A DNA stretch of 64,000 bases from Planctomyces sp. SH-PL62 (GTDB lineage Bacteria; Planctomycetota; Planctomycetia; Isosphaerales; Isosphaeraceae): the NCBI RefSeq assembly GCF_001610895.1, contig NZ_CP011273.1, positions 558,001-622,000 of the forward strand, given 5' to 3'. Made by a program: the position numbers and the translations under genes. Positions 1 through 64,000 of the stretch are shown piece by piece. How positions within the stretch are numbered: position 1 is the stretch's first letter; each line of letters opens with the position of its first letter. The notes under the pieces are model-generated. The model worked only from the letters and a program-made list of their open reading frames with translations. It was not told the DNA's origin and ran no database searches.

Positions 1-699
1 GGCCTTGCGGCCGGCGGCGATCCGACTGACCATCGTGTCGAAGAGGCTGTCCAGCAGCCAGTTCTGCATGGCCTCGGCCTCCTTGCTCGGGCCGTCGCGC
101 AGGAACATCTCGGCGGCGCTCTTGTAGTCGCCGCAGGTGAGGAAGTCGGGCTTGACGCCGACCTTGTCCAGCAGGCCGCGAAGATAAGGAGCCTCGCCGT
201 AGATCCCCGTGATCCAGAGGTCGGCCGTGGGGACCACGCTGACGCGCGAGGCGCCGCTGAGGAGGACGTACTGGCCCAGGCTCCCGACCGTGTCGGCGTG
301 GCCGATCACCTCCTTGCCCGCCGCCTTGAGGCGGTCGAACGCCCGGCGGATCTCGGCGACCTGCGCGGCGCCGACGCTCGGACCTTCCAGGATCACGACG
401 ACGGCCTTGACCGCGGGGTCCTTCGCCGCCTTGTCCATCCGCTCGATGAGCGTCCAGAGCGGCGTCGAGGTCTCTCCGCCGAGGTTCAGCACCTCCTCGC
501 GAGGCGTCTCCTTGACCGCGCCCGAGAGCCGGAACACGGCCACTCGAGGCTTGGGCGGCTCGGGCTTCTTCTCGGGCTCGGGCTTCCCGGCCGCGGCGTC
601 CTGGGCCGTCGCCCGCGGCGTATTCCAGGCTTCCGTCCCGAGGGCGGCGGCCAGCGCCACGGCCAGGGCGAAGTGGTGGCGACTTCGAATGCTCATCAT
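1..699 (-). CDS. sppA: Signal peptide peptidase SppA-type serine protease, N-terminal part (cut by window edge)
   Basis: Only the first 233 codons are in the window; the frame is open to base 1. An N-terminal signal sequence (about residues 1-31, hydrophobic ALAVALAAALG) is followed by a linker rich in Pro, Glu and Lys and then an S49/ClpP-fold domain. The motif GDYKSAAEMF at about residue 190-199 holds the general-base lysine typical of SppA; the nucleophilic serine lies beyond the edge. The family cleaves remnant signal peptides in the membrane or periplasm. Two adjacent ATGs (699 and 696) could start it. The radical SAM gene upstream is on the same strand, 182 bases away, so co-transcription is possible but not shown. 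Confidence 0.8.
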   Translation of the reverse strand, partial: MMSIRSRHHFALAVALAAALGTEAWNTPRATAQDAAAGKPEPEKKPEPPKPRVAVFRLSGAVKETPREEVLNLGGETSTPLWTLIERMDKAAKDPAVKAVVVILEGPSVGAAQVAEIRRAFDRLKAAGKEVIGHADTVGSLGQYVLLSGASRVSVVPTADLWITGIYGEAPYLRGLLDKVGVKPDFLTCGDYKSAAEMFLRDGPSKEAEAMQNWLLDSLFDTMVSRIAAGRKA

Positions 700-881
700 G
701 GGGGTCGTCCTCGTCGCTCGTTCGGGCCAGCCCATTTCGCGGACGCGGCGTCGCGCGGGGGCGGTCGGTCGGGTATTCGTCGAGCCCGGCCGATTCTTCG
801 GCCCGGCCCTCGCGATCAATGGTAGGCGGGGGCGACTGCGCAAGGCAATCCGGCGTTCACCCCCCCCGCTCTGCCGTCCGG

Positions 882-1967
882 TCAGTCGAACAACCGAAGC
901 TGACCATCGCGCTTCGCGGGGCGCTGGAAGGCTTCGGCTGTGACCGGCCAGGGCTGGACGTTGAGGTCGAGTCGTCGGCAGGAGGTCTTGAAGACGCGGG
1001 CGATGACGTCGGCGATCGGTCCTTCGCCGCGCATCCGGTCGCCGAACCGGGCGTCGTAGAGCTTGCCCCCGTGCATCGAGCGGATCCGATTCAGGACCTT
1101 GGTTTTGGCGTCGGGGCGATGACGTTCGAGCCAGTCCTCGAACAGCGGGGCGACGGCCATCGGCAGGCGGACCGGGACGTAGCCCGCGATACGGGCTCCG
1201 GCCTTGGCCGCCGCTTCGAGGATCGCGGGCATCTCGTGGTCGGTGAGGCCCGGGATCACGGGGGCGACCATGACCCCCGTGGGCACGCCGGCCTCCGAGA
1301 GCGTTCGGATCGCCGCCAGCCGCCCGGACGGTCGGCTCGTGCGGGGCTCCATCTCGGCCGCCATCGCCGGGTTGAGCGTCGTGATCGAGACCAGCACGCC
1401 GGCCGCGCGATGCTTCGCGAGGTCGGCGAGCACGTCGACGTCGCGGGCCACCAGGCGGTTCTTGGTCACGATGGTCACGGGCTGGCGATACTCCGCCATC
1501 ACCTCCAGGCAGGCGCGGGTGAGCCGGAGCTTCCGCTCGATCGGCTGATAGGGGTCGGTGACCCCGCTCATCGAGAGAACCCGCGGACGCCATCGCGGCG
1601 AATCCAGGGCCGCCCGCAGGAGCGCCGGGGCCTCGCGCTTCACCAGGATCCGGGTCTCGAAATCCAGGCCCGCCGACAGTCCCAGGAATTCGTGCGTCGG
1701 TCGGGCGTAGCAGTAGATGCAGCCGTGCTCGCAGCCACGATACGGGTTGATGCTGGCCTCGAAGCCGACGTCGGGGCTCTGGTTCTCGGCGATGATCGAG
1801 CGGGAATGGTCTTCGAGGAACTCGGTCTCGGGCCGTCGCAGCCCTTCCAGGTAATCGGCGTCGTCCTGAACCGTTTCCAGCTCGATCTCGTGGTGGACGC
1901 GATCGAACCGATTCGGGGGGTTGAAACCGGCCCCTCGGCCCTTGGGGGGGATCCGTTCGCCGCTCAT
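882..1967 (-). CDS. Rv2578c/PA0069-family radical SAM protein
   Basis: A 361-residue protein. The cluster motif GCEHGCIYCYARP places the three cysteines at about C79, C83 and C86 (CxxxCxxC), which bind the 4Fe-4S cluster that cleaves S-adenosylmethionine. MSGVTDPYQPIE and a TIM-barrel pattern follow, as in the spore photoproduct lyase-like PA0069/Rv2578c group, whose substrate is not established. I chose the ATG at 1967 because MSGERIPPKGRGA matches the usual N-terminus of the family; the frame stays open upstream to 2414 without recognisable sequence. It is followed on the same strand by the SppA gene. Confidence 0.85.
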   Translation of the reverse strand: MSGERIPPKGRGAGFNPPNRFDRVHHEIELETVQDDADYLEGLRRPETEFLEDHSRSIIAENQSPDVGFEASINPYRGCEHGCIYCYARPTHEFLGLSAGLDFETRILVKREAPALLRAALDSPRWRPRVLSMSGVTDPYQPIERKLRLTRACLEVMAEYRQPVTIVTKNRLVARDVDVLADLAKHRAAGVLVSITTLNPAMAAEMEPRTSRPSGRLAAIRTLSEAGVPTGVMVAPVIPGLTDHEMPAILEAAAKAGARIAGYVPVRLPMAVAPLFEDWLERHRPDAKTKVLNRIRSMHGGKLYDARFGDRMRGEGPIADVIARVFKTSCRRLDLNVQPWPVTAEAFQRPAKRDGQLRLFD

Positions 1968-2467
1968 GATCTGCCACCTCGCGATTGATCCGACGCTCCG
2001 AGTTCCATCCCAACACGCGCCTTGCCTCCCGGGGCGAGCCAAGTCTATCGCGCAGGGTGACGCATGTACAGTAAATTGCTGGAGGTACTCGGAGCGACCG
2101 AGGGCGGTGGTCGACCGAGGGTCGGACTGGCAGTCGACGGCCCAGGGCGTTCGTGGCCGAGGAAGGCCCGGGGGGACGGCCATTCGGGTGGTGGAATTTC
2201 CGGGATTGGCCGATAATATGAGAGTGGCAGCGACAAGTTGCCTCGATCGCGCCGTCGTGCATCCCGCTTCGCGGGGATTGGCGCCCGATTTGTTTGAAGA
2301 GAATTGTGAATAGTGGGGCCGAGATTTCGCGGCCAGGCCGCGCGGCTTCGCTCCCGTGTATCTCCCGGTCCCCCGCGGACGCATTTCGTGCCGAGGGGAG
2401 GACGCGTCATCCACCCTCGGTCGTGGGGGGGGCCGCGGAAATACTCGAATCGAGAGGGGCCATCGCC
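1968..2467. other. Intergenic region between divergent genes
   Basis: 500 bases between the radical SAM gene (leftward) and the secreted repeat protein (rightward). I see no convincing coding pattern or RNA. An AT-rich GATAATAT near 2211-2218 could be part of a promoter, but no matching -35 box was found, so it is not called. Confidence 0.4.
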
Positions 2468-2893
2468 ATGAAGCATCTCAAGACAGTGGGGCGATTGATT
2501 TCGACGTCGGCCCTCGCGGGGCTCCTGGCCCTGGGCGCCGAAACCTCGGCCCGCGCGCAGCAGGCGGTCGCCGGCGGGACGCCGGGCTGGAGCGGGTACG
2601 CCCCGGGCTACGCGTGGGGGAACACCGCCCCGAGCGTGGGGGGCTTCGCGCCGCAGACGTCCGCGCCGGTCTATGTGTATCCGCCGGGCACGGGCTGGCA
2701 GGGGTACGCCCCGGGGACCGCCTGGCAGGGGTATCGCCCGTCGACCGCCTGGCAGGGGTACACCCCCGGCGTCCAGGGCGCGGTGAGGTCGGCCCCCGCG
2801 CCGCGATCGGCGATCAGCTCGCGGAACCGCGAGTACGGCTCCGGGCGCAACGTCCACATGCACAAGCCCTGGCTCCCCTCGGCCCCGCGCTGA
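2468..2893 (+). CDS. Small secreted protein with Gly-Tyr-Xaa-Pro repeats
   Basis: 141 residues starting at the ATG 2468. The N-terminus MKHLKTVGRLISTSALAG is a classical signal peptide with probable cleavage after ARA, near residue 29. The mature part is low complexity: several units of the form WQGYxPGTA, rich in Gly, Tyr, Trp, Pro and Ser, then a basic tail. This composition suggests a surface or matrix-associated protein, but there is no family I recognise. A strong terminator follows directly. The function is unknown; the gene call rests on the signal peptide, the repeats and the terminator. Confidence 0.65.
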   Translation: MKHLKTVGRLISTSALAGLLALGAETSARAQQAVAGGTPGWSGYAPGYAWGNTAPSVGGFAPQTSAPVYVYPPGTGWQGYAPGTAWQGYRPSTAWQGYTPGVQGAVRSAPAPRSAISSRNREYGSGRNVHMHKPWLPSAPR

Positions 2894-2933
2894 GGCCCCG
2901 ACGCGGCGATCGAATCGAGCGGCGGAAACGACG

Positions 2934-2974
2934 ACGGCCCCGGCGAATCTCGCGATTCGCCGGGGCCGTTCGTC
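2934..2974 (+). terminator. Rho-independent-like terminator after the repeat protein
   Basis: A 16-base perfect stem (2934-2949 pairs with 2954-2969) with a four-base loop, followed by a short T-rich tract (TTCGTCTTTC). It sits 40 bases downstream of the stop codon at 2893 and before the oppositely transcribed lipoprotein gene, so it may act in both directions. Confidence 0.7.
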
Positions 2975-3011
2975 TTTCAGGCGGGGGGACCGAGAGGACC
3001 TCGGTCGGCGA

Positions 3012-3239
3012 TCAACGCTTCCTGGAGGCCTTGGACGGCGTGGTCTTCTGGCCTTCGGCCCGCTCCGCGTCGGCGACCGCCTCGTCCTCGGCCTTGACGC
3101 CCGAGGCGTCTTCGGCGCTGAGCGGCGGCATCTCGCTCGGGTCCTTGAAGGAGGTGCGCTGCTGCTCGCCGCAGCCGGCGAACAGGATGATCGAGCAGAG
3201 GGCGAGGGCGGCGAGGGTCAGGATGTTCAGGCGGGACAC
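3012..3239 (-). CDS. Small lipoprotein linked to the DUF1559 gene
   Basis: 75 residues. The N-terminus MSRLNILTLAALALCSIILFAGC is a type II signal with lipobox FAGC; the mature part is short, charged and rich in Ala, Glu, Lys and Ser, ending KASRKR. It lies 37 bases downstream of the DUF1559 gene on the same strand, the usual planctomycete pairing of a prepilin-like DUF1559 protein with a small lipoprotein. Role unknown; probably an envelope partner of the DUF1559 protein (inference). Confidence 0.75.
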   Translation of the reverse strand: MSRLNILTLAALALCSIILFAGCGEQQRTSFKDPSEMPPLSAEDASGVKAEDEAVADAERAEGQKTTPSKASRKR

Positions 3240-3276
3240 GGTGGGAGTTCTCCGGTTCGTGGCGAGTCTCGGGGGA

Positions 3277-4356
3277 TCAATACTCGTCCGAGCTCAGGAC
3301 TTCCATGTCGTCGATGACGGTCAGCTTGCGGAACGTGGTGGGGTTGACTGAGTACTTGATGAACCGGACCGAGCCGTCGCCGAGGAGGGCGTTGAGGCCG
3401 CCGGGGTGGGGGCCGCCGAACTGCCGCCGCCAGAGGGTGGTGCCGGTGTCGGGCTTGGACGGGCTCTGGCAGACGCCGTTGTAGGCCGGGGCCTCGTGGT
3501 CGGGGAGCGGGAAGAAGTGCCAGCGGATGCAATCCTCGTCCCAGCCGCTGTTCTGCCAGCGTTCGTTGTCGCCGCCGTCGGCGCCCAGGGTCTTGACGGG
3601 CACGCTCTTCTCGGCGAAGACGATCGAGTTCGAGGTGCCGTCCTTGAAGTCGCCCCAGTAGCGCTTGGCGCCCTTGCCGGCCCAGACGATGGCGCCCTTG
3701 TAGCCGCCGCGGTTGCCGCGGTTGGTCTCGCTGTCGCGCCAGTCGCGGATGCCCCGAGCGGGGGTCATGCCGTTGGGGGCTCCGGGGACGAACATCTTGC
3801 CGTCGCAGCCGAAGTATTCGCCCTGCATGAAGCCCGCGCTGCCGGCGTAGTCGTTCCGGGAGGTCGCGGTGATCGGGTTGGATCCATAGCGGCTGTTGTT
3901 CCGCCGGGTGGGGCAGAGCAAGCCGGGGACGACGGTGGCCGCGACCTGGATCTCGCCGTTCAGCGCGGGGTCCTGCGGGGCCGGCATGGTGAAGTTGGCC
4001 AGGTTGTAGAGGGCCTGCTGCTCCATGTAGGGCAGGATCTTGAAGAACTGGTTCCAGCCGTTGGGGGTGGTGGCGTTGCAGCAGACGTCCTTGGTGTCGT
4101 ACTCGGCCGCGTTGACCGTCGGGTCGCCGTCGTACGGTCCCTGGGGGAGGTGGCCGTTGGCGCTCTCGAAGTTGGCCACGCCGAGGCCCATCTGCTTGAG
4201 GTTGTTCGTGCACTGGGCGCGGCGGGCGGCTTCGCGGGCGGACTGGACGGCGGGCAGGAGCAGCGCGATCAGCACCGCGATGATGGCGATCACGACGAGG
4301 AGTTCGATCAGCGTGAAACCCGGGCGCTTGGTTCCGGTCGGGCGGGGCGAAGACAC
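3277..4356 (-). CDS. DUF1559 protein with prepilin-type N-terminus
   Basis: 359 residues. Near residue 13 there is [20 protein letters not shown], the type IV prepilin/pseudopilin cleavage and methylation signal, directly followed by [20 protein letters not shown], the start of DUF1559. The C-terminus carries the conserved H-x9-DG element ([17 protein letters not shown]). These proteins are strongly expanded in Planctomycetota and are thought to be assembled or exported by a pseudopilin-like route; the exact role is unknown. It forms an apparent two-gene operon with the lipoprotein downstream. Confidence 0.92.
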
Positions 4357-4518
4357 GATTTCCTATCTCCCAGCAAATCGACCCGCCGCGAGGGCTCCAC
4401 AAGGAGCGCGACGAGCGGGCCTGCAAGACTTCGGCTTTGCGTGGGGGCATCCTAACGGGCCGTCGAGAAGGCCCGATGCCGCTCGGATGAAGCTTGCGAG
4501 AAGATGGGAGAGAGTTGC

Positions 4519-5780
4519 TCAGGGGCCGCCGGAGGCCACGGCCACGGCCAGGTTCGCCGTGCTCGCGCGTCGGCGTTCGACGCCGCTGGAGACGACCAGG
4601 GAGGCCGTCGCGCAGGCGGCCATCGTCAGCGCCATCGACCGGGGAGTGCCGTCGCTCATCGTGCCGACCGCCGCGCCCGCCGCGGCGCCCACGGCGAACT
4701 GGAGCGCCCCCAGCAGCGCCGAGGCCACCCCCGCGTGATCGGGGAACGGGGCCATCACGGCGGCCGTGGCGTTCGGCAGGATCAGCCCGATCATCGACAG
4801 CGAGACGAAGATCAGGGCCAGGAAGGCCGGGAAGCCCCCGCCCCGGTCCAGGCCAGCGCCAGCAGCCCGACGCTCGCCGCCGCGTTCGCCAGGGTCGCCC
4901 CCCGGAGGATGGCGTGCGTGTCGAACCGTCGCGAGAGCCGGCGATTGACCTGCGCCGCGCCGATCAGGCCGATCGCGTTGCCGGCGAAGACCACGTTGAA
5001 CGCCGTGGGCGAGAGCCGAAAATGTTGGAGGAACATCGAGGGCGCCGCGGTGACGTAAGCGAAGATCATCCCCAGCGCCAGGCTCGACGGCACGGCGTAC
5101 CCCAAAAACCGGCGGTCGACGAAGACCATCGCGTAGCGAGGCAGGATCGCGGCGGCCGGCTCGCGGTCGCGACGCTCCTCGGCCAGCGTCTCGGGCATGT
5201 CGAACAGGACCCCCACGCCGCAGACGCAGGCGAAGGCGGCCAGCGACCAGAAGATCGACGGCCAGCCCCCGAACGTCATCACCCACGACCCCAGCGTCGG
5301 CGAGATGATGGGCGCGACCCCGATCACCAGCATGAGCATCGAATACACCCGCGCCGAGTCCGCCTCCTCGAACGAGTCGCGGACCACGGCCCTCGCCACC
5401 ACCATCCCCGTCGCCCCGGCGAGCCCCATCACGAACCGGGCCAGGATCAGCGCCTCGATCGACCGCGCGAACGCGCAGACGACCGACGCCGCCGCGAACG
5501 CCGCCGCCCCGTACAGGAGCGGCCGACGTCGGCCGACCCGGTCGGAGATCGGCCCGCAGATGAGCTGACCCACGGCCAACCCGGCGAGGAACAGCGACAG
5601 CGTCAGCTCCACCCGGCCGCCGTCGGCGTGGAGATCCTCGGCGATCCGGGGGAACGCCGGCAGGTACATGTCGATCCCCAGCGGACCGAACGCATCCAGC
5701 AGGCCGAGCAGGATGATGAAGCGAAGGCCGGGGATTCCCCTCGCGCCCGAGGGGCGATTCTGCGTTTCGTCGTAAGGCAT
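4519..5780 (-). CDS. Bcr/CflA-type MFS drug exporter, frame broken by one base
   Basis: The reading from ATG 5780 ([12 protein letters not shown]) gives [20 protein letters not shown], the start of Bcr/CflA multidrug efflux transporters, then about eight membrane helices up to LLALAWTG. There the frame ends (stop at 4812), while the following helices ([20 protein letters not shown] onward) continue in another frame to a stop at 4519. One additional G in the run that appears on the plus strand as five C at 4835-4839 would rejoin them into 420 residues, normal for the family. So it is either a pseudogene or, more likely, a homopolymer under-call. The substrate is unknown. Confidence 0.8.
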
Positions 5781-5889
5781 CAAGAAGTCTTCCGGGCGGG
5801 AGTTCCGCGGCGAGCCGTGGGAGAGCGATCGGCGGGGTTTCGGGATCGAAGATTGAAAAATCTTAGGGGGGTCGGCAAGGGGGCGGGCT

Positions 5890-6515
5890 TCAGGACTGGG
5901 GGGCCGGCGTTCGCGGAGGCGGGGGCGGCGGGGCGGGAGGACCGGCAGGAGGGCGCGGAGGGCCTCGTCTTCTTCCGGCGAAAGTTCCGCCCAGGAGCCG
6001 GGCTGGAGCCCTTCGAGGGTGACGCCGCCGATCGACCAGCGGACGAGTCGGAGCGTGGGATGGCCGACCGCGGCGGTCATCCGGCGCACCTGCCGGTTCC
6101 GGCCTTCGCGGAGGGTCAGGCGGATCCAGGCCGTCGGCACGTTCTTGCGGAATCGGATCGGGACGGGGCGTTCCGGGAGGTCCGGGGGCTCGTCGAGCAC
6201 CTCGGCCTCGGTGGGACGGGTCGGGCCGTCCGGGAGCGTCACGCCGGTCCGGAGCGCCTCCAGCGCGGCGGCGTCGGGGATGCGCTCGACCTGGACGAGA
6301 TAGGTCTTGGGGTGCTCGTGGCGGGGGTCGGTGAGGCGGTGGGCCAGCCCGCCGTCGTCGGTCAGCAGGAGCAGGCCCTCGCTGTCTCGGTCGAGCCTCC
6401 CGGCCGCGTAGACGCCCGGGACCGAGACGTGATCCGCCAGCGTGGGCCTCCCCTGCTCGTCGGTGAACTGGCAGAGTACGTCGTACGGCTTGAACAGCTT
6501 GATCGTCTTGGGCAT
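5890..6515 (-). CDS. RsuA/RluE-family rRNA pseudouridine synthase
   Basis: Starts [17 protein letters not shown] and carries [17 protein letters not shown] near residue 39-55 with the catalytic Asp at about 42, then [11 protein letters not shown], typical of RluE-like enzymes that isomerise a uridine in 23S rRNA. As sequenced, the frame does not stop but runs on into the MFS gene, giving an apparent 567-residue fusion. In the neighbouring frame a proline-rich tail ends in a natural stop at 5890; one missing base in the C/G-rich stretch around 5915-5935 would restore it and give about 208 residues, the usual size. I therefore regard the fusion as doubtful. Confidence 0.75.
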
Positions 6516-6563
6516 GGTCGGCTTCCCGGCGAGGGGGCGGCCTTGGCACTGCGCTTGCAGTCC

Positions 6564-6593
6564 TTGGCAACCCGTCTGGAGCCAATGTATAGT
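6564..6593 (+). promoter_or_regulatory. Candidate sigma-70 promoter for the MscS gene
   Basis: TTGGCA at 6564-6569 and TATAGT at 6588-6593, separated by 18 bases, lie 30 bases upstream of the MscS gene in a divergent intergenic region. Called from consensus similarity only. Confidence 0.4.
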
Positions 6594-6622
6594 CGTCCAC
6601 GACGACCACCCACCCCGTTTCT

Positions 6623-8934
6623 TTGGAAATCCGACGCTTTGGCGTCTTTATTCTTGTGAGGTCGCCGTTGTCTTCGTCGCCCGGATCCCTGCACGGCCGC
6701 CATCCCCGAGGCGTCGCTCTCCGGCTCTCCGGGGCCGCCTGCGCCGCGGCGGCCTTCCTGATCGCCGCGTCGGGGTGCGAATATTTCACGTCCGACCGGC
6801 TGGCCAAGCTCACACCTGGACAGGCCGCCGATCCGGCGTCCCGACTCGGCCCGGACCCCCTGGGCCCGAGCGCCGCCGGCAAGGAACCCGTCACCATCGA
6901 CCCGGCCACGGGAGAGCCGACGTCGCTCACGGCGGCGGAGATCGTGGCGATGCTGGACCGGATCAATCGCGGCAATCAACGCGAGCTGGACGAACTGACG
7001 ACCAGGGTCGGCCAGACCGAGGAGTTGGAGCATGCACGCGACGTCTTCCAGCACCTCGACGACCTGCTCAAGAGCCTCGAGCGCGAGCGCAAGAAGGCCC
7101 TCGCCGAGGGCCAGGCCCAGCGCGCCGAGGAACTCGCCCGGCAGGCCGAGGGTCTCAAGGAGCCGTGGACCCTGGCGCGAGAGCGCCTGAACCTGGACCT
7201 CCGCGCTCGCACGCTGATCCTCGAACGGCTCGACATCCTCCAGGAGATCCTCGGCCACGACCGCCAGCGACTGTCCGCGATGCTGGTCTCCGGCGATCTG
7301 GGCAGGTTCCTCGACGACGCCCCCTCCCCGGCCGCCGCCGATTCCGAGCAGGCCGGCGCCGCCGCCGAGCCCTCCCCGCCCGCGGCCTCGGACGCGACCC
7401 CGACGCCGGCCCCGGCCCGGCCCCGGCCCCGGCCGCGCCGAAGGTCGAGATCCCGATCATCCCGGGAGTCCCCCTGATCCCCAAGGCGGTCGAGCCCAAG
7501 ACCGACGCCCCCAAGGACGAGGCCGGGGTCGCCAAGGCCGACGCCGAGAAGCCCGACGCCGAGAAGGCCGACATCGCCAAGGACGCCGCCAAGAAGGACG
7601 AAGGGGAAACCGCCGAGAAGGCCGAGGCGAAGAGCGAGGCCAAGCTCCCCCCCAGCAAGGAGCTGATCTCCGCCAAGCAGGAGCTGGCGGTCAAGGCCAC
7701 CGCCGCTCGGAAGCTGCACCAACGCTCGATGACGCTCGACGCCCGGATGCAGAGCCTCGTGCGCTCGATCGAGCTGGTGAAGGAGCTCGTCCAGGTCTCC
7801 CAGTCGAGCCTCGACAACGCGACGCGGACGCGGGAGTTCCTGCTGGGCGAGTTGAACTCGGACAAGCCCTCGACGGCGCTCCAGGCGTGGACCCACGACG
7901 ACGAGGACGCGCTGGGCGCCCTGGACCGAAGGGTCCGCGACGCCTCCGCCGACGCCAAGCGGCTCAAGGCCCGGTTCGAAGAGATGGTCGAGGAGCAAGG
8001 CCTGGTCGTGGGCGCGCTCCAGAAGACCAGCCTCCGCGCCCGGTCGGCCCGCGACGTCCTCGAGCAGACCCAGGAGAAGGTGGAGGCCCTGGAGAGCCCC
8101 TTCTCCACGCCGAACATCAAGGCCTGGCTCCGCATGCACGCCCCCCCCGTCCTGGGGACGCTGGTGCTGATGAGCTTCCTGTACGTGCTGGTCAGCCGGT
8201 ATTCGCACAAGATCGTGGAGATCTTCGCCGCGCGGGGGATCCGGGGCTCGAAGGCCGAGCGCGACAACCGGATGGAGACGCTGGTGAGCGTGCTCCAGAA
8301 CACCGGCAGCGTCGTGGTGCTGGTAGGCGGGACCTCCACGCTCCTGAGCCAGGTGGGCATCCCGGTCGCGCCGCTGCTCGGCGGCGCCGCGGTGGCCGGC
8401 GTCGCGGTCGCCTTCGGCGCCCAGAATCTCATCAAGGACTTCTTCTATGGATTCATGATCCTGCTGGAGAACCAGTACAAGCTCAAAGACGTCGTGAAGA
8501 TTGGCGACCACAGCGGCCAGGTGGAGCAGATCACGCTCCGCATGACGGCCCTCCGCGACTCCGACGGCGCCCTCCACTTCCTCCCCAACGGCGCCACCAC
8601 CTCGGTCGTCAACATGACCCACGGCTGGTCGAGCGCCACCTTCAACGTCCGCATCTCCCGGGAAGAGGACGTCGACCGGGTCATCGCGATGATCCAGGAC
8701 CTGGGTAAGGAACTCCGCATGGACCCCGCCCTGCGGCTCATGATCGTCGACGACCTGAGCATGATGGGCGTCGACGCGCTGACCGACACGGCCGTCGTCA
8801 TCCTCTTCTCGATCAAGACGCTGCCGCTCCAGCAGTGGAACGTCAAGCGCGAGTTCCTCCGCCGCCTCAAGAAGAAGTTCCAGGAGAAGAACGTCCTCCT
8901 GCCGCCGATCCAGCCGACGCTCCCGGGCGCCTGA
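6623..8934 (+). CDS. MscS-family mechanosensitive channel with long coiled-coil N-domain, frame broken by one base
   Basis: The first part (6623 to about 7415) has a signal or anchor with AASGCEYF near residue 53-60, then a charged helical segment. The second part, in another frame, has an Ala/Lys/Glu/Asp-rich linker, more coiled coil, a membrane helix ([20 protein letters not shown]) and the MscS core: [20 protein letters not shown] is the pore-helix signature and [16 protein letters not shown] the beta domain. The frames meet in a repeat of CCGGCC units; adding one C at 7416-7418 makes a continuous protein of about 770 residues. The channel releases solutes on hypo-osmotic shock. The start could also be GTG 6656. 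Confidence 0.82.
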
Positions 8935-8951
8935 GCCCGGCCGTCGATCGA

Positions 8952-10091
8952 TCAGCCGGGCGGCGGCGCGAGCGCGGCCTCGACGGCCTCCAGGCCCTCG
9001 ACCAGCCGGGGGCCGACGCGGGTGGTCAGGTCCTCGTCGAGCGCGACGATCCGGCCGTCGCGCACGGCGGGGACGTCCTTCCAGCCGGGCCGCTTGAGCA
9101 ACCGCTGGCGGCCCGGCTCCGGGCCTCCCCCGCCCCCCATCAGGCCGAACGTGGCGAGGACGACCTCGGGCGCGCGGAGCAGGACCTCCTCGTCGCTGGG
9201 GGTCGGATACCGGGCGGTGACGTCGCCGAAGACGTTGGCTCCGCCCGCCGTCTCGATCATCCGGCCCAGGAACGTCCCCGGCCCGACCGTCATCAAGGGC
9301 TCGTCGTAGAGCAGGTAGAGCACCTTCGGACGCGGCGCCGAACCCCGCGCCGCGACCCGCCGCCGCACGCCGTCGACCCGCTCCTCGAACCGCGTCGCCA
9401 ACGCCTCGGACTCGGCCTCTCGGCCGACCAGCCGGCCGACGACCCGGATGTTGGCGGACACGTCCTCGGGCCGCTCGGCGTCGATCGCCACGACCGTCAG
9501 CCCCAGGCGTTCCAGCGGCTCGACGATCGGCTGCTGCACCCCCCCGGTCGCCAGCACCAGGTCGGGCTTCAGCGCCGCGAGCGCCTCCAGGTTGACGCTC
9601 GACGGGGCCATGCCGCCGATCGACGTCCGCGTCTTCGCCTCGGGCGGATAGTCGTCCATCATCGTCACGCCCACGACCCGGTCGCCCCCCCCCACGGCGA
9701 ACAGGATCTCCGTGTTCGACGGGGCCAGCGACACCACCCGCTCGGCCGGCTTCGCGACGGCGACCCGACGCCCCAGCGAGTCGATCACCTCCACGGGCCA
9801 GCCGCCCGCCTCGCCCGCGAGCCGCGCCGCCTTCACCGGCCCCGACGTGGGCGTATTCTTCTCCTCATGCGTCGCCCCCCGACACCCGACCGTCGCGGCG
9901 ACCAGCGCGACGCACACGAGGCGGACGGGAACCGACGCCAGGCCCCGTGGTGGGGGAAGGTGGCCGAAGGCTGGATGAGGGGGACCGTCATCGCGGACGA
10001 ACCGAGAGAGTGAGGAAATGGGAGTGAATGCCCTGGCGTTTCTCCCCCGCTCCTCACCGCCCGCACCGAGACCAGGACGCTCGCGATTCAT
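8952..10091 (-). CDS. btuF: Vitamin B12 ABC transporter, substrate-binding protein (BtuF-like)
   Basis: 379 residues as read. After a long leader comes a hydrophobic stretch with lipobox-like AATVGCRG near residue 67-74, then a class III binding fold: ERVVSLAPSNTEILFAVGGGDRVVGV and later LLRAPEVVLATFG. The start at 10091 overlaps the BtuD stop as ATGA, which supports it, but leaves an unusual 50-residue stretch before the signal segment. It delivers a corrinoid to the permease. B12 rather than heme or siderophore is inferred from the cobalamin riboswitch at the head of the operon. Confidence 0.85.
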   Translation of the reverse strand: MNRERPGLGAGGEERGRNARAFTPISSLSRFVRDDGPPHPAFGHLPPPRGLASVPVRLVCVALVAATVGCRGATHEEKNTPTSGPVKAARLAGEAGGWPVEVIDSLGRRVAVAKPAERVVSLAPSNTEILFAVGGGDRVVGVTMMDDYPPEAKTRTSIGGMAPSSVNLEALAALKPDLVLATGGVQQPIVEPLERLGLTVVAIDAERPEDVSANIRVVGRLVGREAESEALATRFEERVDGVRRRVAARGSAPRPKVLYLLYDEPLMTVGPGTFLGRMIETAGGANVFGDVTARYPTPSDEEVLLRAPEVVLATFGLMGGGGGPEPGRQRLLKRPGWKDVPAVRDGRIVALDEDLTTRVGPRLVEGLEAVEAALAPPPG

Positions 10092-10912
10092 GATTTCCTC
10101 GCTTGTTCGGCCCCGAGACGAGTCCGGGGCGGGGGCAAGACCATCGGGGCCCCGGAGAGGGGATGGCGGTCGACCAGGACCGGGCAGCGGTAGGCGCGGC
10201 CGAGGAGTTCGGGCGTCAGGACCTCCTCGGGCTCGCCGACCGCCAGCAGCCGGCCCTCGGCCAGCAGCGCGATCCGGTCGGCCCAGGTCGACGCCTGGTT
10301 CAGGTCGTGGAGGCTCGCGACGACCGCCAGGCCCTCATCGCGCGCCAGATGATCGACGAGTTCGAGGATCTCGTACTGGTAATTCCAGTCCAGGTGCGCC
10401 GTGGGCTCGTCCAGCAGCAGGACGCGCGGCTCCTGGGCGAGCGACTGCGCCAGCACCACCCGCTGCCATTCCCCGGCCGAGAGTCGGTCGACGGGGCGGT
10501 CGCGCATCGGGATCAGTCGGGTCCGTTCGAGCACCCGTTCGACCACGGCGCCGTCCTCGTCGGTCATCGGCAGCCACCACCCCCGATGCGCCGCGCGGCC
10601 GAGTCGGACGACCTCGTCGACGGTCAGCCGCGCCCCCTGGGGGTCTTCCTGGAGGGCGATCGCGACCCGGCGATGGGTCCAGGCGCGGCCGCGCCGCCAG
10701 GCGTCCTCGCCATCGACCAGGACCGACCCGGCGCGCGGGGTCAGCAGCCGGGCGAGGGTCCGCAGGAGCGTCGTCTTGCCCGAGCCGTTGGGGCCCAGGA
10801 GCGCCAGCACGGTCCCGGACTCGACGGTCAGCTCGACGTCCGAGAGGACGTCGGGCAGCCCCCGGCCGTAGCCGCAGGAGAGCCCCCGGGCGTGGAGGCG
10901 CGGGACGGTCAT
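10088..10912 (-). CDS. btuD: Vitamin B12 ABC transporter, ATP-binding protein (BtuD-like)
   Basis: 274 residues. Walker A is LLGPNGSGKTTLLRTLA near residue 38-54, the signature is LSAGEWQRVVLAQSLA, Walker B is RVLLLDEPTAHLDW and the switch histidine is in VASLHDLNQAS. This is the iron/B12 (FepC/BtuD) subfamily. It energises uptake through the adjacent BtuC permease. ATG 10912 overlaps the permease stop by four bases (ATGA), and its own stop overlaps the BtuF start in the same way, so the genes are translationally coupled. Confidence 0.92.
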   Translation of the reverse strand: MTVPRLHARGLSCGYGRGLPDVLSDVELTVESGTVLALLGPNGSGKTTLLRTLARLLTPRAGSVLVDGEDAWRRGRAWTHRRVAIALQEDPQGARLTVDEVVRLGRAAHRGWWLPMTDEDGAVVERVLERTRLIPMRDRPVDRLSAGEWQRVVLAQSLAQEPRVLLLDEPTAHLDWNYQYEILELVDHLARDEGLAVVASLHDLNQASTWADRIALLAEGRLLAVGEPEEVLTPELLGRAYRCPVLVDRHPLSGAPMVLPPPRTRLGAEQARKS

Positions 10913-11952
10913 CGGATGGACCTCCTCAGGACCACCAGGAAGAAGGGCCCGCCGAGGATGGCGGTCAGGACGCCCACCGGCAGCTCGATCGGCGCGGCGA
11001 CCGTGCGCGCCAGGTCGTCGGCCAGGACCAGGAGCACGCCGCCGATCAGGCCGCTGGCCGGGATCAGGAAGCGGTGCCTCGCCCCGACGAAGGCCCGCGC
11101 CACGTGTGGGGCGATCAGGCCGACGAAGCCGATCACCCCCGCCACCGCCACGGCGGCGGCCGTCGCCAGGCTGGCCGCCGCGACGATCAGCCCGCTGATC
11201 GGCTTCAAGGGAAGCCCGAGCGCTCGCGCCGGCTGCTCCCCCAGCGAGAGCGCGTCGAGCGGCCGGGAGAGCACGCAGAGGCCCAGGAATCCCACCACGA
11301 TATACGGCCCGCCGCCGATCAGCGCCTCCCACCCGCGTCCCGCCAGGCTCCCCATCAGCCACGAGACGATCCGGGCCAGTTCCTCGTCGTGCAGCACCAT
11401 CAGGAGCCAGACCATCGCCCCCAGGCAACTGCTCACCGCCGACCCCGCCAGCAGCAGCGAGACGATCGGCGCGGGGCCCCACCAGGCCGTCGACATGTAG
11501 ACCAACCCGGCGGCACCCACGGCCCCGAGGAACCCGCCCAGGGGCACCGCCCCGAAGCCCAGCCCCCCCGCCTGGCCGGCCGTCACGATGACCAGCGTCG
11601 CCCCCAGCGCCGAGCCGGTCGACGCCCCGATGACGTAGGGATCGGCCAGGGGATTGCGAAAGAGCCCCTGGTACGCGGCCCCCGCCGCTCCCAGGGCCAG
11701 CCCCACCAGCCCCGCCAGGATCACCCGGGGCATGCGAAGCTCCCAGACGATCGTCGTCACGTCGCGCGAGACCGTCTCGCCCCGGCCCGACAAGGCCCCC
11801 ACGATCTGCCCGATCGAGAGTCGCACCGGGCCGACCCCCAGGCTCGCAATCCCGACCGCGACGAGCAAGGCCGCCAGGAATGCGACGCGGACGAAGCGAT
11901 CGTTCATGATCGCTCCGCTCCAGGGTCGTCGCCCGTCGTCCTGGTGAGTCAT
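10909..11952 (-). CDS. btuC: Vitamin B12 ABC transporter, permease (BtuC/FecCD family)
   Basis: 347 residues from ATG 11952, which overlaps the stop of the upstream DUF1289 gene as ATGA; an inner ATG at 11907 (MNDRFVRVAFL) is an alternative. About ten membrane helices; ELRMPRVILAGLVGLALGAAG and NPLADPYVIGASTGSALGA are hallmark FecCD motifs, with GFVGLIAPHVAR as the ATPase-coupling loop. It forms the inner-membrane channel for corrinoids. Its place behind a cobalamin riboswitch makes B12 the likely cargo. Confidence 0.92.
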   Translation of the reverse strand: MTHQDDGRRPWSGAIMNDRFVRVAFLAALLVAVGIASLGVGPVRLSIGQIVGALSGRGETVSRDVTTIVWELRMPRVILAGLVGLALGAAGAAYQGLFRNPLADPYVIGASTGSALGATLVIVTAGQAGGLGFGAVPLGGFLGAVGAAGLVYMSTAWWGPAPIVSLLLAGSAVSSCLGAMVWLLMVLHDEELARIVSWLMGSLAGRGWEALIGGGPYIVVGFLGLCVLSRPLDALSLGEQPARALGLPLKPISGLIVAAASLATAAAVAVAGVIGFVGLIAPHVARAFVGARHRFLIPASGLIGGVLLVLADDLARTVAAPIELPVGVLTAILGGPFFLVVLRRSIR

Positions 11953-12830
11953 TCGGTCCCCCGATCGGGGAAGAAGAAGGCGCAGGGGGTCAGCGTTTCG
12001 GGCGTCTCCAGGCCGTTGGGGACGTCTCCACAGCCCGCGAGCCGGATCGGCGCCAGCGGCCCCTCGTCGTCCCCGCCCTCGATCGGCCCGAGGGCCTCGA
12101 CCCGGCCGATCGGCCCCAGAACGACCCGCGCGGGGCGAGCCTCGACGATCCGCCGGCCGATCCCCGCGAAAAGGTCGGGCCACTCCAGGCCCAGGCAGTC
12201 GTCGAGCCCTCGGATCAGCTCGGGGTCGTCGGTGCGGAGGCAGAACGCCGCCGCCCGGGCGCCGAGCCCCAGGTCGTAGAGCCGGGCGTCGCGGTCGCGG
12301 GGCTCCACGGCGTCGCGGTCGAGCCCGAGGTACGCCAGGCCGGCTCGGGGCGTCTGACGATTCCGGGGGACCGCCAGGACCAGCGGCCCAGGCGACGGAT
12401 CGTCGCCGGAAGCGACCGGGGCCATGACGCGGACCTGCTCGGGGACGTCGAAACGGACCGCCGCGCGACGGGTCCGGGCGACCAATCGCGCCGATCCGTC
12501 GCGCTCCAGCTCGCTCGTCTCATCGGGCCCGACCCGGAACTCCGAGGCCCCGCCGAAGTGGCCGATCGCCCAGGTTCCGCCCGCGGGCCTCCCCGGCTCC
12601 AGCGTCCCGGCGATGAACGCCATGAGATCGCCCCGGGTCCACTTCAGGCGGTGGAGCCCCACACCCATCCTCGCCCGACGAGCGGGCAGGTCCGCCCAGA
12701 CCCGTTCGAGGAACGCCGCCGGGGCGTCGCGCCAGGCGGCGATCTCCGCCGACGTCCGGGCGCATCCCAGGCAGTGGCTCGACGCGGCGTCGAGGCGGCA
12801 GAATCCGATGCAAGGGCTGGTCGTCGTCAC
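11949..12830 (-). CDS. DUF1289-containing protein heading the B12 operon
   Basis: 293 residues from GTG 12830. Residues 5-35 form a DUF1289 domain (SPCIGFCRLD and CLGCARTSAEIAAW) with four cysteines at about 7, 11, 20 and 23, a probable metal or Fe-S site. The remaining 250 residues have no family I recognise. It is the first gene after the cobalamin riboswitch and is coupled to btuC by an ATGA overlap, so its expression should fall when B12 is plentiful. A role in corrinoid handling is inferred from context only. No ATG suits this start; GTG is chosen because the DUF1289 motif begins immediately after it. Confidence 0.75.
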   Translation of the reverse strand: MTTTSPCIGFCRLDAASSHCLGCARTSAEIAAWRDAPAAFLERVWADLPARRARMGVGLHRLKWTRGDLMAFIAGTLEPGRPAGGTWAIGHFGGASEFRVGPDETSELERDGSARLVARTRRAAVRFDVPEQVRVMAPVASGDDPSPGPLVLAVPRNRQTPRAGLAYLGLDRDAVEPRDRDARLYDLGLGARAAAFCLRTDDPELIRGLDDCLGLEWPDLFAGIGRRIVEARPARVVLGPIGRVEALGPIEGGDDEGPLAPIRLAGCGDVPNGLETPETLTPCAFFFPDRGTE

Positions 12831-13002
12831 GGACGCGACCCCCCGTCTCCGACGAACGGACGGCGCGCCGTCGCCGAAACCCGGCCGCAAGGCCGGTCGA
12901 CGCGGGAGCGATGGAAGACCGAGGACATCGAAGCAGACCTTTCCGCCGGGCCGGGCGGCGCTCGTTGGGCACGGCCGGGCGGCCATGCAGGAAAATCGAT
13001 CC

Positions 13003-13180
13003 CGACGGGCAGGTCTTCTGGCTCTCGGCTCGTGACGGTCCCGGACGGCCTTCCCGCCCCATTCCGGGCAGTGGCGCAACGTCCGGGGCCTCGCCGATCA
13101 CAGCGGCGGCCCCGCGCCGGATTCTCACCGGCTTCCCTATTCTCTCCCCCTTCGCGATCGAAGCTCGGGAGCACCCGTCG
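13003..13180 (-). promoter_or_regulatory. Cobalamin (AdoCbl-type) riboswitch
   Basis: On the minus strand the RNA shows the conserved core: GAAGCCGGTGAGAATCCGGC, then GCCGCCGCTGTGATC, GCCACTGCCC, GGGAAGGC, and the B12 box AGCCAGAAGACCTGCC. The P1 stem is a perfect 7-bp pair, CGACGGG (plus-strand 13174-13180) with CCCGTCG (13003-13009). It lies about 170 bases upstream of the DUF1289-btuCDF operon. Known function: bound cobalamin represses the downstream genes by blocking transcription or translation. Confidence 0.93.
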
Positions 13181-13384
13181 GGCGAACGATTTCAATTAGA
13201 CTCGCGGGGGCACGATTTGCAAAGGGGGGACGTCGCCGAGACCGACCTTCGGTGGTCGATCGACCGGCGTCATCTCGTCGAAGATCAGGCCCCGTGGACC
13301 TCGCAACGGATCAACCCCACACCGCGACGATCATGATCTGCGAGTGCGCCTCTCTCGTGGACGATCAAAACCCGCACCCCCTCG
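13181..13384. other. Region upstream of the riboswitch, 3' of the NB-ARC gene
   Basis: About 200 bases that should hold the promoter of the B12 operon. TTTCAATTAGACTCG near 13190-13203 is the only AT-rich spot, but I could not define -35 and -10 boxes with confidence, and I see no terminator for the NB-ARC gene. Confidence 0.35.
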
Positions 13385-16300
13385 CTAAACGCCTTCCAGC
13401 CTCAAAAATTGGACCCGACCCAGCAGGTCCCCCGCGACGATCGTCACCGCGTCGTCCGCGATCGCGCATGCGTGGTAGGGGCCGTCGCCGACGAATTCCG
13501 CGAGGAGAATCCCGGTTCCCAGGTCCCACACCTTCATCGTCCGGTCATCTGAGCCGGAGACGGCGCGTCGGCCGTCTGCCGACATCGCCAGCGTGGTGAC
13601 CCGGTCGTCGTGCCCCTCGATCCTGAGAAGCAATGCGTCCGAGCCCAGGTCCCAAAGGCTGAGCGTCCCGTCGTTGAAGCCGCAGAGGACGAGGCGGCAG
13701 TCGCCCGACGCCGCCACCGCGTTCATGCCCGTCCTTCGGTTCGGCAGCGTACGAATCGAGGCGCCCGAGTCCAGGTCCCAGAGCTTGAGCGTCCCTCCGT
13801 AAGAGCCGGAGACGGCGCGCCGACCGTCTGCCGACGCCGTCACAGCCAGGACCCAGTCGCGGTGTCCCGCCCGCGTACTGATTGACTCACCGGAGTCAAG
13901 GTCCCAGAACCTGAGAGTCCCATCGGTCAAGCCCGAGACGGCGCGTCGGCCGTCGGCCGACATCGCCAGCGCAAGGACCGGGCCGTCGTGCCCCTCCAGC
14001 GGCCGAATCAGCGAGCCCGAGCCCAGGTCCCAAAGGCTGAGCGTCCCGTCGTTGAAGCCGCAGAGGACGAGGCGGCAGTCGCCCGACGCCGCCACCGCGT
14101 TCATGCCCGTCCTTCGGTTCGGCAGCGTACGAATCGAGGCGCCCGAGTCCAGGTCCCAGAGTCTGAGCGTCCCGTCGTCGTCGTTGGAGACGGCGCGGCG
14201 GCCGTCGGCCGACGCCGCCACCGCACGGACTTGGCCGCTGCACGCCTCAAAAGTGTGCATCGAGGCGAGCGAGTCCAGGTCCCAGAGCCTGAGCGTGCCG
14301 TCTTCGGAGCCGGAGACGGCGCGGCGGCCGTCGGCCGACGCCGCCACCGCACGGATCCCACCGCCGCCTTTCAGCGTGCGAATCGAGGCGAGCGAGTCCA
14401 GGTCCCAGAGCCTGAGCGTGCCGTCGTCGGAGCTGGAGACGGCGCGTCGGCCGTCGGCCGACATCGCCACCGCACGGAGCCGGCCCTCGTGGCCTTCGAG
14501 GGTGCGAATCGAGACGCCCGAGTCCAGGTCCCAGAGCCTGAGCGTGCCGTCGTCGGAGCCGGAGACGGCGCGGCGGCCGTCGGCCGACGCCGCCACCGCA
14601 CGGACCGGGCCGCCGTGGCCCTCCAGCTCGCGAATCGGGGCGTGCGCGTCCAGGTCCCAGAGCCTGAGCGTGCCGTCGTCGGAGCCGGAGACGGCGCGTC
14701 GGCCGTCGGTCGACATCGCCACCGCACGGAGCCGGCCCTCGTGGCCTTCGAGGGTGCGAATCGAGACGCCCGAGTCCAGGTCCCAGAGCCTGAGCGTGCC
14801 GTCGTCGGAGCCGGAGACGGCGCGGCGGCCGTCGGCCGACGCCGCCACCGCACGGACCGGGCCGCCGTGGCCCTCCAGCTCGCGAATCGGGGCGTGCGCG
14901 TCCAGATCCCAGAGCCTGAGCGTGCCGTCGTCGGAGCCGGAGACGGCGCGTCGGCCGTCGGCCGACATCGCCACCGCAAGGACTCCTCCGCCGCACCCTT
15001 CAAAAGTGCGAATCGAAGTGCCCGAGTCCAGGTCCCAGAGTCTGAGCGTCCCGTCGCTGGAGCCGGAGAGGGCGCGGCGGCCGTCGGCCGACGCCGCCAC
15101 CGCACGAATCCCACCGCCGCCGCCTTCCAGCGTGCGAATCAGCGCACCGCCGGGAGGGGTCAACGCCTCGGCCAGCGGACGCAGCCAGGGACCACGCTGG
15201 TTGCGCTGGACGCGGGGCAGGAAGTCCCTGATCGCCGCGGACTCCGAGCCGTGCAGGCGGCCGATCATCTGGCCGGCGAACAGAGAGGCGTCGCGGGAGA
15301 GGGCGTGGGCGGAGAGTCGGATGGCTCCCTCCACGAGCGCCAGCTCCGGGTCGCCGCGGAGCGCCTCGAAGTCGGCCAGCAAGGCGTTGGAGTCGGCGGC
15401 TTGGAGCTTCTTCGAAAGCCAGCGGGGATCCAGGAGGAGTCCCCGCAGGACCTCCTGCCGTCCCGCGTGGATCAAGTGGTAGGCGAGCCACCGCCAGGCG
15501 TAGGCGTCCGGCAGTTGATGGAGGTCGCCCCAGGAGTCGAGCAGCCGGGCGTGAAGCGGAGCCGGGTCGGAGACCTCGTCCGCCAGGTAGGCCCGGATCA
15601 CGTCGTGCAGGCTGAGGGTCTGGGCTCGCAGGTCGAGCCTGAGCAGCGACAGGTCGGCCAGACGCTGGGAGAGTTCCTCGGCCTCGTAGTCGTCGAGCCC
15701 CCATAGGGCCGCCGCCGCGGCGAGGGGGATGTCGACGTCTTCGGGAAAGATCGCCAGTTCGGTGAAGCGGCGACGATCCTCGGCCTCCAGCAGGTCCGTA
15801 CTGAGCCCGATCGAGGCGGCGAACGAGTCGTTTCGCTCGCCCGATTTCGGCCGAGCGAGTACGTCCACGCCCTTGCGGTCGAGGCCCCTGTTGAGGTAGT
15901 CGAGGGCCCCTTCGATCGAGTCGCCCCGCGCGACCCGAAGTCGCAGCGCCGAGCCGGCCAGTTCCAGCAGCAGGGGCCACTCGCCGAGGCGACGGGCCAG
16001 GGACAGGAACGAACCGTACGTCGCATCCGAAGCCTCGACCCGCGAAAGGAGCATCGCTACGCCCTGCTCGGGGGTCATCGCGTCGACCTCCACGCGACGG
16101 GCTTCGACCGCGACTTCGAACTGTCGAGTCGTGACCAGACGGGTGCATCGAACGGCCCCGCGCAGGAAGGGACGCAGGTGGGCCGCGTCCCAGACGTCGT
16201 CCAGGACGAGCAAGCAAGGCCGTCCCGCCAGTTCGTCCGCCAGTCGGCGCGAGCCGTCCTCGACGTCGCGGACGGCTGCGGGCTCGCCGGTGAGGGTCTC

Positions 16301-16726
16301 GATGAGGCGGGCCAGTGCGGTCGGCAGGTCGGGCTGCTGGCCGAGCGTGGTCCAGAGGACGCCGTCGGGATGGGCCTTCCTGATCTCGGGGTCGTGGCAG
16401 AGGGCGGTCGCCAGGGTCGTCTTGCCCAACCCGCCGGCGCCACGGAGAGCGGTCGTGATCGCGACGGACTTCCCCGGATCGGAGGCTAGGAGCAGCTCAC
16501 GCAGCCGACCGAACTCCTCGGGCCGAGCCACGAATCCCGCGGGCAGGTCGGGGGCCTGGAACGGGACGCGGCGTGATGGAACGCGATCAAAGACACCCCC
16601 GAACGAATCGCAAGGACCTCTTGTAGAGGAGCGAATCCTTGCCGGCCGGCTTGCAGATCGTGACGTGGTCGTCGTCCATAGGCACGGGGATGACGCCGGC
16701 GATCCCGGGGTCGGCGCTGGTTTCAT
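13385..16726 (-). CDS. STAND (NLR-like) NTPase: NB-ARC ATPase with about 14 WD40 blades
   Basis: 1113 residues as read. The first 45 or so are a shadow of the hydrolase gene; clear homology starts around PFQAPDLPAGFVARPEEFGRL. NB-ARC: Walker A GAGGLGKTT at about 96-104, Walker B LLVLDDVWD at 172-180, then a winged-helix/helical region (ELAIFPEDVDIPLAAAAALW; TLSLHDVIRAYL). From about residue 525 there are 13 WD40 units ending in LRLWDLDS-like strands plus a last degenerate one, enough for two seven-bladed propellers. The units are nearly identical. No independent start codon suits the NB-ARC frame, and one base fewer at 16596-16600 fuses it to the hydrolase. Family role: signal-triggered oligomeric switch, often in defence or self-recognition. 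Confidence 0.88.
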   Translation of the reverse strand: MKPAPTPGSPASSPCLWTTTTSRSASRPARIRSSTRGPCDSFGGVFDRVPSRRVPFQAPDLPAGFVARPEEFGRLRELLLASDPGKSVAITTALRGAGGLGKTTLATALCHDPEIRKAHPDGVLWTTLGQQPDLPTALARLIETLTGEPAAVRDVEDGSRRLADELAGRPCLLVLDDVWDAAHLRPFLRGAVRCTRLVTTRQFEVAVEARRVEVDAMTPEQGVAMLLSRVEASDATYGSFLSLARRLGEWPLLLELAGSALRLRVARGDSIEGALDYLNRGLDRKGVDVLARPKSGERNDSFAASIGLSTDLLEAEDRRRFTELAIFPEDVDIPLAAAAALWGLDDYEAEELSQRLADLSLLRLDLRAQTLSLHDVIRAYLADEVSDPAPLHARLLDSWGDLHQLPDAYAWRWLAYHLIHAGRQEVLRGLLLDPRWLSKKLQAADSNALLADFEALRGDPELALVEGAIRLSAHALSRDASLFAGQMIGRLHGSESAAIRDFLPRVQRNQRGPWLRPLAEALTPPGGALIRTLEGGGGGIRAVAASADGRRALSGSSDGTLRLWDLDSGTSIRTFEGCGGGVLAVAMSADGRRAVSGSDDGTLRLWDLDAHAPIRELEGHGGPVRAVAASADGRRAVSGSDDGTLRLWDLDSGVSIRTLEGHEGRLRAVAMSTDGRRAVSGSDDGTLRLWDLDAHAPIRELEGHGGPVRAVAASADGRRAVSGSDDGTLRLWDLDSGVSIRTLEGHEGRLRAVAMSADGRRAVSSSDDGTLRLWDLDSLASIRTLKGGGGIRAVAASADGRRAVSGSEDGTLRLWDLDSLASMHTFEACSGQVRAVAASADGRRAVSNDDDGTLRLWDLDSGASIRTLPNRRTGMNAVAASGDCRLVLCGFNDGTLSLWDLGSGSLIRPLEGHDGPVLALAMSADGRRAVSGLTDGTLRFWDLDSGESISTRAGHRDWVLAVTASADGRRAVSGSYGGTLKLWDLDSGASIRTLPNRRTGMNAVAASGDCRLVLCGFNDGTLSLWDLGSDALLLRIEGHDDRVTTLAMSADGRRAVSGSDDRTMKVWDLGTGILLAEFVGDGPYHACAIADDAVTIVAGDLLGRVQFLRLEGV
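13430..15145 (-). repeat. 126-bp tandem DNA repeats encoding WD40 blades
   Basis: Each blade is coded by about 126 bp, and similarity is strong at DNA level. The two-blade block 14479-14730 is repeated with only a few differences at 14731-14977 (exact 252-bp offset). A second block around 13648-13785 recurs 378 bp further (three blades) at 14026-14163, including the odd NRRTGMNAVAASGDC blade. This points to recent duplication or gene conversion within the gene. Confidence 0.9.
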
Positions 16727-17342
16727 TGACGACCAGGAATCCAGCCGTCGGCAGCTTCTCGCAGTAGACCTCGACTTTCACGTCCAGCGTCTGGTGGTTG
16801 TTGCGGAACCAGGTGTTGAGTTCTCGCAGACGCGGGTCATGGGCCCGCAGATCGTCGACCGCGACCGTGTTACGCAAGACCAGGCTCAGGTGCTTGACCC
16901 AGCCGGCGATGTCCGATCCGGAGTGCGGAGTCGAGACGAAAACGATCCCCCGCGTCTGGTCGACGACGCGCCGCCAGTTCGGGTCGCCGAAATCCCGGCC
17001 GTGCCGCAGCAATTGCTTGACCAGCAGGCCGCCCATGCTGTGGGTGATGTAGACGGTCGGCCGCTCGCCCAACCCCTCGACGTCCAGGACGGCCAGGGCG
17101 TTGGTGGCGCGGTCGGCCAGGGGCATGGCGTGGCCCTTCCAGGCCATTGATGCGGCGTCGTAGTCGAGAAGCCAGACGCCGACGTCGGGCAGGTCCTCGG
17201 CCAGCCACTCCGGCCAGGTCGGGCCGGCGCTCCCGGCGGGCCGCCAGGTGGAGCGGGCGTCGCCGTCCAGGCCATGCACGAAGACGACGTCGCCGCGACG
17301 TTGGGAATCGTCGCATCCGGAGACCTTGATCAGCTTGCTCAC
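16587..17342 (-). CDS. SERAC1-like alpha/beta hydrolase, probable effector domain of the NB-ARC protein
   Basis: 251 residues. The oxyanion segment is VVFVHGLDGDARSTW (about 19-33), the nucleophile Ser102 lies in THSMGG, and the catalytic His is probably H226 in DDDHVTICKP. This is the lipase/esterase fold found in SERAC1 and at the N-terminus of many STAND proteins. It stops at 16587 after SLRFVRG. Removing one base from the five-base run at 16596-16600 makes the frame flow through FVRGVFDRVPSRRVPFQAPD into NB-ARC. I infer a single hydrolase-NB-ARC-WD40 protein; the alternative is two overlapping genes. Substrate unknown, lipid or peptidoglycan esters possible. Confidence 0.8.
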   Translation of the reverse strand: MSKLIKVSGCDDSQRRGDVVFVHGLDGDARSTWRPAGSAGPTWPEWLAEDLPDVGVWLLDYDAASMAWKGHAMPLADRATNALAVLDVEGLGERPTVYITHSMGGLLVKQLLRHGRDFGDPNWRRVVDQTRGIVFVSTPHSGSDIAGWVKHLSLVLRNTVAVDDLRAHDPRLRELNTWFRNNHQTLDVKVEVYCEKLPTAGFLVVNETSADPGIAGVIPVPMDDDHVTICKPAGKDSLLYKRSLRFVRGCL

Positions 17343-17594
17343 AAGGCGGCCCTCTGGAAGCAGCAGGGGACGATCCGACGATTCGATCAGACTGGCTCGC
17401 GGATACTATTGAAACCCAATGCATCGCAGCTCGCTAGTGACAAGGAGACCGTGAATCGCGAGCGGAGCCGGGTGAGACGCATTGTGCCCGGGATGAGCGT
17501 CTTCCCGCCCCACGGTCCTGTTGTTGGATCGCGGGGGCGGGGATACACTGGGGGGCCGCATGATCCCTAGACGTCGATTTCGAGGTTAGACGCG

Positions 17595-18767
17595 ATGGCG
17601 ACCACCCCGTTCGAGAAGTCCCAACGGCTCCAGAAGCTCCCGCCTTATCTGTTCGCCGAGATCGACCGCAAGAAGAAAGCCGCCATCGCCGCCGGCCGCG
17701 ACGTCATCAACCTCGGCGTCGGCGACCCCGACCGCCCCACGCCCCGGGCGATCATCGAGAGCCTCCAGAAGAACGTCGAGAACCCGGCGTTCCACCAGTA
17801 CGCCCTCGACCAGGGCTCGCCGGAGCTTCGGAAGTCGATCGCCGCGTTTTGCAAGTCCCGGTACGGCCTGGACCTGGACCCCGAGACCGAGATCCTGCCG
17901 CTGATCGGTTCGAAAGAAGGCCTGGCCCACTTCCCGCTCGCCGTGCTCAACCCCGGCGAGATCAGCCTGGTCCCCGATCCGTGCTACCCGGTCTACCGGT
18001 CGGCCAGCCAGTTCGCCGGGGCCGACGTCTACACCATGCCGCTGGAGCCCTCGCTGGGCTTCCGCCCCGACCTCGACGCCGTCCCGAACGACGTGTACGC
18101 CCTCGCCCGGCTGATGTTCCTGAACTTCCCGAACAACCCGACCGGCGGGACGGCCGACCTGCCTTATTTCCAGAAGGTCGTCGACCTGGCCAGGACGCAC
18201 AACTTCACGATCGCGCAGGACGCCGCGTACAATGAAATGTACTACGGCGAGCCGGCCCCCAGCATCCTCCAGATCGAGGGGGCGAAGGACGTCGCGATCG
18301 AGTTCCACAGCCTGTCGAAGACGTTCAACATGACCGGCTGGCGCGTCGGCTTCGCGATCGGCGGCGAGCCGCTGATCTCGGCGCTGAAGCAGGTGAAGGC
18401 GAACTGCGACTCGGGCATCTTCACCGCCATCCAGTTCGCCGCCAAGACGGCGCTCGACCAGTACGACGAGCTGACGCCGCCAATCCGGGCCCTGTACAAG
18501 GAGCGTCGCGACGCCTTCGTCGGCGCGATGCGGAAGCAGGGGTGGGACGTCCCGTCGCCCGACGCGACCTTTTACGTCTGGATCCCGTGCCCCAAGGGGT
18601 ACACCTCCAGCGACCTGTGCGCCCGGCTGCTGGACGAGGCCGACGTGGTGACGACGCCCGGCCTGGGCTTCGGCCGCACGGCCGACGGCTACATCCGGGT
18701 CTCGCTGACGGTCGAGACCCCGCGCCTGCTGGAAGCGGCCGAGCGTATCGGCAAGCTCGCCCTGTAA
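17595..18767 (+). CDS. dapL: LL-diaminopimelate aminotransferase
   Basis: 390 residues, usual length. This fold-type I PLP enzyme converts tetrahydrodipicolinate and glutamate to LL-diaminopimelate, bypassing the acylated DAP intermediates in lysine and peptidoglycan synthesis. Visible motifs: VINLGVGDPDRPTP, NFPNNPTGGTADL, QDAAYNEMYYG, and SLSKTFNMTGWRVGFAIGG with the PLP lysine. The transaminase DAP route is common in Planctomycetota. It is followed 30 bases later by folK in the same direction. Confidence 0.92.
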   Translation: MATTPFEKSQRLQKLPPYLFAEIDRKKKAAIAAGRDVINLGVGDPDRPTPRAIIESLQKNVENPAFHQYALDQGSPELRKSIAAFCKSRYGLDLDPETEILPLIGSKEGLAHFPLAVLNPGEISLVPDPCYPVYRSASQFAGADVYTMPLEPSLGFRPDLDAVPNDVYALARLMFLNFPNNPTGGTADLPYFQKVVDLARTHNFTIAQDAAYNEMYYGEPAPSILQIEGAKDVAIEFHSLSKTFNMTGWRVGFAIGGEPLISALKQVKANCDSGIFTAIQFAAKTALDQYDELTPPIRALYKERRDAFVGAMRKQGWDVPSPDATFYVWIPCPKGYTSSDLCARLLDEADVVTTPGLGFGRTADGYIRVSLTVETPRLLEAAERIGKLAL

Positions 18768-18797
18768 TTCGAGGACGGCTCGCGAATCGAGGCTGGA

Positions 18798-19813
18798 ATG
18801 AGCGAGGGCTCGCTGGCGATCATCGGGATGGGGAGCAACCAGGGAGACCGCGAGGCGATCCTGGACGAGGCGGTCGAGGCCCTGAAGGCGACGCCCCACG
18901 TCCACGTCTGGACGGTCAGCCGCTACTACGAGACGATCCCCGTCGGCGGCCCCCCGGCCAGGCCCCGTTCCTCAACGCGGCCGTCCTGACCGAGCCCACG
19001 CTCGACCCCCTGAGCCTCCTGGAACGGCTCCACGACATCGAGGCCCGCCTGGGCCGGGTGCGCGACGAGCGCTGGGGGGCCCGGACCCTGGACCTGGACC
19101 TGCTCCTCTACGGCGAGGAGGTGCGCCGGACGCCCCAGATCATCGTCCCGCACCCCCGCCTCTCCTTCCGTCGGTTCGCGCTGGTCCCGGCGGTCGAGGT
19201 GGCCCCCTGGTCGCTCGACCCGCTCACGAACATGACGGTCAACGAGCTGCTGGCGAGCCTGGACCGCCGCCCGAGCCTCGTCGCCGTGGCCGCCGCCGAC
19301 CCCGACGACGCGGAAGCGGTCGCCCTGGCCTCGGATGTGCATGCGAGAATCGTAGAGGCCCTCGGGGCCGAGCCGCTTCGGCGGGTCGACCCGGGAGGGG
19401 TCCCGACCTCGGACTTCCCGACGCATCCCCGCGACCGGCGGTTCGCCGAGATCCGCGCGGCCGCCCATCGGGCGTCGGAGAGTCGCTGGACCCACGCCGG
19501 GCTGGGCGATCGCTGGCTCGCCGCCGACTTCGCGCTCGACCTGGACCTGCGCCGGGCGTCCGCGATGGAGGCGAGCGAACCTCGGGCTCACGACGGGCTC
19601 TGGAAAGGGGCCTGGAACCTGTTCACTTACGAACGCGCGGCCGAGGCGGCCGTCGACCGGGCGCTGGCCCCGACCTTCGTCGTCCTGATCGGCCGCGAGG
19701 CCGCCGCGATCCGCGACGGCGGCTACCCTCGGCCGGTCCTGATCCCCGAATCGACCGAGGCCGCCGCGATCGTCTCCGAGGTGGTCGTCACTTGCCAGGC
19801 CACCCGGGCCTGA
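18798..19813 (+). CDS. folK: HPPK (folate pathway pyrophosphokinase) with C-terminal extension, frame broken by one base
   Basis: The start MSEGSLAIIGMGSNQGDRE to ETIPVGGP is the N-terminal half of HPPK, which transfers pyrophosphate from ATP to 6-hydroxymethyl-dihydropterin. The frame then ends at 18989, while QAPFLNAAVLTEP and the signature RWGARTLDLDLLLYG and PHPRLSFRRFALVP continue in another frame. One missing C in the run at 18950-18955 joins them. After the HPPK domain (about 160 residues) comes a further 160-170 residues of unknown type, which most HPPK proteins lack. Total would be 338 residues. Confidence 0.82.
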
Positions 19814-19882
19814 GCCGCATCCGTACGCCGAGGTCCGCAACCCACACCGATTCCCGAACCGAAACGGGGCGCCGACGAGACC

Positions 19883-20383
19883 ATGGCCAAGAAAGACGCG
19901 GGGAAGTCCGCCCCCAAGGGGAAACCCGATCCCGACGGCATCAAGATCGTCGCCCGCAACCGCCGCGCGCGGTACGACTTCGACCTGATCGAGAAGGTCG
20001 AGGCCGGCATCGTCCTGACCGGCACCGAGGTCAAGAGCCTGCGCAACGGCAAGGCGAACCTCGAGGACGCCTACGCCGAGATCAACCGGGGCGAGGTCTG
20101 GCTCAACGGGTGCGACATCCCCGAGTACCTGCAAGCCAACCGGATGAACCACGTCCCCAAGAGGTCGCGCAAGCTGCTGCTGCACCGCAGCGAGATCGAG
20201 AAGCTGGGGAGCCGTACCAGCGAGCGCGGCCTGACCCTGATCCCCGTCGCGATCTACTTCCGCAAGGGCATGGCGAAAGTCGAAATCTTCATCGCCAAGG
20301 GCCGCAAGACCTTCGACAAGCGCGAGTCCGTCAAGAAGAAGGAAGCCAAGCGCGACATGGACCGCGCCCTCCGGCGGAACTGA
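19883..20383 (+). CDS. smpB: SsrA-binding protein SmpB
   Basis: 166 residues. SmpB binds tmRNA and brings it to stalled ribosomes for trans-translation. Visible motifs: NRRARYDFDLIEKVEAGIVL, GTEVKSLRNGKANLEDAYAE and the basic C-terminal tail (GRKTFDKRESVKKKEAKRDM) that enters the mRNA channel. An N-terminal Lys-rich extension of about 20 residues is common. No tmRNA gene was seen nearby. Its stop codon TGA is the first part of a palindromic repeat. Confidence 0.95.
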   Translation: MAKKDAGKSAPKGKPDPDGIKIVARNRRARYDFDLIEKVEAGIVLTGTEVKSLRNGKANLEDAYAEINRGEVWLNGCDIPEYLQANRMNHVPKRSRKLLLHRSEIEKLGSRTSERGLTLIPVAIYFRKGMAKVEIFIAKGRKTFDKRESVKKKEAKRDMDRALRRN

Positions 20384-20543
20384 TACGCAATGGCTTTGAT
20401 GACTCACCTTCGCCGAGCGGCCTCGGCTGCCACGGGGTCGTCCCCGAACCCGTGTCCATCCGGTGCTTTGCGGCACGGGTTCGGGGACGAACCCGTGGCA
20501 CCCAATGGTCGGTGATCGAGGCGATTTGGTTTGAGCCGCCGGC
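20381..20543 (+). repeat. Dispersed palindromic element, copy 1
   Basis: It begins TGATACGCAATGG, where TGA is the smpB stop. Inside are two hairpins, 20431-20454 and 20474-20497, each with arms close to CACGGGTTCG / CGAACCCGTG; the two are inverted relative to each other and could form a long cruciform. It ends near GGCGATTTGGTTTGAG-CCGCCGG. A second copy with the same outer words lies at 22130-22256 on the other strand. Could act as terminator or be a REP/MITE-like element. Confidence 0.75.
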
Positions 20544-20788
20544 CCGATCCTCGCGGGGTCCCTCCCCCCTGGCAAACTGCCGTTGGCCGATCCGGGGGGA
20601 TTCGATAAAGTCCCCGCTGACCGGTGCCGACAGGATGTCGGCCGGGGCCCCATCTTCGCGTCCAGCCCTTGCGGCTCGCGAGCGGCTCAGAGGATGTTCG
20701 GTTCGCGCCCGGGGGGCGGCACGCCTTTCGGGCTGGCTTACGGGTGGCGAGGTCGCTCCGACCGGGCCGTCGCCACGGGAGATTCGCC
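20544..20788. other. Intergenic between repeat and lipoprotein gene
   Basis: About 245 bases without recognisable gene or RNA. It should hold the promoter for the lipoprotein gene, but no consensus boxes stand out. Confidence 0.35.
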
Positions 20789-21181
20789 ATGAGAAACGCC
20801 CGCACGCTCCTCCGGCACGGGCGGCCGCCGCTCGCCGCCCTGCTGCTCGGCGGCGTCTGCTGCTTCGGCTGGGGCTGCCACCAGCATCACTATTACTACG
20901 GGCCGACCGGGGCCAACGGCTGCCCGCCGGCGATCGGCACGACCGTCCTGCCCAGCAACGTGGCCGTGGGCGAGGTCTGCGAGGTCCCCAGCGAGGTCGC
21001 CGTCCCCTCCCCGGTCGTCGGCGCCCGATCGACCGTCGTCGACGACGGCCGCACCCGGCCCAGGGTCGTCGTCAGCGAGCCCGCCCGCCGTTCGTCGCGC
21101 TTCGGCTGGCGCAGCACCAACCCGGAAGACGTGCCGGCGTTCACGCAAATCGACGGCGCCCTGAATAGCACGGTGAAATAG
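20789..21181 (+). CDS. Putative small lipoprotein
   Basis: 130 residues from ATG 20789. MRNARTLLRHGRPPLAALLLGG is a signal sequence and FGWGC a possible lipobox; the mature protein starts HQHHYYYGPTGANG, then has Val/Pro-rich and Arg/Ser-rich parts. No known family. The frame is open further upstream to 20624, but the signal peptide fixes the start. Probably an envelope protein; function unknown. Confidence 0.65.
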   Translation: MRNARTLLRHGRPPLAALLLGGVCCFGWGCHQHHYYYGPTGANGCPPAIGTTVLPSNVAVGEVCEVPSEVAVPSPVVGARSTVVDDGRTRPRVVVSEPARRSSRFGWRSTNPEDVPAFTQIDGALNSTVK

Positions 21182-21201
21182 TCGCCCAGTTATGCTATAA
21201 T
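21173..21201 (+). promoter_or_regulatory. Candidate sigma-70 promoter for the SDR gene
   Basis: A perfect TATAAT at 21196-21201 with GTGAAA (four of six matches to TTGACA) at 21173-21178, 17 bases apart. It overlaps the end of the lipoprotein gene and lies 50 bases before the SDR start. Confidence 0.5.
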
Positions 21202-21202
21202 A

Positions 21203-21240
21203 CCCGGACTACTTGATGGACATCTCGACATCAACCGGGT
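21203..21240 (+). promoter_or_regulatory. Inverted repeat just downstream of the SDR promoter
   Basis: TTGATG (21213-21218) and CATCAA (21229-21234) flank a ten-base spacer, and outer ACCCGG (21203-21208) pairs with CCGGGT (21235-21240). Placed between the -10 box and the start codon, it could be an operator or a leader hairpin. No regulator is identified. Confidence 0.4.
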
Positions 21241-21250
21241 GCAGACCGCC

Positions 21251-22117
21251 ATGTCCCACACACGATCGTGGAACGACACGCGCGCGCTCGTCACGGGCGC
21301 ATCCTCGGGGCTCGGACGGGCCATCGCCGAGGATCTCGTGCGACGCGGGGCGAGCGTCATCCTGACCGGCCGTTCCGCCGCCAGGCTCGACGAGGTCGCG
21401 AAGGGGCTCCTGGAAGCCGGAGCCGACCCCGACCGAGTGGCGGTCTTCCCCGCCGATTTGACCGTCGAGGCCGATCGTCAGCGGCTTTTCGACGCGGTTC
21501 GGGCGCGATTCGGGGCCCTCGACCTGGTGGTCAACAACGCGGGAGTCGGCGCCACGGGGCAGTTTGACACCCACGAAGCCTGGGTGCTGCGCCGGGTCTT
21601 CGAGATCAACTTCTTCGCGATGGCCGAGGTCTGCCGCGCCGCCCTCCCCTTCCTGAGCGAAGGCGTCGACCCCGTGATGCTCGTCATGGGCTCGATCAAC
21701 GCCCGCCGAGGGCTCCCCGGCCGGGTCGAGTACAGCGCCAGCAAGTTCGCCGTCTCGGGCTTCGTCGAATCGATCCGGATCGAGTGGCGGCGGTACGGCA
21801 TCCACGTCCTCCAGGTGAACCCCGGCTTCTCCGCGACCCCGTTCGACGAGAACGCCGTGGCGAAGACCGCGCGGGTGTCGGTCGCCGAGTGGCGGACCAC
21901 GCCCGCCGAGGTCGTCGCCGCGGCCGCGCTGCGGGCCGTCGAGAAGCAGAAGCGCGAGATCACCCTGTCGTCCAAGGGCCGGTTGCTCGTCCTGATGAAC
22001 CGGATCGCCCCCAGGTTCGTCGACTGGGGCCTCTCGCGGTGGCTCCTCCGCCACTTCCCCGACTCGCCCGTCCACCGCCGCAAGGGGAAGAAGCGGATCG
22101 GCGGGGTCTCCTCCTGA
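21251..22117 (+). CDS. Short-chain dehydrogenase/reductase
   Basis: 288 residues from ATG 21251 (MSHTRSWNDTRALVTGASSG); a GTG at 21239 in frame would add four residues. The cofactor motif is TGASSGLG, followed by NNAG and the catalytic YSASK, the classical SDR pattern with an NAD(P) Rossmann fold. The basic C-terminal end (VHRRKGKKRIG) and amphipathic WGLSRWLLRHF suggest membrane association. Substrate cannot be told. Downstream is a convergent membrane protein gene separated by the palindromic element. Confidence 0.88.
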   Translation: MSHTRSWNDTRALVTGASSGLGRAIAEDLVRRGASVILTGRSAARLDEVAKGLLEAGADPDRVAVFPADLTVEADRQRLFDAVRARFGALDLVVNNAGVGATGQFDTHEAWVLRRVFEINFFAMAEVCRAALPFLSEGVDPVMLVMGSINARRGLPGRVEYSASKFAVSGFVESIRIEWRRYGIHVLQVNPGFSATPFDENAVAKTARVSVAEWRTTPAEVVAAAALRAVEKQKREITLSSKGRLLVLMNRIAPRFVDWGLSRWLLRHFPDSPVHRRKGKKRIGGVSS

Positions 22118-22129
22118 GCGATCGCGCGG

Positions 22130-22256
22130 GCCGCCGGTCCATACCAAATCGCCCCGATCGCCGTCTCCCGGCCCCCTCGAGGCGGCGGCGTCGAGCGAGG
22201 AGCGTCTCGGGCGCCACGGGTTCGTCCCCGAACCCGTGCCGCGCCATTGCGTATCA
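22130..22256 (-). repeat. Dispersed palindromic element, copy 2
   Basis: Read on the minus strand it starts TGATACGCAATGG, whose TGA is the stop of the membrane-protein gene, then has a perfect 10-bp hairpin CACGGGTTCG / CGAACCCGTG (22215-22238) and ends near GGCGATTTGGTATGGACCGG. Same order of words as copy 1, but with one hairpin instead of two. Confidence 0.75.
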
Positions 22257-23537
22257 GGCCGCCGGATTGGCCGCCGCCGCGCCGTTGCGGGCGAACGCCC
22301 CGGCGCGGAGGCGTCGGGAGTTCATCGTCGGCCGGAACATGACCAGGAGGGCCAGCGGCAGGTACAGGAGGACGAGCGTCCCCCCCTTGTCCAGGTACCA
22401 GAACTGGCTGGCCGCCAGCAGGGCCGCGGAGAGCGCGATCAGCTGCGAGAGGTCCTTCCGCGTGGGCCAGAAGGTGACGACCAGGACCATCGCCAGGTAG
22501 CCGATCAGGACCGGCAGCCGGAAGCTGGAGTCGATGCCCCCCCAGAAACTGCTGCCGCTGGATCGGGGCTCGAACTGGGGGAGCAGGCCGACCTCGGCGA
22601 TGCTCCGCGCGCCCAGGGCCCGCGCCCATTCCGACAGCCCCAGTCCGGCGCTCCCCAGCAGGGCGCAGACGATCGCCACCGAGGCCGCCACCGCGACGTA
22701 CGCGATCCGCGACCGTCCTCGGTAGAATCCCGTCCACAGGAAGATCAGGCCCAGGCAGGCCGGGATCCAGCCCGCCGCCAGGCCGATCAGGAGCCCGGCG
22801 ATCGCCGGCCTGGCGTACCACAGGACCGCGTAGATGATCAGGGCTGAGGGGATGAGCTGGCCGCTGTCGACCAGGGCCATCCGGGTGTACGGCAAGAGCA
22901 GGTAGCACGCGGCCATCGACAGGCCCGTGAGCGATCGTTCGTAATGTTTCCAGCCGATCAGCCAGAGCCCCGCCACCAGGCCCAGGTGGGCCAGCAGGGC
23001 CAGCACCCGCGAGACGATCACCTGCGGACGTTCCTGCTTGAGCGAAGGGGGGAGCGGGGCGATCTCGATCACCTGCTTGACCGCCCCGTTCCCTTCCTCG
23101 ACGGCGGGAACTCGCGCGTTGCGGTCCTCACGCCCCGAGGGCTCCGCCGGATTCCGCGCGGCCCCCTCCTCGACGGGGAGGCTCACCGTCTCGACCAGGA
23201 GCAGGCCCAGGATGCCGACCGACAGGCAGAGCAGCCCGGACGCGTTGAGGTTCGGCTCCAGCAAGGGCCGTCGCGAGAGCCCCAGGTCCACCAGGCATCG
23301 CGCCAGCCAGGCGGCCGAGCCCAGGAACAGCAGGATGAACGCGATCCAGGGGGCGTGATCGTGCCGCCCGACGATCATCATCATGCCGGGGACCAGGGCG
23401 AACAGCAGGATCAGGTCGAGGTTGCGGACGCTCCAGAACCGGCTGAACTTGAAGAAGAGCGTGACGCAGCCCAGGAGCGAGAGGAACAGCCAGACGATCG
23501 GCGAGAGCCCCAGATCGGTGACGAGCGGACCATTCAC
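22254..23537 (-). CDS. Conserved polytopic membrane protein of unknown function
   Basis: 427 residues with about ten hydrophobic segments, first LSPIVWLFLSLLGCVTLFF, and a soluble loop rich in Glu, Arg and Pro near residues 120-165. TFWPTRKDLSQLIALSAALL and FWYLDKGGTLVLLYLPLALL lie near the C-terminus. No family recognised; the helix number and ending recall multi-pass proteins of planctomycete genomes. It lies 10 bases downstream of the RNase III gene on the same strand, so they are probably co-transcribed. Confidence 0.75.
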   Translation of the reverse strand: MNGPLVTDLGLSPIVWLFLSLLGCVTLFFKFSRFWSVRNLDLILLFALVPGMMMIVGRHDHAPWIAFILLFLGSAAWLARCLVDLGLSRRPLLEPNLNASGLLCLSVGILGLLLVETVSLPVEEGAARNPAEPSGREDRNARVPAVEEGNGAVKQVIEIAPLPPSLKQERPQVIVSRVLALLAHLGLVAGLWLIGWKHYERSLTGLSMAACYLLLPYTRMALVDSGQLIPSALIIYAVLWYARPAIAGLLIGLAAGWIPACLGLIFLWTGFYRGRSRIAYVAVAASVAIVCALLGSAGLGLSEWARALGARSIAEVGLLPQFEPRSSGSSFWGGIDSSFRLPVLIGYLAMVLVVTFWPTRKDLSQLIALSAALLAASQFWYLDKGGTLVLLYLPLALLVMFRPTMNSRRLRAGAFARNGAAAANPAA

Positions 23538-23547
23538 GGCGACCTCG

Positions 23548-24396
23548 TCAATCCGACTCGTAAGGGATGGGGGAGCCCGAAAGCTGGCAGAGGGCGTTCA
23601 GCGCCGCTCGCTGCTCGGCCTCTTTCTTGTTCCGCCCCCACGCCGGCGCGTACTGGTTGCGGCCGATCTGGGCCGAGATCTTGAAGCACTTGGAGTGGTC
23701 CGGCCCCTTCTCGTCCAGGAGCAGATAGGTCGGCGTCTCGCCGAAGTCGCGCTGGGCCGCCTGCTGGAGGTTGCTCTTGTAGTTCAGGCCGTTCTGGCCT
23801 TCGACGGCCGCGTCGATCTCGGGCCCCATGTGGGCGGCGACGAACCGCTGCGCCGCGGGGGGGCCTCCGTCCAGGAAGATGGCGCCGATCAGGCTCTCGA
23901 AGACGTCGGACAGGACCGACGACGGCGTCTGATCGCCCGCGCCCATCCCCTTGCCCAGGAACAGGTAGACGTCGAGCCCCAGCGCCTCCGTGATCTTCGC
24001 GCAGGTGCGCCGCGAGACCACGATCGACTTGATCCGGGTCAGCTCCCCCTCCTGGTAGTCGGGGAACTTGCGGAAGAGCATCTCGCAGACCACGGCACCG
24101 AGGATGGCGTCGCCCAGGAACTCCAGTCGCTCGTTGGAGGCCAGCCGATGGTCGGCCCCCGAGGCGTGCGTGAGCGCCTCGCGCAGCAAGTCCGGGTCCC
24201 GGAATTCGTAGCCGAGGACGGCCTGGCATTCCGCGAGCAGGCGGGCCTCGTCCCGGTGGGTCGTGGTGTTTGGCGCGGCGATGGTTGGAGTTCCAAGCGG
24301 GAAGTGCGCGGGGACGCCCGGACGAAATCCGACTCGCGAGCAAGAATGTAACCTAGCTCGCCGGAATCCCCCTGTCAACCGCCTGTTCGCGGACAT
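23548..24396 (-). CDS. rnc: Ribonuclease III
   Basis: The RNase III signature NERLEFLGDAILGAVVCEMLF is clear (described here in part), with the catalytic acidic residues of ERLEFLGDA and DVFESLIGAIFLD. A double-stranded RNA-binding domain follows (NYKSNLQQAAQRDFGETPTY and NKKEAEQRAALNAL). It processes rRNA and structured mRNAs. Homology begins about LLAECQAVLGYEF, but no ATG, GTG or TTG lies close before it; the nearest in-frame ATG (24396) would add a non-conserved leader and 282 residues in all. A start at a rare codon or a base error upstream is possible. Confidence 0.88.
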   Translation of the reverse strand: MSANRRLTGGFRRARLHSCSRVGFRPGVPAHFPLGTPTIAAPNTTTHRDEARLLAECQAVLGYEFRDPDLLREALTHASGADHRLASNERLEFLGDAILGAVVCEMLFRKFPDYQEGELTRIKSIVVSRRTCAKITEALGLDVYLFLGKGMGAGDQTPSSVLSDVFESLIGAIFLDGGPPAAQRFVAAHMGPEIDAAVEGQNGLNYKSNLQQAAQRDFGETPTYLLLDEKGPDHSKCFKISAQIGRNQYAPAWGRNKKEAEQRAALNALCQLSGSPIPYESD

Positions 24397-24422
24397 CCCT
24401 CCCGGCGCGCCGGTCGGCCCGC

Positions 24423-25259
24423 TCATCGCTCCTCCGAGCCCGCTCCCGGCCCGGTCCCTCGCGAGCTTTCCACCCGCTTCAGCTCCCTGGACAGGTCCGG
24501 CGTCAGGTCGGCCTGGTCGAAGTCGGGGGATCGGGGGAGCTTGATCTCCCAGTCGTGGCCGAGGTCGTAGCGGACGCGGCCCTCGGCGGGGCGGCAGTCG
24601 AGGACGTGGCCGCCGATCTTGCGGTCGTCGGAGAGGAAGTGCCAGTGGTAGCCGGGGACGGTGAGCCCTCCCACCCACGCCGGGCTGCGGATGCCGAGCA
24701 GCGTCCCGGAGATGTCGCGGTGGGTCCAGACCGACTGGCTCTCGGCGACCTCCGCCAGCGGCTTGTAAGGCGGCTCCTGGCGATGGACGCTCCGCAAGGT
24801 GGCCGACGCCAGCCGGCCGTCGATCCGCACGGCGACGAACGCGTTTTCCTGCGGCAGGGCCTCGTCCAGCCGGGCTTCCAGCTCGGTGAGGCTGGCGACC
24901 GGCGGGCAGGCGAAGTCGCCGTCCTCGTCGAAGGGCGTGACGACCGCGAACGGCGACGTCGCCTCGGGCCCGACCTCGGCGACCACGCCGTCGCCCCGCG
25001 CCTGGTACGCGCGGCCGTCCAGGATGATCAGCTCGCCGTCCAGGTGGTCGAGCGTCCCCAGCCCGAAGTCGCCGCAACGGAGCAGCTCGCCGATCGTCGT
25101 CACGCCGTCGTAACGCCCGATCATCAGCGCGTTGATGACCGACGTCTGCGTGATCCGGTCCGGGTTCGCCGGGATCGGCGCGGGCGGCGGGCCGGGGCGC
25201 GAGCATGAGGCGATCCCGGCGAGCCCCAGGGCGGCGGCGGCGAGCAGCTTCCGATTCAT
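24423..25259 (-). CDS. budA: Alpha-acetolactate decarboxylase, predicted lipoprotein
   Basis: 278 residues. The motif YHWHFLSDDRKIGGHVLD near residue 200 contains the three zinc-binding histidines of acetolactate decarboxylase, which turns 2-acetolactate into acetoin. Other family features: TSVINALMIGRYDG and GELLRCGDFGLGTLDHLDGE. Unusually for a fermentation enzyme, the N-terminus MNRKLLAAAALGLAGIASC is a lipoprotein signal (IASC), so the enzyme would act outside the cytoplasm. Partner acetolactate synthase is not in the window. Gap of 26 bases to the RNase III frame; same strand. Confidence 0.88.
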   Translation of the reverse strand: MNRKLLAAAALGLAGIASCSRPGPPPAPIPANPDRITQTSVINALMIGRYDGVTTIGELLRCGDFGLGTLDHLDGELIILDGRAYQARGDGVVAEVGPEATSPFAVVTPFDEDGDFACPPVASLTELEARLDEALPQENAFVAVRIDGRLASATLRSVHRQEPPYKPLAEVAESQSVWTHRDISGTLLGIRSPAWVGGLTVPGYHWHFLSDDRKIGGHVLDCRPAEGRVRYDLGHDWEIKLPRSPDFDQADLTPDLSRELKRVESSRGTGPGAGSEER

Positions 25260-25299
25260 CGAGTTCTTCGCTTCCTTCAGGGGCGCGTCGAGCCTGCGC

Positions 25300-26649
25300 T
25301 CATGGGGTCGATTCGGGATCGGATTCCGCCGGGGGGCGCGATTCGGGTCCGGTCACCAGCACGCGGTCGATGCGGTTCTCGTCCATGTCGACGACCTCGA
25401 ACTTGTGGCCTTCCCATTCGAAGTGGTCGCCCACGTCGGGGATGTGGCCGAGGCTGACGAGGATGAATCCGGCGAGCGTGCCGTACTCCCCCTCCGGGAG
25501 CCGGGGGAGGCCGGGAAGGTCGGAAACCTCATGGATGGAGAGGGTGCCGTCCAGCAGCCACGAGCCGTCGTCCCGGCGCACGGCGCTGGCGTCGTAGCCT
25601 TCCTCGACCGCGAGGTCTCCGACGAGGGCCTGGAGGATGTCGTTGAGCGTCAGCAGGCCCTCGACCGACCCGTACTCGTCGACCACGATCGCCATCGGCG
25701 TCGCCGCCGCCTTGAACTGCTCCAGCACCTTCAAGCCCGACGCCCCCTCGAAGACGAACAGGGCCGGCCTCATCAGGCTGCGGACGTCGAGCGGGCCGTC
25801 TTCGAACGAACGGCCGAGCAGGTCCTTGGCCTGGACGATCCCCACCACCTTGTCGAGCGAGCCTTCGCCGACGGGGAAGCCCGCGTGCGAACTCTCCAGG
25901 ACCCGGCGACGGACCTCCTCGGGCGTGCCGTCGGCGTCGATCCAGGCGACGTCGGCGCGCTGGGTCATCAGCACCCGCGCGGGCTGGTCGTTCAGCCGGA
26001 AGACCCGCCGCACCATGTCGTGCTCGGCCGTCTCGATCGCCCCGACCTCCGCCCCCTCGCGCACCAAAACCTGGATCTCCTCCTCGGTCACCGGCGATCC
26101 CCCGGTCTCATGCACGCCCAGGAGCCGCAGGACCCGATCCGTCGACCAGCCCAGGAGCCGGACCAACGGCACCGTCGCGATCGACACCAGCCGGAGCGGC
26201 CCGGCGGCCCACGACGCGATCCCCTCGGGGTTGCTCAGGGCCAGCCGCTTCGGCGTCAACTCCCCGAACACCAGCGTCAGGTACGACACCGCCGCCACCA
26301 CCGCCGCCAGCCCCAGACTCTCCGCGTAGGGGACCAGCGCCGGCACCTTCGCCAGCGCGTCGCCGAGATGCACGGCGATCGTCGCCCCGCCGAACACCCC
26401 CGCCAGCGTCCCCACCACCGTGATCCCGACCTGCACCGTCGAAAGAAAGCGATTCGGGTCGTTCGCCAGTTCCAGCGCCACCGCCGCTCGGCCGTCCCCC
26501 GCCTCCGCCGCCTGCCTCAACCGCGCCTTCCGAGACGAGACGATCGCCAGCTCCGCCATGGAAAAGAGACCGTTGGCCAGGATCAGCAACACCACCACCC
26601 CGATCTCGATCAGGATTATTTCCACGAACCGCCTCGCCTCCAGGAGCAA
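25300..26649 (-). CDS. HlyC/CorC (CNNM-type) transporter-associated protein
   Basis: 449 residues. DUF21/CNNM membrane domain with four helices (GVVVLLILANGLFSMAELAI; STVQVGITVVGTLAGVFGG; LTLVFGELTPKRLAL), two CBS domains (about residues 210-330, including AIVVDEYGSVEGLLTLNDIL) and a CorC/HlyC C-terminal domain (EGEYGTLAGFILVSLGHIP). Family members take part in Mg2+ or Co2+ efflux. Old name hemolysin; no toxin role implied. Lies 40 bases upstream of budA on the same strand. Confidence 0.9.
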   Translation of the reverse strand: MLLEARRFVEIILIEIGVVVLLILANGLFSMAELAIVSSRKARLRQAAEAGDGRAAVALELANDPNRFLSTVQVGITVVGTLAGVFGGATIAVHLGDALAKVPALVPYAESLGLAAVVAAVSYLTLVFGELTPKRLALSNPEGIASWAAGPLRLVSIATVPLVRLLGWSTDRVLRLLGVHETGGSPVTEEEIQVLVREGAEVGAIETAEHDMVRRVFRLNDQPARVLMTQRADVAWIDADGTPEEVRRRVLESSHAGFPVGEGSLDKVVGIVQAKDLLGRSFEDGPLDVRSLMRPALFVFEGASGLKVLEQFKAAATPMAIVVDEYGSVEGLLTLNDILQALVGDLAVEEGYDASAVRRDDGSWLLDGTLSIHEVSDLPGLPRLPEGEYGTLAGFILVSLGHIPDVGDHFEWEGHKFEVVDMDENRIDRVLVTGPESRPPAESDPESTP

Positions 26650-26889
26650 ACCTCGACCCGACCTCCCTTTCTAGGATACGTCGCGGCGCCCACCCTGCCG
26701 AGGCCGTCGGACGAATCGGCCGGATGTTTGACGACGTGGATGCGGCGGGTGGCCTCTCTCAGAAAAATATTCCGAGCCTTGTCGATCCGGCGGTGGCTCG
26801 TTCGACGAGTGGGTGGAGACGGGGCCGCGACCCATCGGGACGGCCCGGTCGGGCCCGCCGGCGGTTCGGGATGCAAGGGAGGCGAGTCG

Positions 26890-27720
26890 ATGCGTTTCAT
26901 GGTGATGGTCAGGGCGACGAAGGAGTCCGAGTCCGAAACCGGGCCTGTGTCGGACGAGAAGCTCCTGCGAGAGATGCTGGAGTTCAACGGGGAGCTGGCG
27001 AGGGCCGGCGTCATGCTCGCGGGCGAGGGCCTCCACCCCAGCTCGAAAGGGGCGCGGGTGAGGTTCGCGACCGACGGCTCGCGGACCGTGGTCGACGGCC
27101 CGTTCGCCGAGACCAAGGAGCTGATCGCCGGCTACTGGCTCTGGCAGGTGGAATCGCTGGAAGAGTGCGTCGAATGGGTCCGGCGCAGTCCCGCCCCATT
27201 CGCCACCGATTGCGAGATCGAGATCCGTCCCGTCGGTTGCGGCTCGGGTGCCGCCCGATGGGAGACTTTTGCTGAAAGGAATGACGAGATGCGATTCATG
27301 GTGATCGTCAAGGCGACGAAGGACTCCGAGGCCGGCACGCCGCCCGACGAGAAGCTGATGGCCGCGATGGGGAACTTCAACGAGGAGCTGGTGAAGGCCG
27401 GCGTGATGCTCGCGGGCGAGGGCCTCCACCCCAGCTCGAAAGGGGCGCGGGTGAGGTTCGCGACCGACGGCTCGCGGACCGTGGTCGACGGCCCGTTCGC
27501 CGAGACCAAGGAGCTGATCGCCGGCTACTGGCTCTGGCAGGTGAAGTCGCTGGAGGAATGCATCGAGTGGGTCAGGCGCTGCCCCGCCCCGTTCGCCACC
27601 GATTGCGAGATCGAGATCCGCCAGGTGTACGAGGCCGAGGACTTCGGCGAGGCGTTCACCCCCGAGCTTCGCGAGCAGGAGGAACGCGTGCGTCAGATGG
27701 CGGCCAAGCTCCAGGCGTGA
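26890..27720 (+). CDS. Tandem DGPF (YciI-like) protein, two domains in one open frame
   Basis: 276 residues from ATG 26890. Two domains, about residues 1-115 and 134-276, each start MRFMVxVxATK and contain VVDGPFAETKELIAGYW, the DGPF motif of YCII-related proteins. No stop separates them. A second ATG at 27289 has its own ribosome site (GAAAGGA 27275-27281), so two proteins may be made. The two copies share 138 identical bases (27013-27150 and 27406-27543). The ECF42-type sigma factor follows 44 bases later, the conserved partner of DGPF proteins. Biochemical role unknown. Confidence 0.85.
   Translation: MRFMVMVRATKESESETGPVSDEKLLREMLEFNGELARAGVMLAGEGLHPSSKGARVRFATDGSRTVVDGPFAETKELIAGYWLWQVESLEECVEWVRRSPAPFATDCEIEIRPVGCGSGAARWETFAERNDEMRFMVIVKATKDSEAGTPPDEKLMAAMGNFNEELVKAGVMLAGEGLHPSSKGARVRFATDGSRTVVDGPFAETKELIAGYWLWQVKSLEECIEWVRRCPAPFATDCEIEIRQVYEAEDFGEAFTPELREQEERVRQMAAKLQA
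27289..27720 (+). CDS. Second DGPF (YciI-like) unit with its own start
   Basis: 143 residues from ATG 27289, preceded by GAAAGGA at a spacing of about seven bases. It ends with the usual C-terminus of the family (EAFTPELREQEERVRQM), which the first copy lacks, so this is the complete member and the first may be a duplicated copy that lost its stop. Listed apart because the start and RBS support independent translation. Confidence 0.7.
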   Translation: MRFMVIVKATKDSEAGTPPDEKLMAAMGNFNEELVKAGVMLAGEGLHPSSKGARVRFATDGSRTVVDGPFAETKELIAGYWLWQVKSLEECIEWVRRCPAPFATDCEIEIRQVYEAEDFGEAFTPELREQEERVRQMAAKLQA

Positions 27721-27764
27721 GCCCGGCTTGCCCCGAGACGCCGAAGCTGGTCTGATCGGACGTC

Positions 27765-29051
27765 ATGACGACCGATCCGATCCATCGCACGATCGACGCG
27801 GTCTGGCGGATCGAGTCGGCGAAGGTCATCGCCGTGCTCGCCCGCCGGACCCGCGACGTCGGCCTGGCCGAAGACCTCGCGCACGACGCGCTCGTCGCCG
27901 CGCTGGAGCAATGGCCGAAAACGGGCGTCCCGGAGAAGCCGGGCGCCTGGCTGCTGGCCGCCGCGCGGCGGCGCGCGATCGACGCCCACCGTCGCGACCG
28001 GGCCTTCGACCGCAATCGCGAGGAGATCGCCGCCCGCTTCGAGGCCGAGCCCGCGCCCGACCTCGACGCGGCGCTCGACGACGAGGTCGGCGACGACCTC
28101 CTGCGGCTGATCTTCACGACCTGCCACCCGGCCCTCTCCACCGAGGCCCGCACCGCCCTGACCCTCCGCCTCCTGGGCGGCCTGACGACCGACGAGATCG
28201 CCCGCGCCTTCCTCGTCCCCGAACCCACGGTCGCCCAGCGCATCGTGCGGGCCAAGCGGACCCTGACCGAGAAGGCCGTCCCCTTCGAGGTCCCCCGCGG
28301 CCCCGACCTGCTGTCCCGGCTGGGCTCGGTCCTGGCGGTCGTCTACCTGATCTTCAACGAGGGCTACGCCGCCACCGCCGGCGACGACTTGATGCGCCCC
28401 GCGCTCTGCGAGGAGGCCCTCCGCCTGGGCCGCATCCTCGCCGAGCTGGCCCCGGCCGAGCCCGAGGTCCACGGTCTGGCCGCCTTGATGGAGATCCAGG
28501 CGTCTCGGGCCCGGGCGCGGGTCGGGCCGTCGGGCGAGCCGATCCTGCTCCTGGACCAGAACCGGGCGCGATGGGACCACGTCCTGATCCGCCGGGGCCT
28601 GGCCGCCCTGGACCGCGCCGAGGCCCTCGGCGAACCCCGAGGCCCCTACGTCCTCCAGGCTGCCATCGCCGCCTGCCACGCCCGCGCCCGGACGGCCGAC
28701 GCGACCGACTGGCCCCGCATCGCCGACTACTATGCGGAACTCGCCCGGGTCGCCCCTTCCCCCGTCGTCGAGTTGAACCGCGCCATGGCCGTCGCGATGG
28801 CTTCCGGCCCCGCCGCCGGCCTCGCGCTCCTCGACCCCCTGACGACCGAGCCGACCCTCCACGACTATCCCTACCTCTCCAGCGCCCGCGGCGACCTCCT
28901 CGCCAAGCTCGGCCGCCACGCCGAGGCCCTCCCCGCCTTTGAACGCGCCGCCGCCCTCACCCGCAACGCCCGCGAACGCGCCTGGCTCCTCGCCCGCGCC
29001 CGGGAGTGCGCCGACGCCTCGGAGCCTTCCCCGTCGACGGATCCACCCTGA
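27765..29051 (+). CDS. ECF42-type RNA polymerase sigma factor with C-terminal TPR-like domain
   Basis: 428 residues. Region 2 is in SAKVIAVLARRTRDVGLAEDLAHDAL; region 4 in LTTDEIARAFLVPEPTVAQRIVRAKR (read in part). After about residue 180 comes the long conserved extension of this group, beginning LAVVYLIFNEGYAATAGDDL and containing TPR-like helices (AEALPAFERAAALTRNARE). ECF42 factors lack a classical anti-sigma and are encoded beside DGPF proteins, as here; the extension is needed for activity in studied members. Likely target: the DGPF gene itself. Confidence 0.9.
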   Translation: MTTDPIHRTIDAVWRIESAKVIAVLARRTRDVGLAEDLAHDALVAALEQWPKTGVPEKPGAWLLAAARRRAIDAHRRDRAFDRNREEIAARFEAEPAPDLDAALDDEVGDDLLRLIFTTCHPALSTEARTALTLRLLGGLTTDEIARAFLVPEPTVAQRIVRAKRTLTEKAVPFEVPRGPDLLSRLGSVLAVVYLIFNEGYAATAGDDLMRPALCEEALRLGRILAELAPAEPEVHGLAALMEIQASRARARVGPSGEPILLLDQNRARWDHVLIRRGLAALDRAEALGEPRGPYVLQAAIAACHARARTADATDWPRIADYYAELARVAPSPVVELNRAMAVAMASGPAAGLALLDPLTTEPTLHDYPYLSSARGDLLAKLGRHAEALPAFERAAALTRNARERAWLLARARECADASEPSPSTDPP

Positions 29052-29154
29052 TGCCACCGAACTTCTCGGGGATCAGGTTTCCTGCTGTCATGGTGACATG
29101 TCTCGATTCGGCTTGAGTAAAGAGGTTTCCGAGTCTCCCCGCCGCGCCCGCCTC

Positions 29155-31902
29155 TCAGGTCGCTCTCGTCGCCTTGGAGCCCGTAGGGGGCTCGGGCGGT
29201 CCTGGTCGCCGGCTCGCGGCTTCCCTTCGCGCCCGGGCGCAATCCTCGAAGTGGCGCGTGATCAGCGCCGTCCACCCGGTCTGGTGGCTGGCCCCCAGCC
29301 CCCGGCCGTCGTCGCCGTGGAAATACTCGTGGAACAGGATGAGATCCCGCCAGTGCGGGTCCCCCGCGAAACGCCGCTCCGACCCCTGGCCGGGGCGGCG
29401 TCCCTGCTCGTCCGCCCGGAACAGGCGGGCCAGCCGCTGGCCGATCTCATGGGCCGCCTCGGATAGGCTCCAGAGCCGGCCTGAACCGCGAGGGGACTCG
29501 ACCTTGAACTCGTCGCCGTAGAAGTGGTGGTAACGCTCCAGCGCCTCGACCAGAAGGTAGTTGATGGGGAACCAGACCGGTCCTCGCCAGTTCGAGTTTC
29601 CGCCGAAGTCCGTCGTCTCCATGTCTCCCGGACTGTAGGGCACCCGGTACTCCCGATCGCCGGCTCGGAACACATAGGGCTTGTCCTTGTAGGCGCGCGA
29701 CAGGGAGCGGATCCCGTAGGGGGAAAGGAATTCGTCTTCGTCCAGGACGCGGCGCAGCACGCGTTCCAGTTGATTGCGTCGCGGCAGGGCCAGAAGCCGC
29801 CTGCGGCGGCCCGGCTCGCCCTTGACCTCCATGCAGGCGATGTACCGGAGCACCTCCTTGCGGTATTCAAGGAACCATCGCATCCGCTTCTCGAACCGGG
29901 GCAGTTCGGCGTGGATGATCTCCTCCTCGAGGACTTCCACGGCCAGGAGCGGAATCAAGCCGACGAGCGAGCGGACCCGCAGGGGCACCGACTCGTGCGC
30001 GCACCTGAGGTGGTCGTAGTAGAACCCGTCCTCCTCGTCCCAGAGCCCGGTGCCCCCCAGGTGGTTCAGGGCGTCCGCGATCTGGACGAAGTGTTCGAAG
30101 AACTTGCTGGCGATGTCCTCGTAGGCCGGGTCGGACCGAGCCAGCTCGATGGCCATGGCGAGCATCGTCGTGCAGTAGAAGCCCATCCAGGCGGTCCCGT
30201 CGGCCTGCTCCAGCCGGCCGCCGGCCGGCACGCCCTTAGAGCGGTCGAAGACGCCGATGTTATCCAGCCCGAGAAAGCCCCCCGAGAAGACGTTCTCGCC
30301 CGCCGCGTCGTGGCGGTTGATCCACCAGGTGAAGTTCAAGAGCAGCTTCTGGAAGACGCTTTCCAGGAAACCGAGATCCCGGACGCCGCAGAGCTTGTAA
30401 ACGCGCCAGCAGGCGTAGGCGTGGACCGGGGGGTTGATGTCGGAGAGGTCGTACTCGAAGGCCGGGAGCTGGCCGTTGGGGTGCAGATACCACTCGCGCA
30501 GAACCAGCTGGAGCTGGGCCTTGGCGAAGGCGGGGTCGATGTGGGCGAAGGCCAACATCTGGAAGGCGAGGTCCCAGCCGAAGAAGGCCGGATACTCCCA
30601 CTTGTCCGGCACCGAGATCACGTCTCGGTTGTAGAGATGGGGCCAGGCATGGTTGGGATGTCGCCGCCGGCTTTCCGGCGGCTGGGGCTGGAGGCGGTCG
30701 CCGTCCAGCCACTCGGCCACGTTGTAGTAGTAGAATTGCTTCGACCAGAGCAAGCCGGCGTAGGCCTGGCGGCAGACGAGTTGCTCCTCCTCGGTCAACT
30801 CACGGGGGATGCGGCGCTCATAGAAGGCGTCGGCCTCGCGGGTCCGAGCGTCGAAGATCGCCCCGAATTGGGGTCCGAAGGGCGTCCCCGGCGTCCCGTC
30901 CTCGGGGGATAATCGCAGAAGGACCGTCGCCCGGCCCCTCGCCGGGACGTCCAGGACGTAATGGGCCGCCGCTTTCGTGCCGAATCGACCTGGGTTCACC
31001 GCATCGGCCCGACCCTGGATCAGGTGGCGGTGGAAGGCGTCCTTCACGTAAGCTCCGGCGTTCTCCGCCCCGAACAGATGGGCCAGGTTCGTCTCGTTCT
31101 CGGTGAAGAGCCAGTCCGGCGTCCTGCCGTCGGGACCGGGAGCCGCCGACAGGCGGACGCGCCCGAGGGTCGCGTGTTCGGCCCGGACCGCGAGATCACC
31201 CGCCTCCTGCCACAGCCGCGGCCTGGGCCACCGACCTTCCTCATACGCGCTGCCCCAGGACCAGGTGTTGCGGAACCAGAGGGTGGGGAGCAGGTGCAGC
31301 CGCGCCGACTCCGTCGCCCGGTTGGCGACGGTCACCCGGATGAGGAGGTCGTCGGGCGCGGCCTTGGCGTACTCGGCCAGGACGTCGAAGTAGCGGTCGT
31401 CGTCGAAGACCCCGGCGTCGATCAGCTCGAACTCCGGCTCCTGCCGCCCCCGGCGACGGTTCTCCTCGACGAGCCGGACGTAGGGGAACTCGGCCTGCGG
31501 ATACTTGTAGAGGGCCTTCAGGTAGCTGTGCGTGGGGGTGGCGTCAAGATAGAAGTAGCACTCCTTGACATCCTCGGAATGGTTCCCCTCGGGGTTGGTC
31601 AGGCCGAAGAGGCGTTCCTTGAGGATCGGGTCCTTCTCGTTCCAGAGGGCCAGGGCGAAGCAGAGACGGCATTCGCGATCGCAGATCCCGAGCAGGCCAT
31701 CCTCGCCCCAGCGGTAGGCGCGGCTGCGGGCGTGGTCGTGCGGGAAGTAGCGCCAGAAGTCGCCGTCGGGCGAGTAGTCCTCACGGACGGTCGCCCACTG
31801 GCGCTCGGATAGGTACGGCCCCCATCGCTTCCAGTTCTTCTCGCGACGGGCGTCTTCCTGCAGGCGTTGCACTTCGTGATCGAGCGGGCGTTCGATGTCC
31901 AT
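29155..31902 (-). CDS. Large glucosidase of the MGH1/GH63-like clan
   Basis: 915 residues from ATG 31902 (MDIERPLDHEVQRLQEDARR). No signal peptide, so cytoplasmic. The (alpha/alpha)6 barrel part includes YPAFFGWDLAFQMLAFAHID, GGFLGLDNIGVFDRSKG and ETTDFGGNSNWRGPVWFPIN, motifs of GH63-like mannosylglycerate or glucosylglycerate hydrolases and of uncharacterised 'glucosidases' of about 900 residues. Acidic residues in WDLAFQ and the C-terminal HEYFHGDDGRGLGASHQTGW region are probable catalytic and binding parts. Substrate unknown; an alpha-linked glucoside or compatible solute is likely. Confidence 0.85.
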   Translation of the reverse strand: MDIERPLDHEVQRLQEDARREKNWKRWGPYLSERQWATVREDYSPDGDFWRYFPHDHARSRAYRWGEDGLLGICDRECRLCFALALWNEKDPILKERLFGLTNPEGNHSEDVKECYFYLDATPTHSYLKALYKYPQAEFPYVRLVEENRRRGRQEPEFELIDAGVFDDDRYFDVLAEYAKAAPDDLLIRVTVANRATESARLHLLPTLWFRNTWSWGSAYEEGRWPRPRLWQEAGDLAVRAEHATLGRVRLSAAPGPDGRTPDWLFTENETNLAHLFGAENAGAYVKDAFHRHLIQGRADAVNPGRFGTKAAAHYVLDVPARGRATVLLRLSPEDGTPGTPFGPQFGAIFDARTREADAFYERRIPRELTEEEQLVCRQAYAGLLWSKQFYYYNVAEWLDGDRLQPQPPESRRRHPNHAWPHLYNRDVISVPDKWEYPAFFGWDLAFQMLAFAHIDPAFAKAQLQLVLREWYLHPNGQLPAFEYDLSDINPPVHAYACWRVYKLCGVRDLGFLESVFQKLLLNFTWWINRHDAAGENVFSGGFLGLDNIGVFDRSKGVPAGGRLEQADGTAWMGFYCTTMLAMAIELARSDPAYEDIASKFFEHFVQIADALNHLGGTGLWDEEDGFYYDHLRCAHESVPLRVRSLVGLIPLLAVEVLEEEIIHAELPRFEKRMRWFLEYRKEVLRYIACMEVKGEPGRRRRLLALPRRNQLERVLRRVLDEDEFLSPYGIRSLSRAYKDKPYVFRAGDREYRVPYSPGDMETTDFGGNSNWRGPVWFPINYLLVEALERYHHFYGDEFKVESPRGSGRLWSLSEAAHEIGQRLARLFRADEQGRRPGQGSERRFAGDPHWRDLILFHEYFHGDDGRGLGASHQTGWTALITRHFEDCARARREAASRRPGPPEPPTGSKATRAT

Positions 31903-32176
31903 CGCCGGTGCTCCGGTGGAATGATTGTCCCGCCCGCCCGTGCTCGCTGCGGGCGAATCACGTCGCCTTTCCATCGCCTGCCTGACTTCGACGATGGTCG
32001 GTCGTAGTGCATCACCCCGCACAATTCGTTCCCGAAGCCGATGGCGCTCCAACTGGCCGGCGGATCGAGTCGGCGAACCTCGCGCGGCGGGATCTTGTCA
32101 GCCCGCCCCTCGCGACTCGGAAGACCAGGTGAATGGGATTGTCCGGCGATGTTTTCGGCGCGTCAGGGAGGCTACA
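31903..32176. other. Intergenic before the transposase scar
   Basis: About 270 bases with no gene or RNA I can support; presumably carries the promoter for the glucosidase gene and the left remains of the decayed insertion sequence. Confidence 0.35.
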
Positions 32177-32478
32177 TTGTACGAGGTTCGGGGCCGAGTG
32201 GGCTGGCGCCACCACGTCACGCTCTCGCTCCTGGCGCTGTGGTTCCTCTGCTGCGAACGGCGGCGGGTCGGGCGCGGGAACCCCGGCGGTGACCGTGTCG
32301 CAGGTGTGCAAGGTCTTCGCCCGTCTGTTGCGCATCCCGGCGTCGGACCCAGAGCGGATCGCCGCGGAGGTGTCGCGCGTCCTGTGGCGGAAAGCGGAAG
32401 GAGGCGGCGCGGATCTGCCACTGGCACAAGGCCACCGGCGGCTTTCCGCCGCGCCGGCCGCCACCGGATACCAGTTGA
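32177..32478 (+). pseudogene. IS701/IS4-type transposase remnant, C-terminal end
   Basis: Three pieces in different frames read as one known C-terminus: VGWRHHVTLSLLALWFLCCE, then GTPAVTVSQVCKVFARLLRI, then CHWHKATGGFPPRRPPPDTS followed by TGA at 32476-32478. This matches the tail of IS701-family transposases. The N-terminal catalytic part is absent and at least two frameshifts are present, so it is dead. No terminal inverted repeats were found. Confidence 0.75.
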
Positions 32479-32536
32479 TCAGGTGAGACTTCGTTGAATC
32501 GGTGGCAGTCCAACTAGTTTGCGAAAGAGTGTTTCA

Positions 32537-32779
32537 ATGTGGCTGCGGCAAAGCGTGGTATCCTTATGCGCATGCCTTATTTTGTTGGCATTCGGCGTCA
32601 TGAATTCAACTGTTTTGTTTGTGCCTAGCCTGCTAGACTTTGGATTGATCGGTGTTGTTCCGCTGGCGATAGTTTGGCTCGTGCAAAGAGCCTTTGGGAT
32701 TCGCTTAATAAATTGCATCGCTATATATTTCATGATTCTGCTTGTGTTCTTGCTTCTTCTTCCTGCCGCTCCGTTATAG
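32537..32779 (+). CDS. Small AT-rich membrane protein, possibly acquired
   Basis: 80 residues from ATG 32537 with GAAAGAG eight bases upstream; TTG 32519 is an alternative. Two hydrophobic stretches (SVVSLCACLILLAFGVM; FMILLVFLLLLPAAPL) and a middle one (FGLIGVVPLAIVWLV) make it a two- to three-helix membrane protein. Base composition is much poorer in G+C than its neighbours and codon use is unlike them, and it lies directly after a transposase scar, so horizontal transfer is likely. No family recognised. Confidence 0.5.
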   Translation: MWLRQSVVSLCACLILLAFGVMNSTVLFVPSLLDFGLIGVVPLAIVWLVQRAFGIRLINCIAIYFMILLVFLLLLPAAPL

Positions 32780-32896
32780 GGCAGCGAGACGGGCGGGTGG
32801 GTTGGAATAAAGGACCGTGAAGGCTGGGGGCGATCGCCCCGAGATCGCCGGGGCCTTCCCGATGTCGTCTTCGCCGATGTGGAGGTTGATTACGCC

Positions 32897-33541
32897 ATGC
32901 GTCGCTTCGGCCGGCTTCTCCTGGTCACGCTCCTGCGGGGCGTGCTGCTCCTGGCACCCGTCGTGCTGCTCGCCGTGCTGGTGCGAGAGGGCTGGCGGAT
33001 GCTCCGCGAGCTCATCCATCCGATCGCCCAGTTGCTCCCCGCGGAGCGGTTCTTCGGCATCCTGACCGAAGACCTGATCTCGGCGGTCGTCCTCGTCCTG
33101 GCCGCGCTGCTCGCGGGCCTGTTCGTCGCCACGAGGCCCGGCCGATCGCTCAGCGATCGGCTGGAACGCACCGTGCTCTACCGGGTTCCGGGTTACCTCA
33201 TCCTGCGGGGGGCCGTGGCAGGCGTCCCGGGCCTCGACGAGAAGTCGCGGACCGAACCCGCGCTGGTGAATCTGGATGACGGCTGGGCCTTCGCGCTGGT
33301 CGTCGAGCGGCTCCCCTCCGGCTTCTGCACGATCTTCCTGCCCGACTCCCCCACGCCCACGACCGGGGACGTGCGCATCATCGAGGCCTCGCGGGTACGA
33401 CCCCTCGACGCCCCGATGCTCGGTTTCCTGGGCTGCTTGACCCGGTCCGGGGTCGGCGCCGGCGACCTGGTCGGACGGGTCCTGATCGACCGCGAGGCGG
33501 GGCCCGGACGCGATCAGTCCGGGCCGTCCGGCTTGCGGTAG
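32897..33541 (+). CDS. DUF502 family membrane protein
   Basis: 214 residues from ATG 32897, with GGAGG at 32881-32885. Two membrane helices (LLLVTLLRGVLLLAPVVLLAVL; LISAVVLVLAALLAGLFVA) are followed by RSLSDRLERTVLYRVPGY and the cytoplasmic part with ALVVERLPSGFCTIFLPDSP, matching DUF502. Function unknown. Its last 28 bases overlap the end of the convergent DUF4838-like gene. Confidence 0.8.
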   Translation: MRRFGRLLLVTLLRGVLLLAPVVLLAVLVREGWRMLRELIHPIAQLLPAERFFGILTEDLISAVVLVLAALLAGLFVATRPGRSLSDRLERTVLYRVPGYLILRGAVAGVPGLDEKSRTEPALVNLDDGWAFALVVERLPSGFCTIFLPDSPTPTTGDVRIIEASRVRPLDAPMLGFLGCLTRSGVGAGDLVGRVLIDREAGPGRDQSGPSGLR

Positions 33542-34563
33542 GCCGCCAGGACCGCGCCGTACTCGTCGAGAAACTCGGGCTCGCCGTACCGGCGGCGGTA
33601 CTCGGCGTCGACGTAGACGGCGAAGCTGGTGACGTGGCGGATGCCTCGCGAGCCGTAGGTCGCCACGTCGGCTTCGAGCACGTCGCGCCGCCAGGGGAGT
33701 TTCACGGCGGGGCGCTTCCACTTCGAGAACAGGGAGACGTCCAGCCAGTACTCCAGGACCTGGGCCGTCTCCGCCGGGAAGACCTGGAGGTTGGCGTCGA
33801 GCAGGTGGAGGCCGTCGGGCTGGCTCGGGTCGGCCTGTTCCGCGTAGGGGGCGTCGTAGCGCCGGCGGATCGGGGCGTACTCCAGGAAGACGCCCGGCTC
33901 GGGCTTCACCGACTTCGGCGGTGGCAGGGTGTCGGTGTAGGCCAGGTGGGCGAGAGCGGCCCTGGCGTCGATCTCGCGCAAGGCGCGAATCACCCGGTTC
34001 TCGACCAGGAGCGCCTGGTCGGAAGGGCTGAGTTCGCGGCACGTGGGGCAGGCGCACCAGGGAAGTCCGTCGTCGCCCCAGAGGAAGTACCGTCCGGTGG
34101 TCGGCTTCAGCGTGCGGGAGATCGCGACGGCGTTCCCGGCGATCAACTCCAGCGCCTCCGGAGAGCTCGGGCAGCAGTTGGAGTCGGGGTTCCGGCGTCC
34201 CGATGCGTCCATCCGGAAGAACTCCGGGCTGCGGTCGAACAGGCTGCGGGGCAGCAGCTCCCCCATGGCGTGCAGTTCGTACTCGACCTCCAGCCCGAGC
34301 CGCTTGCAGGCTTCGAGGAACCGTCGGCCGGCGTCGGCCTGGATCCAGTCGACGACCGCCCGGGGCGAGGTCGGGTGGTGGATTCCGATGGTCGTCAGCC
34401 CCGCCCGCGCGGCCCGCTCGGGCCAGTCGCCGAGCGTCAAATCCTCGGGTACGAGCACCACGCCGCGAGTCACCATCCCGGCCGCTCCGGGCTCTCTCGC
34501 CGAGAGCCTCGGACCCAAAACGGCGGCCAGGCTCGCAGCCATGAAGCATCGACGATTCAACAT
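33514..34563 (-). CDS. Exported DUF4838-like, glycosidase-fold protein
   Basis: 349 residues. MLNRRCFMAASLAAVLGPRLSA is a signal sequence (possibly Tat-like, RRC). The body resembles DUF4838-type TIM-barrel proteins: FEACKRLG-type helices, YFLWGDDGLPWCACPTCRELSPSDQ (the cysteine-bearing LSPSDQ motif), and a beta-strand with HLAYTDT. These are linked to GH20-like folds; no activity is proven. Convergent overlap with DUF502 at the 3' end. Confidence 0.72.
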   Translation of the reverse strand: MLNRRCFMAASLAAVLGPRLSAREPGAAGMVTRGVVLVPEDLTLGDWPERAARAGLTTIGIHHPTSPRAVVDWIQADAGRRFLEACKRLGLEVEYELHAMGELLPRSLFDRSPEFFRMDASGRRNPDSNCCPSSPEALELIAGNAVAISRTLKPTTGRYFLWGDDGLPWCACPTCRELSPSDQALLVENRVIRALREIDARAALAHLAYTDTLPPPKSVKPEPGVFLEYAPIRRRYDAPYAEQADPSQPDGLHLLDANLQVFPAETAQVLEYWLDVSLFSKWKRPAVKLPWRRDVLEADVATYGSRGIRHVTSFAVYVDAEYRRRYGEPEFLDEYGAVLAAYRKPDGPD

Positions 34564-34700
34564 GATCGTTCACCAAACGCCATGCTCGGCCTCGCCCCGC
34601 CCCCCTCACGGTGTCGAGGCGACGAATTCCGGGCGGCCGCTTTCCTTGCTGGAAAGCGTAGCAGAACGAGGTCGGCGTTCAACCGTGAGCGAGGCGGCTT

Positions 34701-35129
34701 TCAGGAGAAGGCGTGGCCGAACGAGACGAGGCCGCTGAAAAGCCAGGCGAGCCAGCCGAGCGTCCAGAACACGAGCCGGAACGCCCCCGCGCCGCGACGG
34801 AAAGGAAGCGGGACGACCTGGGCGATCAGCCCCAGGGCGAGGATCGGGCCGCAGACGAAGGCCAGGAAAACGGCGAACTCCAGGCAGCACCCCTGCCCCC
34901 CGCGCGCGATCGGCCCGACGAACGGGCCGGTGATCGTCGCCAGCGTCGTCAGCAGCACGGGACGCTGCCGGACGTCGCTCGGCGAGCCCGAACTGGTCGC
35001 GAGATAGGTCAAGACGGTGAACGGGATGAGCAACCCCAGGAAGATCCAGCCGCGGATCCGCCAGGAGCGCGACGGCGATTTCATCGCCCCGAAATCGGCG
35101 AAATCGGAATCCGAGGATGTCTTGTTCAT
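34701..35129 (-). CDS. Small membrane protein
   Basis: 142 residues from ATG 35129 (MNKTSSDSDFADFGAMKSP). Three or four hydrophobic segments: GWIFLGLLIPFTVLTYLA, GCCLEFAVFLAFVCGPILAL and LVFWTLGWLAWLFSGLVSF. No family recognised. It is transcribed away from the ECF fusion regulator 240 bases to its right. Confidence 0.6.
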   Translation of the reverse strand: MNKTSSDSDFADFGAMKSPSRSWRIRGWIFLGLLIPFTVLTYLATSSGSPSDVRQRPVLLTTLATITGPFVGPIARGGQGCCLEFAVFLAFVCGPILALGLIAQVVPLPFRRGAGAFRLVFWTLGWLAWLFSGLVSFGHAFS

Positions 35130-35369
35130 GACCCCGACTCCGAAGGTCTCTCTCTCGACCCGAGCGTCCCGGGATCTCCCGAGCGTAATCCCGAGGAGCG
35201 GGAAAAACCAAGGGGAAAGCGCCGGTCGATCGTTCCCAACGGCCTCTCCCGGCCCTCGCAACGACGGGCGCGTTACGCTGGACGGCGGGTTTCTCCGGAT
35301 TCCTGGAACCTGGGCGGGGATTGCGGTCACTGCCTCTCCAGACGCGAATCGAAGGGACGGGGGCCGGCG

Positions 35370-37424
35370 ATGGGCAAGAGCGGCAAGGGACTGATCGTCC
35401 GGGACCTGGATCAGCTTTTCCGCCGCGGCGCGGTGTTCGTCGCGGACGGGGAGTTGCTCGCGAGATTTCTGGCGAGCGGGGACGAGGGGGCTTTCGAGTC
35501 GATCGTGACGCGGCACGGGCCGATGGTCCGGGGCGTGTGCGGTCGGCTCCTGCGCGATCCTCACGACGCGGACGACGCCTTCCAGGCGACGTTCCTGGTC
35601 CTGGCCCGATACGGGGGGAAGCTCCGCGACCCCGACCGCCTGTCCTCGTGGCTCTACAGCATCGCCCGCCGCGTGAGCCTCCGGGCCCGCGCCCGGGCCG
35701 ACCGCCGCCGGGCCCAACCGCTCGTGCACGACGTCCCTGCCCGCGAGGACGCCCGCGCCGAGTGGTCCGACCTGTGGCCCGTCCTGGACGCCGAGCTGGC
35801 CCGGATGCCGGCCCCCCAGCGCGACGTGCTGGTCCTCTGTCTGCTGGGCGGTGCCTCGGAACAGGAGGCGTCGCAACGCCTCGACTGCCCGGTCGGCACC
35901 GTCAAGAGCCGGCTCTCGCGTGCGAGGGAGGCCCTTCGGGGGCGGCTGTTGCGACGAGGCGTCGCGCCGGCGGCGGCCCTGGCGGCGTCGTCGGCCGAGT
36001 CGTTCGCGTCTCCCGCGTCGTCCCTCCTGATCCGTGCGACCCTGGCGACGATCACGGCGAAGGCTCCGGTCTCGCCCGCCGTCGCCGCCCTCATCCAGGG
36101 AGTCTCCTCGACCATGCTCTCGAAACCGATCCTCGTGACGCTGGCCCTTGCCGGCGGCCTTGGGCTGCTCGGCCTGACGATGCCGGCCTGGACCGCAAGC
36201 CCGCCGCATCACCCCCAGACCGTGGAAGATTCGGCCGTCCCGCAGGCGTCGGAGGCGGCCGACGTCAAGGTGAAGAACCTCCAGCGCCTTCTGGTGGCCA
36301 TGCTTCAGTCCATGAGCGCGACGGATACGGCCTCCTTCCCCGCCGCCGCCATCCACGGCCCGGACGGCCAGCCGCTCCTCAGTTGGCGGGTCGCAATCCT
36401 CCCCTTCCTCGGCGAGGAGGCGCTCTACAGGGAGTTCCACCTCGACGAGCCCTGGGACGGCCCCCACAACAGGTCGTTGATCGCCCGCATGCCGGCGGTC
36501 TATCGAACCCCAGACATCCCGACTCAGGCGGGCCGGACGCGGTTCCGAGGTTTCTCCATCCCCGGAGCGATGTTCGACCCGAATCCCAACCCGGCCGCCA
36601 TGGGGATGATGATGGGCGGCATGATGTCCAGTGGTATGACCGGCCGTGGGGGCCGCATGGACGGGATGGGGATCGGGATGGATGGCTCCGGGGTGATGTC
36701 GGCCGGAAGTGGATCGTCGGTGCGCGAGGGCGTCGAGAGGTCCGGGACGGGCCGCGGCGAGACTCCCCCCGAGCCGGAAAAGGCCGAGGATCGCGACCGT
36801 CGGGAAGACGACCCGAACGACCCGGCGGCGGAGGGGGCGATGGGCAGGGGCATGGGCATCTCGCCGGACGGTCCCCTGGAGGGGATGGGGGCGGCTGGAG
36901 CGGGACCGGCGCCTCGGGCTCCGAACCAGGGCGTGGGGATGGCGGAAATCACCGACGGCACGTCCAACACGGCGTTCCTCGTCGTCGCCTCGGAGGCTGT
37001 CGAATGGACCAGGCCCGGCGAGATCGATGCGGATCCGAGCCAGGCGGCCGCAAGCTTCGACGGCGGCGACCCCCGAGGGTTCGTCGTCGGTCTGGTCGAC
37101 GGCGCGGCCCGGTTCCTGCCCCCCAGTCCGAATCGGCCGCGATATCTTGCGGCGCTGCTCTCCCGCGCGGGGGGCGAGATCCTCGACTGGTCGGATTACG
37201 TTCCACGGACGGTGCCCGCGGCCCTCATGCCGGTCCCTCCCCTCCCCTTGGCCGAGGCTCGCATGAAGCCCTCCGAGACGGTCGCGCCCGCTTCGCCCGT
37301 CGTGGAACCGCCGGTGGCTGAGCCCTCCCTGGAGCAACGGATGCAGCGCGTCGAGGAGAAGCTGGACCGCCTGCTCCAGAAGCTCGACGCCGGCGATCCC
37401 GACGACGAAGCGACGAAGCCCTGA
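35370..37424 (+). CDS. ECF sigma factor fused to membrane anchor and DUF1559-like domain (paralog A)
   Basis: 684 residues from ATG 35370. Sigma region 2: DPHDADDAFQATFLVLARYG; region 4: GGASEQEASQRLDCPVGTVK and KSRLSRAREALRGRL. A proline/alanine stretch leads to a membrane helix (KPILVTLALAGGLGLLGLTM, about residue 250-270). The exported half resembles DUF1559 (LLVAMLQS, PLLSWRVAILPFLGEEALYR, LVDGAARFLPP), with a Met/Gly-rich insert near residues 410-445 and a C-terminal short coiled coil (QRMQRVEEKLDRLLQKLD). The design suggests a membrane-tethered sigma factor that senses the envelope; this is inference. Close paralog at 43470-45227. Confidence 0.87.
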   Translation: MGKSGKGLIVRDLDQLFRRGAVFVADGELLARFLASGDEGAFESIVTRHGPMVRGVCGRLLRDPHDADDAFQATFLVLARYGGKLRDPDRLSSWLYSIARRVSLRARARADRRRAQPLVHDVPAREDARAEWSDLWPVLDAELARMPAPQRDVLVLCLLGGASEQEASQRLDCPVGTVKSRLSRAREALRGRLLRRGVAPAAALAASSAESFASPASSLLIRATLATITAKAPVSPAVAALIQGVSSTMLSKPILVTLALAGGLGLLGLTMPAWTASPPHHPQTVEDSAVPQASEAADVKVKNLQRLLVAMLQSMSATDTASFPAAAIHGPDGQPLLSWRVAILPFLGEEALYREFHLDEPWDGPHNRSLIARMPAVYRTPDIPTQAGRTRFRGFSIPGAMFDPNPNPAAMGMMMGGMMSSGMTGRGGRMDGMGIGMDGSGVMSAGSGSSVREGVERSGTGRGETPPEPEKAEDRDRREDDPNDPAAEGAMGRGMGISPDGPLEGMGAAGAGPAPRAPNQGVGMAEITDGTSNTAFLVVASEAVEWTRPGEIDADPSQAAASFDGGDPRGFVVGLVDGAARFLPPSPNRPRYLAALLSRAGGEILDWSDYVPRTVPAALMPVPPLPLAEARMKPSETVAPASPVVEPPVAEPSLEQRMQRVEEKLDRLLQKLDAGDPDDEATKP

Positions 37425-38002
37425 CCTGCGAAGGGCCGCCCGGATCCCGAATCCAGGTCGACCGCGATCCGGGCTCGTTCCTCCCCCACCGCGTTCCTAT
37501 TCGACGAAACGGTCGTACTGTGAACCCAGGGGTCCGCGCAGGCCCGGATAGCCCTCGGGCGTCGCGGAACGTGGGCCTGGGGAGGGATGCCGGCGCGTGT
37601 CCCGCGATGATGCGGATTCGCCGATCGAAGCCAATCAATGAAGCCGAGGATCAGACTTAATATCATGATGATTAAGAATTTGGGTCGATTGGCTTCGTTT
37701 TCGGTTTGGAGAAAACGAACCCAATTCCGCAGTGTCGCTCCGGTTTGCGGCCATTGAACCGGAAGGGTCGAGCCTCGACCGACGGGGTGGTTTGGGCGGC
37801 CCGCCCGGACGGGAATATCCGTTCGCTTCGGGATCCCGTGTTCGAGAAGCAGGCTCAAGACGGCGATCTCATGAAAAGCGCCGAACGAAGCCAATTTCGG
37901 GGGCGAGGATTCGTGATTAAAGGGCCTCGAATACGAGGGTTGCGTCGATTGGCTCCGTTTCGCGGCGGCGCGGACGAACCCAATTTTCCGGCTCGGGCGG
38001 GG
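37425..38002. repeat. Intergenic region with degenerate repeats
   Basis: 578 bases without a gene. It contains recurring words: TCGATTGGCTTCGTTTT (37685 onward) and TCGATTGGCTCCGTTTCG (37948 onward) on one side, and CGAACCCAATT-type words at about 37715, 37885 (GAACGAAGCCAATT) and 37975 on the other, so that each pair can fold as an imperfect hairpin. It is locally AT-rich (37640-37700). Likely a decayed family of intergenic repeats. Confidence 0.5.
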
Positions 38003-39169
38003 TCAGGCCGAGGAGGACGGTTCGAGCTGCGGGAGGGGGGCGTGGGCCTCGTCCCAGGCGCGGGGGATGTAGGTGCAGTCAGGCTCGGCGGCGTAGGGGT
38101 CGCCGGTGACGGCGAAGGCGCGGGCGCGGCTGCCGCCGCAGACGTGGCGGTACTCGCAGACGCCGCACTTGCCGCCGAAGGTGTCGGCGTCGCGGAGGCG
38201 GCGGAAGATGGGCGAGCGCTGGTAGACGTCGACCACGTCGTTGAACGGGAACATGCCGCAGGTCAGCGGCAGGAACCCGCTGGGGTGGATCAGGCCGGCG
38301 TGGCTGATGAACACGATGCCCCGGCCGTCGTTCACCCCCGGCAGGCCGCCGTTCCAGCCCCGGGCCGAGAGCTTCATCGGCTCGGCCCCGCCCGACTCCT
38401 TCCGGCGCTGGAGGACGTATCGACGATAGTGCATGCCCTCGGTCGTCTTGATCATGAACGTGTGCTCGCGCGAGAGCTTCCACAGGCGGGCGAACGCCTG
38501 CTCGTAGCGCTCGCCGTCGAGCCGCATGTCGGCCGAGGCGCGGCCCACGGGGATGATCAGGAAGAGCGACCAGAGGGCGATGCCCCGGGGCTCCAGCAGG
38601 TCGGCGATGGCTTCGAGCTGGCCGAACGTGTCCGGGGTGAGCGTGGTGTTGACCTGGATCGGGACTCCGGCCTCGCGGGCGTCGTCCATGATCTTGCGGG
38701 TCATGTCGAACGAGCCGGCGACGCCCCGGACCCGGTCGTGGGTGGCGGCGTCGACGCCGTCGAGCGAGACGGCCATGCGGCCGATCCCGGCGGCCTTGAG
38801 CCGGGCGATCGCCTCGGCGGTGACCAGGGGGGTCGGCGAGGGGGTGATGGCCGTCTGCAATCCGACCCCGGCCGCGTGGGCGATCAGGTCGAACAGGTCG
38901 GCCCGCTTGAGGGGGTCGCCGCCGGTGAAGACCAGGAGCGGCGGCTCGGGGAAGCTCGCGAGCTGGTCGATCAGCCGGAGCGAGGCCGACGTGTCCAGCT
39001 CGGCCGGGTCGGCCTTCGGCTGGGCGCAGGCCCGGCAGTGCAGGCAGATCAGGTCGCAGGCGCGGGTCACCTCGTAGAAGGCGATCAGCGGGCTGGAGTC
39101 GAAGTTGCGGCGGCGGGTCCAATCGGGACGCGGGGCGTCGGCCGGCGGCGTGGGGCGGGTCTGATTCAT
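38003..39169 (-). CDS. Radical SAM/SPASM protein, TIGR04053-like (heme-pathway type)
   Basis: 388 residues from ATG 39169, with GAAAGG seven bases upstream; 39193 is the longest start. The cluster motif is TRACDLICLHCRACAQP (CxxxCxxC), followed by VFTGGDPLKR. The C-terminal SPASM cysteines lie in KCGVCEYRHVCGGSRARA. The family resembles AhbD/NirJ, which act on heme side chains. It is divergent from protoporphyrinogen oxidase with 136 bases between, so a heme role is likely, though the exact reaction is not known. Confidence 0.82.
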   Translation of the reverse strand: MNQTRPTPPADAPRPDWTRRRNFDSSPLIAFYEVTRACDLICLHCRACAQPKADPAELDTSASLRLIDQLASFPEPPLLVFTGGDPLKRADLFDLIAHAAGVGLQTAITPSPTPLVTAEAIARLKAAGIGRMAVSLDGVDAATHDRVRGVAGSFDMTRKIMDDAREAGVPIQVNTTLTPDTFGQLEAIADLLEPRGIALWSLFLIIPVGRASADMRLDGERYEQAFARLWKLSREHTFMIKTTEGMHYRRYVLQRRKESGGAEPMKLSARGWNGGLPGVNDGRGIVFISHAGLIHPSGFLPLTCGMFPFNDVVDVYQRSPIFRRLRDADTFGGKCGVCEYRHVCGGSRARAFAVTGDPYAAEPDCTYIPRAWDEAHAPLPQLEPSSSA

Positions 39170-39305
39170 GGCTGCCTTTCCGCGCCGGCTCACGCCGGGC
39201 GGAGGACCTCGGTATACTGGATGTCTCTATCCACAACTCTAGCCGAACGGGGACGGGCGCTCAAGGAGCCCCCACCGGGCCGATCGGCGGGATGACGAGG
39301 CGACG

Positions 39306-40763
39306 ATGCGGGACGAGCCGGACGCGATGGGCGGAAATCCAGGCGGGATCGAAACCGTGGACGTGGCGGTCGTGGGGGGCGGGATCACCGGACTGGCGGC
39401 GGCCAACCGCCTCCGCGAGCTTGACCCGTCGCTAAGCGTGGCGGTGCTGGAGGCCGGTGCGAAGCCCGGCGGCGTGCTCGGGACGGACCGTCGCGACGGC
39501 TTCCTGATCGACTCCAGCGCCGACAGCTTCATCACCAACGTCCCCTGGGCGATCGACCTCTGCCGCCGCCTGGGCCTGGAAGACCGCCTGATCCAGACCG
39601 CCGAGCGGAACCGGCGGTCGTTCGTCGTCCGCGCGGGGAGGCTGGAGCCGATCCCGGACGGCCTGATCATCATGGCCCCATCGAAGATCGGCCCGATGGT
39701 CCGGACGCGCATCCTGAGCGTGCCCGGCAAGCTGCGGCTGGCGATGGAGCGGTTCCTCCCCAAAGGCGACGGCTCCGACGAGAGCCTCGCCGGGTTCGCC
39801 CGCCGACGGTTCGGCCGCGAGGCCTACGACCGCCTGATCCAGCCCCTGGTCGGCGGCATGTACACCGGCGACCCCGAGCGCCTGAGCGTCAAGGCGACCA
39901 TGCCGCGCTTCCTGGAGATGGAGCAGCGCGACGGCAGCCTGATCAAATCCATGCGCGCCGCCGGCGGCAAGCAGACGGGCGGATCGGGCGCCCGCTACAG
40001 CCTGTTCGTCGGGCTCGAAGGGGGCATGTCCGACCTGGTCGAGGCGATCGTCGCGAGGCTGCCGGAGGGGACCGTGCGGACCGGCTCCCCCGTGCGTCGA
40101 ATCTCCCGCGACGCCGACGGCTGGCGGCTCGACGTCGGGGACGGCCCGACGACGCTCCGCGCCCGCTCGGTGATCCTGGCGACTTCCGCGAGGGCGACGG
40201 CCGGCCTGCTGCGCGAGGTCGCGCCGGAGGCCGCGGCCGAGGTCGGGGCGATCACGTCGACGTCGAGCGCGGTCGTCTCGCTGGGCTTCCGCCGCGATCG
40301 GATCGCGCACCCGCTGGACGGATTCGGCTTCGTCGTCCCGTTCATCGAGGATCGGCGGATCCTCTCGGGGAGCTTCTCCAGCGTGAAGTTCGCCAACCGC
40401 GCGCCCGAGGGTTCGGTCCTGATCCGCGTATTCATGGGGGGCTCCAAACGGCCCGAGCTGGTGGACGCGGACGATAACGAGCTGGTGCGGATCGCCACGG
40501 AGGAGCTGGCGTCGCTGCTGGGCGTGCGGGGGGGGCCGGAAACCTCGTCCGTCTCCCGTTGGCGCGAGGTCATGCCGCAGTACGAGGTCGGCCACCTGGA
40601 GCGGATCGCGGACGTCGAGGCGAGGGTCGGGGCGCTCGACGGCCTGGAGCTGGCCGGGAACTGGCTGCGCGGGATCGGCGTCCCCATGTGCATCCACAGC
40701 GGCGAGCAGGCCGCCGGCCGCGCGGCCAGCCGGATCGGCCAGGCCGCCGGTCGCGCGGGTTGA
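39306..40763 (+). CDS. hemG: Protoporphyrinogen/coproporphyrinogen oxidase (HemY/HemG-type)
   Basis: 485 residues. The dinucleotide-binding motif VDVAVVGGGITGLAAANRL, the FAD motif VAVLEAGAKPGG, and QPLVGGMYTGDPERLSVKAT are typical of oxygen-dependent protoporphyrinogen oxidase (HemY-type, FAD), and the C-terminal LAGNWLRGIGVPMCIHSGEQ binds FAD. It makes protoporphyrin IX or coproporphyrin III. No signal peptide; probably membrane-associated in the cytoplasm. Divergent from the heme-type radical SAM gene. Confidence 0.9.
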   Translation: MRDEPDAMGGNPGGIETVDVAVVGGGITGLAAANRLRELDPSLSVAVLEAGAKPGGVLGTDRRDGFLIDSSADSFITNVPWAIDLCRRLGLEDRLIQTAERNRRSFVVRAGRLEPIPDGLIIMAPSKIGPMVRTRILSVPGKLRLAMERFLPKGDGSDESLAGFARRRFGREAYDRLIQPLVGGMYTGDPERLSVKATMPRFLEMEQRDGSLIKSMRAAGGKQTGGSGARYSLFVGLEGGMSDLVEAIVARLPEGTVRTGSPVRRISRDADGWRLDVGDGPTTLRARSVILATSARATAGLLREVAPEAAAEVGAITSTSSAVVSLGFRRDRIAHPLDGFGFVVPFIEDRRILSGSFSSVKFANRAPEGSVLIRVFMGGSKRPELVDADDNELVRIATEELASLLGVRGGPETSSVSRWREVMPQYEVGHLERIADVEARVGALDGLELAGNWLRGIGVPMCIHSGEQAAGRAASRIGQAAGRAG

Positions 40764-40849
40764 ACGGGGGTCGGCCCTGTGCGATCCTCGGGAGGAGGCC
40801 GTCCGACGGGTCGCGACGGCCGGGAATCCGACGCCAGGGGGAACGACCG

Positions 40850-42202
40850 ATGACGAATCGCCGGGACGCGCTGAAGTTCGGCGCGGCGGGACTGACGGCC
40901 TCGATGCTCGGAGGGTACACGCGCGGGGCGGCCGACGAGAAGCCGTTCCGCGTGGGCCTGATCGGCTGCGGCTGGTACGGCAAGTCGGACCTGTTCCGGC
41001 TGATCCAGGTCGCCCCCGTCGAGGTCGTCTCGCTCTGCGACCCCGACAAGAAGCAGCTCGCCCACGCGGCCGAGATGGTCGCCTCCCGCCAGAAGTCCGG
41101 GAAGACCCCCAGGACCTACGGCGACTATCGCGAGATGCTCAAGGAGAAGGACCTGGACATCGTCCTGGTCGCCACGCCCGACCACTGGCACGCCCTGCCG
41201 ATGATCGCGGCCGTCGAGGCCGGGGCCGACGTGTACGTCCAGAAGCCCATCAGCCACGACGTTTTGGAAGGCGAGGCGATGGTCGCCGCCGCCCGCAAGC
41301 ATAATCGGGTCGTCCAGGTGGGGACCCAGCGCAAGAGCACGCCGCACCTGATCGAGGCCAAGAAGCAGGTCGTCGACGCCGGGCTGCTCGGCAAGATCGG
41401 CCACGTCGAGGTCTGCTGTTATTATCACATGCGGGCCAACGACAACCCGCCCGTCACCACCCCGCCGGACTTCTTCGACTACGAGATGTGGACCGGCCCC
41501 GCCCCGCTGCGGCCCTACGACGGCATCCCCCACGTCCGCTGGTGGCGGACCTTCATGGAGTACGGCAGCGGCATCACCGGCGACATGTGCGTGCACATGC
41601 TCGACACCGCGCGCTGGATGCTCGGCCTGGGATGGCCCGAGAAGATCACGTCGAGCGGCGGCATCCTGGTCCAGAAAGACGGCAAGTCGAACATCAGCGA
41701 CACCCAGGGTGCGACGTTCGAATACCCCGAATACGACGTCGTCTGGCAGCACCGCACCTGGGGCACCTCGCCCGACCCGGAATACCCCTGGGCGCTGATG
41801 ATCTACGGCGAGAAGGGGACGCTCAAGGCCAGCACCATGCGGGCCGACTTCATCCCCCAGGGCGAAGGGAAACCCCTCCACTTCGATTGCGTCTTCGAAC
41901 GCGAGAAGTACCCTGAGGACGTCAACGAGCCGGAAATCGAGCTGAACGCCGCCCCCGCCACGAGGCTCCACATGCGGAACTTCCTGGCCTCGATCGCCGA
42001 CCGCTCCCGGCCGATCGCCGACATCGAGCAGGGCCACATCTCCACCGCCTCGTGCCTGCTGGCGAACCTCTCCATGCAGCTCGACCGGCCGGTCGTCTAC
42101 GACCCGAGCAAGCGGATCGTCGTCGGCGACGACGAGGCCACCAAGCTCCTCCGCGGCCCCTACCGCGCCCCCTGGCAGCATCCCGCCGATTCGCTGCTCT
42201 GA
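40850..42202 (+). CDS. Tat-exported Gfo/Idh/MocA-family oxidoreductase
   Basis: 450 residues. MTNRRDALKFGAAGLTASML is a twin-arginine-type signal, so the protein is probably exported with its cofactor. Then FRVGLIGCGWYGKSDL is the NAD(P) motif, ATPDHWHALPMIAAVEAG and DVYVQKPISHD carry the conserved EKP-like lysine, and the C-terminal domain has GDMCVHMLDTARW. Members act on sugars or inositols; planctomycetes encode many. The start at 40850 is preceded by GGGGGAA. Confidence 0.88.
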   Translation: MTNRRDALKFGAAGLTASMLGGYTRGAADEKPFRVGLIGCGWYGKSDLFRLIQVAPVEVVSLCDPDKKQLAHAAEMVASRQKSGKTPRTYGDYREMLKEKDLDIVLVATPDHWHALPMIAAVEAGADVYVQKPISHDVLEGEAMVAAARKHNRVVQVGTQRKSTPHLIEAKKQVVDAGLLGKIGHVEVCCYYHMRANDNPPVTTPPDFFDYEMWTGPAPLRPYDGIPHVRWWRTFMEYGSGITGDMCVHMLDTARWMLGLGWPEKITSSGGILVQKDGKSNISDTQGATFEYPEYDVVWQHRTWGTSPDPEYPWALMIYGEKGTLKASTMRADFIPQGEGKPLHFDCVFEREKYPEDVNEPEIELNAAPATRLHMRNFLASIADRSRPIADIEQGHISTASCLLANLSMQLDRPVVYDPSKRIVVGDDEATKLLRGPYRAPWQHPADSLL

Positions 42203-42288
42203 CTCGTCGAGGACGTCGCCCCCCCCCGGCCGAGGGGGGGCCGGACGCGGCCCTGATGGATGGATCGAACGCCCCTCGTGGAGGTCTC

Positions 42289-43316
42289 ATGAGGAAACCG
42301 TCGCGCCTCCGCCGCGCCGCCCGTCGTACTCTGGCCGCGGCGGGGGCGATCCTGCTCTTACTCGCCTCCGCCGGGCTTCGCGCCGACCCGCCGGGCGAGC
42401 CCAGGCTCCTGACGACCTGGGGCGAGCGGGGGGAAGGACCGGGCCAGTTCCACTCGCCGATCCACGTCGCGATCAACGCCAGGGACGAGGTGTACGTCGC
42501 CGATCTGAACAATTCACGCATCCAGAAATTCACCGCCGACGGCGCGTACCTGGGAGGGTTCGACCTCCCGCTGGACTCCCCTCCGCGCAAGTCGTGCATC
42601 GTGGGCGGCCTCGCCCTGGATGACCGGGGCCTGATCTACGTGTCGTTCATGAACCAGCACCGGATCGCGGTGTACGACGACGCCGGCGCGGTCGTCCGGG
42701 AATGGGGCCGACGCGGCCCCGGGGACGGCGAGTTCCATCAGCCGGGGGGAATGGTCCTGCGCCGGGACGGCACGCTCTACGTGGCCGACCAGTGCAATCA
42801 TCGCATCCAGAAGTTCACGATCGACGGCCGGTTCCTCGGCGAGTGGGGAGGCCATGGCTCCGAGCCCGGGCGCTTCGGGGGAGCGATCCGGCGGGTTCGC
42901 GATTCGCCGGGCCGCACTTCCTCGCGCAGGACGGCGAATGTCGGCTCTACACGACCGAGGCGGGGCTCGGACGGGTCCAGCGGCTCGCGCCCGACGGCGA
43001 GCCGCTCCTGAGCTGGGGCGACAAGGGGGACCAGCCCGGCGGCTTCGGGGCGTACAGCTTCGGCTCGCTTCCCGGGACGTACGGCCCGATCGGACTGATG
43101 GTCGATCGACACGATCGGGTCTGGGTCAGCAGCCTGAACGATCGCGTCCAGTGCTTCACCACGGACGGCCGCTACCTGTTCGGGATCACCGAATCGGGGC
43201 CGGATCCGGGCCAACTCGACCATCCCCACGGCATGGCCGTCGACAGCCGGGGGCGACTCTACGTGGCCGACTCGAGCAACCAACGGATCCAGAAGTTCGA
43301 GATCCCCGACCCCTGA
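42289..43316 (+). CDS. Exported NHL-repeat beta-propeller protein, frame broken by one base
   Basis: From ATG 42289 with GGAGG four bases upstream. Signal peptide MRKPSRLRRAARRTLAAAGA then NHL repeats: VYVADLNNSRIQKFTADGAY, LYVADQCNHRIQKFTIDGRF. At the G run 42877-42881 the frame turns wrong; the continuing propeller (CRLYTTEAGLGRVQRLAPDG; RVWVSSLNDRVQCFTTDGRY; LYVADSSNQRIQKFEIPDP) is in another frame to 43316. One added G gives a single protein of about 342 residues with six NHL units. Binds unknown ligands. Confidence 0.82.
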
Positions 43317-43469
43317 TCGACGGGTGCCGGGCCGCCCATCTCCCGCTCGGCCCCGTCGCCGGCCATTGCACCGAAGGAAACTCCCGAATTTCCCCGCAGG
43401 CCGACGGAACCGAAAAGCGGCGCCCGGGCAGTATCCTCAGAGACGCGAGACGACCGACGGGGGTGGGCG

Positions 43470-45227
43470 ATGAGCGGTGCAGGCCGAGGTGCGGTTCTTC
43501 ACGATCTGGAACGACTGCTACGCGAAGGCGTCGCGCCTCCGGGCGACGGCGACCTGCTGGAGCGGTTCCGATCGACGGGGGACGAAGCCGCCTTCGAGGC
43601 CCTGGTGACGCGGCATGGGCCGATGGTCCGGGGCGTCTGCCATCGGTTCCTGCGGGGCGACCACGACGTCGACGACGCCTTCCAGGCGACGTTCCTCGTC
43701 CTGGCCCGCAAGGCCGCCGGCCTTCGCGACCCCGACCGCCTCGGGCCGTGGCTGTACGGCGTCGCCTCGCGCGTCGCCGCCAAGGCCCGCGCCCGGAACC
43801 TCCGGCGCGGGGATCGGCCTCTGATCGACGACATCCCGGCTCGGGACGACCCCCGCGCCGAGTGGTCGGACGTCCGGCCTATTCTCGACGCCGAGCTGGC
43901 CCGGCTGCCGTCGAAGCAGCGCGACGTGCTGGTCCTCTGCCTGCTCGGCGGGGCCTCCGAGGACGAGGCTTCGCGACGCCTGGCCTGCCCCGTCGGGACC
44001 GTCAAGAGCCGCCTCTCGCGTGCGAAGGAGGCCCTGCGCGGCCGACTCGTCCGGCGCGGGGTCACGCCCGCGGCGGCCCTGGCGGCGGCCTCGTCGGCCG
44101 AGTCGTTCGCGTCCCCCGTGTCCATGACGCTCCTCCGCGCGACCCTGGCGACGATCTCGGCGAAGGCCGCGATCCCGCCCGCCGTCGCGGCCCTGACCCA
44201 GGGAGTCGCACCGACCATGTTCTCGAAACCGATCCTCTCCGCTTTGGCCCTTGCGGGGAGCCTTGCAACGTTCGGCCTGACGGCGGCGGCCTGGTATCAG
44301 CCGTCCCCTCCCCCGCCCCAGGACGTCGCAAGCGACGGCCCGAAGGTCGAGAAGGCGCGGACCCCCTCGCCAAGAGCCGCGACGGAACGCAACCTGCGGC
44401 AGATCCTCCTGGCGATGCACAATTTCTACAGCACGAACGACGCCTTCCCGACCGCCGCCATCCGCGGTGCCAATGGGCGGCCCTTGCTGAGCTGGAGGGT
44501 GGCGATCCTGCCGTATCTCGGTGCCGAGTCAAACGGTCTCTACCACGAGTTCCGCCTGGACGAGCCCTGGGACTCGCCCCACAACCAGACGTTGATCCCC
44601 CGCATGCCCGAATTTTTCCAGACGCCCGGCGTCGAGTCGCCCCCCGGCCAGACCCGGATTCGCGGCTATGCGGGCCCCGACGCCATGTTCGGCCCGGAAC
44701 TTGGCGAAGAGACGGCCACGGGCGTGCGCTTCGAAGACGTCCGGGACGGGGCGCCGAACACCGCGTTCCTGACCGTGGCCGCCGAGCCGACCATCTGGAC
44801 GCGGCCGGGGGAACTCTCGCTCGTCCCGCGGGAATCGTTCGGGAAACCCGACGCGAGCGACCCGAAGGGCTACGTCTTCGCCATGGCCGACGGCTCTATC
44901 CGCCACTTCGCTGACACGCCCGGACGGGATCATTTCGTGCTGGCGGCGCTCTCGCGGTCGGGAGGCGAGGTCATCCCCTGGGAGGTCGCCTCGCCGAAGA
45001 GACCCCCGCACGCCGGCGAGGTCGAGTCGCCTTTCCAGGTGACGGAGGGCGCGACGGTCGGGGTCCCGGCCGATCCCCGTCTCATGCAGGCCGCGCCGGC
45101 CGATCGAGGCCCGACGCCCGCGCCGGACCTGGAGTCCCGATTCCGCCGCGTCGAGGAGAAGCTGGACCAGATCCTCGAACGGCTCGACGAGATGACGAGG
45201 CGGCTCGACGAGGGGGCGAGGCCCTGA
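43470..45227 (+). CDS. ECF sigma factor fused to membrane anchor and DUF1559-like domain (paralog B)
   Basis: 585 residues. Sigma region 2 DHDVDDAFQATFLVLARKAA and region 4 CPVGTVKSRLSRAKEALRGR, then KPILSALALAGSLATFGLTA as membrane helix near residue 255-275. The exported half has LRQILLAMHNFYSTNDAFP, PLLSWRVAILPYLGAESNGL and FAMADGSIRHFA, the DUF1559-like core, and ends in RFRRVEEKLDQILERLDEMT. It lacks the Met/Gly insert of paralog A at 35370. The NHL gene ends 153 bases upstream; co-regulation is possible. Confidence 0.87.
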   Translation: MSGAGRGAVLHDLERLLREGVAPPGDGDLLERFRSTGDEAAFEALVTRHGPMVRGVCHRFLRGDHDVDDAFQATFLVLARKAAGLRDPDRLGPWLYGVASRVAAKARARNLRRGDRPLIDDIPARDDPRAEWSDVRPILDAELARLPSKQRDVLVLCLLGGASEDEASRRLACPVGTVKSRLSRAKEALRGRLVRRGVTPAAALAAASSAESFASPVSMTLLRATLATISAKAAIPPAVAALTQGVAPTMFSKPILSALALAGSLATFGLTAAAWYQPSPPPPQDVASDGPKVEKARTPSPRAATERNLRQILLAMHNFYSTNDAFPTAAIRGANGRPLLSWRVAILPYLGAESNGLYHEFRLDEPWDSPHNQTLIPRMPEFFQTPGVESPPGQTRIRGYAGPDAMFGPELGEETATGVRFEDVRDGAPNTAFLTVAAEPTIWTRPGELSLVPRESFGKPDASDPKGYVFAMADGSIRHFADTPGRDHFVLAALSRSGGEVIPWEVASPKRPPHAGEVESPFQVTEGATVGVPADPRLMQAAPADRGPTPAPDLESRFRRVEEKLDQILERLDEMTRRLDEGARP

Positions 45228-45397
45228 TCGGTTGAGGCGGCGGGTGAGCCCGGTCGCCGTCGGAATTCGCAGGTAGGCCGGCTGTCAGGTCGGCGTCCTT
45301 CGCGATCATGCCTTCTCCCACGAGGGGCGAAGGCATGCAGGTGACGGCCTCAGTCATTGTGGACGGACCGAAACTCCGGCGGGTTTCGTGCTCAAGA

Positions 45398-45576
45398 ACG
45401 GTCTTCCCCCCTCGCGGGGGAAGACAGACCCCGAAGGGGTCAGATGAGGGGGAAGACGAGCACGAGCGCCGTCGGGATTCGCGATCCGGTTACCCGAGCG
45501 CCGACGGCGTTCGTGCTCGTATTTCCCCCTCATCCGGCCCTGCGGGCCACCTTCCCCCGCGAGGGGGGAAGGACGT
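45398..45576. repeat. Long imperfect palindrome (about 180 bp)
   Basis: Left arm: GGTCTTCCCCCCTCGCGGG, then GATGAGGGGGAAGACGAGCA and CGAGCGCCGTCGG. Right arm is their reverse: CCGACGGCGTTCGTGCTCG, TTTCCCCCTCATC, CTTCCCCCGCGAGGGGGGAA. It fills most of the gap between the ECF gene and the exported protein gene transcribed toward it, and could fold as cruciform or terminate both transcripts. Looks like a copy of a dispersed element. Confidence 0.7.
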
Positions 45577-45610
45577 TGCTGGCTCCGTCTGCCCTCACCG
45601 GGGCAGGCGC

Positions 45611-47830
45611 TCACTCGATCTCGACGTGCACCGCGTCGGCCGAGTTGGGGAAGCGGATCAGGAGGGTCTTCGACGCCTCGTCCCACGTCTGGGACTCCGC
45701 GTCGAGCGGCTTTCCGGCGACCGTGACGGAGCCGGGGGCTTTCGCCAGGGCCACGCGGACGGAGGCGGTGATGTTCTGGGGGCCTCGGGCGAAGAAGCTC
45801 AGGCCCTGGCCGTTCGGGGCCTCGTCGGTGACCTTGCAGGCCGAGGCGAGCACGCGCGGGCCGTCCGAGGGGACGCGGTCCAGGTCCAGCAGGAGCGCCC
45901 GCCGATTGGGATCGAGCGTGACCGAATCGACGACCTTCAGGCCGGCGTCGAACAGGTCGACGAATCGACCCTTGAGCACGTGATCGGATTCGCCGGGTGC
46001 GGCCTCAAGCCCGGCGGCGACGACGTAAGGGCCGCGATGCAGGACGAGGTGGTTCGTCTCCTTGTACGGCAGCTTGGCCGCGCCGCAGGCCTGCTCGATG
46101 AGCTTGCGGACGGCGTCGGCGCCTTCGGGCTTGTAGGTCAGCGCGGCGGGGCTGGAGGCGTCCCAGATCAGCGTGCCGGAGCCGACCGCGTGGGCGCCGG
46201 GCGTGGCGTCCCGGCCGACGCCGAGGGCGTCGAAGAGGGCCTGGCGGGGGTTGGCGTAGCCGGGGCCGCCGGGGGCGTTCCACCAGGAGCGGACCTCGTT
46301 GTACACGTCCTGGTCGTCGTCGATGAACAGCAGGACCCCGCCCGCCTTGACCCACTCGGCCAGGACCTTGTCGGCGTCGTTGGTCAAGGGCTTCATGCCC
46401 TCATAGGTCATCAACAGGACCTTGTAGCGGCCCAGGTCGTCGGTCGTCCGCAGGTTCTCGAGCTGCACGGGCTCGGCGGGGATCCCGCGCTGGAGGGCCG
46501 GCAGGGCGAGGCCGAAGAAGTTGCCGAGGTACGGGTCGGACGGCTTGAACCCCTCGCGCTGGAACATCAGGGCGTCGGAGACGACCAGGCCGACGCCCCG
46601 GGTGCCGGAATCCCAGGCGATCTCGGGCTGGTCCATGTGGTTGAGGGTGTTCATGACGGTCATCAGCTCGGTGGCGTAGTCGGCCGGGATCGGGATGCGG
46701 TTCCCTCCTCGGCGGCGTCGGGCGTCTCCCGGCGGCGGGGCCGAGCCGGGCGCGGGGTACTTGCCGTGGAAGATCCGCTCGGGCCAGGGCGCGACCTCGT
46801 ACCGGGTGGTCTCGGGCCAGAAGAGCGAGCCGACGACGGTGCATTCCCAGTTCGTCTTGTAGTCGTCCCAGTCGTGGTTGGGGTCGTCCTCGATGGGGTC
46901 GTGGAGGAACCAGAGCCGTCCGCCGCTGCCGCGGGTGGCGGCGGTCATGGAGCCGTACTCGAAGAAGGCGGTCTGGAAGGTGCGCTCGGCCGTCTTCCCC
47001 TGGTAGACGTTCTTCGACCGGGCGGTGCCGGTCCAGACCTGGGCGATGAAGCCGTCGGCCCCGACGGTGAGCAGGCTGGATTCGGGGCTCACGATGTTCC
47101 AGAGGGCGTAGTTGACCAGGCTGTGGGTGGGGACGTAGCACTTCACGTTCTTGCCGGTCTCGGCGTTCTTTTGCTTCACCGCGTCGAAGATCTGCTTGAG
47201 GGCGTCGCGGTAGAGGACGTACTTGAGTCGGCTGGCGCGGTACTGCGCGTCGGCCGACTGGTGGGGCGGGATCCACTCTTCCTGGTAGTGCTCGCGCCAG
47301 GCGCGCTTGAAGCCCTCGCTGTATCCGGCGCGGGCCCAGAATTCGGGCTCCTCCAGGTGGACCGCCTCGACGCCGGCGTCGATGGCCTTGAGGACGTTCT
47401 GGGCCAGGTAGGCGCCGAAGTTCGGGCCGGGGCACATGTAGTAGACGTCGCCGCCGTGGGAGATGACGTTGCCGTTGCGGTCGGTCTGGGCCTCGTCGAC
47501 GTGATTCACGCCGTCGAACCGGCCGTAGAGGTAGTCCTGGTACTGGCCCCAGGAGACGCCGGTCATCAGATGGACGATGTAGCCGCGTTCCTTCCACTGG
47601 CGGACGCGATCCGGGAGGCTGGCGTCGACGCCGTAGCACATGGCGACGTCGGCCGGCAGTTGCAGCCCGGCGTCCCAGGGAGCGTGGGTCTGGAACGACG
47701 TCCGTTCCTCCTTCTGGCGGGGGTCGGGCGTCTGGGCCCACGCGAGAGGGGTGGCGAGGCCCGTCGCGGTCGCGGCGATGACGCCGAGCGCGAAGAAGCT
47801 TCGGAGGCCGTGCGTGAATGGAGATGTCAT
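45611..47830 (-). CDS. Exported glycosidase-like protein, unassigned family
   Basis: 739 residues. Signal peptide MTSPFTHGLRSFFALGVIAA to AWAQ. The N-terminal 350 residues read as a TIM-barrel with VEAVHLEEPEFWARAGYSEG, reminiscent of a catalytic strand end, and WGQYQDYLYGRFDG. The middle has a flavodoxin-like or glutamine-amidotransferase-like part (LGRYKVLLMTYEGMKPLTND; GGVLLFIDDDQDVYNEV) seen in GH42-type beta-galactosidases, and a C-terminal beta-sandwich. I cannot name the family; a role in polysaccharide breakdown is probable. Confidence 0.6.
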   Translation of the reverse strand: MTSPFTHGLRSFFALGVIAATATGLATPLAWAQTPDPRQKEERTSFQTHAPWDAGLQLPADVAMCYGVDASLPDRVRQWKERGYIVHLMTGVSWGQYQDYLYGRFDGVNHVDEAQTDRNGNVISHGGDVYYMCPGPNFGAYLAQNVLKAIDAGVEAVHLEEPEFWARAGYSEGFKRAWREHYQEEWIPPHQSADAQYRASRLKYVLYRDALKQIFDAVKQKNAETGKNVKCYVPTHSLVNYALWNIVSPESSLLTVGADGFIAQVWTGTARSKNVYQGKTAERTFQTAFFEYGSMTAATRGSGGRLWFLHDPIEDDPNHDWDDYKTNWECTVVGSLFWPETTRYEVAPWPERIFHGKYPAPGSAPPPGDARRRRGGNRIPIPADYATELMTVMNTLNHMDQPEIAWDSGTRGVGLVVSDALMFQREGFKPSDPYLGNFFGLALPALQRGIPAEPVQLENLRTTDDLGRYKVLLMTYEGMKPLTNDADKVLAEWVKAGGVLLFIDDDQDVYNEVRSWWNAPGGPGYANPRQALFDALGVGRDATPGAHAVGSGTLIWDASSPAALTYKPEGADAVRKLIEQACGAAKLPYKETNHLVLHRGPYVVAAGLEAAPGESDHVLKGRFVDLFDAGLKVVDSVTLDPNRRALLLDLDRVPSDGPRVLASACKVTDEAPNGQGLSFFARGPQNITASVRVALAKAPGSVTVAGKPLDAESQTWDEASKTLLIRFPNSADAVHVEIE

Positions 47831-47855
47831 GGGGCGCCTCGAAGGAGAGGAATCG

Positions 47856-48419
47856 TCAGGGCGAGACGACGTCGGCTCGCGACGTCGCTCGGGAATTCTC
47901 GCGAGAGAACCAGGAGGCGGGGACCTCGCGGCCGGCGACCTGGGCCTCGTGCTGGAGCAGCCAGAGCTTGCGGTCGCAGCCGCCGCCGAAGCCGCCGAGG
48001 CGGCCGTCGGCGGCGATTACGCGATGACAGGGGACGACGACCGCGATCGGATTTCGACCGTTGGCGCCGCCCACGGCGCGGCTCGCCTTCGGGGAGCCGA
48101 CGCGACGCGCCAGCTCGGCGTAAGAGATCGTCTCGCCGTAGGGGATCCGGGCCAGCTCGGTCCAGACCTGGACCTGGAAGGGGGTCCCCTCCTGGGACAG
48201 CAGAAGACCGAAGCTCCGCGACCGCCCGGCGAAGTAGGCGTCGAGCTGGGCTCGGACGTCGTCGAGGAAGGCGCTTCGGCCCTCCTCCGACCCTTCCGGG
48301 AGTCGGCGGTCGGAGGGGCCGTCGAGCATGTTCAACCGGCAGAGCCGATCCCCCCTCGCCGCGAGCAGGAGTTCGCCGATGGGGCTCGCGAACCGGGCGT
48401 ACTGGATCGATTGGCTCAT
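47856..48419 (-). CDS. ogt: Methylated-DNA-protein-cysteine methyltransferase (Ogt-type)
   Basis: 187 residues. Active-site motif VVPCHRVI (Cys acceptor) with the preceding GGANGRNPIA loop and GGFGGGCDRKLWLLQHE after it; upstream GTPFQVQVWTELARIPYGET is the DNA-binding helix-turn-helix. It removes alkyl groups from O6-alkylguanine and is consumed in the reaction. It sits between two exported glycosidase-like genes on the same strand, which looks accidental. Confidence 0.93.
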   Translation of the reverse strand: MSQSIQYARFASPIGELLLAARGDRLCRLNMLDGPSDRRLPEGSEEGRSAFLDDVRAQLDAYFAGRSRSFGLLLSQEGTPFQVQVWTELARIPYGETISYAELARRVGSPKASRAVGGANGRNPIAVVVPCHRVIAADGRLGGFGGGCDRKLWLLQHEAQVAGREVPASWFSRENSRATSRADVVSP

Positions 48420-48444
48420 GGCGGGGATCTCCGGGACTACGGGG

Positions 48445-50589
48445 TCAACGGCTTCCCGATCGTCGCGCGTACGACTGGGCGTGGATCGCGCGGGCGGCGG
48501 CGACCATCTCGGGGTAGGCGAGGTCGGCGACGTTCAGGAAGCCGATGTTGTAATTCTCGCCGTCGTACGACCGCCCTGTCACGGGCTCGTCGACGAACTG
48601 GAACCAGTGGCAGCCGATGAACGACGGGTGGTCCAGGACCGCGCCGACGTACTCGGCGTACGCCCCCGCGCGTTCCTCCTGGCTGGCGGTGGGGACCAGG
48701 CCGGTGTGGAACATCCCCCGGTCCAGCGCGCCGAAGTGGAATTCGCCGATGATCGCCGGCCTGTCCAGCGTCTCCAGGATCGTCCACTCGGCGGGGTCGA
48801 GCTTCCGCTCGTAGAGGTTGAAGCTGATCACGTCGCAGAACTCGGCGGCGGCCTCGATCGCCTCGGGGGTCTTCCAGGCGAACCGGCAGCCCATGTAGAG
48901 ATGGTCCGGGTCGGACGCCTTGAGCGCGTCCCGGACCGTCCGGAAGTAGGCGCGGGCGATCTCCTTGACGAAGCCGCGGAGGTCGTCTCGCATCGCGTCG
49001 GTCCACTCGGCCGGGTCGTCCGAGGGCCGCCACGGGGCTTCGAGGGTCGCCCAGTCGCCGACGTCCGCCCGCCAGGCGTCGTTCAGGCGGTCGATCCCGC
49101 CGTGGCGCGCCTTGAGCCGCTCGATCAAGGCCCGTTTGGCGGGCGAGTCGGCGGCGTCGAGGTCGAGCGCGCCCAGCGCCAGGCCGACGCGGCCGCGATC
49201 GCCGCCGCCCCCCCAGCTCAGCTCATTGTCGACGAAGTAGCCCAGGCACCAGGGGTCCCCCCGGAATGTCCGGACGGCCTCGGCGACGTTCCGACGCACG
49301 GCCTCGGCGAACCGAGGGTCGAACGGGTCGGGCATCCGCCCCCAGTAGTCGGAGCCGCTGGCGATGGTGGCGAATTCGCCGTGCGTCCCCAGGGTCGCGA
49401 CGTAGGGCGTCCGGGGCATGCGGGCGTCCGTCGTCCGGGGCGCGCCGGCGAACCGTCGATCCGACCAGTTGCCGATCGTGTTGAAGCCCCACGAGGCCAG
49501 CCGACGGAGGGTCGCGTCGGCCCAACGACCGGCGTGGTCGGGGCCGTAGATCCGCATCAGGTTCGCGTTGTAGAAGCTGAACGTGTCGCCGCTCTTGACC
49601 GGGCCGGAATGGACGTTGGAGACGTGCCCATAGAAGCGGCCTAGGGGGTCGTCGCGCTTCGGGAGCCAGGTGAACATCGCCTCGCGGCCGGTGACGATCG
49701 TGTTGTGGTCGCCGGTCGTCACGCAGTCGATCCCCAGCGAGAAGAAGGGGGCGCCTTCGGGATCGACGAACCACCACTTGCCGTCGCGCTTGATGGTGCG
49801 GAAGTAGCCCGAGGCTTCCGCCCTGGGGCCGTCCTTCCAGCCGCCGAACGCGTTGCGGTCGGCCGGCGCGGGGTGGGCTTCAAGCTCGGCGAGGTCGGCC
49901 TGGTGGCGAGCCTTGAGGTCGGCCTCGGAGTGGACCTTGCCGGGCCAGTCGGCGCCGGTGTACTGGCCGAAGGCGTCGACGATCCCCTCGATGGGCGGGA
50001 TCGGCGCCACGCTTGCGGACCGGATTTCGAGGGCCTGCGGGCCCTTGGGGGCGTGGACGAAGATCTGGGCCGCGACGATGTGGCCGAGGTTCAGGTCGTC
50101 GTCGCCGTTCGCGGACAGGCTGCGGCCGCCGCCGTCGCCGGGGAGCCCGCGCATGCCGAAGCTCATCGGCCCGTCCTTGCCGACGGCGATGGCGAACACG
50201 GCGGCCTCGCCGGCTTCGAGGCGGCCGTTGGCGGTGCGGCAGTGGCGGACCCCGTCGGCCCTGGGATCGTCGTCGATGCGGACGCCGAACTCGACGGCCG
50301 TGGGGCCGGGATTCTTCAGGTCGAGCTTCAGGAGGCCGGTCCCGCGCCAGTCCCAGGGACGCCCGGCGGGGGCGTCGATCCGGGCGTTTGGCCATTCGGC
50401 GGGATGGAAGGTGATGCGCAGCCCGCCGGGCGTCTCGGGGAGCGGCTCGACGGTCGCGTCGTTCCCCTTGAGGTTCAGCGAGAGGAGGTCGACGGCCGGC
50501 GGCGGATCGGCGGCCGGCGAGGCGACGGCCGCAAGGGCGAACGCCAGCGCGAGGAGCATCGAGCGGGAGAGGGAACGGGAGCGGGTCAT
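48445..50589 (-). CDS. Exported beta-agarase-like glycoside hydrolase (GH50/GH42-like)
   Basis: 714 residues. Signal peptide MTRSRSLSRSMLLALAFALA. A beta-sandwich of about 200 residues comes first, then the TIM barrel: WWFVDPEGAPFFSLGIDCVT, ASWGFNTIGNWSD, and GYFVDNELSWGGGGDRGRVG, where Asn-Glu is the probable acid/base pair. The likely nucleophile Glu is in IIGEFHFGALDRGMFHTG. This matches GH50-type agarases and related enzymes; substrate could be agar, another galactan or a glycosaminoglycan-like polymer. Confidence 0.78.
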   Translation of the reverse strand: MTRSRSLSRSMLLALAFALAAVASPAADPPPAVDLLSLNLKGNDATVEPLPETPGGLRITFHPAEWPNARIDAPAGRPWDWRGTGLLKLDLKNPGPTAVEFGVRIDDDPRADGVRHCRTANGRLEAGEAAVFAIAVGKDGPMSFGMRGLPGDGGGRSLSANGDDDLNLGHIVAAQIFVHAPKGPQALEIRSASVAPIPPIEGIVDAFGQYTGADWPGKVHSEADLKARHQADLAELEAHPAPADRNAFGGWKDGPRAEASGYFRTIKRDGKWWFVDPEGAPFFSLGIDCVTTGDHNTIVTGREAMFTWLPKRDDPLGRFYGHVSNVHSGPVKSGDTFSFYNANLMRIYGPDHAGRWADATLRRLASWGFNTIGNWSDRRFAGAPRTTDARMPRTPYVATLGTHGEFATIASGSDYWGRMPDPFDPRFAEAVRRNVAEAVRTFRGDPWCLGYFVDNELSWGGGGDRGRVGLALGALDLDAADSPAKRALIERLKARHGGIDRLNDAWRADVGDWATLEAPWRPSDDPAEWTDAMRDDLRGFVKEIARAYFRTVRDALKASDPDHLYMGCRFAWKTPEAIEAAAEFCDVISFNLYERKLDPAEWTILETLDRPAIIGEFHFGALDRGMFHTGLVPTASQEERAGAYAEYVGAVLDHPSFIGCHWFQFVDEPVTGRSYDGENYNIGFLNVADLAYPEMVAAARAIHAQSYARRSGSR

Positions 50590-50919
50590 GGAGTCACCCT
50601 GGCTTTCCGTGGGGAGGAGGCTCGGGCGTCCCGGCCGTCGGGCGTGCGGCGGGGGGGCCGTCCGGTGGGCCAGGCGGGGGGCCTGGGCCGTCGCGCGGGG
50701 ATACAGTCTCGCACGGCCCCGGACGCGGCGACTCTTGGATTATAACCCGTCCGTTGCACCGAGTCCCCGCCTCGTCTCGGCGGGACCTCAACGGGGCGAC
50801 TCCCGATTGAAGTCGCCTCGGAATTGAGATATCTTGCCGTCCTGATGTTGCACCGATGGTCGCCGGCTCGGCTGGATGGGAGGGTGCGACGGACGGCCGA
50901 TCGATCGAGGGGGGTGGCG
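50590..50919. other. Intergenic between divergent genes
   Basis: 330 bases between the agarase-like gene (left) and deacetylase gene (right). It should hold both promoters; TTGGATTATAACC near 50735 contains a TATAAC, but no -35 is obvious. Confidence 0.35.
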
Positions 50920-51990
50920 ATGGGCAAGGCGGTGAAGCTGCTGGCGTATCGCTGCTGCAAGGGCCTCGGCTTGTTCCACCTTTCGCGGCGATGGGGGGCG
51001 GGGCGGCTGCGGATCCTCTGCTATCACGGGGTTTCCGTCGCGGACGAGCACCGCTTCGCGCCCGGCCTTTTCATGCGGCCCGAGACGGTGCGATCGCGGC
51101 TGGAGATCCTCAAACGCGGAGGATACGTCGTCTTGCCGCTCGCCGAGGCCGTGGAGAGGCTGGACGCGGGGACGCTGCCCGCCGACGCCGTGGTCATCAC
51201 CTACGACGACGGTTTCTACGGCAGCCACCTCTTCGGGATGGACGTCGCCCGGGGCTTCGGCCTGCCGCAGACCTTCTACATCACGACGTACCACGTCATC
51301 AAGCAGACGCCGATCTTTCGGCTGGTCGTCCGCTATCTGTTCTGGAAGACCCACCATCGCGAGCTGCGCGTGGACGGCCTCCTCGACCCGGAAACGGGGA
51401 CGATCCCCCTGGGGGACGGTCGGTCGAACGAGTTCATGTGGCGGCTGATCCGGCACGCCGAGGAGCGGCTCGACGAACCCGGTCGAGTCGCGCTGGGCCG
51501 CGAGCTTGGGGGACGGCTGGGCGTGGATTACGACGCGATCGCCCGCGACCGCCGGTTCTCGCTGGTGAGCCCGGCGGAGATCGCGCGGCTGGTCGAGGCG
51601 GGGGTCGACGTCCAGCTTCATACGCACCGGCATTGCATGCCATCGGACGAACCGGGGGTGGTGCGGGAGATCGTCGACAATCGGGCCGTGCTGGAGCCGA
51701 TCGTCGGCCGTCCTTGCGACCATCTCTGCTACCCCAGCGGCGCCTTCCTGGCCGAGCAGCGGCCCTGGCTCGAGGCGCTGGGGGTGGCGAGCGCCACGAC
51801 GTGCCTCGTCGGGATGAACGACCCCGGGACGCCTCGGCTCGCGCTGAAGCGGTTCCTCGACGCGGAGGACGTCTCGGCGATCGAGTTCGAGGCCGAGCTG
51901 AGCGGCTTCGCGGAGATCCTCCGCCGGGTCCGGGGGGCGGTGCGCCGCGAGCCGCCCGCCACCTCGTCCCCGACGTCGTACGGCCACTAG
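50920..51990 (+). CDS. Polysaccharide deacetylase family protein
   Basis: 356 residues from ATG 50920 (MGKAVKLLAYRCCKG), with GAGGGGGG as ribosome site; the frame is open to 50824. The NodB-type domain shows LRILCYHGVSVADEHRF, VVITYDDGFYGSH (the first Asp of the metal triad), and VDVQLHTHRHCMPS, where two histidines complete the site. Between them is an insert of about 80 residues. Probably removes acetyl groups from cell-surface or extracellular polysaccharide. No signal peptide. Confidence 0.85.
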   Translation: MGKAVKLLAYRCCKGLGLFHLSRRWGAGRLRILCYHGVSVADEHRFAPGLFMRPETVRSRLEILKRGGYVVLPLAEAVERLDAGTLPADAVVITYDDGFYGSHLFGMDVARGFGLPQTFYITTYHVIKQTPIFRLVVRYLFWKTHHRELRVDGLLDPETGTIPLGDGRSNEFMWRLIRHAEERLDEPGRVALGRELGGRLGVDYDAIARDRRFSLVSPAEIARLVEAGVDVQLHTHRHCMPSDEPGVVREIVDNRAVLEPIVGRPCDHLCYPSGAFLAEQRPWLEALGVASATTCLVGMNDPGTPRLALKRFLDAEDVSAIEFEAELSGFAEILRRVRGAVRREPPATSSPTSYGH

Positions 51991-52034
51991 GCCGGGTCCG
52001 TCGCGTCCGTCGGGTCGGGGTTCCCGCCGGTCGG

Positions 52035-53420
52035 TCAGACCTCGAAGCTCTCGTGGAGGTCGGGGATCTGGACGGGGTTCTTGACGAACCGCTGCATGAC
52101 CGGGACCAGGGCTTCCATCGAGGGGGGCTCGCCGTGGACGATGAAGCCGTGCTCGATGCCGCCGCCGGTCTGCTCGTACCACCAGGCGAGGTCGTTGCGG
52201 TCGGCGTGGCCGGAGAAGCCGTCCAGGACGTAGACCGCGGCGTTCAGGTCGTATCCCTGGTCGAGGATCTGGATCCGCTCGACCCCCTCGGCCAGCTTCC
52301 GGCCCAGGGTGTTCTCGGCCTGGTAGCTGACGATGACGATCGCGTTGTCGGGGTCGGAGACGATGTGGCGGAGGTGGTGCCGGATCCGGCCCGCCTCGCA
52401 CATGCCCGACGACGAGATGATGACGAGCGGCCCGCGCTGGTAGTTCAGCCGCCGGGAGTCCTCGAAGGACTGGCAGAACTCGACGTACTTCGAGCCGAAG
52501 TAGAGCGGGTCCTTGTCCATCAGGGCCCGGGCTTCGGGGGTGTAGGCGTCCGGGTAGTCGCGATGGACGTCGGTCAGCCGGTTGGCGAGCGGGCTGTCGA
52601 CGTAGACCGGGATCGGCCGCAGCTTGGTGGTGGCGAACAGCTCCTGGAGGCAGTAGACCATCCGCTGGGTCCGGCCCAGGCTGAACGCCGGGATCACGAT
52701 CTTGCCCTGGAGCCGGATCGCCCGCGCGACGATCGCGTGGAGCTGCTTCATCAGCCGGTCGTAGGGCTCCAGCTCCTTGTCGCCGTACGTGCTCTCGGAG
52801 ACGAGGATGTCGACGTCCTTGACGATGGTCGGGTCGGGGAGGAGCCCGGTGTCGCGCCGGCCGAGGTCGCCGGTGAAGACGAAGCGGCGGGCGCGGCCGT
52901 TCTCCTCGAAGTCGATCTGGACGATGGCCGAGCCCAGGATGTGGCCGGCGTCGCGGTAGGTCAGGTAGACGCCCGGGGCGATCTCGCGGGGGTCCTCATA
53001 GGGGACGCGCTCCAGCCGCTCGACCATCCATTCCACGTCGTACTGCTCGAACAGCGGCTCGGGGGACTCGACGTGGGGATGCCGGATGTGGGCCATCCGG
53101 ACGTCCTCGCGCTGGATGCGGGCGCTGTCGCGCAGCATGATGCTGCAGATGTCGCCGGTGGCCGGGGTGGTGTAGATCGGCCCCTCGTACCCCTGCTTCA
53201 CCAGGAAAGGGAGGCGGCCGATGTGGTCATTGTGCGCGTGCGAGACCACGACGGCGTCGAGCGACTTGGGGTCGAAGGGGAGGTTCCGGTTCTGGCTCGC
53301 GGGGTCGATCCGGTCGGAGTCGAACAGGCCGCAGTCGAGCAGGATGCGGGACCCGCCGATCTCCAGGAGGTGCGCGCTCCCCGTGACTTGCCGGGTGGCT
53401 CCGTGAAACGTGATTCGCAA
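52035..53420 (-). CDS. MBL-fold beta-CASP RNA nuclease/exonuclease
   Basis: 461 residues from TTG 53420, chosen because AGGAGG lies seven bases upstream and LRITFHGATRQVTGSAHLLE is the family start. The metallo-beta-lactamase motif is VVVSHAHNDHIGRLP (HxHxDH), with the beta-CASP part SSSGMCEAGRIRHHL and GFSGHADRNDLAWW near the end. Family proteins cut RNA (some as exonucleases). The frame stays open 30 codons further upstream but without homology. Tail-to-tail with the deacetylase gene. Confidence 0.88.
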   Translation of the reverse strand: MRITFHGATRQVTGSAHLLEIGGSRILLDCGLFDSDRIDPASQNRNLPFDPKSLDAVVVSHAHNDHIGRLPFLVKQGYEGPIYTTPATGDICSIMLRDSARIQREDVRMAHIRHPHVESPEPLFEQYDVEWMVERLERVPYEDPREIAPGVYLTYRDAGHILGSAIVQIDFEENGRARRFVFTGDLGRRDTGLLPDPTIVKDVDILVSESTYGDKELEPYDRLMKQLHAIVARAIRLQGKIVIPAFSLGRTQRMVYCLQELFATTKLRPIPVYVDSPLANRLTDVHRDYPDAYTPEARALMDKDPLYFGSKYVEFCQSFEDSRRLNYQRGPLVIISSSGMCEAGRIRHHLRHIVSDPDNAIVIVSYQAENTLGRKLAEGVERIQILDQGYDLNAAVYVLDGFSGHADRNDLAWWYEQTGGGIEHGFIVHGEPPSMEALVPVMQRFVKNPVQIPDLHESFEV

Positions 53421-53970
53421 CCCAAATCCTCCTGACGATCGCCCCCGCGGCCGGGCCCTCTCGAGCGGGCTCCGAAGCCGTGATCGCCGTGATTCTCGTT
53501 CGTGGTCCATCTCGACGGGGGGCTTGCGGGAAAGCGTCCCGGCGGGGGGGGAGCGAAATCCCGACCCCGATGGATCTTGCGATCGACGCGATTCCCCGGG
53601 ACGCCATCATGACAGGATCGACGAATCCGATCAAGCCACAGCGATCGACCGCGTCGTCGCGGATTGCTCCTGAATTGGGGTCGTCGGCCGCCGATCGAGG
53701 CGGTCGGCCGCCGCCTCCTCCGTTGCGGAGACCCCGTCCCGCTTCGCCGAATCCCTTACAAGGGGGGGAGATCCGATGAGGATCGAGCTTCTCGGGAATT
53801 TTGTCTTCCCGGAATTCGGATCCCGGCGCATTGTTTGCCATAGGGGGGCCTCGGATCGCAAGGGGCCGTGCCGAGCGGACCCTTCGCCCCTATGAGAGGA
53901 AGAGGCCGAACCCGATCGCGAGTCGCGTCGTAACCGAGGGTCAGGTTGTTCCCGTTCGGAGAAATCACGC
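53421..53970. other. Intergenic region, no feature seen
   Basis: 550 bases between the divergent nuclease gene and the next protein. Several short open frames exist but none shows a signal, motif or ribosome site. I see no RNA gene or promoter I can support. Confidence 0.4.
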
Positions 53971-54507
53971 ATGATTTCCGAATCGCACCCCCTCCACCGC
54001 ATGTTCCGCGGGCTGACGGAATCGACGTTCATGGCCGAACTGGGCGTGGGCGACCCCTCGCTGGTGGGCTACGTGTCGAACCTGCTCGCCTCGTTCGTCC
54101 CCTCCCAGGCGCTCGGAAAGATCCGGGACGGCCAGGGTCGGCCGCTGTTCGAGGTCGCCCGGATCCTGGCCGAGGCCGAGGCCGCCGACGACGAGGAGCG
54201 CCGGGGCGAGTGCCACCGCCACGTCGGCGACTTCACCCTCTTCTGGACGGGCCTCTATCCCGACGCCCTCCGCCGGATCGCGGGCGCGGACTCGGCCGAC
54301 GGGCTCCTCGACTACCAGCAGCAGGGGAAGCGTTCGTATTACCTGGCCAGCACCCTGGCCGGGCGCCCCGACGACCGCCCCGTGCTCCGACGACTCAGCG
54401 AGCACTTCGAGCTTTGCGCCTTCGGGCTCGCCCGTGTCCGCGAGGAGCTGGTCAAGCTGGAACGGGAAGGCGCGGCGCGGCCGGACGACCGGACCATCTG
54501 GGCCTGA
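53971..54507 (+). CDS. Conserved planctomycete protein of unknown function
   Basis: 178 residues from ATG 53971, with a start MISESHPLHRMFRGLTESTF. The protein is mostly helical and charged: VGYVSNLLASFVPSQALGKI and DFTLFWTGLYPDALRRI. No signal peptide or membrane segment, so cytoplasmic. I do not recognise the domain. A rhomboid gene follows 137 bases downstream in the same direction. Confidence 0.6.
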   Translation: MISESHPLHRMFRGLTESTFMAELGVGDPSLVGYVSNLLASFVPSQALGKIRDGQGRPLFEVARILAEAEAADDEERRGECHRHVGDFTLFWTGLYPDALRRIAGADSADGLLDYQQQGKRSYYLASTLAGRPDDRPVLRRLSEHFELCAFGLARVREELVKLEREGAARPDDRTIWA

Positions 54508-54644
54508 GCCTCCGGGCTTTCGAAGGTCGCGAGGGGGGCTTCCCGCCCGGGGCGTCGGACGTCAGAATAAGGGCGATTCCCGCCCAGGCTCCGCCCACGT
54601 CCGGCGAGCCCGACGCCGCCCCCCCTCGGATTCGAGCCCCGACC

Positions 54645-55454
54645 ATGGTTCTCCCCCTCGGCGACCTCCACCGGACTCGCATCTTCCCGATCGTCACCTA
54701 CGCCCTCATCGCGCTCAACCTTGTGATGTACGTGGTCCAGGTCGACCGCGGCGACGAGTTCACGATGGCCCTCGCCGCGACTCCGTGGGAGATCACCCAC
54801 GCCCAGGACATCGACCGGCCGATCGTCCGGCCCGGGGCCCTGGCCGGCGCCGAGCGGGGCGGGCTCGGCGAGCCGATTCGCGTCGACGCGAGGGACGTCG
54901 TCCCCCACGCCCCCAGCCCGATCCCCGTCTGGCTGACCCTCTTCACGGCCATGTTCCTGCACGGCGGCCCGATGCACCTCGTCGGGAACATGCTCTACCT
55001 CTGGATCGTGGGCGACAACGTCGAGGAGGTCCTGGGGGGCGTCCGCTACCTGATCGTCTACCTGGCCTGCGGGCTGATGGGCAGCCTCGCCCAGATCGCC
55101 GCCGCGCCCGATTCGGTGATCCCGACGTTGGGAGCCTCGGGGGCGATCGCCGGGATCATGGGGGCCTACGTCGTCTGGTTCCCCCACAACCAGATCCGCG
55201 TCCTGGTCTTCCGGTTCATCACCGTCCTCCCCGCCGTGATCGTGATCGGCGGCTGGATCGCGCTCCAGGTCTGGCTGGGCGTCAAGGGGATCGGCGAGAT
55301 GGGGGAGTCCGGCGGCGTGGCCTACCTGGCCCACGTCGGCGGGGCCCTCACCGGGATCGTCGTCGCCTTCCTCTTCTACGACCGAGCCCAGCAGGTCAAG
55401 GCGATGGACGCCTACTCCCAGGGCTGGCAGACCGCCCCCCCCGGCAGCTACTAG
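54645..55454 (+). CDS. Rhomboid-family intramembrane serine protease
   Basis: 269 residues from ATG 54645 (MVLPLGDLHRTRIFPIVTYA). Six membrane helices; the active-site serine is in PTLGASGAIAGIMGAYVVWF and the histidine in YLAHVGGALTGIVVAF. HGGPMHLVGNMLYLWIVGDN is the rhomboid loop-1 motif. Rhomboids cleave helices of membrane substrates. The frame continues upstream to 53946 in a shadow of the previous gene; the conserved N-terminus fixes the start. Confidence 0.9.
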   Translation: MVLPLGDLHRTRIFPIVTYALIALNLVMYVVQVDRGDEFTMALAATPWEITHAQDIDRPIVRPGALAGAERGGLGEPIRVDARDVVPHAPSPIPVWLTLFTAMFLHGGPMHLVGNMLYLWIVGDNVEEVLGGVRYLIVYLACGLMGSLAQIAAAPDSVIPTLGASGAIAGIMGAYVVWFPHNQIRVLVFRFITVLPAVIVIGGWIALQVWLGVKGIGEMGESGGVAYLAHVGGALTGIVVAFLFYDRAQQVKAMDAYSQGWQTAPPGSY

Positions 55455-55520
55455 GCCATCCGGAAGCGTGTTCGCCTCCCTGTTCTGGGCGCCCCCCCAC
55501 GCTCGGAGTCCGGTTCAGGG

Positions 55521-55593
55521 TGCCACGGGTCGTACTCGACCCGTCTCCCGAGCGCCTGCGATCGCACGGGTTCCAAAGCGAAACCCGTGGCGC
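55521..55593 (+). repeat. Palindromic element, diverged relative
   Basis: Two hairpins: ACGGGTCG/CGACCCGT at 55525-55544 and CACGGGTT/AACCCGTG at 55565-55589, similar to but more decayed than the elements at 20381 and 22130. It lacks the TGATACGCAATGG end. Confidence 0.55.
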
Positions 55594-55831
55594 CTACGGT
55601 CCATCTCCTCGCGGGGATTTCCCGAACGGTCATTTACCAGGCCGCCGACGATTCGGGAAGGTCCTCACCTCTCGGCCCCGTTACGGCTCGCCACGCCCGT
55701 CTTGCTCGCCCTTTCGGGGCAAGCTCATTATGGCTTGCAACCGGCGTTGGATTTGCGATAGCACTCTGCGACTTCCTCAGTCCGAGGACGCGGGTTGAAT
55801 CTCGGAGAAGCCTAATAATTCTGGTTAGGCC

Positions 55832-55861
55832 TTGACCTGACCAACGGCCGTCTCCTATGTT
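55832..55861 (+). promoter_or_regulatory. Candidate promoter for the PEP-CTERM gene
   Basis: TTGACC (55832-55837) and TATGTT (55856-55861) with an 18-base spacer, 77 bases upstream of the start. Based on consensus likeness only. Confidence 0.4.
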
Positions 55862-55938
55862 GACCCGACCGTCCAGGCGGTGTCGGTTGCAAAGGATTGA
55901 GTCGACCTCTCGGTATCTGCTGCTAAAGGAGTGCTCTC

Positions 55939-56580
55939 GTGCCGCAGTTCCTCCGCTTTCCTCTGTTCACCCTTCTGCTGGTGGGCCTGGCGGCCCAGGC
56001 CCAGGCCGGGCCGGTCTTCGAGTTCAGCACCAAGGTGAGCGCCGCGCTCGCCCCGGGCCTCGCCAGCGACCCGCCGACCGGGGATACGGCCGTCGTCTCG
56101 ATCGCGCCCGCCGGCGACCTCACCTTCACGACCAACAGCGGCGTCGACGTCGACGCGGGCCTGACCGGCGGGGCCGACCTGAACTTCGGTCAGGTCTTCT
56201 ACACGCCGTCCGCCGGCGGGACGCTCAACGACTTTGTGGTGAATTTCAACTATCAACTAGCCCTGACCGCCAACGGCCAGACCGGTTACGTCAACCTGCT
56301 GGGCCAGGTGAGCGGCTCGGCCGCCGGCGGCGCCGACGGGGCGATCAACACCACGACCACGATCCTCAGCTTCGCGTCCGATCCGATCCTCCACCTGGGC
56401 GACACGGCCTTCATCCTGAAGGTGAAATCCGCCACCGGCCCGGGGAGCAGCGGTGCTCCGGGCACCCTCCAGGTCAACATCTCCGCCGTCGCGGTCCCCG
56501 AGCCGACCTCGGTCGTCATGCTCGGCCTCGGCGTCGTCGGCGGCGTCACGCTGCTGCGCCGCCGTCGGCGCCGCGCCTGA
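55939..56580 (+). CDS. PEP-CTERM sorting-signal protein
   Basis: 213 residues from GTG 55939, preceded by AAGGAG. Signal peptide MPQFLRFPLFTLLLVGLAAQ then a beta-rich domain of unknown type. The C-terminus is VPEPTSVVMLGLGVVGG with LLRRRRRRA, the PEP-CTERM tripartite signal (PEP motif, membrane helix, basic tail) processed by exosortase. Probably a surface or exopolysaccharide-linked protein. No exosortase in this window. Confidence 0.88.
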   Translation: MPQFLRFPLFTLLLVGLAAQAQAGPVFEFSTKVSAALAPGLASDPPTGDTAVVSIAPAGDLTFTTNSGVDVDAGLTGGADLNFGQVFYTPSAGGTLNDFVVNFNYQLALTANGQTGYVNLLGQVSGSAAGGADGAINTTTTILSFASDPILHLGDTAFILKVKSATGPGSSGAPGTLQVNISAVAVPEPTSVVMLGLGVVGGVTLLRRRRRRA

Positions 56581-57094
56581 TCGACTCGGATCGCTCGACC
56601 GAGGCGTCCACGACCGGACGCCTCGGGGCCTCCCCCTCTTCCCCTCCTCCCCCACGTCGGCACCCTCGGCTCGTCGAGCCCGGTCGTTGATCTTGCCCAG
56701 GAAGGCGGGTTGCCGTCGCGGCGAGCCGCCCAGCTTGACCCCGGCTCGAAGCCGGCGGTCGTCGCTTTATCAGACCCGCTCGGTCGCCCCTCGGGAAAGC
56801 CTTGCAGCGGGCCGGATGGCCGCCTCGGAGCGGCTTTCGGTCGGAATTTCGGGATGATCCGGGATGCGCGGGCGGTCGGCCTCATGGCTGTCGGCGCGGG
56901 CCACGGCTCCTGGACGGCGGCGGGCCGGAAATCCTCGGTTCGGGGCCTGGGTCGCGGGGCCGCATTCCCTTCGGCATCCGTCCGAGGTTGTCGAGGCATG
57001 GTATAGTTGAAAGCCGGGGGGACGGGCAGACTCTGACGTTCGGCTCACCGGGACCGTCGGGGACGATGCAACGAGCCCAGGAGATTCAGCAACC
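56581..57094. other. Intergenic before asparagine synthetase
   Basis: 514 bases with no gene I can support. A TATAGT at about 57002-57007 could be a -10 box for asnB; no clear -35 box stands at the usual distance. Confidence 0.4.
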
Positions 57095-59110
57095 ATGTGC
57101 GGCATCGCGGGGGCCTTGGATTTACGGGATCGGCGCGAGTTTCCGGCGGCTCGGTTGCTGGCGATGACCGCCGCGATCGCTCATCGCGGGCCGGAAGACG
57201 AGCAAATCCACATCGAGCCCGGCGTCGCCCTGGGCGCGCGTCGGCTGGCGATCGTCGACCTGGCGGGGGGGCGGCAGCCTCTCTGCAACGAGGACGGGAC
57301 CGTCTGGGTCGCCCAGAACGGCGAAATCTTCGAGTATCCTGAAATTCAACAGGAACTCCTCGCGCGAGGGCATACGCTCTCCACACGCTGCGACACCGAA
57401 CTCTGGGTCCACCTATATGAGGACCTGGGCCGGGGGATGTTCGAGAAGGCCCGGGGCCAGTACGCCGTCTCGCTCTGGGATCGCAAGGAGCGCACCTTGC
57501 TCCTGGGCCGGGACCGGGTGGGGATCTGCCCGCTCTATTACGCCGAGGTCGACGGCTGGCTCCTCTGGGGCTCCGAGATCAAGGCCCTGCTCGCCTCGGG
57601 GATGATCGACGCCCGCGCCGACCGGCGGGGGATCGACGTCTTCTTCAACACCTTTTGCGCCAGCACCTCGCGGACGTTCTTCGAGGGGATCAACATCATC
57701 CCCCCCGGCCACTTCCTGTCCGTCCGCGACGGTCGGATCGAGACGGTCAAGTACTGGGACCTGGACTTCCCCGACGCCGGCGACGAGCGCCGGATGAAGG
57801 ACCCCACGCCGCTGATCGACGAGCTGGAGCACCTGATGCGCCAGGCGGTCGAGCGTCGGCTCCGTGGCGACGTGCCGGTGGTCAGCTACATCAGCGGCGG
57901 GCTCGATTCGACGGTGGTCCTGGGCCTCAGCTCCCGCCAGCGCGGGCACGCGGTCCCGTCGTTCACCATCGGCCTGAACAACGCCGGCCCCGACGAGCGG
58001 TCGCAGGCCGTGGAGTCGGCCGAGGCGCTGGGCTCGAAGCTGACGATGGTCACGATGAACCGCACGGACATCATCAACGCCTATCCCGAGCTGATCCGGG
58101 CCGCGGAAGGCCCGGTGATGGATTCCTCGGCGGCCTGCCTCATGCAGCTCGCCAAGGCGGTCCACGCCCAGGGGTACAAGGTCGCCCTGACCGGCGAGGG
58201 AGCCGACGAGGCGCTCGCGGGCTATCCCTGGTTCAAGAGCCAGCAGGTCCGTAACGTGATGCGTCGGGTCGCCGGCAACTGGCTCCCGGCCGGCATCCGG
58301 AACGTGATCGTCCATTCGATGCACGGCGACCCCGCCCACCTCCCCCCCCGCCACGGCTTCCAGGGGGTCCGCCCGGCGCAGCAGGACGTCTACGACCTGA
58401 TGGCCCAGTCCCGCAGCTTCCTCTATTCGGGGGAGATGTGGGACGGCGTGGGCGAGTTCTCCGCCTACGACGACCTGCGAATCGACAATCCGAACTTCAC
58501 CCGATGGGCGCCCCTGAATCAGTCGCTGTACGTCGGCTATCGGGTGATGCTCGCCGGGCTTCTGCTCCACGGCAAGGGGGACCGGGTCGCGATGAATTCG
58601 TCGGTCGAGGGCCGCTACCCGCTGCTCGACGAGGACGTCGTCGCCTTCTGCGCGTCGATCGCGCCGGAATACAAGCTGAAGGGTCTCACCGACAAGTGGA
58701 TCTTGCGGCAGGTGGCCGCCCGGACGCTCCCCAAGAAGATCGCCAACCGGCCCAAGACCATGTTCCGCGCCAGCCGGTCCGAGGCCTTCTTCGACGCCGG
58801 CCGCCCGGCCTGGGTCGACCAGTTGCTCAGCCCGGAGTCGCTCCGCAAGACCGGCTACTTCGACGTCGAGGGCGTGGCCCGCGAGGTCGCCGCGCACGGG
58901 CGGTTCCCGAAGTTCACGCCCAAGCGGATCATCATGGACCTGAGCCTGACCTGCGTGGCCGCCACCCAGCTCTGGCACCACACGTTCCTCGGCGGCGGCC
59001 TCTGCGAACTGCCCACCTGGACCCCCAAGCGGTCCGGCGTCGGCGAATCCCCCGCCGGCCTCGACCTGTCGACCTACAACGGGGCGGTCCCAAGTCGGAT
59101 CGGATCCTGA
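57095..59110 (+). CDS. asnB: Asparagine synthetase (glutamine-hydrolysing) family
   Basis: 671 residues, typical length. Starts MCGIAGALDL with the catalytic Cys2; the glutaminase half has AAIAHRGPEDEQIHIEPG (the RGP motif) and WVAQNGEIFEYPEIQ. The synthetase half has SYISGGLDSTVVLGLSSR, the PP-loop for ATP, and ALTGEGADEALAGYPW. Forms asparagine from aspartate, or amidates another acceptor in specialised paralogs; which cannot be told. A strong terminator follows. Confidence 0.9.
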   Translation: MCGIAGALDLRDRREFPAARLLAMTAAIAHRGPEDEQIHIEPGVALGARRLAIVDLAGGRQPLCNEDGTVWVAQNGEIFEYPEIQQELLARGHTLSTRCDTELWVHLYEDLGRGMFEKARGQYAVSLWDRKERTLLLGRDRVGICPLYYAEVDGWLLWGSEIKALLASGMIDARADRRGIDVFFNTFCASTSRTFFEGINIIPPGHFLSVRDGRIETVKYWDLDFPDAGDERRMKDPTPLIDELEHLMRQAVERRLRGDVPVVSYISGGLDSTVVLGLSSRQRGHAVPSFTIGLNNAGPDERSQAVESAEALGSKLTMVTMNRTDIINAYPELIRAAEGPVMDSSAACLMQLAKAVHAQGYKVALTGEGADEALAGYPWFKSQQVRNVMRRVAGNWLPAGIRNVIVHSMHGDPAHLPPRHGFQGVRPAQQDVYDLMAQSRSFLYSGEMWDGVGEFSAYDDLRIDNPNFTRWAPLNQSLYVGYRVMLAGLLLHGKGDRVAMNSSVEGRYPLLDEDVVAFCASIAPEYKLKGLTDKWILRQVAARTLPKKIANRPKTMFRASRSEAFFDAGRPAWVDQLLSPESLRKTGYFDVEGVAREVAAHGRFPKFTPKRIIMDLSLTCVAATQLWHHTFLGGGLCELPTWTPKRSGVGESPAGLDLSTYNGAVPSRIGS

Positions 59111-59140
59111 ATCCGATCCCGATCCCGACCTGAAATGCGA

Positions 59141-59192
59141 CGAGGCCGCCGCGCCATCCCGATGAGGGAAGGCGCGGCGGCCTCGTTTCGCT
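59141..59192 (+). terminator. Rho-independent terminator after asnB
   Basis: CGAGGCCGCCGCGCC (59141-59155) pairs with GGCGCGGCGGCCTCG (59171-59185), a 15-bp perfect stem with a 15-base loop, followed by TTTCGCTTTCG. It lies between convergent genes, so it may serve both. Confidence 0.8.
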
Positions 59193-59225
59193 TTCGAAGT
59201 CCGGCGGAGCGGAGGCGAAGGCTCG

Positions 59226-59936
59226 TCAGTGGGCCCTGCGGATCCAGCCGGCGATGCCGAAGAGGGCCAGCGACCAGGAGACGCCGTAGATGAGGTAGGC
59301 GTAGGGGTCGAACTGGGCCATCAGCATGCCCGTCGCCCACATCTGCACCGCCGGGATGAAGAAGAGGGGCGTGAACAGCCAGGCCAGCGACGCGAACAGG
59401 AACGTGCTCAACGTCCCCCAGACCGCCTTGAACCACGGGTTCTCGATCCCGACCAGCGAGTTCAGCGACACCACGTTGAACGACAGGATCAGGAACGTCG
59501 TCCAGAGCTTGGCCGCCAGATTCACCGCCGCGCTCCGACGGATCCAGTGCCGCCCCGCCAGGGCGCGCATCACCCCGAAGACGCAGACCAGCTCGACGAA
59601 CCAGATCGCCAGATAGCGCAGGTCGCGCCGCGAGACCGGCTCCGCCAAGGCCTGGCAGACCAGGAACGCCAGCAGGTGGACCACGCCGACGCCGGCCAGC
59701 GCCCGAGGCCAGCGCGGGTCGTCCAGCGTCCGGCTCATGTCCTCCCTGAGCGAGGCCCGCCAGCGATGCAGGCCCTCGACCGCCTCGCCTCCCGGCTCCC
59801 AGGCCGGCGAAATCTCCAACGAATCCTCCTCGGCCGTCGGAACGCCCGAAGCCGCGCGCGAGAACGCTTTCCGCTGAGACGCCACCGGCATGATCCCCGT
59901 CCCCCCTCGTCGCCCATGACTCGACCTGGCCGACAC
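59226..59936 (-). CDS. Conserved membrane protein, unknown function
   Basis: 236 residues. A charged cytoplasmic N-terminal region of about 85 residues is followed by five to six helices: VVHLLAFLVCQALAEPV, YLAIWFVELVCVFGVMRALA, LWTTFLILSFNVVSLNSLVG, LFASLAWLFTPLFFIPAVQM and YGVSWSLALFGIAGW. Starts at 59936, or possibly 59891 (MPVASQRK). Not assigned to a family. It is divergent from the desaturase gene. Confidence 0.7.
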   Translation of the reverse strand: MSARSSHGRRGGTGIMPVASQRKAFSRAASGVPTAEEDSLEISPAWEPGGEAVEGLHRWRASLREDMSRTLDDPRWPRALAGVGVVHLLAFLVCQALAEPVSRRDLRYLAIWFVELVCVFGVMRALAGRHWIRRSAAVNLAAKLWTTFLILSFNVVSLNSLVGIENPWFKAVWGTLSTFLFASLAWLFTPLFFIPAVQMWATGMLMAQFDPYAYLIYGVSWSLALFGIAGWIRRAH

Positions 59937-60070
59937 GGCCGCCTTCCCTGGTATCCTTCCTCAACTGTACCCGATTACGTGGTAAAATGAGGGGGATGCG
60001 GGGCATAAACCGCAGTCGATTGTGCTCGGTGGATCGGATGAACCATCTGGCGAAAGGTGCTTGAACATCC

Positions 60071-61132
60071 ATGACGCGCACGACGACGATCGAGAAAGAG
60101 GTCGACTCGGACTGGAGTTGGGACCAGACGCATCGCGCCCTGGTGCCGCTGCTCCGAGCGGACAACTCCACGAATCTTCGATATCTGCTGGGCGAGTACG
60201 TCGGCCTGATCGGTTCGTTGGCGGCCTGCGTCGCCGCCTATCGGGCCTGGGGGGACGGCGGGCTGTCGACCGGGGCTTTCGCGGTCCTGGCGACCCTGGG
60301 CGTGGTCGCCGTGGCGGTGTTCCAGCACCGGCTCTCCGGGCTGGGGCATGAAGGCTCGCACTACGCGCTGTTCCGGAACCGACTGGCGAACGAGCTGGCG
60401 TCGGACCTGCTCTGCATGTTCCCCCTGATGGCGATGACCCAGCGGTTCCGCGTCACGCACCTGGGGCATCACCAGTTCCTCAACGACCCGGAGCGCGACC
60501 CGGACGTGGCGCGGCTGCACTTCGACGGCGACCGCTACCCGTTCCCGATGCCGAGGCCCCGGTTCTGGTATCGCTACGTCGTCCTCTCGGCCTGGCTGCC
60601 GACGCTGATCCGCTATCTCTTCGGGCAGGCGAAGAACGCCAACGCGACGATGGGCCTTCGCGAGCCCCGCGCGCCCTATCGGTTCAGGGTCGGACGCTGC
60701 CTGCGCGGGAGCTATTGGCTGCCGATGCTGGCCCTCGTCCACCTGTCGGGATCGTGGCCGATCTTCTTCCTGTTCTGGGTGCTGCCGCTGCTGACGGTCT
60801 ACCCGTTCCTGATGCAGCTTCGCGAGATCGCGCACCACAGCAACGCGCCGGCGGAGGGGGAGTTCGCGCACTCGCGGAACTTCCACTGCAACCCGCTGTT
60901 CAACTTCTGCGTCTTCCCGTACGGGCAGGACTACCACCTGACCCACCACGTCTTCGGGCTGATGCCGCACTACAACCTGGCGGCGGCGGACCAGATCCTG
61001 CGGAACTACCGGCCGTACCGCGAGGAGGCCGTCTCCTGCCACGGGTATTTCTTCCGGAGGCTGGGGAAGCCGGGGCCCACGGTGCTCGAGGTGCTGGCCG
61101 ATCGCCGGGGCTCGGTCCCGGCCCGCGCCTGA
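60071..61132 (+). CDS. Membrane fatty acid desaturase
   Basis: 353 residues. Three histidine boxes: HEGSH (about residue 97-101), HLGHHQF (about 130) and the C-terminal QDYHLTHHVFG, which bind the di-iron centre. Helices flank them (VGLIGSLAACVAAYRA; FFLFWVLPLLTVYPFLMQL). An additional HHS occurs in REIAHHSNAP. Introduces a double bond into a lipid acyl chain or related substrate (carotenoid or ketolase-like members exist); regiospecificity cannot be told. ATG 60071 follows GAAAGG at a distance. Confidence 0.88.
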   Translation: MTRTTTIEKEVDSDWSWDQTHRALVPLLRADNSTNLRYLLGEYVGLIGSLAACVAAYRAWGDGGLSTGAFAVLATLGVVAVAVFQHRLSGLGHEGSHYALFRNRLANELASDLLCMFPLMAMTQRFRVTHLGHHQFLNDPERDPDVARLHFDGDRYPFPMPRPRFWYRYVVLSAWLPTLIRYLFGQAKNANATMGLREPRAPYRFRVGRCLRGSYWLPMLALVHLSGSWPIFFLFWVLPLLTVYPFLMQLREIAHHSNAPAEGEFAHSRNFHCNPLFNFCVFPYGQDYHLTHHVFGLMPHYNLAAADQILRNYRPYREEAVSCHGYFFRRLGKPGPTVLEVLADRRGSVPARA

Positions 61133-61182
61133 TCGCCCGGGGCGATCGGCGCGGGCCGTGAGCGTGGGAGGAGCGGCCGGTT

Positions 61183-62574
61183 TCAGCGGCCGGCGGCCGC
61201 GCCGACCGGCGCGGCGGTCTCGACGGGCTTGGCGTCCTTCGTCTTCGCCTTGGCGTCGACGCCGGGCTCGAAGAAGGTCGTCGTCAGGTGGTAGGGAAGG
61301 CCGTCGAACTCATACTCGAGGTCGGCGTACACGGCGCGGTGGCCTTCCTCCGGCGCGGTGACGATGGCCGAGACGATCGCGCCGGGCTCCAGCGGCTTGG
61401 CTTCCCACTTGGACTTGCGGAAGTCGCGATCGGCGGCCGAGGCGGTCCAGAGCCGGGCCGACTTCGGCGGCGGGTCGGAGTTGATCTTGAGCGTGTACTG
61501 ATCCTTCGCGCCGGGCTCGAAGGTCCAGTCCAGCTTCGGCATGGGGCGGCCGGTGACGCTGCTGCGGAAGAAGACCGAGAGGCCGTTGAAGACCCACGAG
61601 CGGTCGCCGTCGAGGCCGTGGCCGGCGTTCGGCAGGCCCATCAGATACTTGGCCCCCGCCAGGCCGTCCCAGTAGAGGTCGATCGCGTTGAGGGTCCAGT
61701 AGGGGTCGTTGGCGCCGTTGAGCAGGAACTTGGGCTTGTCGGCCAGGCGGTCGCGATAGGTGTAGGGGTCGACCATCCGCCAGAGCTTGGTGCCGGGGCC
61801 GGTCTTGACCTGCTCCATCAGCCCTCGCTTGACGTAGTCGTCGATCTGCTCGCTGTAGGCTCCCCAGACGTCGAGCTGGTTCTGGCCCTGCTCGCCGATG
61901 TTGAGCATGACGATGACCATCGGGGCGATGGCGATCACCCGATCGTCGACCGCGCCGGAGAGCCAGGTCGTCCAGCCCCGCTTCGAGGCCCCGGTGACGA
62001 CGAACCGGTCGACGTCGAGCTGGCGGGTCTCCTTGGCCCAGGCCTGGACGGCGTCCATCGCCTTGACGGCGCTCTTGGTCATCGGGAACAGCAAGGGCCA
62101 GTTCTCGTCCTTGGTCTCCAGGTAGCGGATGAAGGTCTCGGCGATCAGCTCGTCTTCCTTCTTGTCTCCCAGCAGCGGCTGGTTGGGGACCTGGCTCAGC
62201 AGGGCGACCCGGCCGCCGGAAAGGTTGGCGAGCGTCAGCGCCAGTTTCTCCATGTCGGGGCCGGGCCGGTTGCCGGTGCTGCCGCCGGTGATGAACAGGA
62301 GCACGGCGTCGTCGTACGTGGTCTTCGGACCCTCGTAGATCCGCAGGCTGTGGGTCCAGGGGATCCCCTGCCAGACCTGGGAGGTCAGGTCCAGGACCGA
62401 GACCTTGCCCCCTTCGATCTCCTTGACCTCGACCTGTTTCCAGGCGAAGGCGGGGTCGGCCTTCTTGACGTATTCGTCGAGGTCCGCGCGGCAGGGAGCC
62501 GGGGCGGACGCCAGCCCGGCGACGATTGCGAGCAGCAACGCGACGGGGGAACCGCGATGGGAGATGAACCGCAC
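61183..62574 (-). CDS. PhoPQ-activated pathogenicity-related (PqaA-type) family protein
   Basis: 463 residues with a signal peptide (MRFISHRGSPVALLLAIVAG). The alpha/beta-hydrolase-like body has VVTGASKRGWTTWLSGAVDD (Ser in GASKRG as likely nucleophile), VWQGIPWTHSLRIYEGP and LPNAGHGLDGDRSW, as in the PqaA family, which are secreted proteins of unknown catalysis; the name comes from Salmonella and no pathogenicity is implied. The C-terminal tail is Ala/Lys-rich. It is convergent with the desaturase gene. Confidence 0.87.
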   Translation of the reverse strand: MRFISHRGSPVALLLAIVAGLASAPAPCRADLDEYVKKADPAFAWKQVEVKEIEGGKVSVLDLTSQVWQGIPWTHSLRIYEGPKTTYDDAVLLFITGGSTGNRPGPDMEKLALTLANLSGGRVALLSQVPNQPLLGDKKEDELIAETFIRYLETKDENWPLLFPMTKSAVKAMDAVQAWAKETRQLDVDRFVVTGASKRGWTTWLSGAVDDRVIAIAPMVIVMLNIGEQGQNQLDVWGAYSEQIDDYVKRGLMEQVKTGPGTKLWRMVDPYTYRDRLADKPKFLLNGANDPYWTLNAIDLYWDGLAGAKYLMGLPNAGHGLDGDRSWVFNGLSVFFRSSVTGRPMPKLDWTFEPGAKDQYTLKINSDPPPKSARLWTASAADRDFRKSKWEAKPLEPGAIVSAIVTAPEEGHRAVYADLEYEFDGLPYHLTTTFFEPGVDAKAKTKDAKPVETAAPVGAAAGR

Positions 62575-62765
62575 CGATGACGCTCCTGGGAGAAGGGATG
62601 GACGGTCGCGAAAAACGGCCGTGGTGAAGCGCGCCGGGCCGACGTCGCCCGGCCGAACGCGACCGGCGTCGGGAAGAACTCCCGCGCGGGTCGCGGCGGA
62701 GCGATCCTATCAGGTCATCTGGATGCAGACAATCCACCCGCCCCCTGGATTTGGATGCAGGCAGT

Positions 62766-64000
62766 CTAGCGTTCGTCGGCTTCCTCGTCGCCTTCCAGGT
62801 CGCCCAGGCCCTCGGCGCCGAGATACGCGCGCTCCAGTTCCCGGCGCTCCTTCTCATGGTGGACCGAGGCCGCGACGTGGTTCACGAAACCGTCCGGCCC
62901 TTCCAGCCAGGCGCGGTCCCCGGTCTCCTCGAACTTTTGGACGGCCGCGATCCCGGCCACCTGCTCGCGCTGGGCCGAGGCCAGGAGATCTGCGACCTGC
63001 TGGAGTTTCGGGTCCGAGGCCCGGACCCGTCCGACGTCGGTCAGATTGGCCCGGCCCTGGCGGTCGAGCCGGGCGAGCACCTCGGGGAGCCTGGCCTTCG
63101 CGTCGGCCTCCTCGCCCAGGTTCAGCAGGTCGACGACCTCCTGGTTCCCCTTCGCGGTCTCGATGAATCGTCGGTAGGCGGGGCCGATCTGGCGGGCGAA
63201 GTCGCCGAAGCGGTCGCGGGCGTCGAGCGTCCCGGCCCGCCAGCGCACGGCCCCCTCGCCGACGCCGACCATCACAGCCGCGACGACCCCCGACATCACC
63301 ACCGACCGCGCCAGGCCTCGCGTCGACCGCTTCGCCGGCCAGGGCCGCGCGAGCACCAAGCCGGCCAGGAAGCCGGTCGCCAGCCCCCCCATGTGCGCGG
63401 CCTGGTCGATCATCGGGATGACCGCGCCGAGGAGGGTGTTGAATACCACGAACCCCAGGGCGCTGGAGCGGAGCGGGCGGAGGACCGTGGCCGGCACCGC
63501 CCGCCGGTGGAGGAGCAGGAAGGCCAGGAGCGCGCCGAGGACTCCGAAGATCGCCCCGGACGCCCCCACGCTGTCCCGCGCCGGAGGCGTCGCCATGCTG
63601 GCGATCGCCCCGCCGACGCCCGCCGCGAGGTACAACGCCGCGTAGCTGAGGTTGCCGTAGAACCGCTCGACCAGCGGGCCGATGTTCATGAGCGCCCACA
63701 TGTTCACGGCCAGGTGGATCAACCCGCCGTGCAGGAAGACGCTCGCGGGGAGTCGCCAGATCTCGCCGCCGAGGGCCACCCGGACGGCGTCGTTGGCCCC
63801 CCAGGCGAGGCGGTCGCCGTGCCCCGGCGTCATCGGGTCGACGCCCGTCGCGGTCATGACCCCGAAGACCCCGACGCAGGCGGCGACGATCCCGTAAGTC
63901 ACGAACGTCGAGGGGGTCGCGGCGAGCAGATCGGCGTGGAAGTTCGCGATGTCGGCCCCGAACGACCGGAGCCGCCGATCCGCCTCGACGATGCCGGGGA
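62766..64000 (-). CDS. Rhomboid-family protease with soluble C-terminal domain (5' end beyond window)
   Basis: The frame is open from the right edge. Rhomboid core: SVFLHGGLIHLAVNMWALMN, active serine in VGASGAIFGVLGALLAFL and histidine in DQAAHMGGLATGFLAGLVLA. After the last helix (RSVVMSGVVAAVMVG) comes a C-terminal soluble region of about 150 residues, mostly charged helices (ETAKGNQEVVDLLNLGEEAD; ERRELERAYLGAEGLGDLEG). Upstream codons continue to base 64000 in frame. A second rhomboid occurs at 54645. Confidence 0.85.
   Translation of the reverse strand, partial: PGIVEADRRLRSFGADIANFHADLLAATPSTFVTYGIVAACVGVFGVMTATGVDPMTPGHGDRLAWGANDAVRVALGGEIWRLPASVFLHGGLIHLAVNMWALMNIGPLVERFYGNLSYAALYLAAGVGGAIASMATPPARDSVGASGAIFGVLGALLAFLLLHRRAVPATVLRPLRSSALGFVVFNTLLGAVIPMIDQAAHMGGLATGFLAGLVLARPWPAKRSTRGLARSVVMSGVVAAVMVGVGEGAVRWRAGTLDARDRFGDFARQIGPAYRRFIETAKGNQEVVDLLNLGEEADAKARLPEVLARLDRQGRANLTDVGRVRASDPKLQQVADLLASAQREQVAGIAAVQKFEETGDRAWLEGPDGFVNHVAASVHHEKERRELERAYLGAEGLGDLEGDEEADER

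Follow-up and report, generated by a model that had tools for sequence, protein, structure and literature searches.

A gene behind a cobalamin riboswitch in Planctomyces sp. SH-PL62 (the host) encodes a fusion of two domains, DUF1289 and DUF6925, and its product very probably belongs to corrinoid acquisition. It is the DUF6925 half, and not the cysteine domain DUF1289, that carries the link to B12. In many bacteria DUF6925 recurs with B12 import genes and B12 riboswitches, and a role in handling the vitamin soon after cell entry is therefore probable. Our preferred reading, to which we give a probability of about one half, is that it would be a cytosolic corrinoid-handling protein acting after BtuCD, by analogy with HutX and ChuX in heme uptake. 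Little is known about how bacteria deal with a corrinoid once it has left the inner-membrane importer and before it reaches the B12 enzymes, whereas cytosolic carriers have been named for heme; DUF6925, recurring behind B12 riboswitches beside btuCDF, is a concrete and testable candidate for that step.

The locus was found in a 64-kb window (the whole stretch of DNA that was analysed), on whose minus strand the riboswitch is followed by the fusion gene and then by btuC-like, btuD-like and btuF-like genes (Table 1). The aptamer is the sole Rfam match at gathering score within the window and bears out a preliminary description of this DNA, which had placed a cobalamin riboswitch ahead of a DUF1289 gene. 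Our own covariance model, R1, also recovers it (12991-13191), this copy being among the 21 sequences from which R1 was built. Riboswitches of the cobalamin class permit expression when B12 is low. An intrinsic terminator and a sigma-70 promoter were looked for near the riboswitch and none was found, and the RNA between the aptamer and the start of the fusion gene folds no better than its shuffles.

Table 1. Features of the riboswitch-controlled locus, in window coordinates.
Feature	Position	Strand	Evidence and remarks
Cobalamin riboswitch aptamer (RF00174)	12991..13193	minus	Match to the whole model (1-189) at 108.5 bits; cut-off 31.5
DUF1289-DUF6925 fusion protein, 293 aa, GTG start	11949..12830	minus	Translation and Pfam
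DUF1289 domain, four cysteines	12675..12818	minus	PF06945, 52.4 bits, 4.7e-14, cut-off 27
DUF6925 domain	11967..12575	minus	PF21973, 115.6 bits, 3.8e-33, gathering score 27; profile 16-227 of 300
btuC-like permease (FecCD)	10909..11907	minus	PF01032, 2.5e-89; start from congener comparison; alternative upstream ATG at 11952
btuD-like ATPase	10088..10912	minus	PF00005 (ABC_tran), 8.8e-34; ATGA junction
btuF-like substrate-binding protein	8952..10091	minus	PF01497 (Peripla_BP_2), 5.1e-34

The fusion gene begins with a GTG codon in the host and in three congeners alike. The four-cysteine motif read earlier from the letters is confirmed by a PF06945 match above the gathering score and spans C7-x3-C11-x8-C20-x2-C23 (CIGFC...CLGC); DUF1289 occurs once in the host genome, in this gene. 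The roughly 250 C-terminal residues that had been called unassigned do have a Pfam family, DUF6925, for which we know of no assigned function. About 70 positions at the end of the DUF6925 profile, its C-terminal helical part, are absent from the host protein, and the other fusions end there too. An NCBIfam search with the 293-residue protein returned no match up to E 1.

Downstream, the expected btuC, btuD and btuF genes were recovered by Pfam: a FecCD permease, an ABC ATPase and a Peripla_BP_2 protein together in one operon constitute the make-up of a BtuCDF importer. The NCBIfam equivalog cut-offs were missed by each component (BtuC, 178.5 against 334 and 253.4 against 461; BtuD, 128 against 281; BtuF, 108.5 against 234), and the B12 specificity of the importer is therefore assigned from the presence of the riboswitch. 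All genes had been described as linked by ATGA overlaps. Three ATGA tetranucleotides do exist (11952-11949, 10912-10909 and 10091-10088), but the first overlap, between the fusion gene and btuC, is uncertain, since the probable btuC start is another ATG, at 11907, which lines up with the starts in the congeners, is preceded by GGAGCGGAG and lies about 41 nt past the fusion-gene stop. In three congeners the GTG of btuC overlaps the fusion-gene stop as GTGA (4 nt).

The evidence for a role in corrinoid acquisition comes chiefly from relatives of the C-terminal domain. A tblastn search of plasmids with the host protein gave 58 records, largely from alphaproteobacteria among the matches listed. 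In six of eight plasmid neighbourhoods (Shinella, Methylobacterium, Methylorubrum, Phaeobacter, Azospirillum and Phyllobacterium), a DUF6925 ‘hypothetical protein’ gene directly follows the btu importer genes, or follows CbiZ behind them. In Novacetimonas the gene is divergent from btuBFCD and ahead of a cobyric acid synthase gene, and a Cereibacter plasmid carries a DUF1289-DUF6925 fusion near btuFCD and cob genes. A cobalamin riboswitch is present in seven of the eight neighbourhoods, the Azospirillum locus being the exception. The adenosylcobinamide amidohydrolase CbiZ shares two of these operons with DUF6925, those of Shinella and Phaeobacter; a weaker CbiZ-like match was seen in one Methylorubrum locus (L021).

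The same association was found in genome contigs, where we examined the best 80 of 313 confirmed unfused-type relatives, nearly all of them named alphaproteobacteria and with a lean towards Methylobacterium. A cobalamin riboswitch lies on the same strand within 6.5 kb upstream in 56 of the 80 loci, and at least three Btu-like genes lie within 7 kb, again in 56; both features occur together in 52 loci and neither in 20. Whereas the preliminary description would have been undermined by a C-terminal domain never seen with B12 genes or riboswitches, the opposite was found, with 60 of the 80 loci carrying one feature or both, and its proposal that the protein works with corrinoids gains support as to membership in corrinoid acquisition. 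R1 derives from 21 Rfam matches and matches at those places by construction; Rfam itself was run on part of the loci. Of the seven DUF6925 reference pieces used in scanning the loci, one (from L007) had been translated in a wrong frame; the stray matches noticed fall in L007, and the piece plays no part in the Btu and riboswitch counts. With three to seven cobalamin riboswitches per genome (nine genomes counted), we estimate that chance would place one near DUF6925 in well under 1% of cases. An evenly drawn sample of 385 alphaproteobacterial genomes had DUF6925 in 26. Of 20 wide-flank regions (from 27 DUF6925 places listed), 11 contained a cobalamin riboswitch when both strands and both flanks were counted; in several of these 11 it lies downstream of DUF6925, in front of btuB, or on the opposite strand.

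The DUF1289 part by itself shows no link to B12. DUF1289 proteins that lack DUF6925, such as E. coli YdhL, have the same Cys4 domain; at 30 alphaproteobacterial loci of this kind (30 of 55 places listed), no cobalamin riboswitch was found within flanks of about 1.5 kb. A screen of E. coli for oxidant-resistance genes includes YdhL in one of its tables (PMC8228696). Fused to DUF6925, the picture differs. The long-C-domain DUF1289 proteins that had been recommended as a search target near riboswitches do occur there, with a cobalamin riboswitch within about 1.1 kb in eight of ten fusion loci: the host, three congeners, Cereibacter and the alphaproteobacterial loci L125, L130 and L132 (on the strand opposite to the fusion gene in L125). 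The two others, L127 and L131, have no riboswitch, nor was one found in the wider regions L134 and L138 (4 kb in the case of L138). Around the five alphaproteobacterial fusions other than that of Cereibacter lie, among others, cbtA, CbiZ accompanied by a short btuC-like gene, ALAD with a SOUL heme protein, and ABC genes of metal type.

The closest comparison is with the fusion on plasmid pORIO2 of Cereibacter azotoformans (L007:6962-7906), which shares both domains with the host protein (34.8% identity over 98%) and likewise stands behind a cobalamin riboswitch and near btuFCD. It differs in keeping PHTHLLP, in its proximity to cobyrinate and cobyric acid synthase genes, and in a 98-aa ORF between the riboswitch and the fusion gene. 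When 54 DUF6925 rows were placed in a maximum-likelihood tree, a branch supported at 100/98 set the ten fusions apart from the rest; nested among them, the four host-genus rows form a group (100/100) on a long branch of 1.26. The simplest reading of this topology would be a single fusion event followed by transfer into the planctomycete genus.

Within the alignment, all four DUF1289 cysteines are kept in all ten fusions, and several polar residues of DUF6925 are highly conserved (E97, D171, D186, R199, R235, R243 and E245 in host numbering). A motif that we read from the alignment, and that is not a Pfam rule, GPHTHxLP, is kept in 39 of 45 unfused and six of ten fused rows, one His of GPHTH being present in 50 of 55 rows; it is absent from all four host-genus rows. 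None of the ten fusions has the RTH-A motif, which 28 of the 45 unfused rows carry. Compared with unfused DUF6925, of which its roughly 200 C-terminal residues are a match and most of whose 80 relatives share its B12-uptake setting, the host protein is DUF1289-fused, shorter and devoid of the GPHTHxLP and RTH motifs, and its gene is first rather than last in the operon. The host genus has a derived branch from which the widespread GPHTHxLP motif has gone, and the fusion clade suggests which parts can be added or lost.

The host has DUF1559-type genes, as would suit a planctomycete; one of them lies in the window, and among plasmids it matched a Singulisphaera gene alone. DUF6925 scored above its cut-off in four of 99 genomes drawn from relatives of the host and including it, all four among the six genomes of the host genus; a fifth genome, G084, has a weak match (E 9.9e-4) with a stop inside. 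The cobalamin riboswitch is kept in all three congeners with DUF6925. In another congener, G005, a riboswitch (L188:6842-6633) is followed by btuC (6372-5359), btuD and btuF without an intervening DUF gene, and its genome gave no DUF6925 match; the genome of the congener G002 gave neither a btuC nor a DUF6925 match. Coordinates from the GC-position gene caller are approximate (some frames were mis-called). Proteins with a B12-binding domain are present in all six host-genus genomes, and CbiC/CobH, a step of corrin-ring synthesis, was found in none of the six; the host genus therefore probably relies on imported corrinoid. This combination also makes it an uncluttered setting in which the need for DUF6925 could be tested.

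Predicted structures provide a weak hint of a resemblance between DUF6925 and the cytosolic heme carriers HutX and ChuX. The AlphaFold model of an unfused member from Bosea is good (pLDDT 87.5), and its first two VIA matches are 3na2 (Z 7.2 over 124 residues) and the putative heme-binding protein 3fm2 (Z 5.8), followed by HutX (5.3), ChuX (5.3 and 5.2), 2hqv (5.1) and 2ph0 (4.7), and then by sliding clamps (3.6). HutX and ChuX align to this model over 113-115 residues with an rmsd of 3.0-3.3, and a Z below 8 can reflect chance or a common arrangement. The titles of 2hqv and 2ph0 give no function. None of the Foldseek matches to this model was significant (nothing at E of 0.001 or below): 3na2 had a probability of 0.97 with E 0.03, and the rows for HutX/ChuX, 2hqv and 2ph0 had 0.11-0.18. 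The model of the host protein is fair (pLDDT 74.9); 3na2 alone reaches Z 5 with it (Z 6.8), no HutX or ChuX entry was among the 50 shown, and Foldseek gave nothing at E of 0.001 or below, its first rows being sliding clamps at a probability of about 0.06. The top VIA match of both models, 3na2, is titled as a structure of unknown function, and a literature search on it gave nothing relevant among the matches listed.

Sequence kinship with HutX or HemS was considered and rejected: 43 DUF6925 members gave no Pfam match to HutX/ChuX (PF06228) or HemS (PF05171) at E of 10 or below (search filters drop most matches above 0.1), and hhalign against HutX/HemS gave a probability of 0.2% with a small profile of 11 rows. 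PDB sequences searched with the DUF6925 family profile likewise gave nothing credible (best E 0.06). HutX, ChuX and ChuS are cytosolic heme binders of similar fold encoded in heme uptake operons (PMC10404700). DUF6925 resembles them in being encoded by uptake-operon genes and, as a weak hint, may resemble them in its predicted fold (Z 5.2-5.3 with HutX and ChuX); it differs from them in being longer, in showing no detectable sequence kinship and in its proposed ligand, a corrinoid. Of the roles named in the preliminary description (carrier, reductase partner or metal donor), the fold comparison weakly favours a carrier-like one.

Because heme uptake through HutX, ChuX and ChuS parallels the position of DUF6925 beside BtuCDF, we propose the following sequence of events. 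When B12 is scarce, the riboswitch would permit expression of the fusion protein together with btuCDF; the protein should be made at low B12 because its gene lies behind a B12 riboswitch. BtuF and BtuCD, judged by homology, would bring corrinoid into the cell, where the DUF6925 half may bind and shield the delivered molecule in the cytosol and then pass it on, or prepare it for adenosylation or for apo-enzymes, the presumed receivers being the adenosyltransferase and B12 enzymes. The Cys4 half would be a fused metal-binding module, with zinc or an Fe-S cluster as putative metal, serving docking, stability or redox chemistry. Weighing against the proposal are the 20 of 80 loci with neither a riboswitch upstream nor three Btu-like genes, the congener G005 that manages without the gene, and the loss from the host protein of the GPHTHxLP motif kept by most relatives. 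The fullest form of the proposal, in which DUF6925 is an unrecognised cytosolic corrinoid carrier or processor, the corrin counterpart of HutX and ChuX, and the host variant was fused to Cys4, transferred to planctomycetes and rebuilt in its histidine motif, is tentative, with the odds somewhat against it; if it is true, the missing step from BtuCD to the adenosyltransferase would have its protein.

Both domains were already known as DUFs, and the operon type was known too; as far as the literature searched goes, the connection of the whole family to B12, the clade of fusions and the lost motif appear to be new. No literature on DUF6925 was found, and no B12 literature naming its gene, with an earlier mention possible in a 2003 comparative B12-regulon paper. 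The available part of the paper on pCMU01 describes btuB, btuF, btuC and btuD behind a riboswitch and leaves the gene after btuD unmentioned (PMC3621897); the gene is likewise not named in the available part of PMC2667541.

The best-surviving alternative, which we consider unlikely, is that DUF6925 is not a carrier but an enzyme, a CbiZ- or CblC-like hydrolase or decyanase that remodels corrinoids or removes their ligands. The strongly conserved polar residues and the near-universal GPHTH histidine would suit a catalyst, as would the Novacetimonas gene that precedes cobyric acid synthase, and of 17 genomes in which CbiZ was looked for, 15 of them with DUF6925, 16 lack it, including all six of the host genus. 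Replacement of CbiZ by mutual exclusion is nevertheless not clean: CbiZ shares the riboswitch-controlled btu operons of Shinella and Phaeobacter with DUF6925 and lies beside one fusion, so DUF6925 is not a simple CbiZ substitute, and no Pfam CbiZ match (PF01955) was found in the host protein or in 43 aligned DUF6925 members. Moreover, the four host-genus proteins have lost the GPHTH histidines, and a mechanism resting on those histidines therefore cannot hold for the host protein.

A supply of cobalt or another metal, with the DUF1289 cysteines holding the metal and the fusion coupling cobalt import to corrinoid status, is more doubtful still. It draws on the surroundings of individual fusions: one lies downstream of a riboswitch and cbtA (a proposed cobalt transporter), another neighbours an ABC transporter of Zn/Mn type (whose best NCBIfam matches stay below their cut-offs), one is next to a riboswitch that faces an SBP_bac_5 gene, and the Cereibacter fusion is about 6 kb from cbiM. 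Against this, free cobalt would have no obvious corrin use in a host genus without CbiC/CobH, unfused DUF6925 is found mostly with btu genes, and DUF1289 without DUF6925 shows no B12 link.

That the protein is an accessory or regulatory BtuCD subunit of fixed stoichiometry, as the preliminary description suggested, is very improbable: the close spacing to btuC in the host, the 4-nt overlap in three congeners and the overlap of the DUF6925 and BtuD genes in four alphaproteobacterial plasmids speak for it, but G005 has a riboswitch-btuCDF run without the gene, which argues against fixed stoichiometry, gene order varies (after btuD, after CbiZ, or divergent from btuBFCD), and orphan copies exist among the 20 of 80 loci with neither feature.

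In about four of these 20 loci (L046, L052, L079 and L080) the DUF6925 gene is close to the end of its contig or has one Btu gene as a neighbour, and the remainder look like orphan copies. The genomes G103 and G104 each carry a btu-linked DUF6925 copy and a second, orphan one. The DUF6925 family is thus not solely a part of uptake operons. No clear common theme emerged from ten neighbours of eight orphan loci, which comprise GMP synthase, a TonB receptor, two AMP-binding enzymes, a PQQ-type dehydrogenase, EamA, an HI0933 flavoprotein, an esterase, a glyoxalase and one matchless protein. Genes of the same size recur upstream in some of the orphan loci.

Both DUF4465 proteins encoded behind cobalamin riboswitches in the host genome (DUF4465 matches of 5.9e-53 at locus L194 and 8.4e-40 at L196) carry PEP-CTERM tails. 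Because PMC13398666 reports B12-binding for DUF4465 proteins of Bacteroides, these planctomycete proteins may, by analogy, be exported B12 catchers. The PEP-CTERM protein behind the L195 riboswitch has no further Pfam domain. At L192, where two cobalamin riboswitches lie close together, one precedes a gene for a ribonucleotide reductase large subunit with an ATP cone, and the second an FA_desaturase_2 gene.

Cobalamin riboswitches of the host genome (contig G000:C1) and genes near the window riboswitch or DUF6925 genes
Feature	Position	Remarks
Two cobalamin riboswitches, L192	G000:C1:3468113-3469639	spacing 1.3 kb
Cobalamin riboswitch, L193	G000:C1:2064347-2064547	ahead of DUF1559 prepilin-like gene
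Cobalamin riboswitch, L194	G000:C1:3544499-3544702	ahead of DUF4465 gene
Cobalamin riboswitch, L195	G000:C1:651994-652184	ahead of PEP-CTERM protein gene
Cobalamin riboswitch, L196	G000:C1:401199-401397	ahead of DUF4465 gene
WD40 protein gene	window 13385-16726	minus strand, as riboswitch; upstream; 11 WD40 matches
Neighbour of WD40 gene	window 16587-17342	minus strand, as riboswitch; upstream; weak alpha/beta hydrolase match
AAA_33 P-loop kinase-like gene	L009:7915-8445	after DUF6925
AAA_33 P-loop kinase-like gene	L011:7891-8415	after DUF6925
98-aa ORF	L007:6666-6962	between riboswitch and Cereibacter fusion gene

Relatives of the AAA_33 kinase-like gene that accompanies DUF6925 at L009 and L011 were found in 16 of 80 loci (those of the best 80 of 313 confirmed relatives of unfused DUF6925), and the 98-aa ORF of the Cereibacter locus is without a Pfam match. 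In the window, our own reading of the sequence finds a P-loop-like stretch in the WD40-match protein. Compared with the congener G005, the btuF N-terminus (window 10091-9900) has additional residues that separate the starting MNR from the lipobox-like signal; the congeners G003 and G004 also have additional, differing sequence ahead of btuF.
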